DNA of 33,122 nt. Origin: a candidate division CPR2 bacterium GW2011_GWC2_39_35. Lineage in GTDB: Bacteria > Patescibacteriota > CPR2. The DNA lies in assembly GCA_000995065.1 (NCBI GenBank), contig LBWX01000002.1, positions 126,586 through 159,707 of the forward strand. The letters run 5' to 3'. The position numbers and the translations under genes were made by a program. This document shows positions 1 through 33,122 of this stretch, in pieces (the first letter of the stretch is position 1; each line of letters starts with the position of its first letter). The notes below the pieces were generated by a model, which did no database searches, was not told where the DNA came from, and saw nothing but the letters and a program-made list of their open reading frames with translations.

Positions 1-24
1 AAATATATAGGCGAGAGGAAATAG

Positions 25-594
25 ATGAAAAAAGATAATAAATTACCTGAAAGCGCCAAAAGAGTCTTTAAAGGGGTCATTTTCGAGGTCTGGCAGTGGC
101 CGCAGATAATGTATGATGGCTCTACGGAGACTTTCGAGATGTTAAAGAGGCCTGATACGGCTATTGTAATACCCACCGTAGATGACAAAATTCTTACCTT
201 AATCCAATCTCAACCAAACGAGCCAAAACCTTTTACTTCGGTTCCGGGTGGCAGGTGTGATGACGACGAAGATCCGCTTGTTGCAGCAAAAAGGGAACTC
301 TTAGAAGAAACGGGTTATGCTTCAGACGAATGGATTTTATGGAAAGAATTAGATCCGGTAGGAAAGATTGTCTGGACTGTTTACACTTTTATTGCCAAGA
401 ATTGTTACTACGTGAAGCCTCCAAAACTTGATGCTGGAGAAAAAATCGAAACAAGACTCATAGGCTTTAATGAATTTCTAAATCTCTCGGATGATGTATC
501 TTTTTCCGAGAAGGAACTCAAAAATACTTTGCTGAGAGCAAGATACGAATCAAAATATAGAGACGAGCTTTATAAGATTCTCTTTTTGGGATGA
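25..594 (+). CDS. NUDIX hydrolase, ADP-ribose pyrophosphatase-like
   Basis: This 189-residue protein should hydrolyse a nucleoside diphosphate linked to another group; ADP-ribose or a related nucleotide sugar is the usual substrate of proteins of this shape, but the substrate is inferred. A complete NUDIX box is visible at about residues 76-98: Gly, five residues, Glu, seven residues, then RELLEETGY, which supplies the metal-binding glutamates. The N-terminal part carries short strand-like segments typical of the ADP-ribose pyrophosphatase subgroup. The start is supported by AGAGGA about six bases upstream. The gene converges on the minus-strand TPR gene, with a long perfect palindrome between them. 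Family confidence is high, substrate low. Confidence 0.9.
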   Translation: MKKDNKLPESAKRVFKGVIFEVWQWPQIMYDGSTETFEMLKRPDTAIVIPTVDDKILTLIQSQPNEPKPFTSVPGGRCDDDEDPLVAAKRELLEETGYASDEWILWKELDPVGKIVWTVYTFIAKNCYYVKPPKLDAGEKIETRLIGFNEFLNLSDDVSFSEKELKNTLLRARYESKYRDELYKILFLG

Positions 595-606
595 TGTAGT
601 TATTTT

Positions 607-664
607 TTAGTCCCAATATTACAAAATATGGAGGATCGTCCATATTTTGTAATATTGGGACTAA
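607..664. repeat. 26-bp perfect inverted repeat between convergent genes
   Basis: Positions 607-632 pair without mismatch with 639-664, leaving a six-base loop. It lies between the stop of the NUDIX gene and the end of the convergent TPR gene, so it may end transcription from both sides. Neither strand has a T-tract directly after the stem, so it is not a canonical intrinsic terminator. A palindromic mobile repeat is the alternative. Confidence 0.75.
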
Positions 665-696
665 TCCATGTGCGAAAGTCTTATCATTAATACAGG

Positions 697-1563
697 CTAA
701 GGCGTATAACCTAAAAGCTTGGCTCTTGTTAAGGACTCTTCTTTTCGTTTCATATCCCCTATCTTTTGGTATGCTTCAGAGAGCTTAACATGGGTTAAGT
801 AATAGTAATTGTCGATCTCGGCCGCCGTCTTAAGAGAGCCGATCGAAGCGTCCGCATCACCTAGATTATTGTAACATTCTGCCTCGACCAAGTATGCATC
901 TCGATATGCAGGTAAAGCGATTTTTGATTTTTGGATTAAATTTAGCGCGGTTTTAGGATAATTGTTCTCTAAAAACCAATTAGCATTTAGAAGGTAGTCG
1001 TAGGCAGTTTCGCTCGACTTTCCTTCAATATCATTTAAGAGCTCTGCATATTTCTTAAATAAAGCGTTTAACGGATAGATCTCGAGGGCTATATTTGATT
1101 CTTCTAGGCCAAGTTCGCTTTCCCCATTAGACAGAATGCTTTGAAGATAATACTCTCTTCTCTTTTCGGTGTCTTCTTTAGCAATTAAGGACTTGAACAC
1201 ATTTCGAGCTTCGTCATATTTACTTAACTTTATATAGGTAATTCCAAGAAATTCTTTTGATTCTGGTGTTACGGCAGATCTTTCTAAGTAAGTAAGGGCT
1301 TTAGTATAATCCTTTTGTCGAAAATAATATCGACCCTCAATTTGATTCGTTTTTTCATTTCTGCCAAGAAATTCTGCCTTATTAAGCTCAATCTCGGCTT
1401 TCTCAAATTCGCCGGCGTCTATTAGTGTAGTCGCCTTGCTAAGATATGCACCCTGAGCCTTTTTTAAAGGCGACAAAGATTGCTGTTTAGCAAAAACAAT
1501 AAGAATTAAAAAAATTATCAGACCAAGAGGGATAGCTGAAACAATTATTATACGCTTTATCAT
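697..1563 (-). CDS. Membrane-anchored tetratricopeptide-repeat protein
   Basis: A 288-residue protein with one N-terminal hydrophobic segment (about residues 4-25, after Met-Ile-Lys-Arg) and then a long run of helical repeats. Several segments fit the TPR pattern, with small residues at the helix packing positions, for example around AGEFEKAEIELNKAEFLG, QKDYTKALTYLERSA, LSKYDEARNVF and LGDADASIGSLKTAAEID. It probably sits in the cytoplasmic membrane with its repeat domain outside, acting as a protein-binding scaffold; the partner is unknown. There is no catalytic domain. The Shine-Dalgarno before the ATG is weak (GGTAG). It lies downstream of valS on the same strand, 174 bases away, with a parS site in the gap. 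Confidence 0.8.
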   Translation of the reverse strand: MIKRIIIVSAIPLGLIIFLILIVFAKQQSLSPLKKAQGAYLSKATTLIDAGEFEKAEIELNKAEFLGRNEKTNQIEGRYYFRQKDYTKALTYLERSAVTPESKEFLGITYIKLSKYDEARNVFKSLIAKEDTEKRREYYLQSILSNGESELGLEESNIALEIYPLNALFKKYAELLNDIEGKSSETAYDYLLNANWFLENNYPKTALNLIQKSKIALPAYRDAYLVEAECYNNLGDADASIGSLKTAAEIDNYYYLTHVKLSEAYQKIGDMKRKEESLTRAKLLGYTP

Positions 1564-1618
1564 GCGTCTATTCTACCAGTAATGATACACAATTAAAATT
1601 GTTTAGAACGTCGGACGC

Positions 1619-1634
1619 TGTTTCACGTGAAACA
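1619..1634. promoter_or_regulatory. parS site (ParB-binding chromosome partition site)
   Basis: The 16-base palindrome TGTTTCACGTGAAACA is an exact match to the conserved bacterial parS consensus. It lies in the gap between the TPR gene and the 3' end of valS. parS sites normally cluster around the replication origin, where ParB binds and spreads. A near-identical site lies about 640 bases away inside valS, which makes a chance match unlikely. Confidence 0.9.
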
Positions 1635-1720
1635 AATCAATACTTAGTCTAAGAAACGCTCTAAGTCCCTTGAATAAGGCTAGATAGTGTAAAAAAAACG
1701 AAGTATGCATCTTAAGATAC

Positions 1721-1741
1721 TTAGTGCGAAAAATACACTAA
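1721..1741. repeat. Short hairpin of the TTAGTG...CACTAA family
   Basis: TTAGTG at 1721-1726 and CACTAA at 1736-1741 form a six-base stem around an A-rich loop that contains CGAAAAA. It overlaps the valS stop codon. Similar small hairpins occur at 8284-8304 and 13779-13803, both with A-rich loops ending in CG. It may act as a weak terminator or be a small dispersed repeat. Confidence 0.4.
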
Positions 1742-4056
1742 CTAAGGTTAATTTTCTTTATTCTCGCAAGATTTGCGATGAGTTCGATATGACTAGGAGA
1801 TATATTTTCCAATTCTTTTTTCTGAATTGTGTGGGAATCATCTTTAGTTAGGCCCAAGTTTCTAATTTTGGCAACTAGGCCTTGGATTATTTCGAACTCA
1901 TCGCTAGCCGCCTTATCTCTTTTGTATTCTTTCTGTGGCCATTCCTCGATAATAAGCATCTTATCTGATAACTCTAGGCCTTGCCAGATTGCTTCCGTTA
2001 CAAATGGCATAAAGGGATGGCTTAACTTGAGGGTTTCGCTAAGAACATATCTTAGTACGCCTTGAGTGTTGCCAGTAGTTTGGTGATCGTTAAGGTAGTA
2101 TTTGGAGCTCTCGACATACCAGTCGGCAAATTTATACCAAACAAAATCGTATAAAGCTTCGGCTGCCAAGTGCAGCTCATATTTCTCGATGTGCTTTGTC
2201 ATTGTCTCTTTTAATGTTTCCAGTTCTGAGAGGATCCACTGATCCGCAATCGTAAATGTTTCACGTGAAACTTCTTTAGCTTGGGGAGCATTCATTTGAA
2301 TAAATCTAGCGATGTTCCAAAGCTTAGTGACAAAATTTCGGTTTCCCTTAATCTTGTTTTCATCAAAATTCAGGTCGTTTCCGGGCGCATTCCCGATAAC
2401 CAGGCTAAATCTTAAGGCATCGGTGCCATAACCCGCAATAATATCCATGGGGTTAATAACATTCCCTTTGGATTTGCTCATTTTTTGACCCTTAGAATCG
2501 CGAATCAGTCCGTGGATATATACGGTTTTAAATGGCACATTATCCGTGATATAAATCCCCATCATGATCATTCGAGCCACCCAAAAGATTAAGATGTCCC
2601 AGGCAGTTTCCATGACGTCTGTCGGATAGAACTTTTTGTAATCTTTTCCATTTGGCCAATCTAGGGCAGCGTAAGGCCATTGGGCAGAGGAAAACCAGGT
2701 ATCAAAAGTGTCTTGGTCCCGGGTTAGCTTAGGGGATTTGCATTTCGGACACTCTTTTGGCTCATCGCCTTCGGAGACAATTATCTCACCGCACTCGCAG
2801 AACCATGCCGGAATCCTAATTCCCCAAACAATCTGGCGGGAAATATTCCAATCTTTTAAATTCTCCATCCAATTAAAGTAGATTTTCTCGAAACGTTTGG
2901 AAACAAACTTAATTTCCCCATCCTCTACCGCTTTGATAGCTCTTTTAGCTAAGTCTTTGGTTTTAATAAACCATTGTTCGGAGAGTAGAGGTTCGATATC
3001 TCGCCCGCATTTATAGCAAACTGCAGCGTTATGAGTTATTTCTTCGACTTTTTCGACTAGGCCTAGGCTTTCCAGGGTTTCAACAACTTTGGCCCTCGCC
3101 TTTTTTACGTGTAGGCCTTCGTAGTCTTTACCAGCTTCTGCAGTCATTTTTGCATTTTTATCGATTACCTGGATAGCCGGAAGGTTATGCCTTTCACCTA
3201 TCTCGAAATCGAGCGGATCGTGAGCCGGCGTTACTTTAACGGCGCCGGTACCAAACTCCATCTCCACTGCCCCATCAGCAATAATCGGAATCTCCCTATT
3301 TATTATTGGTAAGATAACGATCTCTCCAATAAGACTCTGATATCGTTTATCTTCCGGATTAACGGCGATGGCGGTGTCGCCAAGCATTGTCTCCGGCCTG
3401 GTAGTTGCGACGGTAATATAGCTGTTGGAGCCCTTAATCTGGTACTTGATGTATGTTAAATTAGTTTTTCGCTCTTTGTGGGCAACCTCTAGCTCGGAAA
3501 AGCCGGTTTGATGGTATGGGTCCCAATTTATAATTCGGTTACCGCGATAAATCAGCCCTTCATCGTACATCTTTTTAAAGACCTTGTAGACCGTCTCAAT
3601 GATGTCTTTATCCAGCGTAAATTTCTCCCGATCCCAGTCGCAGGACGAACCAAGAGCGCGAAGTTGGTTTTTTATATTGGATTTATTAGACTCCGTAAAG
3701 TCCCAAATCATTTGGTATAGAGTGTCTCGCTCGTAATCGAAACGAGTTTTGCCTTCTTTTTCGAGCACTTTTTCGTAGACGACTTGAGTTTCAAAACCAG
3801 CATGGTCTGTACCCGGTAGCCAGAGGGTTTCTTTGCCAATCATCCGGTTGTACCTAATTAAAATATCCTCAATTGTAACCATTAGAGCATGGCCAAGGTG
3901 AGCATTGCCGTTTGCGTTAAGCGGCGGCATGATAATCGAGAATTCGCCCTTGTCTTTACCCTTATTTGTTTCGGGCTTAAAGTAGCCACTCTTTTCCCAC
4001 TTTTCGTAAATTTTTTGTTCTTCTGCTCGGTCAAAACGCTTTTCTAACTCGGCCAT
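1738..4056 (-). CDS. valS: Valyl-tRNA synthetase
   Basis: This class Ia synthetase charges tRNA-Val and edits mischarged threonine. The HIGH motif is HLGH at residues 53-56 and the KMSKS motif is KMSKS at 525-529. Two CxxC pairs (around CYKCGRD and CECGE/CPKC) mark zinc-binding insertions, and an ATTRPETMLGD segment marks the editing domain. At 772 residues it is clearly shorter than the roughly 880-950 of typical bacterial ValS: the C-terminal coiled-coil arm is absent and the anticodon-binding domain ends soon after residue 760. The ATG is preceded by AGGAGG five to six bases upstream. Codons 596-600 (VSRET) encode an internal parS site. Expression is probably controlled by the T-box leader upstream. 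It is the only ValS in the window. Confidence 0.98.
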   Translation of the reverse strand: MAELEKRFDRAEEQKIYEKWEKSGYFKPETNKGKDKGEFSIIMPPLNANGNAHLGHALMVTIEDILIRYNRMIGKETLWLPGTDHAGFETQVVYEKVLEKEGKTRFDYERDTLYQMIWDFTESNKSNIKNQLRALGSSCDWDREKFTLDKDIIETVYKVFKKMYDEGLIYRGNRIINWDPYHQTGFSELEVAHKERKTNLTYIKYQIKGSNSYITVATTRPETMLGDTAIAVNPEDKRYQSLIGEIVILPIINREIPIIADGAVEMEFGTGAVKVTPAHDPLDFEIGERHNLPAIQVIDKNAKMTAEAGKDYEGLHVKKARAKVVETLESLGLVEKVEEITHNAAVCYKCGRDIEPLLSEQWFIKTKDLAKRAIKAVEDGEIKFVSKRFEKIYFNWMENLKDWNISRQIVWGIRIPAWFCECGEIIVSEGDEPKECPKCKSPKLTRDQDTFDTWFSSAQWPYAALDWPNGKDYKKFYPTDVMETAWDILIFWVARMIMMGIYITDNVPFKTVYIHGLIRDSKGQKMSKSKGNVINPMDIIAGYGTDALRFSLVIGNAPGNDLNFDENKIKGNRNFVTKLWNIARFIQMNAPQAKEVSRETFTIADQWILSELETLKETMTKHIEKYELHLAAEALYDFVWYKFADWYVESSKYYLNDHQTTGNTQGVLRYVLSETLKLSHPFMPFVTEAIWQGLELSDKMLIIEEWPQKEYKRDKAASDEFEIIQGLVAKIRNLGLTKDDSHTIQKKELENISPSHIELIANLARIKKINLS
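2257..2272. promoter_or_regulatory. Second parS site, inside valS
   Basis: TGTTTCACGTGAAACT matches the parS consensus at 15 of 16 positions. It is read through by valS as Val-Ser-Arg-Glu-Thr (residues 596-600), the usual peptide signature of a parS embedded in a coding frame. With the exact site at 1619-1634 it forms a two-site cluster. Confidence 0.85.
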
Positions 4057-4157
4057 ATAATCCTCCTATGGAATATTTTAGTTATGGAATAAATATCTAA
4101 TTTTGAGTTGTAATTTTGATTTTGCATTACTCATCCATCCATTTTAAATAAATAAAA

Positions 4158-4179
4158 TCCTCAAACGTTTGTTTAAGGA
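4158..4179 (-). terminator. T-box leader terminator
   Basis: Read on the minus strand, a nine-base stem (TCCTTAAAC with GTTTGAGGA, one G-U pair) and a four-base loop are followed by TTTTATTTATTT. It stops transcription about 100 bases before valS when uncharged tRNA-Val is not bound. Confidence 0.8.
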
Positions 4180-4230
4180 CCCTAGTAACGGTTAATGCCC
4201 CGTTTTGGGCGGTACCACCTTAATTCAGGA

Positions 4231-4294
4231 CTTCGTCATTGCGAGGAGCTGCCGATGAAGCAATCTAGATCGCCACGCCTTAGGCTCGCAATAA
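4231..4294. repeat. Dispersed repeat of the GTCATTGCGAG family
   Basis: An imperfect palindrome begins with CGTCATTGCGAG and ends with CTCGCAATAAC; in between are GAAGCAATCT and GATCGCCACGC. The same modules recur at 15338-15355 and 22132-22214. This copy sits inside the valS leader between the likely stem I region and the T-box core. Confidence 0.65.
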
Positions 4295-4362
4295 CTATTT
4301 AAGTCACTGCTCTTAATTTTAAGCTATGACGGGCTTTCCCGACCGGTTCTACTAAGTCAAAT

Positions 4363-4433
4363 TGTCATTCTGAACTTGTTTCAGAATCTCCCTCGTATAT
4401 TGATGAGATTCCGGATCAAAGTCCGGATTGACA
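4363..4433. repeat. Dispersed palindromic repeat, TGTCATTCTGAACTTG family
   Basis: The ends are inverted copies (TGTCATTCTGAACTTG and CAAAGTCCGGATTGACA), with inner pairing of CAGAATCTC and GAGATTC. Related copies lie at 9491-9587 and about 30106-30264. It lies inside the transcribed valS leader. Confidence 0.65.
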
Positions 4434-4513
4434 GCTTCCACTGTTCTTCCGGCAGCTTTTTGGGTGACATGAATCCCAAATAAAAGCGCTTTTGTATTGA
4501 ATTTTCTTGCTAT

Positions 4514-4542
4514 ATTATAAGGTTTTAGGGTGAATTTGTCAA
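4514..4542 (-). promoter_or_regulatory. Consensus sigma-70 promoter for valS
   Basis: On the minus strand a perfect -35 TTGACA (4542-4537), a 17-base spacer and a perfect -10 TATAAT (4519-4514). The predicted start near 4507 gives a leader of about 450 bases before valS, long enough for the T-box. Confidence 0.9.
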
Positions 4543-4666
4543 ATTTTGATGATATGAAAAAGGGCAAGGTAAGGGTTGGGAAGACAGTTTAGTAAGTTGG
4601 TAAAGGAAAAGCAAAGGACCTTACCGTACCCCTAAACCATACCGGCAACCTATCCCCCGACTTCTC

Positions 4667-5692
4667 CTAGATAATCAATCTATAAGCGCCTGATGGGAAG
4701 GCGGAAATGCTGGAGAGATCAATGCTCTTGGGGTGATAAAAAGCAGCCGATCCGATCATGGCGGCATTATCCGTGGAATACTGTGGTTCAGGCCAAATTA
4801 TTTCGCCCCTAAACCCAAGATTTATCATCCGCCTCTTTAATTCTTCTTTAAGTCTAATATTAGCCGAGACTCCCCCAGCTAGCATCACTGTTTTTATTTC
4901 CGGATTTGCCTCTAGGTACCATTCTATCTTAGCGATCAAACTATCTACTGCCGCTTCTTCGAAGCTGGCGGCTAAATCCCTCACACCTTGGTTATCCAAG
5001 CTTTGTTCTTTAGTCACTCTTAGTACTGCCGTTTTAAGGCCTGAAAAACTAAAATTATAATTTCCCTGCTTCTTGTCTATGGCGCTCGTCATGGCTCGCG
5101 GCAAAGCAAATTTAGTTGAGTCCCCTTCCGTCGCTACCTTAGAAATCATCGGCCCGCCAGGATAACCAAGTCCCAAAAGTTTGGCTACTTTATCGAAGGC
5201 TTCACCAGCGGCATCATCTCTGGTCTGTCCAATACTCGCCATTTCTTCGTGGCTATTTATTCGAATTAAGATGGTGTGGCCGCCGGAAACCACTAGGCAA
5301 AGCGTCGGAAATTCCACTTCTTCCCTATCTATCCAGTTAGCATAAATGTGGCCGATCAGATGATTTACGGGAATTAAGGGTTTATTTAAGGACCAAGCTA
5401 ATATTTTAGCGGTTTCAACACCAATTACGAGAGATCCGATAAGGCCGGGACCTTCGGTTACAGCTAAAGCATCGATTTCCTTAAAGCTTAGCTTCGCTGC
5501 ATCCAAGCACTCCTTTAGGACCGGAATCATAGCTTCTATGTGGCTTCTTGCTGCTACTTCCGGCACCACTCCGCCAAACTGAGCGTGAATATCAATTTGA
5601 GAGGCTACCACGGAAGCCAATACCACTCGACCGTCCTCTACAATGGCAGCGGCAGTTTCATCACAACTTGTTTCAATGCTCAATATCTTCAT
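4667..5692 (-). CDS. tsaD: tRNA N6-adenosine threonylcarbamoyltransferase
   Basis: TsaD transfers threonylcarbamoyl onto A37 of ANN-decoding tRNAs, working with TsaB and TsaE in bacteria. The 341-residue length is typical. Diagnostic features are the N-terminal ASKHA phosphate loop (SIETSCDET, residues 5-13), the metal-binding HLIGH (His111 and His115), SGGHT at 136-140, the AGGVSAN adenosine-binding segment (272-278) and TDNA with the metal-ligand Asp308. The start is the ATG before MKILSIETSCDET, with a modest AGGTAA upstream. It is divergent from the FemAB-like gene, with a 115-base shared promoter region, and shares strand with valS but is separated from it by valS's own promoter. Confidence 0.98.
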   Translation of the reverse strand: MKILSIETSCDETAAAIVEDGRVVLASVVASQIDIHAQFGGVVPEVAARSHIEAMIPVLKECLDAAKLSFKEIDALAVTEGPGLIGSLVIGVETAKILAWSLNKPLIPVNHLIGHIYANWIDREEVEFPTLCLVVSGGHTILIRINSHEEMASIGQTRDDAAGEAFDKVAKLLGLGYPGGPMISKVATEGDSTKFALPRAMTSAIDKKQGNYNFSFSGLKTAVLRVTKEQSLDNQGVRDLAASFEEAAVDSLIAKIEWYLEANPEIKTVMLAGGVSANIRLKEELKRRMINLGFRGEIIWPEPQYSTDNAAMIGSAAFYHPKSIDLSSISAFPSGAYRLII

Positions 5693-5807
5693 ATTATTTA
5701 CCTAGCTGCGTTTTCAAGGTCTGGCCTCGAACATGCAGCTTTTTGTATTTTTTATTATTATTTGAGAATTATACAACTTTACGGGAAGCGATTAAAGATT
5801 TAAAATT

Positions 5808-6803
5808 ATGGCAATGGATAAACATGAATTAAATGAATACTACGGGGAACCGAATATCTTCCAGTCTAAAACCTGGCTGGAATTTCAGAAATCGCTAGGC
5901 AAGAAGGTGTGGCGGCTTCAGACTAAGGAATTTACGTTTTTAGCTGTAAAAAACCACCTGATCTTTGGGAAGTCCTATCTTTATGTGCCACGCGGACCCA
6001 TTGTTCACTTGCCCTTAGGTCCCGAGGCTTTTAAAGTTCTCTCAAAAGAGCTAAAGGAGATTGCCAAGAAAGAAAATATCGTTTTTGTGCGTATTGAACC
6101 ACCTTCAACTGTTCCGAAAGTAGCAAAACTTATAAAAAAATCCGGCTTTTCTAAGGCAACCTCAAGATCGCCTTTAAGCCGGCAGATTTCGCCCGAACAC
6201 ACCTTGCTCTTAGATCTGACTTTAAGCGAAGAGAAAATCTTAAGCCGGATGAAGCAAAAAGGCCGGTACAACATTCGGGTGGCTGAGAAGCATGGGGTTG
6301 AGGTAAAGGAATCCACCAATCCAAAAGATATCGAGATATTTTTGGGTTTGCTTTCGGAGCTTGAGGGCCGCGGCCAATATTCCGGCCACAACCCAAGGCA
6401 TTACGAAAAGATGTTTCAAACTTTGGTTAAGGAAGGCGTCGGCAAGTTGTTTATCGCCTACTTTGAAGATCGTCCGATCAATGCTATTATAGTGTCCTAC
6501 TACGGTAAGGTGGCTACCTACCTTCATGGGGCGTCCTCAAGCCAGAACAGGGAAGTGATGGCGCCTTATCTGACGCAATGGGCGGCAATAAAAGACGCTA
6601 AAAAAAGAGACATTCATATTTATGATTTCTGGGGCATTGCGCCGGAGGGGGCAACAAATCATGAGTGGAAAGGCATCACGGATTTTAAACTAAGGTTTGG
6701 CGGCGAGCCAATTTCCACAATCGGCGCTTTTGATAAGCCTTTCCAGCGTATCTGGTATGGATTCTTTAAATTAGCAAACTGGTTTAAAAAATTAGGCAGA
6801 TAA
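5808..6803 (+). CDS. FemAB-family peptidoglycan bridge aminoacyltransferase-like protein
   Basis: A 331-residue member of the FemA/FemB/FemX group, which add amino acids from aminoacyl-tRNA to the peptide of lipid-linked peptidoglycan precursors. Support comes from the double GNAT-like layout, the FQSKTWLEFQKSLG N-terminus, LLDLTLSEEKILSRMKQKGRYNIRVAEKHGV at about residues 134-165 (the segment usually seen before the second domain), and the C-terminal YDFWGIAP...FKLRFGGEP motif. The long coiled-coil arm of staphylococcal FemA is not apparent. It lies 71 bases before the MurE-like ligase, so a cell-wall role fits. The start chosen is the ATG at 5808; a second ATG two codons later is possible, and neither has a strong Shine-Dalgarno. 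Which amino acid is added cannot be told. Confidence 0.88.
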   Translation: MAMDKHELNEYYGEPNIFQSKTWLEFQKSLGKKVWRLQTKEFTFLAVKNHLIFGKSYLYVPRGPIVHLPLGPEAFKVLSKELKEIAKKENIVFVRIEPPSTVPKVAKLIKKSGFSKATSRSPLSRQISPEHTLLLDLTLSEEKILSRMKQKGRYNIRVAEKHGVEVKESTNPKDIEIFLGLLSELEGRGQYSGHNPRHYEKMFQTLVKEGVGKLFIAYFEDRPINAIIVSYYGKVATYLHGASSSQNREVMAPYLTQWAAIKDAKKRDIHIYDFWGIAPEGATNHEWKGITDFKLRFGGEPISTIGAFDKPFQRIWYGFFKLANWFKKLGR

Positions 6804-6808
6804 TAATG

Positions 6809-6855
6809 ACCCTCACCCTGCTCTCTCCCAAAGGGAGGGGGAAAAAGGGAGAGGA
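6809..6855. repeat. CCCTCACCC...GGGAGAGG dispersed repeat
   Basis: A purine/pyrimidine-biased imperfect palindrome (CCCTCACCC, CTCTCCC, then GGGAGGGGG and GGGAGAGG) fills most of the gap between the FemAB-like and Mur ligase genes. A related inverted copy is at about 22270-22305 (GGGAGAGGGTTAGTGTGAGG). Confidence 0.5.
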
Positions 6856-6874
6856 TCGTAGGGAAAATTGTTAG

Positions 6875-8269
6875 ATGATCGACACAATTTTAAATATCAT
6901 AAAGAAGTTTATTCCAGAGCGATTCTTCAAATTTTTGCAGCCCCATTATCACTTTCTTCTCGCTGTTCTTGGAAACCTAATTTATAGGTTTCCGGGTAGA
7001 AAGCTAAAAGTGATTGGGGTTACCGGTACAAATGGCAAAACAACTACCGCAATCCTTACGGCAAATATGTTAAAAGAAGCGGGTTTTAAGGTTGGATTGG
7101 TTACTTCTAATCTAATTGAGGTAGCAGGTGAAAGCATAATTAAGGATTCAGCTTTAGGATCAACGACTTTAGGTAGATTCAAACTTCAAAAGCTACTTCG
7201 TAAAATGGTGTCTAAGGGGGCTGAGTGGGTGGTTTTAGAAGTCACGTCTCAAGGCTTAGAGCAGCATCGTGTTCTTGGTATCCCGTTCGATGTCGCTATT
7301 TTTACCAATCTGACGCACGAGCACATGGAGCTTCACGGTACTATGGAGGCTTATCGCGACGCCAAAGCCAAGCTTTTTAAAGGTCTCGGGAAGTCGTATT
7401 TTAAGGGGGTCCAAAAAACGATCATTGTGAATGCCGATGATAAGTACGGCAAATTCTATATGGATTTTAAGGCGGCTCGGAGATATTCTGTCAGTCTAGG
7501 CGCCGAAGGGCTAAAGGGGAGTATCGTCATAAAGGCAATCGATCTTAATCCCACTGTTTTTGGAACCGATTTTAGCGTTGAGGTCGGGGGCGAGAAGCAA
7601 AGTTTTCATTTGGGTCTGCCGGGAAGCTTTAATGTTTCTAATGCTTTGATGGCGATTGCGGTAGGTGACGCTCTAAACATTTCCGCCAAAGCCATTAAAA
7701 GCGCTCTTATGAAAGCCGAGGGGATTGACGGCCGCATGCAAAGGATAGATATGGGGCAAGGCTTTAACGTTTACGTCGACTATGCGTTTACTCCAAACGC
7801 TTTTAGGATGGTTTTGGGATCGGTAAGAGAAATAACCAAGGGCAAAATTATTACAGTTTTTGGCGCTCCCGGCAACCGCGACGTGCAAAAAAGGCCGCTT
7901 ATGGGTAATATCGTAACAAAATTGTCTGACGTTGTGATAATTACGGACGACGAGCCGGCAACCGACGATCCGGAAAAAATCATCGATGACATTAAAAAAG
8001 GTATTAATCTACAAAATTTTGAGGTTATTAGAGACAGGAAGGAAGCGATAAATAAGGCGATTCAAAATGCTAAAGCAGGCGATAGCGTCATTATTGCCGG
8101 CCTAGGGCCATCAACCGTTAGATATACTGGTAAAAAGGCCGAGGCTTGGGATGATAGAGAAGTGGTGAGAGAGATTTTAAGAAAAAACTCTAAAAATTCC
8201 AAAGCTCAAATTTCAAATGCCAACTTTCGTCCTGAGCTCAAGTCGAAGGAATCAATGTCAAATGACTAA
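6875..8269 (+). CDS. murE: MurE-like Mur ligase (UDP-MurNAc-tripeptide synthetase family)
   Basis: An ATP-dependent ligase of 464 residues that should add an amino acid to a UDP-MurNAc peptide. The P-loop GTNGKT is at 51-56, LEVTSQGLEQHR at 121-132 and FTNLTHEHMELHGTMEAYRDAK at 143-164 correspond to MurE core motifs, with Lys164 in the place of the carbamylated lysine; DYAFTPNAF (302-310) matches the MurE DYAHTPD segment. Two oddities: the N-terminal UDP-binding domain of about 90-100 residues is replaced by only about 45 residues with a hydrophobic patch, and the DNPR motif that selects meso-diaminopimelate reads DEPA (359-362), which resembles lysine-type enzymes. The last about 25 residues are polar and come from repeat-like DNA. 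The exact substrate, and so the murE label, is inferred. Confidence 0.85.
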   Translation: MIDTILNIIKKFIPERFFKFLQPHYHFLLAVLGNLIYRFPGRKLKVIGVTGTNGKTTTAILTANMLKEAGFKVGLVTSNLIEVAGESIIKDSALGSTTLGRFKLQKLLRKMVSKGAEWVVLEVTSQGLEQHRVLGIPFDVAIFTNLTHEHMELHGTMEAYRDAKAKLFKGLGKSYFKGVQKTIIVNADDKYGKFYMDFKAARRYSVSLGAEGLKGSIVIKAIDLNPTVFGTDFSVEVGGEKQSFHLGLPGSFNVSNALMAIAVGDALNISAKAIKSALMKAEGIDGRMQRIDMGQGFNVYVDYAFTPNAFRMVLGSVREITKGKIITVFGAPGNRDVQKRPLMGNIVTKLSDVVIITDDEPATDDPEKIIDDIKKGINLQNFEVIRDRKEAINKAIQNAKAGDSVIIAGLGPSTVRYTGKKAEAWDDREVVREILRKNSKNSKAQISNANFRPELKSKESMSND

Positions 8270-8283
8270 ATGTCAAAGAATCG

Positions 8284-8304
8284 TTAGTGTAAAATCGACA
8301 CTAA
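8284..8304. repeat. Short hairpin, TTAGTGT...ACACTAA
   Basis: A perfect seven-base stem (8284-8290 with 8298-8304) around AAAATCG, 15 bases after the Mur ligase stop. It closely resembles the hairpin at 13779-13803. No T-tract follows, so it may be a repeat rather than a terminator. Confidence 0.5.
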
Positions 8305-8455
8305 GTTAAGTCGGCTATCATTTTGAAGATAACAAATAATTTGTAAATCATAAGTTCCTCGAATCTAACTAAGTTCTCGAATTACGACAACATTTAGCTT
8401 CAAGCTGTGCAACAATCTTAGTCAGAGGTTATTCGTTACTATAGAATTTATGGTA

Positions 8456-8594
8456 ACACGACTTATGCACCTATCGCCCCAAATGTTTAATATTTATTCT
8501 TCGACCTTGTGGAGAAGCTTCCTTAAGTTACTAGCAAAAAGTTCTCCATCCTCTTTAAAGGAGTCGAAAAATATTAAAGTGCGAAATGCGTGGT
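8456..8594. repeat. TIR element, copy A (ACGACTTANGCAC ends)
   Basis: The ends are imperfect inverted repeats (left CACGACTTATGCACC; right GTGCGAAATGCGTGG), and inside TATTCTTCGACCTTGTGGAG is mirrored by GGAGTCGAAAAATATT, so the whole stretch of about 140 bases can fold on itself. Copy B (13527-13669) shares both ends and the inner TTATTCTTCGACCT module in opposite orientation; copy C is at 22113-22245. An 83-codon frame crosses it but has no support as a gene. Confidence 0.6.
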
Positions 8595-8659
8595 CTTTAT
8601 TTTTCCTCGTAAAGATAGCTGCTCGCAACCCCCTCATTCCGAATTCAATTTCTAGTCAC

Positions 8660-8900
8660 TCTCTGCGTCCATTCCCGTCATCGACTCTCTTTCGACCATG
8701 AGCTCAAGACCGAATGGCGAAGTCGCTCACTTCGGCGGCGACCTCAGTGGAGCCAGACTCGGGGAGGAGGGAATCCAGATACTCCGATTTCTCAACAGCC
8801 CTCCTTAGATTCCCGCCTTCCATCTTCGCTACCTACTACGCTAAAGCTTCGAAGGTCAGGAAAGCTACGCCGGACAGGTCGCGGGAATGACGAAAGATAG
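8660..8900. repeat. Repeat-rich stretch with GGGAATC palindromes
   Basis: This GC-richer block holds ATTCCCGTCAT, an internal GGGAATC...GATTCCC pair (8779-8862) and GCGGGAATGACG, modules of a REP-like dispersed repeat. Positions 8691-8718 are an exact 28-base inverted match to 15282-15309. No open frame here looks like a gene. With the hairpin at 8284-8304 and TIR copy A it accounts for most of the 8270-8940 gap. Confidence 0.55.
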
Positions 8901-8943
8901 GGCGGGTGGTTCAGCACAAAAGTAACAGTTCTAAATCCCTTGT

Positions 8944-8991
8944 AAGGACACCTCGGGGGAGTCAAAGCCCACCCCCGAGGAGTCCTTTTTT
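8944..8991 (+). terminator. Strong rho-independent terminator
   Basis: AAGGAC-A-CCTCGGGGG (8944-8959) pairs with CCCCCGAGG-A-GTCCTT (8972-8987), giving a 15-pair stem with one opposed A-A, followed by an unbroken T-run to 8991. The nearest upstream plus-strand gene is the Mur ligase, almost 700 bases back, so it either ends a very long 3' end or insulates the small-protein operon that starts 45 bases later. Confidence 0.85.
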
Positions 8992-9035
8992 AAACTCACG
9001 ATAATCTGAGTTGTGAACAAATATGCGCAAAACTA

Positions 9036-9064
9036 TTGACAAAAAGGGGAAAGAGTGATATAGT
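9036..9064 (+). promoter_or_regulatory. Sigma-70 promoter of the first small membrane-protein operon
   Basis: TTGACA (9036-9041), a 17-base spacer and TATAGT (9059-9064). The predicted start near 9071 lies about 48 bases before the first small gene. Confidence 0.85.
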
Positions 9065-9118
9065 ATATGCATTGAAAACCGAATGACGAAATGGCTATAG
9101 AAAAGGGATGTGATTCTA

Positions 9119-9241
9119 ATGGAAACAATGATTGGAGTTCTTGCGGCAGCGGTGCTTTTAGCACTGCTTGTTACCCGCAACACGGGTAACAAATTGACAG
9201 GGTTGAATATGTATGTGGGAGGTGAGGAAGTTGATCGCTAA
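9119..9241 (+). CDS. Small membrane protein, 40 residues, unknown function
   Basis: A 40-codon frame beginning METMIGVLAAAVLL and ending GGEEVDR. Residues 5-18 form one hydrophobic, alanine/leucine-rich helix, and the rest is short and polar. The evidence that it is translated is the AAAGGGATGTGA Shine-Dalgarno region before the ATG, the consensus promoter just upstream, and the overlap of its stop with the start of the next small gene, which suggests translational coupling. I do not recognise the family. Confidence 0.6.
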   Translation: METMIGVLAAAVLLALLVTRNTGNKLTGLNMYVGGEEVDR

Positions 9242-9398
9242 ATCAGCGATCTTTGGCGCCATATTGGGCGCCAGTATGATGGTCATCGCGGCCATCATGA
9301 ACCTTTCGGTCGATTTGGCGCTGTATTTAGTGCCATTTGCGGCAGCGGGGGGGTTCTTTATAGGAATCTTTTACGGAATTCTTTTCCGTGTCCGGTAA
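9231..9398 (+). CDS. Small two-helix membrane protein, 55 residues, unknown function
   Basis: I start this gene at TTG 9231 because GGAGGTGA (9218-9225) lies at ideal distance; an in-frame ATG at 9213 would place that Shine-Dalgarno inside the gene. The product is almost wholly hydrophobic: two membrane helices at about residues 6-24 and 29-52, rich in Gly and Ala (FGAILGASMMVIAA; FAAAGGFFIGIFYG), separated by LSVDL. It overlaps the upstream 40-codon gene by 11 bases. The shape recalls small holin-like, toxin or glycine-zipper peptides, but no family is recognised. A terminator follows directly. Confidence 0.7.
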   Translation: MIAKSAIFGAILGASMMVIAAIMNLSVDLALYLVPFAAAGGFFIGIFYGILFRVR

Positions 9399-9409
9399 AG
9401 AGCACATGT

Positions 9410-9456
9410 GGCTCGTACAATGACAATAGTCAAAGTACGAGTCGCTTTTCTTTTTT
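9410..9456 (+). terminator. Terminator of the small membrane-protein operon
   Basis: GCTCGTAC (9411-9418) pairs with GTACGAGT (9435-9442), followed within a few bases by a T-rich tract (CTTTTCTTTTTT). It is placed 12 bases after the second small gene. Confidence 0.75.
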
Positions 9457-9490
9457 AAGGGACATTTTAGGTTCTTTTTTTGTTTCATTT

Positions 9491-9587
9491 CGTCATTCTA
9501 AACTCTTCGACCTGAGCTCAGAGCCGAAGGTTGTTTCAGAATCCCTCCAGTTACATGGCAGGAGCCTGAATCAAGTTCAGGATGACG
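9491..9587. repeat. Dispersed palindromic repeat, CGTCATTCTGAACTTG family
   Basis: The left end CGTCATTCTAAACTC is mirrored by GTTCAGGATGACG at the right end, with an inner TTTCAGAATCCCTCCAG and a copy of the TTCGACC-GAGCTC module seen at 8691. Related to 4363-4433 and 30106-30264. Confidence 0.6.
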
Positions 9588-9596
9588 TGTTTCTCT

Positions 9597-9682
9597 TTCG
9601 CTTTTGAATTTTGAATTGCACTTTTCCACCCTTCGGGTGATCAGCCGCAGGCTGAGCCTTTTGCATTTTGACTTTTGAATTT
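9597..9682. repeat. Imperfect inverted repeat rich in TTTTGAATTTTGA
   Basis: TTTTGAATTTTGAATTGCA and TTTTGCATTTTGACTTTTGA flank a GC-rich core with CACCCTTCGGGTG and AGCCGCAGGCT hairpins. With the repeat at 9491 it fills the 9399-9732 gap, leaving only the promoter of the next gene. Confidence 0.45.
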
Positions 9683-9702
9683 GTTTATGCCTATGCTATT
9701 CT
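9675..9702 (+). promoter_or_regulatory. Probable promoter of the phosphohexomutase gene
   Basis: TTGAAT (9675-9680), a 16-base spacer ending in TGC, and TATTCT (9697-9702); the TG one base before the -10 makes it an extended -10 type. Confidence 0.55.
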
Positions 9703-9732
9703 ATATCCATAACCTGTAATATTAAGGAGCAT

Positions 9733-11088
9733 ATGTTGGAAGAGACTTTAAAAAAGATCATTAAAGCCTATGACATACGGGGAGAAATTCCGGAGGAACT
9801 AAACCCCGACGTCGCTTTTGAGCTAGGTAAACGGTTTGCTTATCATTTTAAGCCTGAGTTAGTAGTCATTGGCAATGACATGCGGGAAACCTCCGAGGAG
9901 ATAAAGCAAGGCTTTATAAACGGACTTGTTGACTACGGCATTGATGTCATTGATATAGGCCTTGTTTCTACACCGATGCTTAACTGGGGAGCTTGGCATC
10001 TTAAGGCTTCTCACGGCGTTATGGTGACGGCTTCTCACAGCCCGCTAAACTATAACGGCATTAAACTCGTGGATGTTGAAAACGGTCAGATATACAAAGA
10101 AAACGGTTTGACAAACTTGCTTAAGAAGGGCGGGGAGCCATCAGGGGCGGTCGGAAGCGTTACCGAGAGGAATACTGCGGACGATTATCTAAGTTACCTC
10201 GGCAAACACATTGAGGATCTTCATGGCAAGTTTGTATTTGATACCATGCACGGCGCAAACGGACTGGTTCTAAAGGAAGCTTTTGACAAATCCGATGTAG
10301 AAGCTGAATATATTTCCTTCGAAGTTGATGGCCAAGTGCCGGATTATCAGAGCCCAAATCCGCTTATTGAAGCTAATCAGGAGAAAATTAAGAAGGCAAT
10401 CAGGGAGAAAGGTTTTGAAGCCGGACTCATGTACGATGGGGATGCAGACCGTCTCATTGTCTTTGACGATAAGGCGCGTTACGTGTCGGCTAATTTTGTG
10501 GCCTATCTTATTATCGAATACCTTTTAGAGGCAAATCCTGGCCGAGCCATAGTGTTTGACCTCCGTTCGAGCAACATGATCCGCGACCTCGCCGCTCATA
10601 AAAAAGCTAAATACTTTGATACCATCGCCGGAAATCCTTATGTTAAAGAAAAGATGAGGGAAGAAAAAGCCATTTTCGGCGGAGAAACCAGCGGCCACTA
10701 CTTTTACGAAGAAACGAACTATGCCGAAGATGCGATCGTAACTTCAGTTTATTTCATTAAAGCCCTAAAAGCTAAAGGCAAGAAGCTATCAGAAATAATT
10801 GATGATCTAAACAAAAAGTATTTCATGATTCCGGAAACGAACTTTAGAATCGCCGATTACAAACCGGTATTTAAGGAGTTAGAGGAAATTTATAAGAGCT
10901 CCGATATCCATTTCTTAGACGGAATTACGATCGAAGCCGAGGGGTTTAGGGCGAATCTAAGAACATCTAATACCGAACCTCTTATTAGGCTAAATTTAGA
11001 AGCCAGAGGTCAGGAAGAACTCACCAATAGGCTTAAGGAGATCAAGGGAGTTATTAAGGCAAATGGCGGGGTAAGGGCAGACCACTAG
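9733..11088 (+). CDS. Phosphomannomutase/phosphoglucomutase
   Basis: A 451-residue alpha-D-phosphohexomutase that interconverts hexose 6- and 1-phosphates to feed nucleotide-sugar synthesis. All four domain signatures are visible: the catalytic phosphoserine loop TASHSP (Ser101), the metal loop YDGDADR (234-240; Asp235, 237, 239), the sugar-specificity loop GGETSGH (316-322), and the phosphate-binding RTSNTEP (410-416). TASHSP replaces the commoner TASHNP, a tolerated change. AAGGAG lies a few bases before the ATG. The GGExSGH loop is the type found in enzymes that accept both mannose and glucose phosphates, so manB/pgm is not resolved. It works logically with the nucleotidyltransferase/isomerase fusion at 20280. 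Confidence 0.95.
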   Translation: MLEETLKKIIKAYDIRGEIPEELNPDVAFELGKRFAYHFKPELVVIGNDMRETSEEIKQGFINGLVDYGIDVIDIGLVSTPMLNWGAWHLKASHGVMVTASHSPLNYNGIKLVDVENGQIYKENGLTNLLKKGGEPSGAVGSVTERNTADDYLSYLGKHIEDLHGKFVFDTMHGANGLVLKEAFDKSDVEAEYISFEVDGQVPDYQSPNPLIEANQEKIKKAIREKGFEAGLMYDGDADRLIVFDDKARYVSANFVAYLIIEYLLEANPGRAIVFDLRSSNMIRDLAAHKKAKYFDTIAGNPYVKEKMREEKAIFGGETSGHYFYEETNYAEDAIVTSVYFIKALKAKGKKLSEIIDDLNKKYFMIPETNFRIADYKPVFKELEEIYKSSDIHFLDGITIEAEGFRANLRTSNTEPLIRLNLEARGQEELTNRLKEIKGVIKANGGVRADH

Positions 11089-11090
11089 AT

Positions 11091-11203
11091 AATGTCAAAG
11101 GACAAAGCTCAAATGACAAATCAAATCCAAAACCCTAATGTCAAAAATTTATAATTTAAGCATTTGACATTCATTTGAAGTTTGGATTTTGACATTTGGA
11201 TTT
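11091..11203. repeat. AT-rich inverted repeat of AATGTCAAA modules
   Basis: AATGTCAAAGG...CAAATGACAAATC...AATGTCAAAAATTTA is mirrored by GCATTTGACATTCATTTG...GGATTTTGACATTTGGA. Related modules occur after the Mur ligase (8250-8278). It lies between the phosphohexomutase stop and the groES promoter. Confidence 0.5.
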
Positions 11204-11260
11204 AATAATTCTATTGATACATAATAGTTTGGGTAAAGTCACGTATTAAGTAAAACGGAC

Positions 11261-11290
11261 TTGACAAGCATCTGTTCCCTTTTGTATTAT
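11261..11290 (+). promoter_or_regulatory. groESL promoter
   Basis: TTGACA (11261-11266), an 18-base spacer and TATTAT (11285-11290), directly followed by the CIRCE operator. Confidence 0.85.
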
Positions 11291-11293
11291 TAA

Positions 11294-11320
11294 TTAGCAC
11301 TCGGGGGTTAAGAGTGCTAA
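11294..11320. promoter_or_regulatory. CIRCE operator (HrcA-binding site)
   Basis: TTAGCACTC, nine bases, GAGTGCTAA: an exact match to the CIRCE consensus. It starts four bases after the -10 element, so bound HrcA would block initiation. This predicts heat-inducible groESL and an hrcA gene elsewhere in the genome. Confidence 0.97.
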
Positions 11321-11347
11321 TACCAATATAATTAAGAAGGAGGAAAT

Positions 11348-11608
11348 ATGGCGATCCAACCACTAGGAGACAGAGTTGTCTTAAAGAGAGTTGCAGCAGA
11401 GGAAAAAACCAAATCCGGTATCGTATTGCCGGACAGTGCCAAGGAAAAACCGGAGCAAGGCGAAGTAGTTGCGGTAGGCAAGGAAGTAAAAGAAATAAAA
11501 AGGGGCGATAAGGTTCTATTCTCTAAATATGCTCCTACCGAAGTTAAGGTCGAAAATAACGAGTTTTTAATCGTTAAAGAAGAAGACGTACTAGCGATTA
11601 TAAAATAG
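11348..11608 (+). CDS. groES: Co-chaperonin GroES
   Basis: The 86-residue GroES protomer, a little shorter than the usual 94-97. It begins with [12 protein letters not shown], holds the mobile GroEL-binding loop ([23 protein letters not shown], residues 19-41, with the Ile-Val-Leu contact) and ends [19 protein letters not shown] precedes the ATG at optimal distance. Seven rings of this protein cap GroEL during folding. It is the first gene of the CIRCE-controlled groESL operon. Confidence 0.98.
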
Positions 11609-11611
11609 GCG

Positions 11612-11685
11612 AATGGGCTAACGGGTCAATGGGTCGATGGGTATTAAATCCTATTAGCCTAGCGGCCAATTAACCCATAAGCCTA
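11612..11685. repeat. Inverted repeat in the groES-groEL gap
   Basis: ATGGGCTAACGGGTCAATGG...GGGTATT is mirrored imperfectly by AATTAACCCATAAGCCTA. It occupies most of the 99-base gap between the two chaperonin genes; similar low-complexity palindromes follow groEL, pyk and rpoD. Confidence 0.4.
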
Positions 11686-11707
11686 AATTGACGAAAGGAG
11701 ATATTGT

Positions 11708-13381
<1,674 letters not shown>

Positions 13382-13430
13382 GGATAGGAAATAGTAACTA
13401 GGAACTAGTAAATAGGGAATAGGGAATAAA

Positions 13431-13455
13431 AGGCCTCGGAAACGGGGCCTTTTTG
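13431..13455 (+). terminator. groESL terminator
   Basis: AGGCCTCG (13431-13438), GAAA tetraloop, CGGGGCCT (13443-13450) and a T-run to 13455. Confidence 0.9.
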
Positions 13456-13462
13456 GTATTAA

Positions 13463-13525
13463 TGAGGGTCGTTCCCTCTTGTCCTTCGTAGTTTTAACGA
13501 AGAATGGATCAGGGTGCGACCCTCA
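13463..13525. repeat. Long hairpin in the groEL downstream gap
   Basis: TGAGGGTCG (13463-13471) pairs perfectly with CGACCCTCA (13517-13525), with inner pairs CCCT/AGGG and CTTCGT/ACGAAG. It abuts the TIR element that starts at about 13527. Confidence 0.6.
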
Positions 13526-13526
13526 A

Positions 13527-13669
13527 AACGACTTACGCACTTCATTATTGTTCGACTCCGCGGAGTGGGTGGAGAACAAAACTAATCTATCTATAAAATA
13601 CTTTAAGGTACTTCTTCATGAGGTCGAAGAATAAAATTGATTATTTGAGTTCAGGTGCGTAACTCGTGA
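13527..13669. repeat. TIR element, copy B
   Basis: The left end AACGACTTACGCACTT is mirrored by AGGTGCGTAACTCGT at the right. The inner TTCGACTCCGCGGAG and GAGGTCGAAGAATAAA modules match copy A (8456-8594) in the opposite orientation. The rest of the 13456-13977 gap, about 13670-13775, shows nothing I can identify. Confidence 0.65.
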
Positions 13670-13778
13670 TGATGGGGAAAGAGGCCGACAAGTAGCAAAC
13701 ATTTTATTATCCGTTCAATCAAAGAGAAGTGACAAGAGATCAGCCTTGCCGCCGAGATAAGTAATGTCCACTGATAAT

Positions 13779-13803
13779 AGTTGGTGTAAAAACGACACTA
13801 ACT
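13779..13803. repeat. Short hairpin, AGTTGGTGT...ACACTAACT
   Basis: A nine-base stem with one G-T pair (13779-13787 with 13795-13803) around AAAAACG; sister of the hairpin at 8284-8304. Confidence 0.5.
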
Positions 13804-13883
13804 CCTTAAAACTATTGCATACCAAATGTTCAAAATAGTTATTCTTAGCCAAAAAATAAAGACCTTAATTAAGGCAAAAACGC

Positions 13884-13912
13884 TTGAAAAATCACAAATT
13901 AAATGCTAAAAT
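13884..13912 (+). promoter_or_regulatory. Promoter at the start of the unknown-gene cluster
   Basis: TTGAAA (13884-13889), a 17-base spacer and TAAAAT (13907-13912). The predicted start near 13919 gives a leader of about 60 bases that contains TACCGGA and a T6 run, features also seen in the leader at 15570-15615. Confidence 0.75.
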
Positions 13913-13977
13913 CCTTGGCAGTAATACCGGAATTGATCGCTGTTTTTTAGTCAAATAGAGGAAGGAGGGATAATCGG

Positions 13978-14451
13978 ATGAATCGCGAATTATTGCAAAG
14001 TGTTCTTAAGGAAGGAAAACTTAATAACCTACAACTTATACAGTTTGTTAATGAGGCGGTTGCGTTAGTTTCAAATGTATTCATCAGGATATTTGGATCC
14101 ATAGCTTTTGTTGAGGTGGAAATGGCAGAGATAGTAGCAGCGGCACAGGATTTTAGTTCTGGTCACGTTGACCTTTTCTTCGTGGACGAGATGAAGTCCT
14201 TTTGTCGTGAATCGAATCGACTCTACAATTATGCGACCGAATACATGACGTGGTTGAAACTCAATCCAATAACCCATAATTCTGAGCTCATATGTATGGC
14301 CGAACAGCAGGATGAAGCCATGCGAGTTTTGAGGAGCTTTGCCGTGATGTTTAGCACCCCGAATGAGGATAAGAAAGCGCGGGCACTTAATCAGGCGGCC
14401 AACTCTTGCAAACGCATCTTAAAAATTGACGAGGCTAGACAGCAAGCATGA
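13978..14451 (+). CDS. Unknown helical protein (cluster protein 1)
   Basis: A 157-residue, soluble-looking, mainly helical protein that I do not recognise. There is no signal peptide or clear membrane helix; the stretch VALVSNVFIRIFGSIAFVEVEM is hydrophobic but mixed with charges. AAGGAGGG sits nine bases before the ATG. The segment from about residue 136 (ALNQAAN...ILKIDE) resembles the C-terminal part of the next gene's product (ALQDAAN...VKLDEEHD), so the two may be distant relatives. After the TGA stop, protein-like sequence continues in the +1 frame to 14512, suggesting a frameshift or a shortened tail. Codon use and spacing look like a real gene. Confidence 0.75.
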   Translation: MNRELLQSVLKEGKLNNLQLIQFVNEAVALVSNVFIRIFGSIAFVEVEMAEIVAAAQDFSSGHVDLFFVDEMKSFCRESNRLYNYATEYMTWLKLNPITHNSELICMAEQQDEAMRVLRSFAVMFSTPNEDKKARALNQAANSCKRILKIDEARQQA

Positions 14452-14553
14452 TCTTGAAGAGCGAATCAGGAGGATCGAGATCGTTCGGGATCAGTGGGAG
14501 AAAAGAAAATAGATGATATGCAATTTGCATAGATTTGGAAGGAGATGGAGAAG

Positions 14554-15078
14554 GTGAAGCTTGAAAGTCCAATCATGCCGATCGTGAAGCTGGCTCAAGG
14601 AGGTTTGAGAGGAGGCTTTAGCGGCTTACAGGAAGCAAAAGAAGCCATCATATTACTGGCTGTCGAATCACAAAACATTTATGATCGAAATAGGCAATGG
14701 GATGAGAAACTGCCCTTTGGAGAGGCCGTGCAGTATTTTAATAACATGCTTCCCGGTCAAGTATCATCAACGGTCAAGGCCAATGAAAAGTTAGGGCCAG
14801 TATTGAAAATGTTTCTGGAGAAGTATTCTGAACTCGAGAAAGATAGGCGTCAGTACCAGCACGATCTGGAAAACTTCAAGAACAAGGAAAACTATCTGCG
14901 CGCCAAGATTGCTGTTTCGATACTTCGGCTTTTCGAGAAGGTTCTTCTTTCGTACAGTGCTACTTCTTCTTCTGAAGAACGTAATCATGCGCTGCAAGAT
15001 GCTGCTAATATCTTCATGGTAAAGCTAGACGAAGAGCATGATGTTGACAAAAGATTCAGGCAAGGCGAAGTTACTTAG
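14554..15078 (+). CDS. Unknown helical protein (cluster protein 2)
   Basis: A protein of about 174 residues of unknown function, rich in charged helices; residues 80-120 (FLEKYSELEKDRRQYQHDLENFKNKE) look like a coiled coil. I choose GTG 14554 as start because AAGGAG (14539-14544) is nine bases upstream; an ATG at 14545 is directly adjacent to that Shine-Dalgarno and less likely. The C-terminal ALQDAAN...KLDEEHDVDKR resembles the end of cluster protein 1. It appears to share a transcript with that gene (no terminator in the 100-base gap) and is followed by a large terminator. Confidence 0.72.
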   Translation: MKLESPIMPIVKLAQGGLRGGFSGLQEAKEAIILLAVESQNIYDRNRQWDEKLPFGEAVQYFNNMLPGQVSSTVKANEKLGPVLKMFLEKYSELEKDRRQYQHDLENFKNKENYLRAKIAVSILRLFEKVLLSYSATSSSEERNHALQDAANIFMVKLDEEHDVDKRFRQGEVT

Positions 15079-15155
15079 ACAGGTTTGTTGCTACGGGGTT
15101 GTGAGTAGAGTTTATGGTAAACTCACAACCCTCGTGGATAATGAACCTGTTTTTT
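15079..15155 (+). terminator. Large two-tier terminator after cluster protein 2
   Basis: An outer stem ACAGGTT (15079-15085) with AACCTGT (15144-15150) encloses a perfect GGGTTGTGAG/CTCACAACCC inner hairpin, followed by TTTTTT. It ends the first transcript of the cluster. Confidence 0.88.
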
Positions 15156-15276
15156 AATTCTCCCAAAAACTTTGAACCGCCTTCATTTCCCGAATCTAGC
15201 CTCTAAAACTGCCGTTAGGCTTTAGAACCTCCATAAAAAACTATCTATGACTGTCACTCAAGAGCAACTGGTAGGA

Positions 15277-15356
15277 GCGTGGCCATTCGGTCTTGAGCTC
15301 ATGGTCGAAGACAATCTTGTTTCGAGTTTGAGGGGATTGCTTCGTTTCTCGCAATG
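15277..15356. repeat. Repeat module, GGATTGCTTC...CTCGCAATGACG family
   Basis: It contains an exact 28-base inverted copy (15282-15309) of 8691-8718, then GGGGATTGCTTCG and CTCGCAATGACGG, the modules of the repeats at 4231 and 22132. The preceding 15156-15276 shows no gene or clear structure. Confidence 0.6.
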
Positions 15357-15400
15357 ACGGCTCGAAAAACGTTTTTCAGCGGTCTCTCTCCAGAAAACTA

Positions 15401-15429
15401 TTGACAGGTTTTATTTAAGTTGCTATAAT
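15401..15429 (+). promoter_or_regulatory. Perfect consensus promoter for the second cluster transcript
   Basis: TTGACA (15401-15406), exactly 17 bases, TATAAT (15424-15429). The predicted start near 15436 lies about 470 bases before the next gene, so a long non-coding leader or a separate small RNA is made. Confidence 0.92.
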
Positions 15430-15435
15430 ATCAAG

Positions 15436-15616
15436 CGTTAACAATTTAAATTGTATTTAAGCGAAAGCGTTATTACCCGTGACTGAATATGTGGTCACCT
15501 TTGAGGTCATGGGGAGCTAGTGGTGAAACCGGTCGTTATTTTTATTTTTTTGAGTAAACTATGAAAATACATGGATCGTTTTGTATTACCGGATCAGCTT
15601 TCGCTGGTCTTTTTTG
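15436..15616 (+). ncRNA. Candidate structured leader RNA or small RNA, about 180 nt
   Basis: From the consensus promoter to a clear terminator (GATCAGC, TTTC, GCTGGTC, then TTTTTT, about 15592-15615) there is no convincing open frame. Visible pairings include GTGAC/GTCAC near 15479-15500. The element GAAACCGGT occurs at about 15524 and again at about 15694 in the next structured domain. It matches no riboswitch, 6S, SRP, tmRNA or RNase P motif that I can recognise. It could be an attenuated leader of the genes from 15910 on, or an independent small RNA. Confidence 0.5.
15592..15616 (+). terminator. Intrinsic terminator in the 15436 leader
   Basis: A seven-base stem GATCAGC/GCTGGTC (one G-U pair), tetraloop TTTC and a six-base T-run. 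It lies upstream of the structural genes, as expected for attenuation or for the end of a small RNA. Confidence 0.8.
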
Positions 15617-15643
15617 TTGCTCATGGCATTAAGAAATTAATCA

Positions 15644-15767
15644 ACAAAAAGGCTGTTTAATATGACGCATCCTTACTGCTTACCGCCAGTTGCGAAACCG
15701 GTGTATTTTATACAAAGTAATTCGGTTTTGCCATTGGGCAAGAGCATGGGCTGATAAGCCTTTTTGT
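15644..15767 (+). other. Second structured RNA domain of the leader
   Basis: ACAAAAAGGCT (15644-15654) is perfectly complementary to AGCCTTTTTGT (15757-15767), closing a domain of about 120 bases. Inside, GCGAAACCG (15692-15700) pairs with CGGTTTTGC (15723-15731) around GTGTATTTTATACAAAG. GGGCTGATAAGCC followed by TTTTTG can alternatively form a small terminator using the right arm. The mutually exclusive pairings suggest a regulatory leader. Minus-strand frames here lack a ribosome site. Confidence 0.45.
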
Positions 15768-15909
15768 ACCTTAAGGAATTTCAAGCAAAAGAAGATGCCG
15801 CATGTCTTAAAATAGTCTTCTAGTGAAATATTTCTTATCCGGAATAATTTCATTTTTTTAGGCGAGGGAAACAAGATGTCGAGAATTCTGTATATGGGAG
15901 GTGAATTAC

Positions 15910-16308
15910 ATGTTTATTGGATTGGGCAGTAAAAGCAAAAGTAGAGAAATAATGCTGGTTGCCGAGGAAATAGCGGCGTTAGCAAGACTGGTTTCGGCGT
16001 TCGTAGGAGTTTTGGCACCGTATTCAAACAGCGATACTCTTAAGCGATTCGAGGCAGCACTCGCTAAACATTCCGATCATTTAAGCCTCGAAAAAGAGCT
16101 TCGTGTAAAAGTTGGATATGCGGCGCTATCTTACCATCTCAAGGCGGTAAGCAAGAGAACCGGTTATCGGGACAAGCCAAAAATTGACCTCGCGATCGAA
16201 GCCATACTATCGGTTTATCGCCTTATCTTACAGGAGAAGAAAAGCGATTTTCAAAAAGCAATAATGCATCTTCAAGGCGATATAGAGCGCTTGAGAGTCA
16301 AAGACTAA
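15910..16308 (+). CDS. Unknown helical protein (cluster protein 3)
   Basis: A 132-residue protein of unknown function, mostly alpha-helical and soluble, with a moderately hydrophobic segment (EEIAALARLVSAFVGVLAPY) near the N-terminus. I choose ATG 15910, since GGGAGGTGA (15896-15904) is at standard distance; an in-frame GTG at 15901 is inside that Shine-Dalgarno. A tiny frame at 15875-15931 (ATG after GCGAGGG; 18 codons) overlaps the start and could couple translation. It is the first gene after the structured leader. Confidence 0.75.
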   Translation: MFIGLGSKSKSREIMLVAEEIAALARLVSAFVGVLAPYSNSDTLKRFEAALAKHSDHLSLEKELRVKVGYAALSYHLKAVSKRTGYRDKPKIDLAIEAILSVYRLILQEKKSDFQKAIMHLQGDIERLRVKD

Positions 16309-16379
16309 AGAGACATGGGAAAGCATCTCGCTTGGAATTCCGGAAAAAGAAGTAAGTGTCGCAACGCGCAACTTGGCAA

Positions 16380-16426
16380 GTAAGGAGCTGAACGAATTAG
16401 TTCAAACTATTCATTCGGCTCCTTAC
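16380..16426 (+). other. Hairpin in the gap between cluster proteins 3 and 4
   Basis: GTAAGGAGCTGAACGAAT pairs with ATTCATTCGGCTCCTTAC (one wobble and one mismatch) around an 11-base loop, with possible outer pairing AGAAGT/ACTTCT. No T-run follows directly; a T7 run at about 16498-16504 follows a weaker TTCTA/TAGAA stem. It may be an RNA processing or attenuation element. Confidence 0.45.
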
Positions 16427-16555
16427 ATCACTTCTATTGGTGGAAAGATTCTATTTGCACTCTGCAAACGGCATCCTTCTACCGCTAGAAAGTAAAGTTT
16501 TTTTGGCCGGTAAGCTTGTTAACAACAAAATAAAATTAGAAAGAGGTAAAAAAGA

Positions 16556-17014
16556 ATGAAGAGTGCCACAGAATTGCTACGTGAAGCAGCGGAGCTTAAA
16601 GGAATGAATACGGAGAGGAGAATTGAGTTTTGTGCGGAAATATTGGACTTCGCCAAGGAGTTGTACGACGCAAACGGCGACTTTGCGAAAGACTTTAACC
16701 ACGCCGATGCGCCGTCAAGGGCAGTAGAAGCGTTTAGGGATAATTCAGAACTCGAAGTTCCCAATCGCAGCATCCTTGCTCTTTTAACGCATCACTTGTT
16801 CGGGTTAGGAGTTGAGATTAACGGTTCGAAGGAAGGCAGGTTGGGAAACCAGAACGCATTAGCCCTTATATCAACAGGGTTAATAGCAAACGTGCTGGTG
16901 CTTATCGGCCATCCTGAATCATTAATTAAGGAAAGGGCTATCAAAAGTGTTCAGACGGGTCTGAAAAGAGTAGTCGAAATGAAAACTGCCGAGAAAAATA
17001 CCAAACGGAGGTAA
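16556..17014 (+). CDS. Unknown helical protein (cluster protein 4)
   Basis: A 152-residue protein of unknown function, predicted helical and cytosolic. It starts MKSATELLREAAELKGMN and has a central hydrophobic helix (NALALISTGLIANVLVLIG) and a basic C-terminus (KNTKRR). GAAAGAGGT precedes the ATG. Its stop TAA lies inside the Shine-Dalgarno region of the next gene, so the two are tightly coupled. No catalytic motif is visible. Confidence 0.78.
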   Translation: MKSATELLREAAELKGMNTERRIEFCAEILDFAKELYDANGDFAKDFNHADAPSRAVEAFRDNSELEVPNRSILALLTHHLFGLGVEINGSKEGRLGNQNALALISTGLIANVLVLIGHPESLIKERAIKSVQTGLKRVVEMKTAEKNTKRR

Positions 17015-17017
17015 AAC

Positions 17018-17431
17018 ATGTTTCCTGAAGAGTATGCAGACGTTGTAGATCCGCTCATTTCCGACGAAGCAAGGCTAGATCTTGCTTTAGATATCGGCGA
17101 AGAGGCGGCTCGAATTCTAGAAGAGACCTATGGCACTCAAATACCTTGCATAGTTATGCAGGCAATAAGAGAGAATGCATATAGGGAAACAGGGGAAGAA
17201 ATCACTCTCTTTATAGAGATGCAAATCGGGTCACTACTAAGAGACGCAAGATCTGACCAATTGGGGGATCATAAACAAAGATGCTCTCGATATAGTCTAC
17301 TCATGATTATCTATTATGTTTCGAATCTGACATTAAGATCGGGAGGTTACAATAAGCTTATGATTGCGCAGATACTAGCAAACACGATTAGTACGAATTT
17401 TCAGAAAGAAAGCCTCGTGGTTATGTGCTAG
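17018..17431 (+). CDS. Unknown helical protein (cluster protein 5)
   Basis: A 137-residue protein of unknown function with an acidic N-terminus. Its segment EEAARILEETYGTQIPCIVMQAI (29-50) resembles SDRMVQIIEQVGYEMPKEIMDSV in the last protein of the cluster (residues 26-48), hinting that the two are distant paralogs. GGAGGTAA is seven bases from the ATG and overlaps the stop of the previous gene. No catalytic motif or membrane helix is evident. Confidence 0.78.
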   Translation: MFPEEYADVVDPLISDEARLDLALDIGEEAARILEETYGTQIPCIVMQAIRENAYRETGEEITLFIEMQIGSLLRDARSDQLGDHKQRCSRYSLLMIIYYVSNLTLRSGGYNKLMIAQILANTISTNFQKESLVVMC

Positions 17432-17466
17432 GAGGCGGATGCATGTTGATAGAATTATGAGGGTAG

Positions 17467-17784
17467 ATGATAAAAACTTGGAGAGGGGGTTCAGAGTTGA
17501 TTACAATCATAAATGAAGCGTTCGAGAAAAAACTCGAAGTTATGGTCACATATGTTAGTCGTGACTGGAAAAACTTACCTGCCGGGAGCGATACTAGAGA
17601 ATTAAGGAATAAATGTAACGAATTTCTAAGCCATTTCGGTCTTAACGCCGATAACTTGGAAGATGTTCTTATCTGGGCGCTAACAAGGGAAAGGGTGTCT
17701 GAATTTCCGAAGGATGAAGCCTATCTGGTATTCGCGCGCCAGCTTAAAGATTTCGGCGAAGAATGCGGAATCGATCTTGCTTAA
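17467..17784 (+). CDS. Unknown small protein (cluster protein 6)
   Basis: A 105-residue acidic, helical protein of unknown function. The start is uncertain: ATG 17467 has GAGGG only three bases away, while TTG 17497 (giving 95 residues, MITIINEAFEKK) has GAGAGGGGG at a better distance. A 25-codon frame that begins at 17439 with GGAGGCGG before it overlaps this start, echoing the small overlapping frame before cluster protein 3. No motif is recognised. Confidence 0.68.
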   Translation: MIKTWRGGSELITIINEAFEKKLEVMVTYVSRDWKNLPAGSDTRELRNKCNEFLSHFGLNADNLEDVLIWALTRERVSEFPKDEAYLVFARQLKDFGEECGIDLA

Positions 17785-17909
17785 TTTAGATTCATAAGTC
17801 TTGTTGGTTGTAGCTGCGGGATTATCGTAAGGGCATTATAGGGATGGCAAGGTACGGGAGGATGAGAAGCTTAAATGACCTGATTCATTGATGAATGGAG
17901 GTGATATGA

Positions 17910-18044
17910 ATGCGAATACCAAAAAAAGTTTTTCGATTGCGCAGCTCGACCTCATTTCGGCGCGAAACTGTCTGCTATGATCCGAAATTTGGATCAAGTA
18001 GTTTCTGGGTGACCGTCTTGCCAAAAAGAAAAAGGCGCAGCTAG
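17910..18044 (+). CDS. Possible 44-residue basic peptide
   Basis: A short frame MRIPKKVFRLRSSTSFRRE...LPKRKRRS with many Lys/Arg and no acidic stretch. It has one of the best Shine-Dalgarno sequences in the cluster (GGAGGTGA, 17897-17904) at the same spacing as its neighbours. An alternative ATG at 17906 in another frame gives only 24 residues. Its size and charge would fit a nucleic-acid-binding peptide, but this is only a possibility; it could also be a leader for the next gene. Confidence 0.4.
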   Translation: MRIPKKVFRLRSSTSFRRETVCYDPKFGSSSFWVTVLPKRKRRS

Positions 18045-18096
18045 TAAAGAAAAGGATCAAAAAATAAACTATACAGTTGGCGAGGAGGTGAAAAAG

Positions 18097-18465
18097 GTGG
18101 ATAAAGAATCAGTTCGGGTTACAAAAGATCTGCCGTGGTCAAAAGATCCAATCGGATCTTTAAAGGTGATCTCGGATAGGATGGTTCAGATCATAGAGCA
18201 AGTTGGATATGAAATGCCGAAAGAAATAATGGATTCGGTCTTTGTAAACAAGCATCATGTGAGTACGCCGATTGGTTATCCAATCGCAACAGATGCCATA
18301 GCAAAGTTACTTATGCTTTTGGGAGATCTAAAGACTCTTCAAGCATCGTCAGCCATTATGGCAACCGAAGCCCTTATTCATATCGTTGAATACTTGCAGG
18401 CGGAGAATGATGAATCGCTAAAAGATCTTATACATCTTGGCATCGAAGCTATGCAAGCGGCCTAA
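18097..18465 (+). CDS. Unknown helical protein (cluster protein 7)
   Basis: A 122-residue protein of unknown function. I start at GTG 18097 because GAGGAGG (18083-18089) lies seven bases upstream; an in-frame GTG at 18088 is part of that Shine-Dalgarno. The second half (DAIAKLLMLLGDLKTLQASSAIMATEALIHIVEYL) is amphipathic helix without a true membrane span. Residues 26-48 resemble cluster protein 5. It is the last gene before a strong terminator. Confidence 0.76.
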   Translation: MDKESVRVTKDLPWSKDPIGSLKVISDRMVQIIEQVGYEMPKEIMDSVFVNKHHVSTPIGYPIATDAIAKLLMLLGDLKTLQASSAIMATEALIHIVEYLQAENDESLKDLIHLGIEAMQAA

Positions 18466-18478
18466 CAAGGCCAAGATT

Positions 18479-18546
18479 CTGGGTGTTTAGCGGACATAAA
18501 TTTATGGTTCACTACATAAGTCCGCTAGACCCCCAGTTTTTTATTT
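18479..18546 (+). terminator. Terminator at the end of the unknown-gene cluster
   Basis: CTGGG-TGTTTAGCGGAC pairs with GTCCGCTAGACCCCCAG (18479-18536, small internal mismatches) and is followed by TTTTTTATTTT. The long stem and large loop match the style of the terminator at 15079. Confidence 0.88.
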
Positions 18547-18592
18547 TCCATAATTATGTTTTTGATTACGCGATATTTGTATTGCCTAACCA

Positions 18593-18621
18593 TTGCCATA
18601 AACAAAGTTTTGTGGTAAATT
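18593..18621 (+). promoter_or_regulatory. Probable pyk promoter
   Basis: TTGCCA (18593-18598), a 17-base spacer and TAAATT (18616-18621). Confidence 0.55.
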
Positions 18622-18632
18622 AAGTGAGGAGA

Positions 18633-18662
18633 AGAGGTGAGGCTAGTCTAGCCGAAACCTCT
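18633..18662 (+). other. Hairpin in the pyk 5' leader
   Basis: AGAGGT (18633-18638) pairs with ACCTCT (18657-18662) outside an inner GGCTAG/CTAGCC stem, followed by ATTATTTT. It sits between the promoter and the pyk Shine-Dalgarno, so it could attenuate transcription or stabilise the message. Confidence 0.5.
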
Positions 18663-18684
18663 ATTATTTTGAAAGGAGAAAAGT

Positions 18685-20103
18685 ATGAGCCTGCAAAAAA
18701 AGACAAAACTTATCGCCACTATCGGTCCGGCTACAGATGATCTGGAAATGGTGACGGAGATGATTAGAGAAGGAGTAAACGTCTTTCGGCTTAATTTTTC
18801 TCATGGTACTTACGAGAGTCATGCCAGGCTCGCTGGTCTAATTCGCGAGGCGGCCGAAAAACTTGATGTCAACGTGGCCATTTTGCAGGATCTCCAAGGC
18901 CCAAAGATCAGGGTCGGGTTAATTCCGGATGACAATATGAATCTGAAAAAAGGCTCAAAGGTTACTTTAACTGCTGTCGAGCCAGAAAATGGGGAAATTC
19001 CGCTTCAGTATAAAGACTTGGTAAAAGACGCGAATCCAGGCGATTTAATCCTTTTGGATGACGCTAATCTCGAACTCAAGGTTTTATCCAAAACAGACGA
19101 CAAGATCTTGGCGAGAGTAATTGTCGGCGGAATCCTAAAGTCAAACAAAGGCATTAATCTGCCTACTTCAACTATCTCCGCTCAATCTATTACCCAGAAA
19201 GATAGAAAAGATCTTGAATTTGGACTTAAGCTTAATGTTGATTTTGTGGCTTTATCTTTCGTAAAATCGGCCGAAGACATCGAAGAATTAAGAGCGCTTA
19301 TCAAAAAACATGGTGGCACGGCTAAAATTGTGGCAAAGTTAGAACGTCATGAAGCCGTAAAGAACATGGAAGAAATTGTAGCGGCTACTGATGTTGTTAT
19401 GGTAGCAAGGGGCGATCTTGGAGTGGAGCTTAAGACCGAAAAAGTACCGGTAATCCAGAAAAAGATGATCAAGGAATGCTTAAGACAAAACAAACCGGTA
19501 ATTGTAGCGACCCAGATGCTAGAATCTATGATCAAAAATCCGCGTCCCACGAGGGCAGAGGCGACGGATGTCGCTAATGCCATTTTGGATGGGGCGGATG
19601 CCGTGATGCTTTCGGCCGAAACTGCTACCGGCGAATATCCGCTTGAGGCCATAAGGACTATTACGGAAATTGCAAAAGACGTTGAAGATTGGGTAACAAG
19701 AAATGAGATCGTAATCGGTAGATCGACTTTGAGGGAACCGGAGCAAGTAATCGATGCTATTGCGAATACTGTCGTTCGACTTGCAAAAAATACCGGGGCA
19801 AAGCTTATTATGACGGCTACTTCTACCGGAAAAACGTCTACTGTTATCTCTAACCGTAGACCGTTTGTGCCGGTTCTCGCCACAACTCATAACGACAAGG
19901 CCAAAAGATATATGGCTATTTTATGGGGAGTTGATGCCTATAAAGTAGATTTTGACACCGTGGCAGAAATGCTTGATAGTGGCATGGAGCTAGCAAAATC
20001 CACAAATTACGTGAAAAGCGGTGATCGTATCATCGTGGCTTCCGGTAAATTCCCCGGTGTTCCCGGCGGAACAAATATAGTTGAGGTTAAGACTGTTGAA
20101 TAA
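18685..20103 (+). CDS. pyk: Pyruvate kinase
   Basis: This enzyme converts phosphoenolpyruvate and ADP to pyruvate and ATP, the last step of glycolysis. The 472-residue protein has the TKLIATIGPA start, NFSHG (37-41), DLQGPKIRVG (69-78), the catalytic KLE (Lys218, Glu220), ARGDLGVE (241-248) and the signature run MLESMIKNPRPTRAEATDVANA (278-299), plus a normal C-terminal allosteric-type domain (about 340-472). AAAGGAG is upstream of the ATG. It is probably a single-gene transcript. Confidence 0.99.
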   Translation: MSLQKKTKLIATIGPATDDLEMVTEMIREGVNVFRLNFSHGTYESHARLAGLIREAAEKLDVNVAILQDLQGPKIRVGLIPDDNMNLKKGSKVTLTAVEPENGEIPLQYKDLVKDANPGDLILLDDANLELKVLSKTDDKILARVIVGGILKSNKGINLPTSTISAQSITQKDRKDLEFGLKLNVDFVALSFVKSAEDIEELRALIKKHGGTAKIVAKLERHEAVKNMEEIVAATDVVMVARGDLGVELKTEKVPVIQKKMIKECLRQNKPVIVATQMLESMIKNPRPTRAEATDVANAILDGADAVMLSAETATGEYPLEAIRTITEIAKDVEDWVTRNEIVIGRSTLREPEQVIDAIANTVVRLAKNTGAKLIMTATSTGKTSTVISNRRPFVPVLATTHNDKAKRYMAILWGVDAYKVDFDTVAEMLDSGMELAKSTNYVKSGDRIIVASGKFPGVPGGTNIVEVKTVE

Positions 20104-20108
20104 AAACA

Positions 20109-20228
20109 GTATCTTGTATCTAGTATCTGGTATCTAGTATAAGAAGTTAGTGTGAAGTATTTAAGTTTTACCAAATACTAATTTCTTTATACCCATACTA
20201 AATACAAGATACCAGATACTAGATACTT
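20109..20228. repeat. Inverted repeat of TATCTAGTATCTGG modules
   Basis: GTATCTTGTATCTAGTATCT plus GGTATCTAGTAT at the left is mirrored by ATACTAAATACAAG plus ATACCAGATACTAGATACTT at the right. It fills the pyk downstream gap and may act as a hairpin at the end of the pyk transcript. Confidence 0.6.
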
Positions 20229-20240
20229 AATATTTGATTT

Positions 20241-20248
20241 GTTATAAT
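20241..20248 (+). promoter_or_regulatory. Extended -10 promoter of the fusion gene
   Basis: TATAAT (20243-20248) is preceded by TTGT, matching the extended -10 TGN pattern loosely; the -35 is weak. The predicted start is about 25 bases before the ATG. Confidence 0.45.
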
Positions 20249-20279
20249 ATTCTCGTCAAACAAACTTGAAGGAGAAATA

Positions 20280-22043
20280 ATGAAAGCACTCATCCTGGCG
20301 GGCGGTTATGCGACTAGGCTTTGGCCCTTAACAAAAGAAAAGGCAAAGCCGTTGCTTTTAGTTAACGGCAAGCCCCTTGTTACTCACGTTATTGATAAAA
20401 TTCCGGCGGATATCGAGATCTATGTTGCGACCAACATCACTTTTAAAAAAGATTTTCTAAAATGGAAAAAGACCATAAAAAGGCCTATAAACCTTGTTTT
20501 TGAGGAGACATCTAGCGACACCAATAAACTTGGGGCAATCGGCGCTATCGCTAGTTTTGTTAAGGAAAATAACCTAACGGAAGAGCTCTTGGTTATTGGC
20601 GGCGATAATTATTTTAAGTTTGATGTCCAAGACTTTTTATCAAACTACAACGGCAAAACTCTAATTGGCGCTTATGACATCGGCGACTTGAAGGAAGCTA
20701 AAAAATTCGGCGTGCTATCTGTAAAAGATAATAAAGTTATCGAGTTTCAGGAAAAGCCCAAAAACCCAAAGTCTACTCTGGTTAACACCTTGTGTTGCGT
20801 TTTCCCGACAAATATCTACCCGCTACTTTTTGATTTCGTCAAAATCCACACTGACAATCAGGGCAGTTTTATCGAGCATCTGGTTAAAGAAACTGATGTC
20901 GAGGCTTATGTTACGGCTGAAGATTGGTTTGATATCGGATCTTTTGATGGCTATATGGAAGCTCATAAAAGAGCGCCCAAAGAGAGGAATCACGATGAGG
21001 TTTCCAAATTTTACGGCGTCGATTTTTGGGGCGAAGGGAATGTTATTAAGGGTAATGTATTTTTTGATCAGGGTGCCGCTATAAAAGACTCCACTATCGA
21101 GAACTGTATAATATTTTCCGATTGCAAAATTGAGGATAGTGTTATAAAAAATTGTATAATAGACGAAGGCGCCTATATTAATAATGCTAAAATTACGGGC
21201 CAAATCATAGAGAAAGGAAGCCACATTACGGACGTTATTATGAATAAAGAAAAGAAAATACACTTAGGAAGGGATCTTGCAAAAGATTCCGGATTGCCAA
21301 TTAAGATTCAGGGTAGCGACCTCTACCTGGGTAATAAAAAATTAGAATATGCAACGAGGAGCCTAGAGGATGCAAGACCTTATCTGGCCAAGTCAAAAGC
21401 TTTGTGCAAAATCGAAGAGCTTTATCGGATGTTTCGAGACGTTTATCTTCAGTCTGACCTAGAAATGCTTCGAAAAAATAATTTAAGATACGACATCACG
21501 ATTATCGCGCCCGGGCTTATTGGCGATGAATATGTAAAAACTATCGGCCATTATCATCCTCTAAAGGAAGGCGCAGCGGTCAGCTATCCGGAAATTTATG
21601 AGGTTATAGAGGGCCATGCCAATTTTATTTTACAAAAAGCCGAGGATGGTAAGGTTGAGGACTTTATAGTGGTTCAAGGCCAGGCCGGGGACAAGGTTAT
21701 AATCCCACCCGATTACGGTCATGTGACGATTAACGTTGGCAATACGCCGCTTATTATGGCCAATGTTACGGCCGATAACTTTAGTTCGGAGTACGGCGAC
21801 TTTAAGAAGCTAAGAGGAGCGGCAATGTATAGGACCAAGGAAGGTTGGAAAGCCAATCCAAGGTATGAGATAGAAAACTTTAAGAAGGCAAAACCAAATT
21901 TAAGTTTTAAGTATCTTGATGTCGATTTGCCGCTTTATAAATCTCTTATAAATGATCATGCGATGTACGATTATCTCGTAAATCCCGAAAAGTATTCGTT
22001 TAAAGACGCTTTAGAAATCACCTCGACTATAAAAATTAGTTGA
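20280..22043 (+). CDS. Sugar-phosphate nucleotidyltransferase fused to cupin-type phosphoglucose isomerase
   Basis: A 587-residue three-part protein. Residues 1-225 are a nucleotidyltransferase (ALILAGGYATRLWPLTKEKAKPLL; FQEKPKNP; EDWFDIGS), which should couple a sugar 1-phosphate to a nucleoside triphosphate. Residues about 250-315 carry isoleucine-rich hexapeptide repeats of a left-handed beta-helix. Residues about 345-585 match the metal-dependent cupin phosphoglucose isomerase known best from archaea: GHYHP (423-427), PEIYEVIEGH (437-446) and PPDYGH (476-481), giving ligands His424, His426, Glu438 and His481. AAGGAG precedes the ATG. The fusion would join fructose-6-P/glucose-6-P conversion with nucleotide-sugar formation, with the mutase at 9733 as the missing step; substrate and nucleotide are inferred. 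Confidence 0.88.
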   Translation: MKALILAGGYATRLWPLTKEKAKPLLLVNGKPLVTHVIDKIPADIEIYVATNITFKKDFLKWKKTIKRPINLVFEETSSDTNKLGAIGAIASFVKENNLTEELLVIGGDNYFKFDVQDFLSNYNGKTLIGAYDIGDLKEAKKFGVLSVKDNKVIEFQEKPKNPKSTLVNTLCCVFPTNIYPLLFDFVKIHTDNQGSFIEHLVKETDVEAYVTAEDWFDIGSFDGYMEAHKRAPKERNHDEVSKFYGVDFWGEGNVIKGNVFFDQGAAIKDSTIENCIIFSDCKIEDSVIKNCIIDEGAYINNAKITGQIIEKGSHITDVIMNKEKKIHLGRDLAKDSGLPIKIQGSDLYLGNKKLEYATRSLEDARPYLAKSKALCKIEELYRMFRDVYLQSDLEMLRKNNLRYDITIIAPGLIGDEYVKTIGHYHPLKEGAAVSYPEIYEVIEGHANFILQKAEDGKVEDFIVVQGQAGDKVIIPPDYGHVTINVGNTPLIMANVTADNFSSEYGDFKKLRGAAMYRTKEGWKANPRYEIENFKKAKPNLSFKYLDVDLPLYKSLINDHAMYDYLVNPEKYSFKDALEITSTIKIS

Positions 22044-22112
22044 GAAAAAAGGGATTTTGGGGTAAAATAAGTCTCTAGAAATTACAAATAGCAAATTACA
22101 AATAAATCACAA

Positions 22113-22245
22113 AACACGATTTACGCACTTCGTCATTGCGAGCGACCAGAAGGAGCGTGGCAATCCCTACTTGAAACGAATGAGATTGCTTCGTCGAAGA
22201 CTTCTCGTAATGACAGAGTAAATGAACTTAAGTGCGTAAGTCATG
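22113..22245. repeat. TIR element, copy C, with an internal GTCATTGCGAG repeat
   Basis: The ends ACACGATTTACGCACTT and AAGTGCGTAAGTCATG are inverted copies and match the ends of copies A and B. Inside lies CGTCATTGCGAGCGACC...GGAGCGTGGCAATCC...GGATTGCTTCG-like...CTCGTAATGACAG, the second repeat family. It appears to be one element nested in another, or a composite. It covers most of the gap between the fusion gene and tRNA-Ser. Confidence 0.65.
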
Positions 22246-22269
22246 AAAATTCAAATGACCAAAATATTT

Positions 22270-22305
22270 CCCCCCTTCTTTTGGGAGAGGGTTAGTGTGA
22301 GGGGT
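22270..22305. repeat. GGGAGAGGGTTAGTGTGAGG repeat
   Basis: An inverted relative of the CCCTCACCC-type repeat at 6809-6855, located just upstream of tRNA-Ser. Confidence 0.45.
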
Positions 22306-22341
22306 TGGTGATTTGGTACGTGTCATTTGTTATTTAAATTT

Positions 22342-22432
<91 letters not shown>

Positions 22433-22443
22433 TTGGTAAAATT

Positions 22444-23826
22444 ATGGAAAAAGAAATTCTAAATGCAATAAAGATAACCGGCGAGATCATTGATCTCTGG
22501 ATGCCGCTAAAAATTAAATTTGCCGGAACTCCGGGAGTGTCAGTCGGCATTTCCTACAAAGGCCAGCTTTTGTATAAGAAAGGTTTTGGGCTTCGTGACG
22601 TCGAGAAAGGCTTTAAGGCCGATGCTTCTACCGCTTATCATATAGCATCGATTTCTAAAATGTTTACGGCGGTAGCTATTTTACAGCTTAAGGATAGAAA
22701 AAAACTTAGCTTGGACGATAACGTCATTAAGCACTTGCCTTGGTTTAGGGTCAAAAATGAGGTTGGTGATACCGATGAGATTACTATTCGCGAGCTACTC
22801 AATCATTCCTCTGGTTTAGCTAGGGATGGCGCCGGGACCACAATGCATTGGTCCGAAAAGGATTTTCCAAATACTGATGAATTGAAATTAAAATTTGGCA
22901 ATCAATTTATCATTAATAAACATGGAACCATGTTTAAATATTCTAATTTTAACTTTGTTTTGTTGGGACTTGTTGTCGAATCGGTTAGTGGTTTAAGTTA
23001 CGAAGAGTTTATAAAAGAAAACATCATTGAAGCTCTGGGGCTAAAAAATACTACTACCGATTACAAAGAAGGATTTAACAATTACGCAAAGGGATATTTT
23101 TTTGATATCTTGGAGGATAAAATATTGGATTTGGGAAGCGTGAGAACTAGGGCTTACGGTTCTGCTACCGGATTTATCTCTAATACAATTGATCTCAATA
23201 GATTCCTTAATGATTTAAACCCGAATAATGAAGGAGTACTCCTATCAAAGGAATCCAAAAAAGAAATGACAGATGGAGGGTGGCCAACCGGAAAAAAAAA
23301 CGAGTATTACGGTTTTGCAAGCAGACTGTCATTAATTGAGGGCAGGAAAGTAATGGGTCACGGTGGTGTTTTTTATGGCTATAAAAATAGAATTAATCTA
23401 GATATTGAAAATGAAATAGGGGTATTTGTTTTAGCAAATGGCGAAAGCTTCCCGGCGGTTGATGTTAACGCAGGGATCTTTAAAATGATGTATTATTTGC
23501 TTGATAAGAAGGGAGAATACAAAGAAAATGAGGAAAGAGGGATTAGCGATTCTAATTATTATAACGGTTTGTTTAGTTATGGGCGGGGATACGATATAAT
23601 AGTAAGGGCAGGTAATTCTTTCTTAGCAATCAATCCAAGTTCTTCCGATCCAACAGGCGGGATAAGCGTTCTAAATCCCGTGAGTGAAAATGAATTTTTA
23701 GTGACAACCAAAGATAATTTTGCAAATCCCGGCGAAAAAGTTAAATTCTTTTGGGATAAAGATGGCATAACGGAAATATATTGGCCATCTTCAAAAGGTA
23801 AGAGAATAAATATTAATGAAAAGTGA
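22444..23826 (+). CDS. Beta-lactamase-fold serine hydrolase (class C/PBP-like)
   Basis: A 460-residue member of the beta-lactamase-related serine hydrolase family. The active-site serine is in SISK (Ser69, Lys72), the second motif is YSN (166-168) and the third is HGG (306-308), in place of the usual KTG. A C-terminal domain of about 90 residues follows, as in many family members. No signal peptide is seen at the chosen ATG (22444), so it may be cytoplasmic; the frame is open upstream through the tRNA, but that extension is spurious. Such proteins act as peptidases or esterases or on cell-wall peptides; the substrate is unknown and drug resistance should not be assumed. It overlaps the next gene by 11 bases. 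Confidence 0.88.
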   Translation: MEKEILNAIKITGEIIDLWMPLKIKFAGTPGVSVGISYKGQLLYKKGFGLRDVEKGFKADASTAYHIASISKMFTAVAILQLKDRKKLSLDDNVIKHLPWFRVKNEVGDTDEITIRELLNHSSGLARDGAGTTMHWSEKDFPNTDELKLKFGNQFIINKHGTMFKYSNFNFVLLGLVVESVSGLSYEEFIKENIIEALGLKNTTTDYKEGFNNYAKGYFFDILEDKILDLGSVRTRAYGSATGFISNTIDLNRFLNDLNPNNEGVLLSKESKKEMTDGGWPTGKKNEYYGFASRLSLIEGRKVMGHGGVFYGYKNRINLDIENEIGVFVLANGESFPAVDVNAGIFKMMYYLLDKKGEYKENEERGISDSNYYNGLFSYGRGYDIIVRAGNSFLAINPSSSDPTGGISVLNPVSENEFLVTTKDNFANPGEKVKFFWDKDGITEIYWPSSKGKRININEK

Positions 23827-24313
23827 AAAAATAATTTGTCTTGATCATGATGGCAACACTCATGAAGTGCTAGCTTCCAAGTTGGTAATGAGACCGGCAG
23901 TTTATGGCATCATTATTCGAGATGAAAGAATTTTACTGTCTAAACAATGGGATGGATATGATCTGCCGGGTGGCGGTGTAGAACTCGGCGAGACCATAAA
24001 AGAAGCGTTAATTAGGGAAGTAAAGGAAGAAACCGGCATCGAAGTTAAAGTTAATAGTTTAGTTGATTGCAAAGATTCTTTTTTTAAGACCGCAATTAGC
24101 AATAAATATCTGCATTCAATTCATATCTATTATTTGTGTGATGTTTCGGGCGGCGAAATCACTACCGAATACTTTGACGAGGATGAAAAAAGCTATCTGG
24201 AAACAGCCGAGTGGATGGATCTAGGAGATATCGGAAAAATTAAATTCTATAGTTCAATCGATTTGATCCAAGTTATAAAAAATGCAGAAAAAATGCAAAG
24301 CAACGCGTTCTAA
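23816..24313 (+). CDS. NUDIX hydrolase
   Basis: A 165-residue protein with a perfect NUDIX box at about residues 46-68 (GGVELGETIKEALI then REVKEETGI). It should cleave a nucleoside diphosphate derivative; with no substrate-specific motif in view, a role in nucleotide clean-up is the default inference. The start overlaps the end of the hydrolase gene in another frame, implying translational coupling and one transcript. It is the second NUDIX gene of the window and not closely similar to the one at position 25. Confidence 0.92.
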   Translation: MKSEKIICLDHDGNTHEVLASKLVMRPAVYGIIIRDERILLSKQWDGYDLPGGGVELGETIKEALIREVKEETGIEVKVNSLVDCKDSFFKTAISNKYLHSIHIYYLCDVSGGEITTEYFDEDEKSYLETAEWMDLGDIGKIKFYSSIDLIQVIKNAEKMQSNAF

Positions 24314-24347
24314 TCTTTAGTAACAGCATTTTCAACAATCCTCTAAA

Positions 24348-24376
24348 TTGCTTATTCTAAGGCGAAATGTTAAAAT
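24348..24376 (+). promoter_or_regulatory. Promoter of the VKOR-like gene
   Basis: TTGCTT (24348-24353), 17 bases, TAAAAT (24371-24376); the predicted start is about 22 bases before the ATG. Confidence 0.6.
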
Positions 24377-24404
24377 ATAGCCAAGTAACAAAAGGCAAAA
24401 AATC

Positions 24405-24797
24405 ATGACACATTATCTTATCCTTTCTTTAGCAGTGGTTGGAATAGTTAATACCCTGTATCTTTCATATCACACGATTAAAAGAACGGATGTGGCATGC
24501 TTATTTTTCCCTAAAGAATGGTGCCGCAAAGTGCAGCATAGTAAGTATAGTAAAACACTGGGTATTCCAAACTCCTTTGCCGGCCTATTTATGTATATGA
24601 CGATTCTTTTCTTAACTCTTTTTTATCTAAATGGAGTTGTTCCTTTTTGGTGGGTCCAGATCCCGATAGCTATTGGTTTTCTATTTTCTATGTATTTTAC
24701 GGCCATTCAGGCATTTGTTTTAAGAGCTTTTTGCACTTGGTGCGTAATTTCGGCAATTGATTTTATCATTTTGGTTATTGCTGCTTTTTTATATTAA
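24405..24797 (+). CDS. VKOR-family quinone-linked disulfide-forming membrane protein
   Basis: A 130-residue membrane protein with four hydrophobic helices (about 3-22, 57-75, 80-103, 113-130). It has the vitamin K epoxide reductase pattern: a loop cysteine pair (Cys32 and Cys40), Ser57 in IPNS, and the redox CxxC (Cys110-Thr-Trp-Cys113). Such proteins reoxidise a thioredoxin-like partner and pass electrons to quinone, driving disulfide formation outside the membrane. No DsbA-like partner is adjacent, and the protein is not fused to a thioredoxin domain. The start is the ATG after a weak AAAGG. Confidence 0.88.
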   Translation: MTHYLILSLAVVGIVNTLYLSYHTIKRTDVACLFFPKEWCRKVQHSKYSKTLGIPNSFAGLFMYMTILFLTLFYLNGVVPFWWVQIPIAIGFLFSMYFTAIQAFVLRAFCTWCVISAIDFIILVIAAFLY

Positions 24798-24824
24798 CGG
24801 TTAGCGGTTAAATTAAGGTTTTTT

Positions 24825-25607
24825 GTGAAAAACATTACCGGCAAGAAAATACTTGTTATTGGAGCTACTGGCGGTTTCGGAAGCGTTATTTCTAAAACGC
24901 TCGACGAGTATGGCGCCAGACTTTTCTTGCATGGGAATAAGGAATCGGAAAAGTTAAACAAACTTCAGTCTAGCTTAAAAAATGTCGATGGCACGGTCTT
25001 GGCGGATATAACTAAAGAGCAACAAGTTGAAAATATGTATTCTGAAGTTGTAAAAGCTTGGAATGATAAGCTTGATGGTCTTGTCATTAGTTCTGGTAGT
25101 ACTCCAGTTGCTACCGAAATTAAAGATACCTCACTAGAAGACTGGAATTACGCTATAAATGTTAATTTGACAGGACCTTTTCTCTTGATAAAGCACGCAT
25201 CACCACTTCTAAAAAAGGCAGGTGGAGGCAAAATTGTGGTGATTTCTTCAATTTTTGGCATAGAAACGCCGTTAAATCGGGGTTCGTATGGGGCTGCAAA
25301 GCACGGACTTACGGCTTTGGTACAAACAGTAAGCAAGGAGGAGGGAGCTTCACCAAATATTATTCATATAAACGCTTTATGTCCAGGCAGCGCATATGGT
25401 GAGAATGCTGAACGTGCGTTTGAGAGGACCGCTAAAGAAAAAGGAATCTCTGTTGATGAATTTCTGAAAATAAAAACGTCAAAAATACCAGCGGGCAGAT
25501 TGTTATATCCAGGAGAAGTGGCAGAAGCAACAGCATTTCTTTGTTCGGATTCTTCAAATTATATAAATGGCGAATTAATTAAGTTGACTGGTGGAGCTAT
25601 CGAATAG
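24825..25607 (+). CDS. Short-chain dehydrogenase/reductase
   Basis: A 260-residue SDR with the NAD(P)-binding GATGGFG (13-19), the catalytic Ser in VVISSIFG and Tyr155-xxx-Lys159 in SYGAAK, and the C-terminal PGEVAEATAFLCSDSSNYINGELIKLTGG typical of classical 3-oxoacyl-ACP reductase-like members. The usual NNAG motif reads ISSGS. The substrate is not determined; fatty-acid synthesis need not be present in such a genome. The start is GTG 24825 with AAGG a short way upstream. It is followed after 12 bases by the PNPOx-fold gene, so the two form an operon. Confidence 0.92.
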   Translation: MKNITGKKILVIGATGGFGSVISKTLDEYGARLFLHGNKESEKLNKLQSSLKNVDGTVLADITKEQQVENMYSEVVKAWNDKLDGLVISSGSTPVATEIKDTSLEDWNYAINVNLTGPFLLIKHASPLLKKAGGGKIVVISSIFGIETPLNRGSYGAAKHGLTALVQTVSKEEGASPNIIHINALCPGSAYGENAERAFERTAKEKGISVDEFLKIKTSKIPAGRLLYPGEVAEATAFLCSDSSNYINGELIKLTGGAIE

Positions 25608-25619
25608 AAGGAGATCTTT

Positions 25620-26120
25620 ATGTCTAACAAACCAACCCCTCAAAAAATTGAAGAAATTGTAAAAAGTTTTATAAATGAAGGCAAACTTATGCAGGTAATA
25701 ACCTGTCAGAACAACCAGCCCTGGGTTGCTAATGTTTGGTACAGTTTTGATGAAAACTTAAACTTTTACTTTATTTCTCGCAACTCCCGCCGGCATAGCC
25801 AGGAATTAAGAAAACAGTCAAAAGTAGCCGGAAATATTGCCTTGCCGCCTTTTGAGGGATTAGGGCAAAAGGCTAGGGCAGTGGCTTTTGAAGGAATTGC
25901 CGAAGAAGTGGGGATGATGGCCTCAAAAGAAGCTTTTAATATTTACAGAAAAAGGTGGCCTCAAGCTATTCATCATATTACCGACAAAGACATTCTAAAA
26001 AATTTAACTAAGGTTAGATTTTACAAAATAACTCCCACGCTTTTTGTGCTTTTCGATGAAGTAAGTTTTCCCGATGACGCAAGACAAGAACTTTCATGGG
26101 GTAACAAAGATAAAAAATAA
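25620..26120 (+). CDS. PNPOx-like FMN-binding split-barrel protein
   Basis: A 166-residue protein of the pyridoxamine 5'-phosphate oxidase-like fold. Segments MQVITCQNNQPWVANVWYSFDENLNFYFISRNSRRHSQEL and VAGNIALPP follow the strand order of the flavin-binding split barrel. The specific PNPOx substrate residues are not obvious, so a general flavin-dependent or F420/heme-type reductase is equally possible. AGAAGGAG is well placed before the ATG. It is cotranscribed with the SDR gene. Confidence 0.85.
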   Translation: MSNKPTPQKIEEIVKSFINEGKLMQVITCQNNQPWVANVWYSFDENLNFYFISRNSRRHSQELRKQSKVAGNIALPPFEGLGQKARAVAFEGIAEEVGMMASKEAFNIYRKRWPQAIHHITDKDILKNLTKVRFYKITPTLFVLFDEVSFPDDARQELSWGNKDKK

Positions 26121-26270
26121 AATCTTATCGGCTTTTTAACTAATGAGTAAGGTAAAGGCGAAAATCATCTTTTATGATTTCTTATTTGATTTAAAACTCT
26201 TTACAAATCAAAAACAAAGTATTAGTAATTACATAATGTTAAACGCAAAACCCAGGTTTTTTAAGGATCT

Positions 26271-28001
26271 ATGGAAATAACCGAAGAAATAAAAAACCGA
26301 ATCGATATTGTTGATTTTATCTCGGGCTACATCACACTAAAGAGAGCCGGCCGAAATTTTAGTGCCTGCTGTCCATTTCATAATGAGAAGTCGCCGTCTT
26401 TTATGGTAAGTCCCGAAAAGCAGATCTGGCATTGTTTTGGCTGCAACGAAGGCGGCGACGTCATTGGTTTTTTTATGAAAACGGAAGGTCTAAATTTCCC
26501 AGAGGCCATCGAGCAATTAGCCGCCAGAGCCAATATCGTTTTGCCAAAAGAATACAAAAATCCGCAAAAAAAAGAGAAGAAAACAAACCTTTACAAAGTG
26601 GAAGACTTAGCCTGTCAGATATATCAAAAGATTTTGTACGAAACGCCTTGGGGCGAAGATTCCATGAAGTATTATCTAAAGAGAGGCCTCACCGATAAGA
26701 CGATTAAGCGTTTTCGGCTCGGCGTTTCTCCTAAAAATCCCAATTTTGTTTCTAAGATTTTAAAAGAAAAAGGCTATCCGGAGAATATCTTAATTGATGC
26801 GGGGATCGCAGTTAAAAAAGGGAACGGCGTTACTGATAGATTTATAAAGAGGCTTATGTTTCCCATTACCGATATTTCCGGTAGAATTATTGGTTTTTCG
26901 GCAAGAGTCTTAGATTCTTCCTTGCCAAAGTATATAAATTCTTCGGATTCACCGATTTATAACAAAAGCCAGGCATTGTATGGCTTAGCTGAAGCTAAGA
27001 AATCAATTAGGGAGCGAGACTCTGCTCTCTTGGTCGAGGGCCAGATGGATGTTCTTGCTTGTTTTGAAAATGGAATCGAGAATGCGGTGGCTTCATCCGG
27101 CACGGCGCTTACCGAAGGCCAACTAAATCTCATCAAAAGATTTAGCTTGAATCTTAAATTTTGTTTTGATATGGATGCTGCCGGCGTTCAGGCTACCGAA
27201 AGAGGAATCGAGCTGGCTTTAAAAAATGATTTTAATGTCGAGGTGATTGCGGTGCCTTCCGGCAAGGATCCGGCCGATACCTTAAAAGAAGAACCGGAAA
27301 AATTCAGGAAGGCGATTGAAGAAAGCGTGCCTGCGCTGCAATATTTTATTAATGAGGGTCTTAAGAATAACGATATCGAGACTGCAAAAGGCAAGAAGGA
27401 CTTTTCTGTCTACATTGTAAAAAAAATTAACTTACTTTCCAATGCTGTGGAGCGGAATCATTGGATAAAAGAAATCACGAGGATTTTAGATGTCACCGAA
27501 AAAGAGCTTAACATTGTTTTTAGAAAAAATGAGTTTGCGGATAAAAACGCTGAAAGCAAGCCGGCACAGAAGGATTTAAGGAGTGAAATGGAAAATAATC
27601 TTTTGGGGCTTTCTATGCTTCATTCAAAATACATCAGTTTTGTGGTTAATAATCTTAAGAAAGACGAAATATCAGAGGAAAATCGCGACTTGTTCTCATC
27701 ACTCTCGGCCTTTAAAAAGAAAAAATTTAGTTTAAAATTATATTTTAAAGAATTTCCCGAACTCGAGGAGAAAGCAAAATTGTTAAGTTTGCAGGCGGAA
27801 TATGAGTATGGCGAATTGGATGACGAGGCGGCCGGAGATGAGATCTTGTTTACCTCAAGAAGAATAAAGGAGCTTTCCCTTACGGAATTGCTTGGCGATT
27901 TGCTTAAAAAAATTAGGTCAGCGGAAAAAGAAAATAATAAAGATCTTCAAAAAACGTTACTTTTAGAGTATAATAGCTTACTATTAAAGAGAGATCATTA
28001 A
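26271..28001 (+). CDS. dnaG: DNA primase
   Basis: DnaG makes RNA primers for replication. The 576-residue protein has the CHC2 zinc finger (Cys34, His37, Cys55, Cys58), the primase core, and the TOPRIM acidic residues Glu256 in VEGQMD and Asp300/Asp302 in FDMDAAG. The C-terminal part (about 430-576) is the helicase-interacting region and is poorly conserved. It starts at the ATG with AAGGA nearby. Only eight bases separate it from rpoD, the classic macromolecular-synthesis order. Confidence 0.98.
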
Positions 28002-28009
28002 GGAGGCGC

Positions 28010-29092
28010 ATGACAACAAAGAAGGAAGTCGATAAGACCGAACAGCTGGTAGGTAAAGGCCGGGAACAAGGCTTTATAACACAGGAAGAAATCCTGGCTA
28101 CTATTCCGGATATCGAAGACAATATCGAGAAATTGGATGAACTTTATGCTCAACTGATGGATGCTGGCATCGAAATTTTAGACAACAAAGAAAAGCTAGT
28201 TTGGGGTGGACCCTCTGATTCTGAAGACGAGGATGAGCCGGTAGCGCCGGAGGATTTATCGGAGCTTGCCGAAGATTCCGTCAGAATGTATCTAAGAGAA
28301 ATTGGTAGAATTCCACTTTTGAATCCTGAAGAAGAAGTGGCCATTGCTAAAAGAGTAGCTGAGGGCGACAAAATAGGCAAAAAGCTACTGATCGAGGCCA
28401 ATTTAAGATTAGTAGTTTCGATTGCAAAGAAATATATTGGTAGAGGAATGGATCTCTTAGATCTTATAGAAGAGGGTAACACCGGTCTTATTCGGGCTGT
28501 CGAAAAATTTGATTATACAAGAGGCTATAAATTCTCAACTTACGCAACATGGTGGATTAGGCAAGCCATCACCAGAGCTATTGCCGATCAGGCTCGAACC
28601 ATCCGGATTCCGGTTCATATGGTAGAAACCATTAATAAGCTAATAAGAACCCAGAGACGTTTGGTTCAGGAATTAGGCCGCGAACCGTTACCGGAAGAAA
28701 TTGCGGCCGAGATGGATATGGAAATCGAGAAAGTTAATCATATTCTAAAGATTAATCAAGACATCGTGTCAATTGACGCGCCGGTTGGCGAGGAAGATGA
28801 TAGCCAACTGGCTGATTTTCTACCCGACGAGGATTCGTTGTCGCCTCAGGATGCGGCAGTTTACCAGCTTCTAAAGGAACATGTTCAGGAAGTTTTGCAG
28901 TTTTTAACTCCAAGGGAGCAAAAAATCCTTAAAATGCGCTTTGGTTTAGAAGACGGCCGAAGTTACACCTTAGAAGAAGTGGGCCAGGAATTTGGAGTAA
29001 CCCGAGAAAGAATCCGCCAGATCGAGGCTAAAGCCCTAATGAAACTTAAAAAACATAGAGAATCTAAGAAATTAAGTGATTATTTAAGATAG
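28010..29092 (+). CDS. rpoD: RNA polymerase primary sigma factor
   Basis: A 360-residue housekeeping sigma-70. A short region 1.1-like N-terminus (1-80) is followed by region 1.2 ([15 protein letters not shown]), region 2 ([19 protein letters not shown], then [19 protein letters not shown] and [15 protein letters not shown]), region 3 ([14 protein letters not shown]) and region 4.2 ([25 protein letters not shown]). The non-conserved insert between 1.2 and 2.1 is missing, as in compact sigma-A proteins. AAGGAGG lies just upstream. It should recognise the TTGACA/TATAAT promoters found throughout the window. Confidence 0.99.
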
Positions 29093-29140
29093 GATAATCG
29101 GTTAATAGGCCGATAGACGAATGGGAAATACAAATCAATA

Positions 29141-29171
29141 CTAAAAACGGCCCTTTTGGAGCCGTTTTTAG
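29141..29171. terminator. Bidirectional terminator after rpoD
   Basis: CTAAAAACGGC (29141-29151) pairs perfectly with GCCGTTTTTAG (29161-29171); a T-rich stretch follows on each strand. It serves rpoD and possibly the convergent small-protein operon. Confidence 0.85.
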
Positions 29172-29236
29172 CTTTTGCCCGTTTCGTCCTCTTTGGGACT
29201 CTTCAGTACCATGTACTGTCACGTAAGTGGTGAACG

Positions 29237-29303
29237 AGCTGCTGAGATGATAGATAGGGTTTGTGGGTGCTTTTGGCACGAACAAAATATCTATCTCTCA
29301 GCT
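29237..29303. other. Long imperfect hairpin after the small-protein operon
   Basis: GCTGAGATGATAGATA pairs with TATCTATCTCTCAGC (one small bulge), with an inner GGTGC/GGCAC-type stem. It spans nearly 70 bases between the rpoD terminator and the stop at 29324. It could be the 3' end of the minus-strand transcript or a structured RNA. Confidence 0.45.
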
Positions 29304-29323
29304 GCGCAACGCTGGTTTGCTGC

Positions 29324-29500
29324 TTAGCAGCCAGCATCGTGCAAAGTATGGTAGACTACATAGCCGGCGATAAGGAGTGTGCCTCCCGAGCCAACTACGG
29401 CCGTCCATACCGAAATGCAACCCTCTGATGCTTGCGTACCTAGTAGATATGCTACTACGAGCGCGAGCCCAACGAACAATGCAGTTACTAGATTCCTCAT
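29324..29500 (-). CDS. Small membrane protein, 58 residues, unknown function
   Basis: A 58-codon frame, MRNLVTALFVGLALVVAYL followed by LGTQASEGC and a second hydrophobic helix (VWTAVVGSGGTLLIAGYVVY). Both helices span a membrane; the linker carries a cysteine and the C-terminus is HTLHDAGC. AAGGAGGAG at the right distance before the ATG supports translation. It is downstream of a second small membrane-protein gene with the same kind of ribosome site. No family is recognised. Confidence 0.65.
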   Translation of the reverse strand: MRNLVTALFVGLALVVAYLLGTQASEGCISVWTAVVGSGGTLLIAGYVVYHTLHDAGC

Positions 29501-29556
29501 GTGCGTTCTCCTCCTTAAGAGATCGTGGGTTTCTTTTTTGTGACGATTGTCACTTT

Positions 29557-29612
29557 TACATCTTGAGAATCGATAGAGACGTCGGTTTTTCCGACTTTTT
29601 GCTATCGATCTC
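29557..29612. other. Palindrome between the two small genes
   Basis: GAGAATCGATAG...CTATCGATCTC frames an inner GTCGG-TTTTT-CCGAC hairpin (about 29581-29595) followed on the plus strand by TTTTT. It lies in the 120-base gap between the two minus-strand small genes and could reduce read-through or fold the joint transcript. Confidence 0.45.
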
Positions 29613-29620
29613 GATCCTAC

Positions 29621-29806
29621 TTACTTAGCTATCATTTCTTCTAAACCACAGCATATGCAAAACAGTGTCACTGACACTGTTACGTATCCTGCAGTCGTTC
29701 CGTGACCGCTCAGCACCTCCTGGAAGGACTGGAGCTCCCAGCCGATAAATGCTGCTGCAGCAGCAATGCCGGCCATAACGATCATTGCTTTTACCGATCT
29801 ACTCAT
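29621..29806 (-). CDS. Small membrane protein, 61 residues, unknown function
   Basis: A 61-residue protein with a first hydrophobic helix rich in alanine (MIVMAGIAAAAAFIGWEL) and a second (TAGYVTVSVTLFCICCGLEE) with three cysteines. AAGGAGGAG precedes the ATG at ideal spacing. Upstream on the minus strand there is an inverted CGTGATAACACG that could be an operator; a TTGACA is present but no well-spaced -10 was found. Its organisation mirrors the small-gene pair at 9119-9398. Function unknown. Confidence 0.7.
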   Translation of the reverse strand: MSRSVKAMIVMAGIAAAAAFIGWELQSFQEVLSGHGTTAGYVTVSVTLFCICCGLEEMIAK

Positions 29807-30105
29807 GATTGTATCTCCTCCTTGGAGCCTATAGGTTGTTTTGATGTAAACGTGTTATCACGTCACAATATAAGATTGCCATCTCTTGAATGAAGTGTCA
29901 AGACAACCATTTGGCAACTGCTCATACCCTCCATTAATTTATCAAATTTTTTAAAGAAATTAGGTCTATCTTGCTACCACGGGGGATAGAGAACAGAAGC
30001 ATTGGCAGAGAAGGTATCATTCTCCTTGTCAGTTTTCTTTTCAAAGGAAGGTTTTCTTTTTTAAAAATATGGGTCTTTGCTTACCTTCAGCCTTGTTGTT
30101 ACCAC

Positions 30106-30264
30106 GTCATCCTGAACTTGCCTGCCCTTCCGAAGCGAAGCGTAGTAGGGTTTCAGGATCTTTTCTTGTATCCGAATGGGATCCTGAAATCCTCCTTCGT
30201 TAAAACTTCCAACTTCACTAAAGTTTCGATGGACAGGTCGGACGGACAAGTAAATTTAGGATGA
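30106..30264. repeat. Dispersed palindromic repeat, GTCATCCTGAACTTG family
   Basis: TCATCCTGAACTTG at the left is mirrored by GACAAG...TTTAGGATGA at the right, with an internal TTTCAGGATC/GGATCCTGAAA pair. Related to the repeats at 4363 and 9491. The remaining part of the 29807-30365 gap, about 29900-30100, shows no gene or structure I can support. Confidence 0.6.
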
Positions 30265-30280
30265 AGTCTAATATAAACAA

Positions 30281-30300
30281 AAAAGACCTCTTGGTCTTTT
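30281..30300. terminator. Terminator-like hairpin, AAAAGACC/GGTCTTTT
   Basis: An eight-base perfect stem with loop TCTT; on the minus strand it is followed by a T-rich stretch (TTGTTT), so it could end the transcript of the 88-residue gene at 30366. It is the last of three tandem hairpins. Confidence 0.65.
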
Positions 30301-30313
30301 GCTGGTGAAGTTA

Positions 30314-30353
30314 AAGGAGCTAAGGCCACATTTGTGAGCACTCAGCTCCTTTT
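30314..30353. terminator. Hairpin AAAGGAGCT/AGCTCCTTT
   Basis: A nine-base perfect stem with an inner CACA/GTG pairing. On the plus strand TT then AAAC follows; on the minus strand it is the second hairpin after the 88-residue gene. A third (CGATTAG/CTAATCG, about 30363-30382) overlaps the gene's end. Confidence 0.5.
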
Positions 30354-30365
30354 TAAACACTTCGA

Positions 30366-30632
30366 TTAGCTCGAACTAATCGATTTCACTCGCAACCTTT
30401 CCGAGCACCTCATTCTCGGTAATGAGAGAAAACTTGCTTCTCTAAGTATGGTTGAAAAACTTGGCATTGTATCTGGGGGACAATCATAGAAATACTGCTC
30501 GTCAATTGCAAGTACTTGTGCGCTTACAGGCGATGGTGAAAGTCTGATATTAAGGCCGATCCTTTCAAGATAATCCACTACTACATTTCTTTGCACTCTA
30601 TTACTATTTGTATAAATCAAAATCGTTTGCAT
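30366..30632 (-). CDS. Unknown small protein, 88 residues
   Basis: I start at the ATG whose complement is 30630-30632 (MQTILIYTNSNRVQRNVVVDYLERIG), because GGGGAGGG lies about six bases upstream; an ATG nine codons further out has no such site. The start looks like an alpha/beta unit (strand ILIYTN, helix VQRNVVVDYLERIG, strand NIRLSP), recalling receiver-like or P-loop-less Rossmann folds, but it is too short for a full domain and no motif is recognised. The C-terminus is basic and serine-rich. Three tandem hairpins follow. Confidence 0.55.
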   Translation of the reverse strand: MQTILIYTNSNRVQRNVVVDYLERIGLNIRLSPSPVSAQVLAIDEQYFYDCPPDTMPSFSTILREASFLSLPRMRCSERLRVKSISSS

Positions 30633-30752
30633 TCGTCCCTCCCCAGTATCGGTTGCCAATGTTTACAATGATGTATTATGTTTTAATTCTTAAACTACTA
30701 AGTATTAAACTTTTGAACATCTTATCATATTTAAGCTTATTTGTCACTTCCC

Positions 30753-30782
30753 TTGGTCTTAACCTTTGTTATCTGCTACAAT
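30753..30782 (+). promoter_or_regulatory. polA promoter giving a leaderless mRNA
   Basis: TTGGTC (30753-30758), an 18-base spacer and TACAAT (30777-30782). The expected start, seven bases after the -10, is at 30789-30790, which is the A of the polA ATG. Confidence 0.55.
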
Positions 30783-30789
30783 AACAAGC

Positions 30790-33122
30790 ATGAAAGACCG
30801 AATCCTTCTTATAGACGCCAATGCTCTGGTTCATCGGGCATATCATGCTCTACCAAGTCTTACTACCAAGGATGGTCAGCCTGTGGGGGCTATTTACGGA
30901 TTTTTTCAGATCTTTTTGAAAGCCGTTGGGGATCTTAAACCCAAATACGTAGTAATGGCTTTTGACACGCCGTCGCCGACTTTTAGGCACGAAATCTATA
31001 CGGATTACAAGGCTACGCGTCAGAAAGCGCCTGACGAGCTTTACGAGCAGTTTCCGGTAATAAAAGACATCATCGGTACTCTTAATTTGCCAATATTTGA
31101 AATTCCCGGTTTTGAAGCGGATGATATTGTGGGTACTCTGGCTCGTCAGGCAGAAGATCAGGGCTTAGAAACCATTATTGTTACGGGCGATTTGGACGAA
31201 GTTCAGCTGGTTACCGAAAATACCGAGGTTTACACCATGCGCAAAGGTTTTACGGACACGGTTATTTATCATATTGAAGAAGTAAAAAATCGTTTCCAGA
31301 TGATGCCAAGCCAGATTGTGGATTACAAAGCTCTTCGGGGCGATGCTTCTGATAATATCCCCGGAGTTCCCGGAATAGGTGAGAAAACAGCTACGGATTT
31401 GATTGTAAAGTTTGGCAGTCTGGACGGCATTTATAAAGCAGTTGAAGGCAACAGCCTTGAGATAAAAGATCGTGTAAAAAATACACTAAGTGAATATAGG
31501 GAACAAGCCTACTTGAGCCAAAAATTAGCTCAAATTAACACGCACGTTCCCCTAACGCTGGCCATTAACGATTCCGTTTTAGGTAATTTTGATCGAAACG
31601 AAGTGGTGCAAATGTTCCAAAAATTTGAGTTTCGGACTTTACTCTCTAAAATCCCGCAAAGCTTTATGGAAGAAACAAAGGAGCGAACCAAGGAATCAGC
31701 GTTTTTTAATTGCCATCATATTAAAGATTTTAAGGCCTTGGATGAGTTTATAAAAAGGGCCGAAAAAGAACCGGTTTGGATAATAGATACGGAAACCGAA
31801 TCCTTGGACCGTTTTAAACCGGAAATTGTGGGATTTAGTGTGGCATTTGATGCAAAAGAGGCCTGGTTTGCCCGTTTTAATAAGGATTTCCCCATAAAAG
31901 ACGTTTTGGCTAAAATAAAACCTTATCTTAAAAACCCAGACATCAAAAAAGTGGGTCATAATATCCGTTACGATTATTTTGTTTTTAGGGGTAACGGCAT
32001 TGAGCTTGCTCCCTTGTATTTCGACACCATGCTGGCGGCATATATCCTGGCTCCGGGCGACCGCCGTTATAACCTTGATGACCTTTCCTTCATGGAATTT
32101 GGTTACGAAAAAATCCATCTCCTTGATCTTATAGGCAAGGGTAGAGATCAGATTAAGGTGTCCGAGGTTCCGGAAGAGAAAATTCTTACTTATGCCTGTG
32201 AAGACGTAATTATGACCTATAAACTCTACGAAAAGTATAAGGAATCGCTGAAAAAAGAAACCCTTTCTAACATTTTTGAAGGGATAGAAATGCCGCTAGT
32301 GCCGGTGCTTGCCAGAATGGAAACAAACGGGGTTTTGGTTGACAGTAAAATTTTAAACGAAATGTCTAAGGACTTTGATGTAAAGATTAAAGAGCTTGAA
32401 AAAGAAATTCACGCCCAGGCCGGACAAGAATTTAACATAAATTCCCCGGCACAACTTAAGAAGATTCTTTTTGAGGATTTAGAGGTCCAAAAAAACGTAA
32501 GTAATGACAAGTGGCATGGTCCCAAAAAGGTTAAAACCGGCGGATATTCCACGGCGGCATCGGAACTTACCAAACTTAAAAATGCCCATCCGATTATCGG
32601 CAAAATATCTAAGTACCGGGAACTTACTAAACTTAAAAATACTTATATTGATACCTTGCCGGAGCTTTTAGGGGAAGACGGTCGAATTCACACCAGCTAC
32701 AATCAAACCGGAACGGCTACCGGACGGTTGTCATCATACGAACCTAACCTGCAAAACATCCCCATTAGAACGGAAATTGGCCGAGAAATAAGAAAGGCTT
32801 TTGTGGCGGGCAAGGGTAATGTTTTAGTATCTGCCGATTATTCTCAGATTGAATTGCGGCTTATTGCGGAGCTGGCTCAAGACGAAAGGATGATCAAGGC
32901 TTTTAACGAAGGTGCGGATATTCATACTAAAACGGCGGCGGAAATTGCGGGAATTGATATTAGAGATGTTTCTTATGAGCAGCGCCGGGCCGCAAAAGCC
33001 ATCAACTTTGGAGTGATTTATGGTATTTCGGCCCACGGCCTTACCGAATCTTTAGGTATTCCTAATGAAGAGGCCAAAAGTTATTTAAACCGGTATTTTG
33101 AAAATCATCCGGCAGTTAAAGA
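30790..33122 (+). CDS. polA: DNA polymerase I (5' part; runs off the window)
   Basis: The first 777 residues of a three-domain DNA polymerase I. The 5'-nuclease domain (about 1-290) has the ILLIDANALVHRAYHA start, EADDIVGTLA and GDASDNIPGVPGIGEKTA. The 3'-5' exonuclease domain keeps its catalytic residues: DTE (333-335), the GHNIRYD motif and YACED. So proofreading should be active, unlike in some CPR and Firmicute homologues. The polymerase domain shows TGTATGRLSS, motif A DYSQIELR from Asp683 and motif B RRAAKAINFGVIYG from Arg732; motif C lies beyond the window. No Shine-Dalgarno precedes the ATG at 30790, and the promoter is so close that the message is likely leaderless. It has no stop here because it is cut at the edge. 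Confidence 0.97.
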   Translation, partial: MKDRILLIDANALVHRAYHALPSLTTKDGQPVGAIYGFFQIFLKAVGDLKPKYVVMAFDTPSPTFRHEIYTDYKATRQKAPDELYEQFPVIKDIIGTLNLPIFEIPGFEADDIVGTLARQAEDQGLETIIVTGDLDEVQLVTENTEVYTMRKGFTDTVIYHIEEVKNRFQMMPSQIVDYKALRGDASDNIPGVPGIGEKTATDLIVKFGSLDGIYKAVEGNSLEIKDRVKNTLSEYREQAYLSQKLAQINTHVPLTLAINDSVLGNFDRNEVVQMFQKFEFRTLLSKIPQSFMEETKERTKESAFFNCHHIKDFKALDEFIKRAEKEPVWIIDTETESLDRFKPEIVGFSVAFDAKEAWFARFNKDFPIKDVLAKIKPYLKNPDIKKVGHNIRYDYFVFRGNGIELAPLYFDTMLAAYILAPGDRRYNLDDLSFMEFGYEKIHLLDLIGKGRDQIKVSEVPEEKILTYACEDVIMTYKLYEKYKESLKKETLSNIFEGIEMPLVPVLARMETNGVLVDSKILNEMSKDFDVKIKELEKEIHAQAGQEFNINSPAQLKKILFEDLEVQKNVSNDKWHGPKKVKTGGYSTAASELTKLKNAHPIIGKISKYRELTKLKNTYIDTLPELLGEDGRIHTSYNQTGTATGRLSSYEPNLQNIPIRTEIGREIRKAFVAGKGNVLVSADYSQIELRLIAELAQDERMIKAFNEGADIHTKTAAEIAGIDIRDVSYEQRRAAKAINFGVIYGISAHGLTESLGIPNEEAKSYLNRYFENHPAVK

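Follow-up and report, generated by a model that had tools for sequence, protein, structure and literature searches.

Ultrashort T-boxes that carry the specifier in an apical loop have been described mainly in Actinobacteria, where they precede ileS and act on translation. Four classes of T-box are distinguished in PMC10482949, in which class III is described as having a short stem I, a specifier in an apical loop of 5-6 nt, a need for stem II and a mostly translational mode of action. Transcriptional T-boxes, as outlined in a 2020 review (PMC7583486), generally need a long stem I with a tRNA-elbow-binding motif, partly because the tRNA must be caught before the polymerase passes the terminator. 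The hosts named by Wels et al. 2008 (PMC2494555) are Firmicutes, Actinobacteria, Chloroflexi, Deinococcus/Thermus and two Proteobacteria, and the TBDB account (PMC7778990) describes an ultrashort model that was run on reference genomes of Actinobacteria as well as on truncated class I finds. In the open-access literature, to which the search was confined, we found no paper on a T-box in the Candidate Phyla Radiation, Patescibacteria, Saccharibacteria or Parcubacteria.

The window, by which we mean the whole stretch of 33,122 nt that was analysed, carries valS at 1738-4056 (valyl-tRNA synthetase, 772 aa, with tRNA-synt_1 and anticodon-binding domains), preceded by AGGAGG at 4062-4067; the gene and all features of its leader lie on the minus strand. 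The leader (4146-4513) is a predicted T-box riboswitch in a Patescibacteria (CPR) genome. It follows a sigma-70-type promoter, TTGACA-17-TATAAT (4514-4542; 12/12 matches to the consensus), with a probable transcription start near 4507, and the order from 5' to 3' is promoter, stem I, stem II, stem IIA, stem III, antiterminator, terminator, U-rich tail, AGGAGG and ATG. An earlier note on this DNA had proposed that valS in this probable CPR genome is preceded by a T-box, with the T-box core, a competing terminator, an A73-compatible base and a perfect promoter in the right order; each of these elements was confirmed in the sequence, and the proposal is supported by the antiterminator, the terminator, the promoter and a Val specifier. 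With a probability of roughly 0.88, we conclude that an ultrashort, class III-like T-box controls valS by transcription attenuation, and that two dispersed repeats are lodged in the apices of its stems II and III. The anatomy, the match of codon and discriminator, the covariation in relatives and the mutually exclusive hairpins on which this conclusion draws can all be read in the sequences. No direct repeats were found inside the window. A second exact TTGACA-17-TATAAT promoter is present at 15401-15429 (plus strand), between small unknown frames; the region 13978-18465 (plus strand), from groEL (11708-13381) to a pyruvate-kinase-like gene (18685-20103), both named by eye from the frame list, holds small frames of unknown function. 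In one genome scan, the nearest named relatives of the window's ValS were mostly clostridial, after one Patescibacteria record, and transfer of this gene is possible.

Stem I (4454-4490) is ultrashort. Its base pairs AGC (4488-4490) with GCU (4454-4456), a K-turn-like internal loop lies above, and an upper helix of UUUGGG (4475-4480) and CCCAAA (4459-4464) supports an apical loop of 10 nt, AUUCAUGUCA (AUUCAU-GUC-A; 4465-4474). This loop presents the Val specifier GUC (4466-4468) followed by A4465. The codon is cognate to the genome's tRNA-Val(GAC), and GUC is also the specifier in ValS leaders of relatives. The same tRNA carries A73 (3' end ...CCC-A-CCA), so the UGGU of the antiterminator bulge fits its ACCA end. 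The earlier note had let its case hinge on a stem I with a Val codon, and the hairpin at 4454-4490 supplies one. Stem I closes at the specifier loop, and both repeats lie downstream of it. The hairpin appears in the fold of the leader; alone it folds no better than shuffled sequences (z = -0.96), and helices 1 and 2, which form it, covary in 99 aligned leaders. The K-turn of the window leader is off consensus, with GCUUUUA/AA compared to GUUUGA with GA, AA or UA in relatives. Stem I appears intact. A placement of stem I inside the repeats, suggested by the RF00230 alignment, was rejected: the codon would be ACA, and relatives give no support for it.

Stem II (4343-4452; z = -2.97 for the fold of 4321-4460) is closed by CCGG (4449-4452) paired with CCGG (4343-4346), a base that is paired in 100% of cells and changes on both sides (helix 3, 99 leaders), and it contains S-turn-like strands, GAAGAA at 4444-4449 and AGUAGAA at 4347-4353. 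Stem IIA, CGGG-AAAG-CCCG (4330-4341), is present in the fold and its helix 4 covaries; it is the putative IIA half of the pseudoknot. Stem III (4226-4309) pairs CAGUGACUU (4301-4309) with AAGUCCUG (4226-4233), with a fold z of -2.78 and covariation in helix 5. Both repeats are palindromic and fold as extensions within these stems. The first (4363-4433; 8 matches in the genome including itself) is the apical extension of stem II, and the second (4231-4294; 4 matches including itself) is that of stem III, giving interiors of 102 nt in stem II and 78 nt in stem III compared to medians of 25 and 8 nt, respectively, in the 99 leaders.

The earlier note had placed the repeats where stem I and the linker should be and had suggested that the sensor was rebuilt, degraded or displaced. 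The placement was wrong, since the repeats are the apices of stems II and III, and damage to the sensor is unsupported, with an ultrashort and apparently intact stem I upstream. In the comparison of leaders with and without repeats that the note had proposed, two relatives lacking the inserts (L092 and L093) have a stem I that matches the one in the window, which gives no support to a loss of the sensor. A wrecked T-box, in which terminator and antiterminator persist, stem I is gone and valS is constitutively attenuated, would fit the presence of two dispersed repeats in the leader and the poor alignment of the repeat region by RF00230 (22.9 bits). We regard it as very improbable, because the GUC-bearing stem I precedes both repeats and agrees with that of these insert-free relatives, the ileS paralogue and the leaders of genomes G001 and G002 have inserts at the same apices yet keep cognate codons, and specifier and discriminator match in 3/3 leaders of the own genome.

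A further possibility is that the repeats are not passengers but working parts which tune the switch, for example as spacers or as hairpins bound by a protein. In 6/6 family leaders before valS or ileS (own genome, G001 and G002; the row of the own ileS is partial, since a second insert splits its match), the interior of stem II measures 89-126 nt, compared to 18-32 nt in 11 of the 12 other leaders of the class that were aligned, and in the thrS leaders of G001 and G002 such palindromes sit in stem III. Against this, the inserted sequences vary between genomes and recur elsewhere in the own genome, the twelfth leader of the comparison (L102, not a family member) holds 101 nt of another sequence in a long stem II, and the same core is found in relatives without inserts. 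A working role is unlikely. The repeats are most simply read as passengers that inserted at tolerant apices, and they would then be harmless. Read in this manner, the repeats show where a structured RNA can tolerate dispersed hairpins.

The antiterminator, TTAAGG-TGGTACC-GCCC...GGGT-CCTTAA (4173-4223), consists of helix A1 (UUAAGG 4218-4223 with CCUUAA 4173-4178), the bulge UGGUACC (4211-4217) and helix A2 (GCCC 4207-4210 with GGGU 4179-4182), and its helices 6-8 covary. The sequence GGTGGTACCGC occurs once in the window, where 0.14 occurrences would be expected with up to one mismatch, and exact GGTGGNACCGC occurs 3 times in the genome, before valS, ileS and thrS. Folded alone, the antiterminator of the window is no better than shuffles (z = -0.70). 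The intrinsic terminator (hairpin at 4153-4184, U-rich tail at 4146-4157) has a predicted energy of -12.1 kcal/mol and z = -4.4, and was also recovered by a terminator scan, although chance alone would give 0.7 sites of this kind in the region. Since CCUUAA at 4173-4178 is common to antiterminator and terminator, the two hairpins are mutually exclusive as written. The ileS and thrS leaders of the same genome also carry terminators that share the antiterminator strand.

Across the aligned leaders, we counted hairpins followed by a U-run in the 75 nt that follow the antiterminator. With an energy of -4 kcal/mol or less they were present in 86/117 leaders compared to 19/116 control regions taken 400 nt downstream and to 6-20 in five shuffles (the end of one leader with a split match, L106, was set by hand), and at -10 kcal/mol the counts were 48/117 and 2/116. 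A stricter terminator rule found 69/117; the energy rule is preferred for counts. In the remaining 31/117 leaders no terminator reached -4 kcal/mol, so that attenuation is supported for most leaders and not for all, and these 31 may use weak terminators or another platform. The same 31 relatives, together with a stem I and stem II architecture corresponding to class III, which PMC10482949 describes as mostly translational, would fit a translational switch like that of actinobacterial ileS, in which the ribosome-binding site is hidden or exposed and the U-tract is incidental. We regard this, too, as very improbable: a strong terminator that uses one strand of the antiterminator is present in the window leader (z = -4.4) as well as in the own ileS and thrS leaders, and AGGAGG lies approximately 80 nt beyond the terminator hairpin, with no complementary strand noticed.

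Under transcription attenuation, we infer that the leader binds tRNA-Val, senses its charging and terminates transcription in the cell as follows. The ACCA end of uncharged tRNA-Val would pair with UGGU in the bulge and stabilise the antiterminator, and RNA polymerase would then read through into valS. When tRNA-Val is charged, the terminator hairpin would take CCUUAA and transcription would stop. The two dispersed palindromic repeats would only lengthen hairpins at the apices of stems II and III.

Specifier and discriminator match the genome's own tRNA in 3/3 leaders, those of valS, ileS and thrS. The ileS leader has the 6-nt loop CCAUCA, the specifier AUC and the bulge UGGU, and the genome's tRNA-Ile(GAU) has A73; the thrS leader has the loop CCUCACCAA, the specifier ACC and the bulge UGGA, and tRNA-Thr(GGU) has U73 (UCCA end). 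The thrS leaders of the own genome, G002 and G001 (L316, L317 and L318, respectively) all show an ACC-A hairpin loop and a stem IIA-like element, with a recognisable stem II absent. By their predicted anatomy they fall below all four described T-box classes in length. At L061 (2096-2168, minus strand) we observed a degenerate second copy of tRNA-Thr(TGT) without CCA, beside an intact one.

Scanning the minus strand with the Rfam model RF00230 gave no match in the valS leader at the model's cut-off (22.9 bits, gathering score 93). The earlier note had taken a score below threshold as grounds to abandon the T-box, and the score did fall below it. However, the cut-off also missed 20/20 related loci tested, which points to a limit of the long-stem-I model rather than to absence of a T-box; the equation of a low score with no T-box was rejected, since the threshold fails on all of these loci and passes 11 of 20 named ValS loci (L210 and 19 others, mostly clostridial). 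Among 379 Patescibacteria genomes, RF00230 passes its cut-off in 13, compared to 139 with the model described below. T-boxes in CPR are thus not undetectable as such, and ten of the leaders above the cut-off (L303, L305, L306 and L308-L314) look by eye like canonical long-stem-I forms, so the idea that CPR T-boxes are all ultrashort was also rejected. Rfam misses the ultrashort set (0/20 loci above the cut-off). Near L303 there are frames of at least 150 aa, with no recognisable synthetase among them.

The motif precedes valS in 6 of 30 ValS loci from 59 genomes of the phylum, the window's own included. We built a covariance model, R1, from six seeds reduced to their cores, namely the own valS and ileS leaders and the valS leaders of G001, G002, G005 and G006; thrS was left out because its MAFFT alignment with the others failed, and L050 because it was too divergent. 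At E ≤ 0.001, R1 matched 13/16 genomes of the class and the 139/379 genomes of the phylum; at E ≤ 1e-9, about 100 of the 379 (101 by table count). The full window leader, itself one of the six seeds, scores 92.9 bits, and the best match in nine named non-CPR genomes scored 33.8 bits. Among 299 genomes from the phylum of L265 (Clostridium manihotivorum), one matched at E ≤ 1e-9, and that match has a long stem I. For comparison of sequences we used 117 aligned leaders (99 plus 18), which are the best-scoring matches plus thrS and not a random sample; two second, overlapping matches (L110 and L111) were not aligned. A synthetase gene lies downstream in 113 of them by tblastn labels (IleS 59, ValS 32, AspS 15, SerS 3, and TyrS, ProS, AlaS and ThrS 1 each), the remaining four (L130, L160, L177 and L197) having no identified synthetase. 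An NCBIfam check of family names covered 30 proteins and agreed for 11/11 divergent IleS/ValS.

The codon at one fixed position of the R1 model was cognate to the downstream synthetase in 89/113 leaders and non-cognate in 24, and cognate in 83/107 when the six seeds were removed; 2000 shuffles of the labels gave 33.7 on average and never more than 47. Asp and Asn codons were both scored as cognate for AspRS; refusing Asn for L150 (aspS_bact) gives 88/113. The base after the specifier in the 89 cognate leaders was A in 83, G in 5 and C in 1. A separate hairpin rule found a cognate codon in 86/113 (shuffles: mean 34.4, maximum 49), and 101/113 were cognate by one rule or the other. For most of the 12 that fail both, a hairpin with a cognate codon is visible by eye, in hindsight; the clearest true exceptions are L148 (IleS) and L208 (ValS). 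The AspRS leaders, mostly of the non-discriminating kind, have Asn (AAC) or Asp (GAC) specifiers (L118, L133, L150, L176 and L193, and L129, L132, L166, L178 and L203), as if either tRNA could serve as the signal. One ValS leader (L167, 151-293, plus strand) has two successive codon hairpins (GUC and AUC), which may reflect a duplication of stem I. In the 99 leaders, all eight helices changed on both sides, with AU, GC, UA, CG and GU types at one pair of the stem I base; 95.6% of cells were paired compared to 38-47% with slid partners, and 826 both-side changes were observed compared to 221 in shuffles, counts that are favourable because the leaders were aligned to the structure of the model.

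Compared to described systems, the window leader satisfies by sequence what defines a T-box in general: a cognate specifier, a UGGN/NCCA match, mutually exclusive hairpins and a tRNA-charging gene downstream. With class I (Bacillus subtilis tyrS, RF00230) it shares the antiterminator with a UGGN bulge, the competing terminator, stems II, IIA and III and the synthetase gene downstream. It lacks the long stem I of that class, with its double T-loop and internal-loop specifier: the stem I of the window ends at the specifier loop, has neither AG bulge nor distal double T-loop motif, and bears the specifier in its apical loop. The own thrS leader resembles class II (Bacillus subtilis glyQS) in that it also appears to be without stem II, but its stem I is ultrashort whereas that of glyQS is long. 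Patescibacteria may hold a lineage-wide, unrecognised T-box branch that combines an ultrashort stem I with fast attenuation for many amino acids, and in which the thrS form of the family, with an ultrashort stem I and a stem IIA-like element but no stem II with an S-turn, would use neither known reinforcing contact and would be a fifth class; we advance this tentatively, as a possibility a little short of even odds. The leaders collected here are numerous natural T-boxes that appear to be transcriptional yet lack the elbow-binding motif, making the requirement for a long stem I, as set out in PMC7583486, directly testable. They also provide the reduced and poorly understood Patescibacteria with a predicted regulatory mechanism, the sensing of tRNA charging, which largely escapes standard annotation.

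The closest likeness is to class III (Nocardia farcinica ileS type), as characterised in PMC10482949. Shared features are a short stem I that lacks the distal double T-loop motif and presents the specifier in its apical loop, a purine directly after the specifier, a K-turn, stem IIA and a stem II with an S-turn, the last being a likeness by sequence only (GAAGAA/AGUAGAA). The loop has 5-6 nt in class III compared to 10 nt in the window valS leader and 6 nt in the own ileS leader. Class III is mostly translational, whereas an intrinsic terminator is predicted from sequence after most Patescibacteria leaders (86/117), and class III ileS leaders respond to Ile alone, whereas the Patescibacteria set covers Val, Ile, Asp/Asn, Ser and others. 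The window system is further set apart by its occurrence in Patescibacteria and by the inserts in stems II and III. Since a class III-like sensor is here joined to a class I-like expression platform, we call the valS leader class III-like rather than a member of class III.

Follow-up and report, generated by a model that had tools for sequence, protein, structure and literature searches.

A lineage-specific cluster of small orphan genes in a CPR2 bacterium, most of them under a c-di-GMP-II class riboswitch

Seven small genes located between groEL and pyk in an ultra-small, uncultured candidate division CPR2 bacterium (genome of 1.12 Mb) form a real, lineage-specific cluster of orphans, which comes for the most part under a riboswitch of known class, in a host where none was expected. 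Based on a 33-kb piece of this genome (the window), we consider it probable (about 0.7) that the cluster is a two-operon, lineage-specific insertion encoding small cytosolic, mostly helical orphan proteins, with the second operon controlled by a c-di-GMP-II OFF switch as part of a surface and lifestyle regulon. A sequence-only reading had presented the cluster, with its own regulation, as the best candidate for an undescribed system, and this interpretation is partly supported: separate regulation was borne out and the proteins are indeed orphans, but control of p3–p7 belongs to a known class, which shifts the reading towards a part of a c-di-GMP regulon.

Seven genes in two transcription units between groEL and pyk

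All seven plus-strand open reading frames (ORFs) previously noted between groEL and pyk are present, and they split into two transcription units, p1–p2 (unit 1) and p3–p7 (unit 2). Unit 1 comprises p1 (13978–14451, 157 aa, ATG start), which is predicted to be helical from its composition (Gly plus Pro 3%), and p2 (14554–15078, 174 aa, GTG start, with an ATG at 14545 also open). Unit 2 comprises the basic p3 (15910–16308, 132 aa, pI 9.7), p4 (16556–17014, 152 aa), and the acidic p5 (17018–17431, 137 aa), all starting with ATG, followed by p6 (17467–17784, 105 aa from an ATG or 95 aa from an alternative TTG at 17497) and p7 (18097–18465, 122 aa, GTG start). Thus, the GTG or TTG starts described earlier hold for p2, p7, and possibly p6, but not for p3. 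A possible basic peptide of 44 aa (17910–18044, plus strand) has a good Shine-Dalgarno (SD) site, but another frame outscores its own on codon usage.

Two good promoters had been proposed, and both were recovered as predictions on the plus strand: TTGAAA-17-TAAAAT with a TG element for unit 1 (13884–13912, 10/12 consensus positions) and a perfect extended sigma-70 promoter, TTGACA-17-TATAAT with TG, for unit 2 (15401–15429, 12/12). The large terminators, also on the plus strand, likewise fold as described, with a two-tier intrinsic terminator after unit 1 (15077–15152, −41.9 kcal/mol) and an intrinsic terminator followed by a T-run after unit 2 (18479–18536, −32.0 kcal/mol). A long hairpin without a U tract lies between p3 and p4 (16380–16426, plus strand); the surrounding segment 16375–16440 folds at −25.6 kcal/mol.

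Coding evidence was obtained for each gene. In codon usage, p1–p7 each scored best in their own frame compared with the five others (z 2.9–5.0 versus base shuffles), with a signal weaker than that of core genes and slightly different synonymous codon usage. Starts with a well-spaced SD site are found at 13978, 14554, 15910, 16556, 17018, 17467 or 17497, and 18097, and the SD match spans at least five bases in six of the seven ORFs and four bases in p6. We consider it very unlikely that p1–p7 are functionless ORFs, whether spurious or in decay: no homologues were found for the five proteins searched for in relatives and the codon signal is weaker than in core genes, but a run of seven ORFs that have SD sites and a codon signal in frame, accompanied by terminators and a switch of conserved type, argues against this, as does the fair confidence with which p7 folds from its single sequence (pLDDT 77).

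We looked for the cluster between groEL and pyk in two sister genomes and found it beside pyk in neither. In GW2011_GWC2_39_10 (candidate division CPR2), pyk follows within ~0.7 kb after groEL and the cluster is absent; in bacterium CG2_30_37_16, the available part contains no cluster and the contig stops just before pyk. Because of this absence, and because homologues of the five proteins searched were not found, we regard the cluster as a lineage-specific insertion at the groEL-pyk site. Conservation in relatives, on which the sequence-only reading had been staked, is lacking in part, since the cluster is missing beside pyk and five proteins are without a convincing homologue; this marks the cluster as lineage-specific, not as unreal.

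Family, paralogy, and structure searches

The description of p1–p7 as small helical proteins without a recognisable family agrees with our searches: no protein reached the curated Pfam or NCBIfam thresholds or matched PHROGs or PADLOC significantly, the best matches falling far short or lacking significance. Likewise, the cluster encodes no transposase, integrase, nuclease, or toxin. No anti-phage defence component was detected, the only PADLOC match being p6 to PDC-M02B (E 0.033 over 33 residues). Searches of p2, p3, p4, p5, and p7 against the two sister genomes and a wider sample returned self-matches and a single other match (p2, E 0.03), and no convincing homologue; for p1 and p6, orphan status comes from the family searches only. 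The match of p2 to the N-terminal domain of seryl-tRNA synthetase (E 0.007) and a GerR match (E 0.003) were rejected as far under the cut-off and probably reflect coiled-coil stretches.

An expanded, fast-diverging family had been suggested from shared patterns, which did not withstand comparison with chance: the common C-terminal pattern of p1 and p2 (p = 0.05) and the common internal helix pattern of p5 and p7 (p = 0.27) both lie within it. Pairwise similarity was not significant except for p4 and p7, the sole marginal pair of 21, which have a 44-residue C-terminal stretch in common (p = 0.0017 as a single test, ~0.04 corrected for 21 pairs); this similarity is suggestive. Profile comparison with hhalign among the cluster proteins gave probabilities of at most 1.6%. 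AF2 modelling from single sequences yielded a five-helix bundle for p7 (pLDDT 77, pTM 0.74) and an all-helical fold of six helices for p4 at low confidence (pLDDT 59), and Foldseek comparison of both with the PDB retrieved nothing at E ≤ 0.001. We take p4 and p7 to be soluble helical bundles.

The cluster might instead be a phage or mobile-element remnant, in which small helical orphans form a block resembling early genes and the switch was either captured or brought along. Its lineage-specific insertion between groEL and pyk, atypical synonymous codon use, tight packing, and strong SD sites would fit, and c-di-GMP-I switches do occur in C. difficile prophages (PMC3649979). However, we consider this origin unlikely, since the cluster lacks integrase, transposase, and structural genes, PHROGs families gave no match at E < 0.05, viral contigs (p2, p5, p7) and phage records (p3) yielded no relatives, and p7 has no viral fold match. 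With no viral or phage relatives for the proteins tested in these ways, a phage origin is not favoured.

A c-di-GMP-II aptamer in the leader of unit 2

Between the promoter at 15401 and p3, we identified an element that the sequence-only reading did not contain, a c-di-GMP-II riboswitch aptamer at 15454–15543 on the plus strand. With permissive filters, it matched Rfam RF01786 at 45.9 bits (E 6e-8), which is under the gathering score of 53.5 bits. A covariance model (R1) built from 17 other Patescibacteria aptamers, with this copy and its closest relative left out, scored the same interval at 59.2 bits (E 3e-19). Covariation in the 17 aptamers was 0.623, pseudoknot included, compared with 0.263 ± 0.023 after shuffling. 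The inner helix and pseudoknot are paired in all seven CPR2-family aptamers, with P2 paired at 91% and P1 at 62%; in the cluster's copy, P1 has five proximal pairs and a poorly paired distal half.

The cluster switch resembles RF01786 in P1, P2, the 3-bp inner helix, the pseudoknot, and the AACCG core, and it retains the core GGAGC...AGUGGUG(C/A)AACCGG. A C-to-A change beside AACCG is offset by a G-to-U change in the pseudoknot partner (columns 40–71, UA in 15 and GC in 2 aptamers). In the solved aptamer, A69, A70, and G73 contact the ligand. On these sequence features, 15454–15543 is an aptamer of the c-di-GMP-II class, predicted to bind c-di-GMP. No group I intron was found in the Rfam scans.

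A second, degenerate aptamer-like element follows at 15654–15712 on the plus strand (R1 25.0 bits, with a rough E of 1.5e-6). Its P2 hairpin is missing, as is its pseudoknot loop, while its P1 pairs at 9 of 11 positions and the AGUUGCGAAACCGG strand is kept. In 435 kb of related loci, all R1 hits of at least 23 bits lie at or beside switches found with Rfam, except one (L038, 563–671). Tandem copies are not rare among these switches, because a weak second hit adjoins the strong one in genome G030 and two are present in G173; for c-di-GMP-II aptamers, the literature reports 59 doublets and 9 triplets (PMC9481103). Tandem copies and the control of surface and adhesion genes are likewise features in common with the class, whereas the CPR2 patescibacterial host, the orphan targets, a second copy without P2, and the degenerate state of the genome's sole GGDEF protein set the cluster switch apart.

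Folding points to an OFF switch acting by transcription termination

Downstream of the aptamer lies a terminator (15591–15610, plus strand), whose segment GCUUUCGCU is perfectly complementary over 9 bases to the 5′ strand of aptamer P1, AGCGAAAGC. In folding, the terminator and the ligand-free pairing are mutually exclusive, which defines an expression platform downstream of the aptamer. The probability of the terminator rose from 0.08 with the aptamer left free to 1.00 when the aptamer was forced. When the aptamer was shuffled, the mean terminator probability returned to 0.92 and just 2% of shuffles were as low as observed; because shuffling restores the terminator, the complementarity is not a matter of chance. 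Forcing the aptamer had the same effect on three other CPR2-family switches (G001_b, 0.00 to 0.96; G000_C3, 0.00 to 0.83; G000_C1, 0.53 to 1.00). Four of the seven family aptamers point to OFF, and in none of the seven did aptamer formation weaken a terminator. On the opposing side, the two states are not told apart by folding for the other three, and equilibrium folding ignores co-transcriptional kinetics and calls for ~17 kcal/mol from ligand and pseudoknot in the cluster switch.

We infer that the unit 2 switch turns expression OFF by transcription termination. Without ligand, the aptamer strands would pair with the terminator and RNA polymerase would read through into p3–p7; upon binding of c-di-GMP, P1 and the pseudoknot would close, the terminator would be freed, and transcription would stop, so that p3–p7 would be made solely at low c-di-GMP. 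The predicted direction is opposite to that of the best-studied examples: in C. difficile, each of the four class-II switches is an activator, i.e., ON (PMC3649979), whereas the cluster switch is predicted to be OFF by termination. These precedents favour the alternative that the switch works as ON, or that the outcome depends on the degenerate second element, and folding is neutral for three CPR2-family aptamers. Moreover, the aptamer-like element and a second terminator-like hairpin of the leader (15748–15761, plus strand, upstream of p3) both lie downstream of the first terminator. We judge this alternative improbable, as four of the seven family aptamers show the opposite and none has its terminator weakened by the aptamer. 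Under the favoured OFF reading, a weak working guess is that p3–p7 are lineage-specific small proteins, possibly assembling together, which serve the low-c-di-GMP, unattached state.

Related switches and their targets in Patescibacteria

c-di-GMP-II switches were matched in 20 of the 381 Patescibacteria genomes sampled. The cluster genome has three copies, two of them over the curated cut-off (the siblings at 71.1 and 62.4 bits), and the sister genomes have two switches each. Genes downstream of the switches encode, among others, GGDEF (G031, G263) and PilZ (G284) proteins, amidase and SLT lytic transglycosylase operons, TasA/camelysin-like proteins with signal peptidase, a response regulator, a family-2 glycosyltransferase, and very large surface proteins; the amidase/SLT names in locus L001, RNase III, GGDEF in G031, and PilZ were tested with profiles, and the other names are a reading of the sequences. 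The occurrence of the same aptamer type upstream of GGDEF, PilZ, and surface genes speaks for c-di-GMP being the ligand and for a regulon of surface or lifestyle functions, to which, judging from the other switches of the phylum, the unit 2 operon would belong (attached versus free cells). A limited literature search turned up no account of natural riboswitches in Patescibacteria or of gene control by c-di-GMP there; closest came a study that found diguanylate cyclase genes to be more numerous in sediment-attached ultra-small genomes (PMC9938205).

The same aptamer type heads wall-hydrolase operons of the CPR2 family (L028, L033, L034) and one in G030; their products include an amidase and an SLT lytic transglycosylase (L001) with membrane proteins, whereas those of the cluster are small soluble orphans. 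The aptamer nearest to that of the cluster, a near-identical one with the same P2 5′ strand and loop and the same 2-nt insertion, is found in G001 (locus L035/L044), where the gene under its control encodes an RNase III-like protein of 281 aa (PF00636, 37.7 bits) and p3–p7 are absent. An RNase III remnant in the cluster was considered and rejected, since the weak hits of p4 (RNase_3_N, E 0.12; Dicer fold, E 0.45) are not significant.

For these uncultured cells, the riboswitch provides a defined regulon that needs nothing beyond its sequence to be assayed in vitro, and it hints at which of the unknown genes might have a role in attachment or release.

Source of the ligand

In the three CPR2-family genomes G000, G001, and G002, the sole GGDEF protein found per genome has lost its catalytic motifs: the metal-binding Asp and the NDxxGH motif are gone, and the GGDEF motif has become ETNKF or ENDKF. 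Searches for GGDEF, EAL, and PilZ found no intact GGDEF in the cluster genome and no EAL in the nine genomes searched; PilZ was found in G284 only, and the CPR2 family showed neither EAL nor PilZ.

These losses, together with the lack of a GGDEF match in G030, which carries the best-scoring aptamer, would fit sensing of another cyclic dinucleotide in CPR2. We consider such a change of ligand distinctly unlikely, as the AACCG core is conserved, the adjoining C-to-A change is compensated in the pseudoknot, and GGDEF and PilZ genes stand under the same aptamer type in other Patescibacteria. With c-di-GMP kept as the predicted ligand, it may be supplied by the host or by an enzyme that has escaped recognition. 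A scenario in which CPR2 bacteria kept the switches while their only GGDEF protein decayed, so that the switch reads c-di-GMP of a host or neighbouring cell and p3–p7 are new partner-gated host-association proteins, is speculative and unlikely. Because no intact synthase was found, a host-derived signal can be tested for directly.

Targets of c-di-GMP-II riboswitches in Patescibacteria

Operons encoding wall hydrolases (amidase and SLT in locus L028) and a membrane or coiled-coil protein were headed by a c-di-GMP-II riboswitch in loci L028, L033, L034 and L030. This arrangement, which may be likened to a lysis or wall-remodelling cassette, is repeated in CPR2 genomes and also occurs in a different family (G030), where the aptamers are in tandem. 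In the CPR2 genome G001 (L044, 1886-2936), a riboswitch near-identical to that of the window precedes an RNase III homologue and would control it; a PgaC-like glycosyltransferase and a deacetylase are encoded farther downstream. TasA/camelysin-like proteins, named by sequence reading, were found downstream of c-di-GMP-II riboswitches in L036, L076, L080 and L082, several of which also contain a signal peptidase, a combination reminiscent of a Gram-positive biofilm operon. In G002 (CPR2; L031, 6288-6932), a riboswitch is followed by an orphan helical protein of 138 aa, alike in kind to p3-p7, the riboswitch-headed orphans of the window, but unlike them in sequence.

A degenerate GGDEF protein and further RNA elements

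The CPR2 family has only one GGDEF protein, with every catalytic motif degenerate (L041, 3871-4470, and L042, 6182-6778, minus strand; L043, 6078-6674, plus strand), which may be a receptor or pseudo-enzyme. It adjoins yebC and ruvC-like genes in a neighbourhood conserved across the three loci. A GGDEF search of genome G009 gave no match; this genome carries a second weak aptamer-like match (L038, 563-671, minus strand; 26.5 bits). Between p3 and p4, a long hairpin (16380-16426) contains AAGGAG/CUCCUU without a U tract. A dispersed repeat of the window's genome, including CHSRAGGNPGSSLCPQAFWILS (L001, 1669-1881; L002, 195-410), lies close to two of the riboswitch loci.
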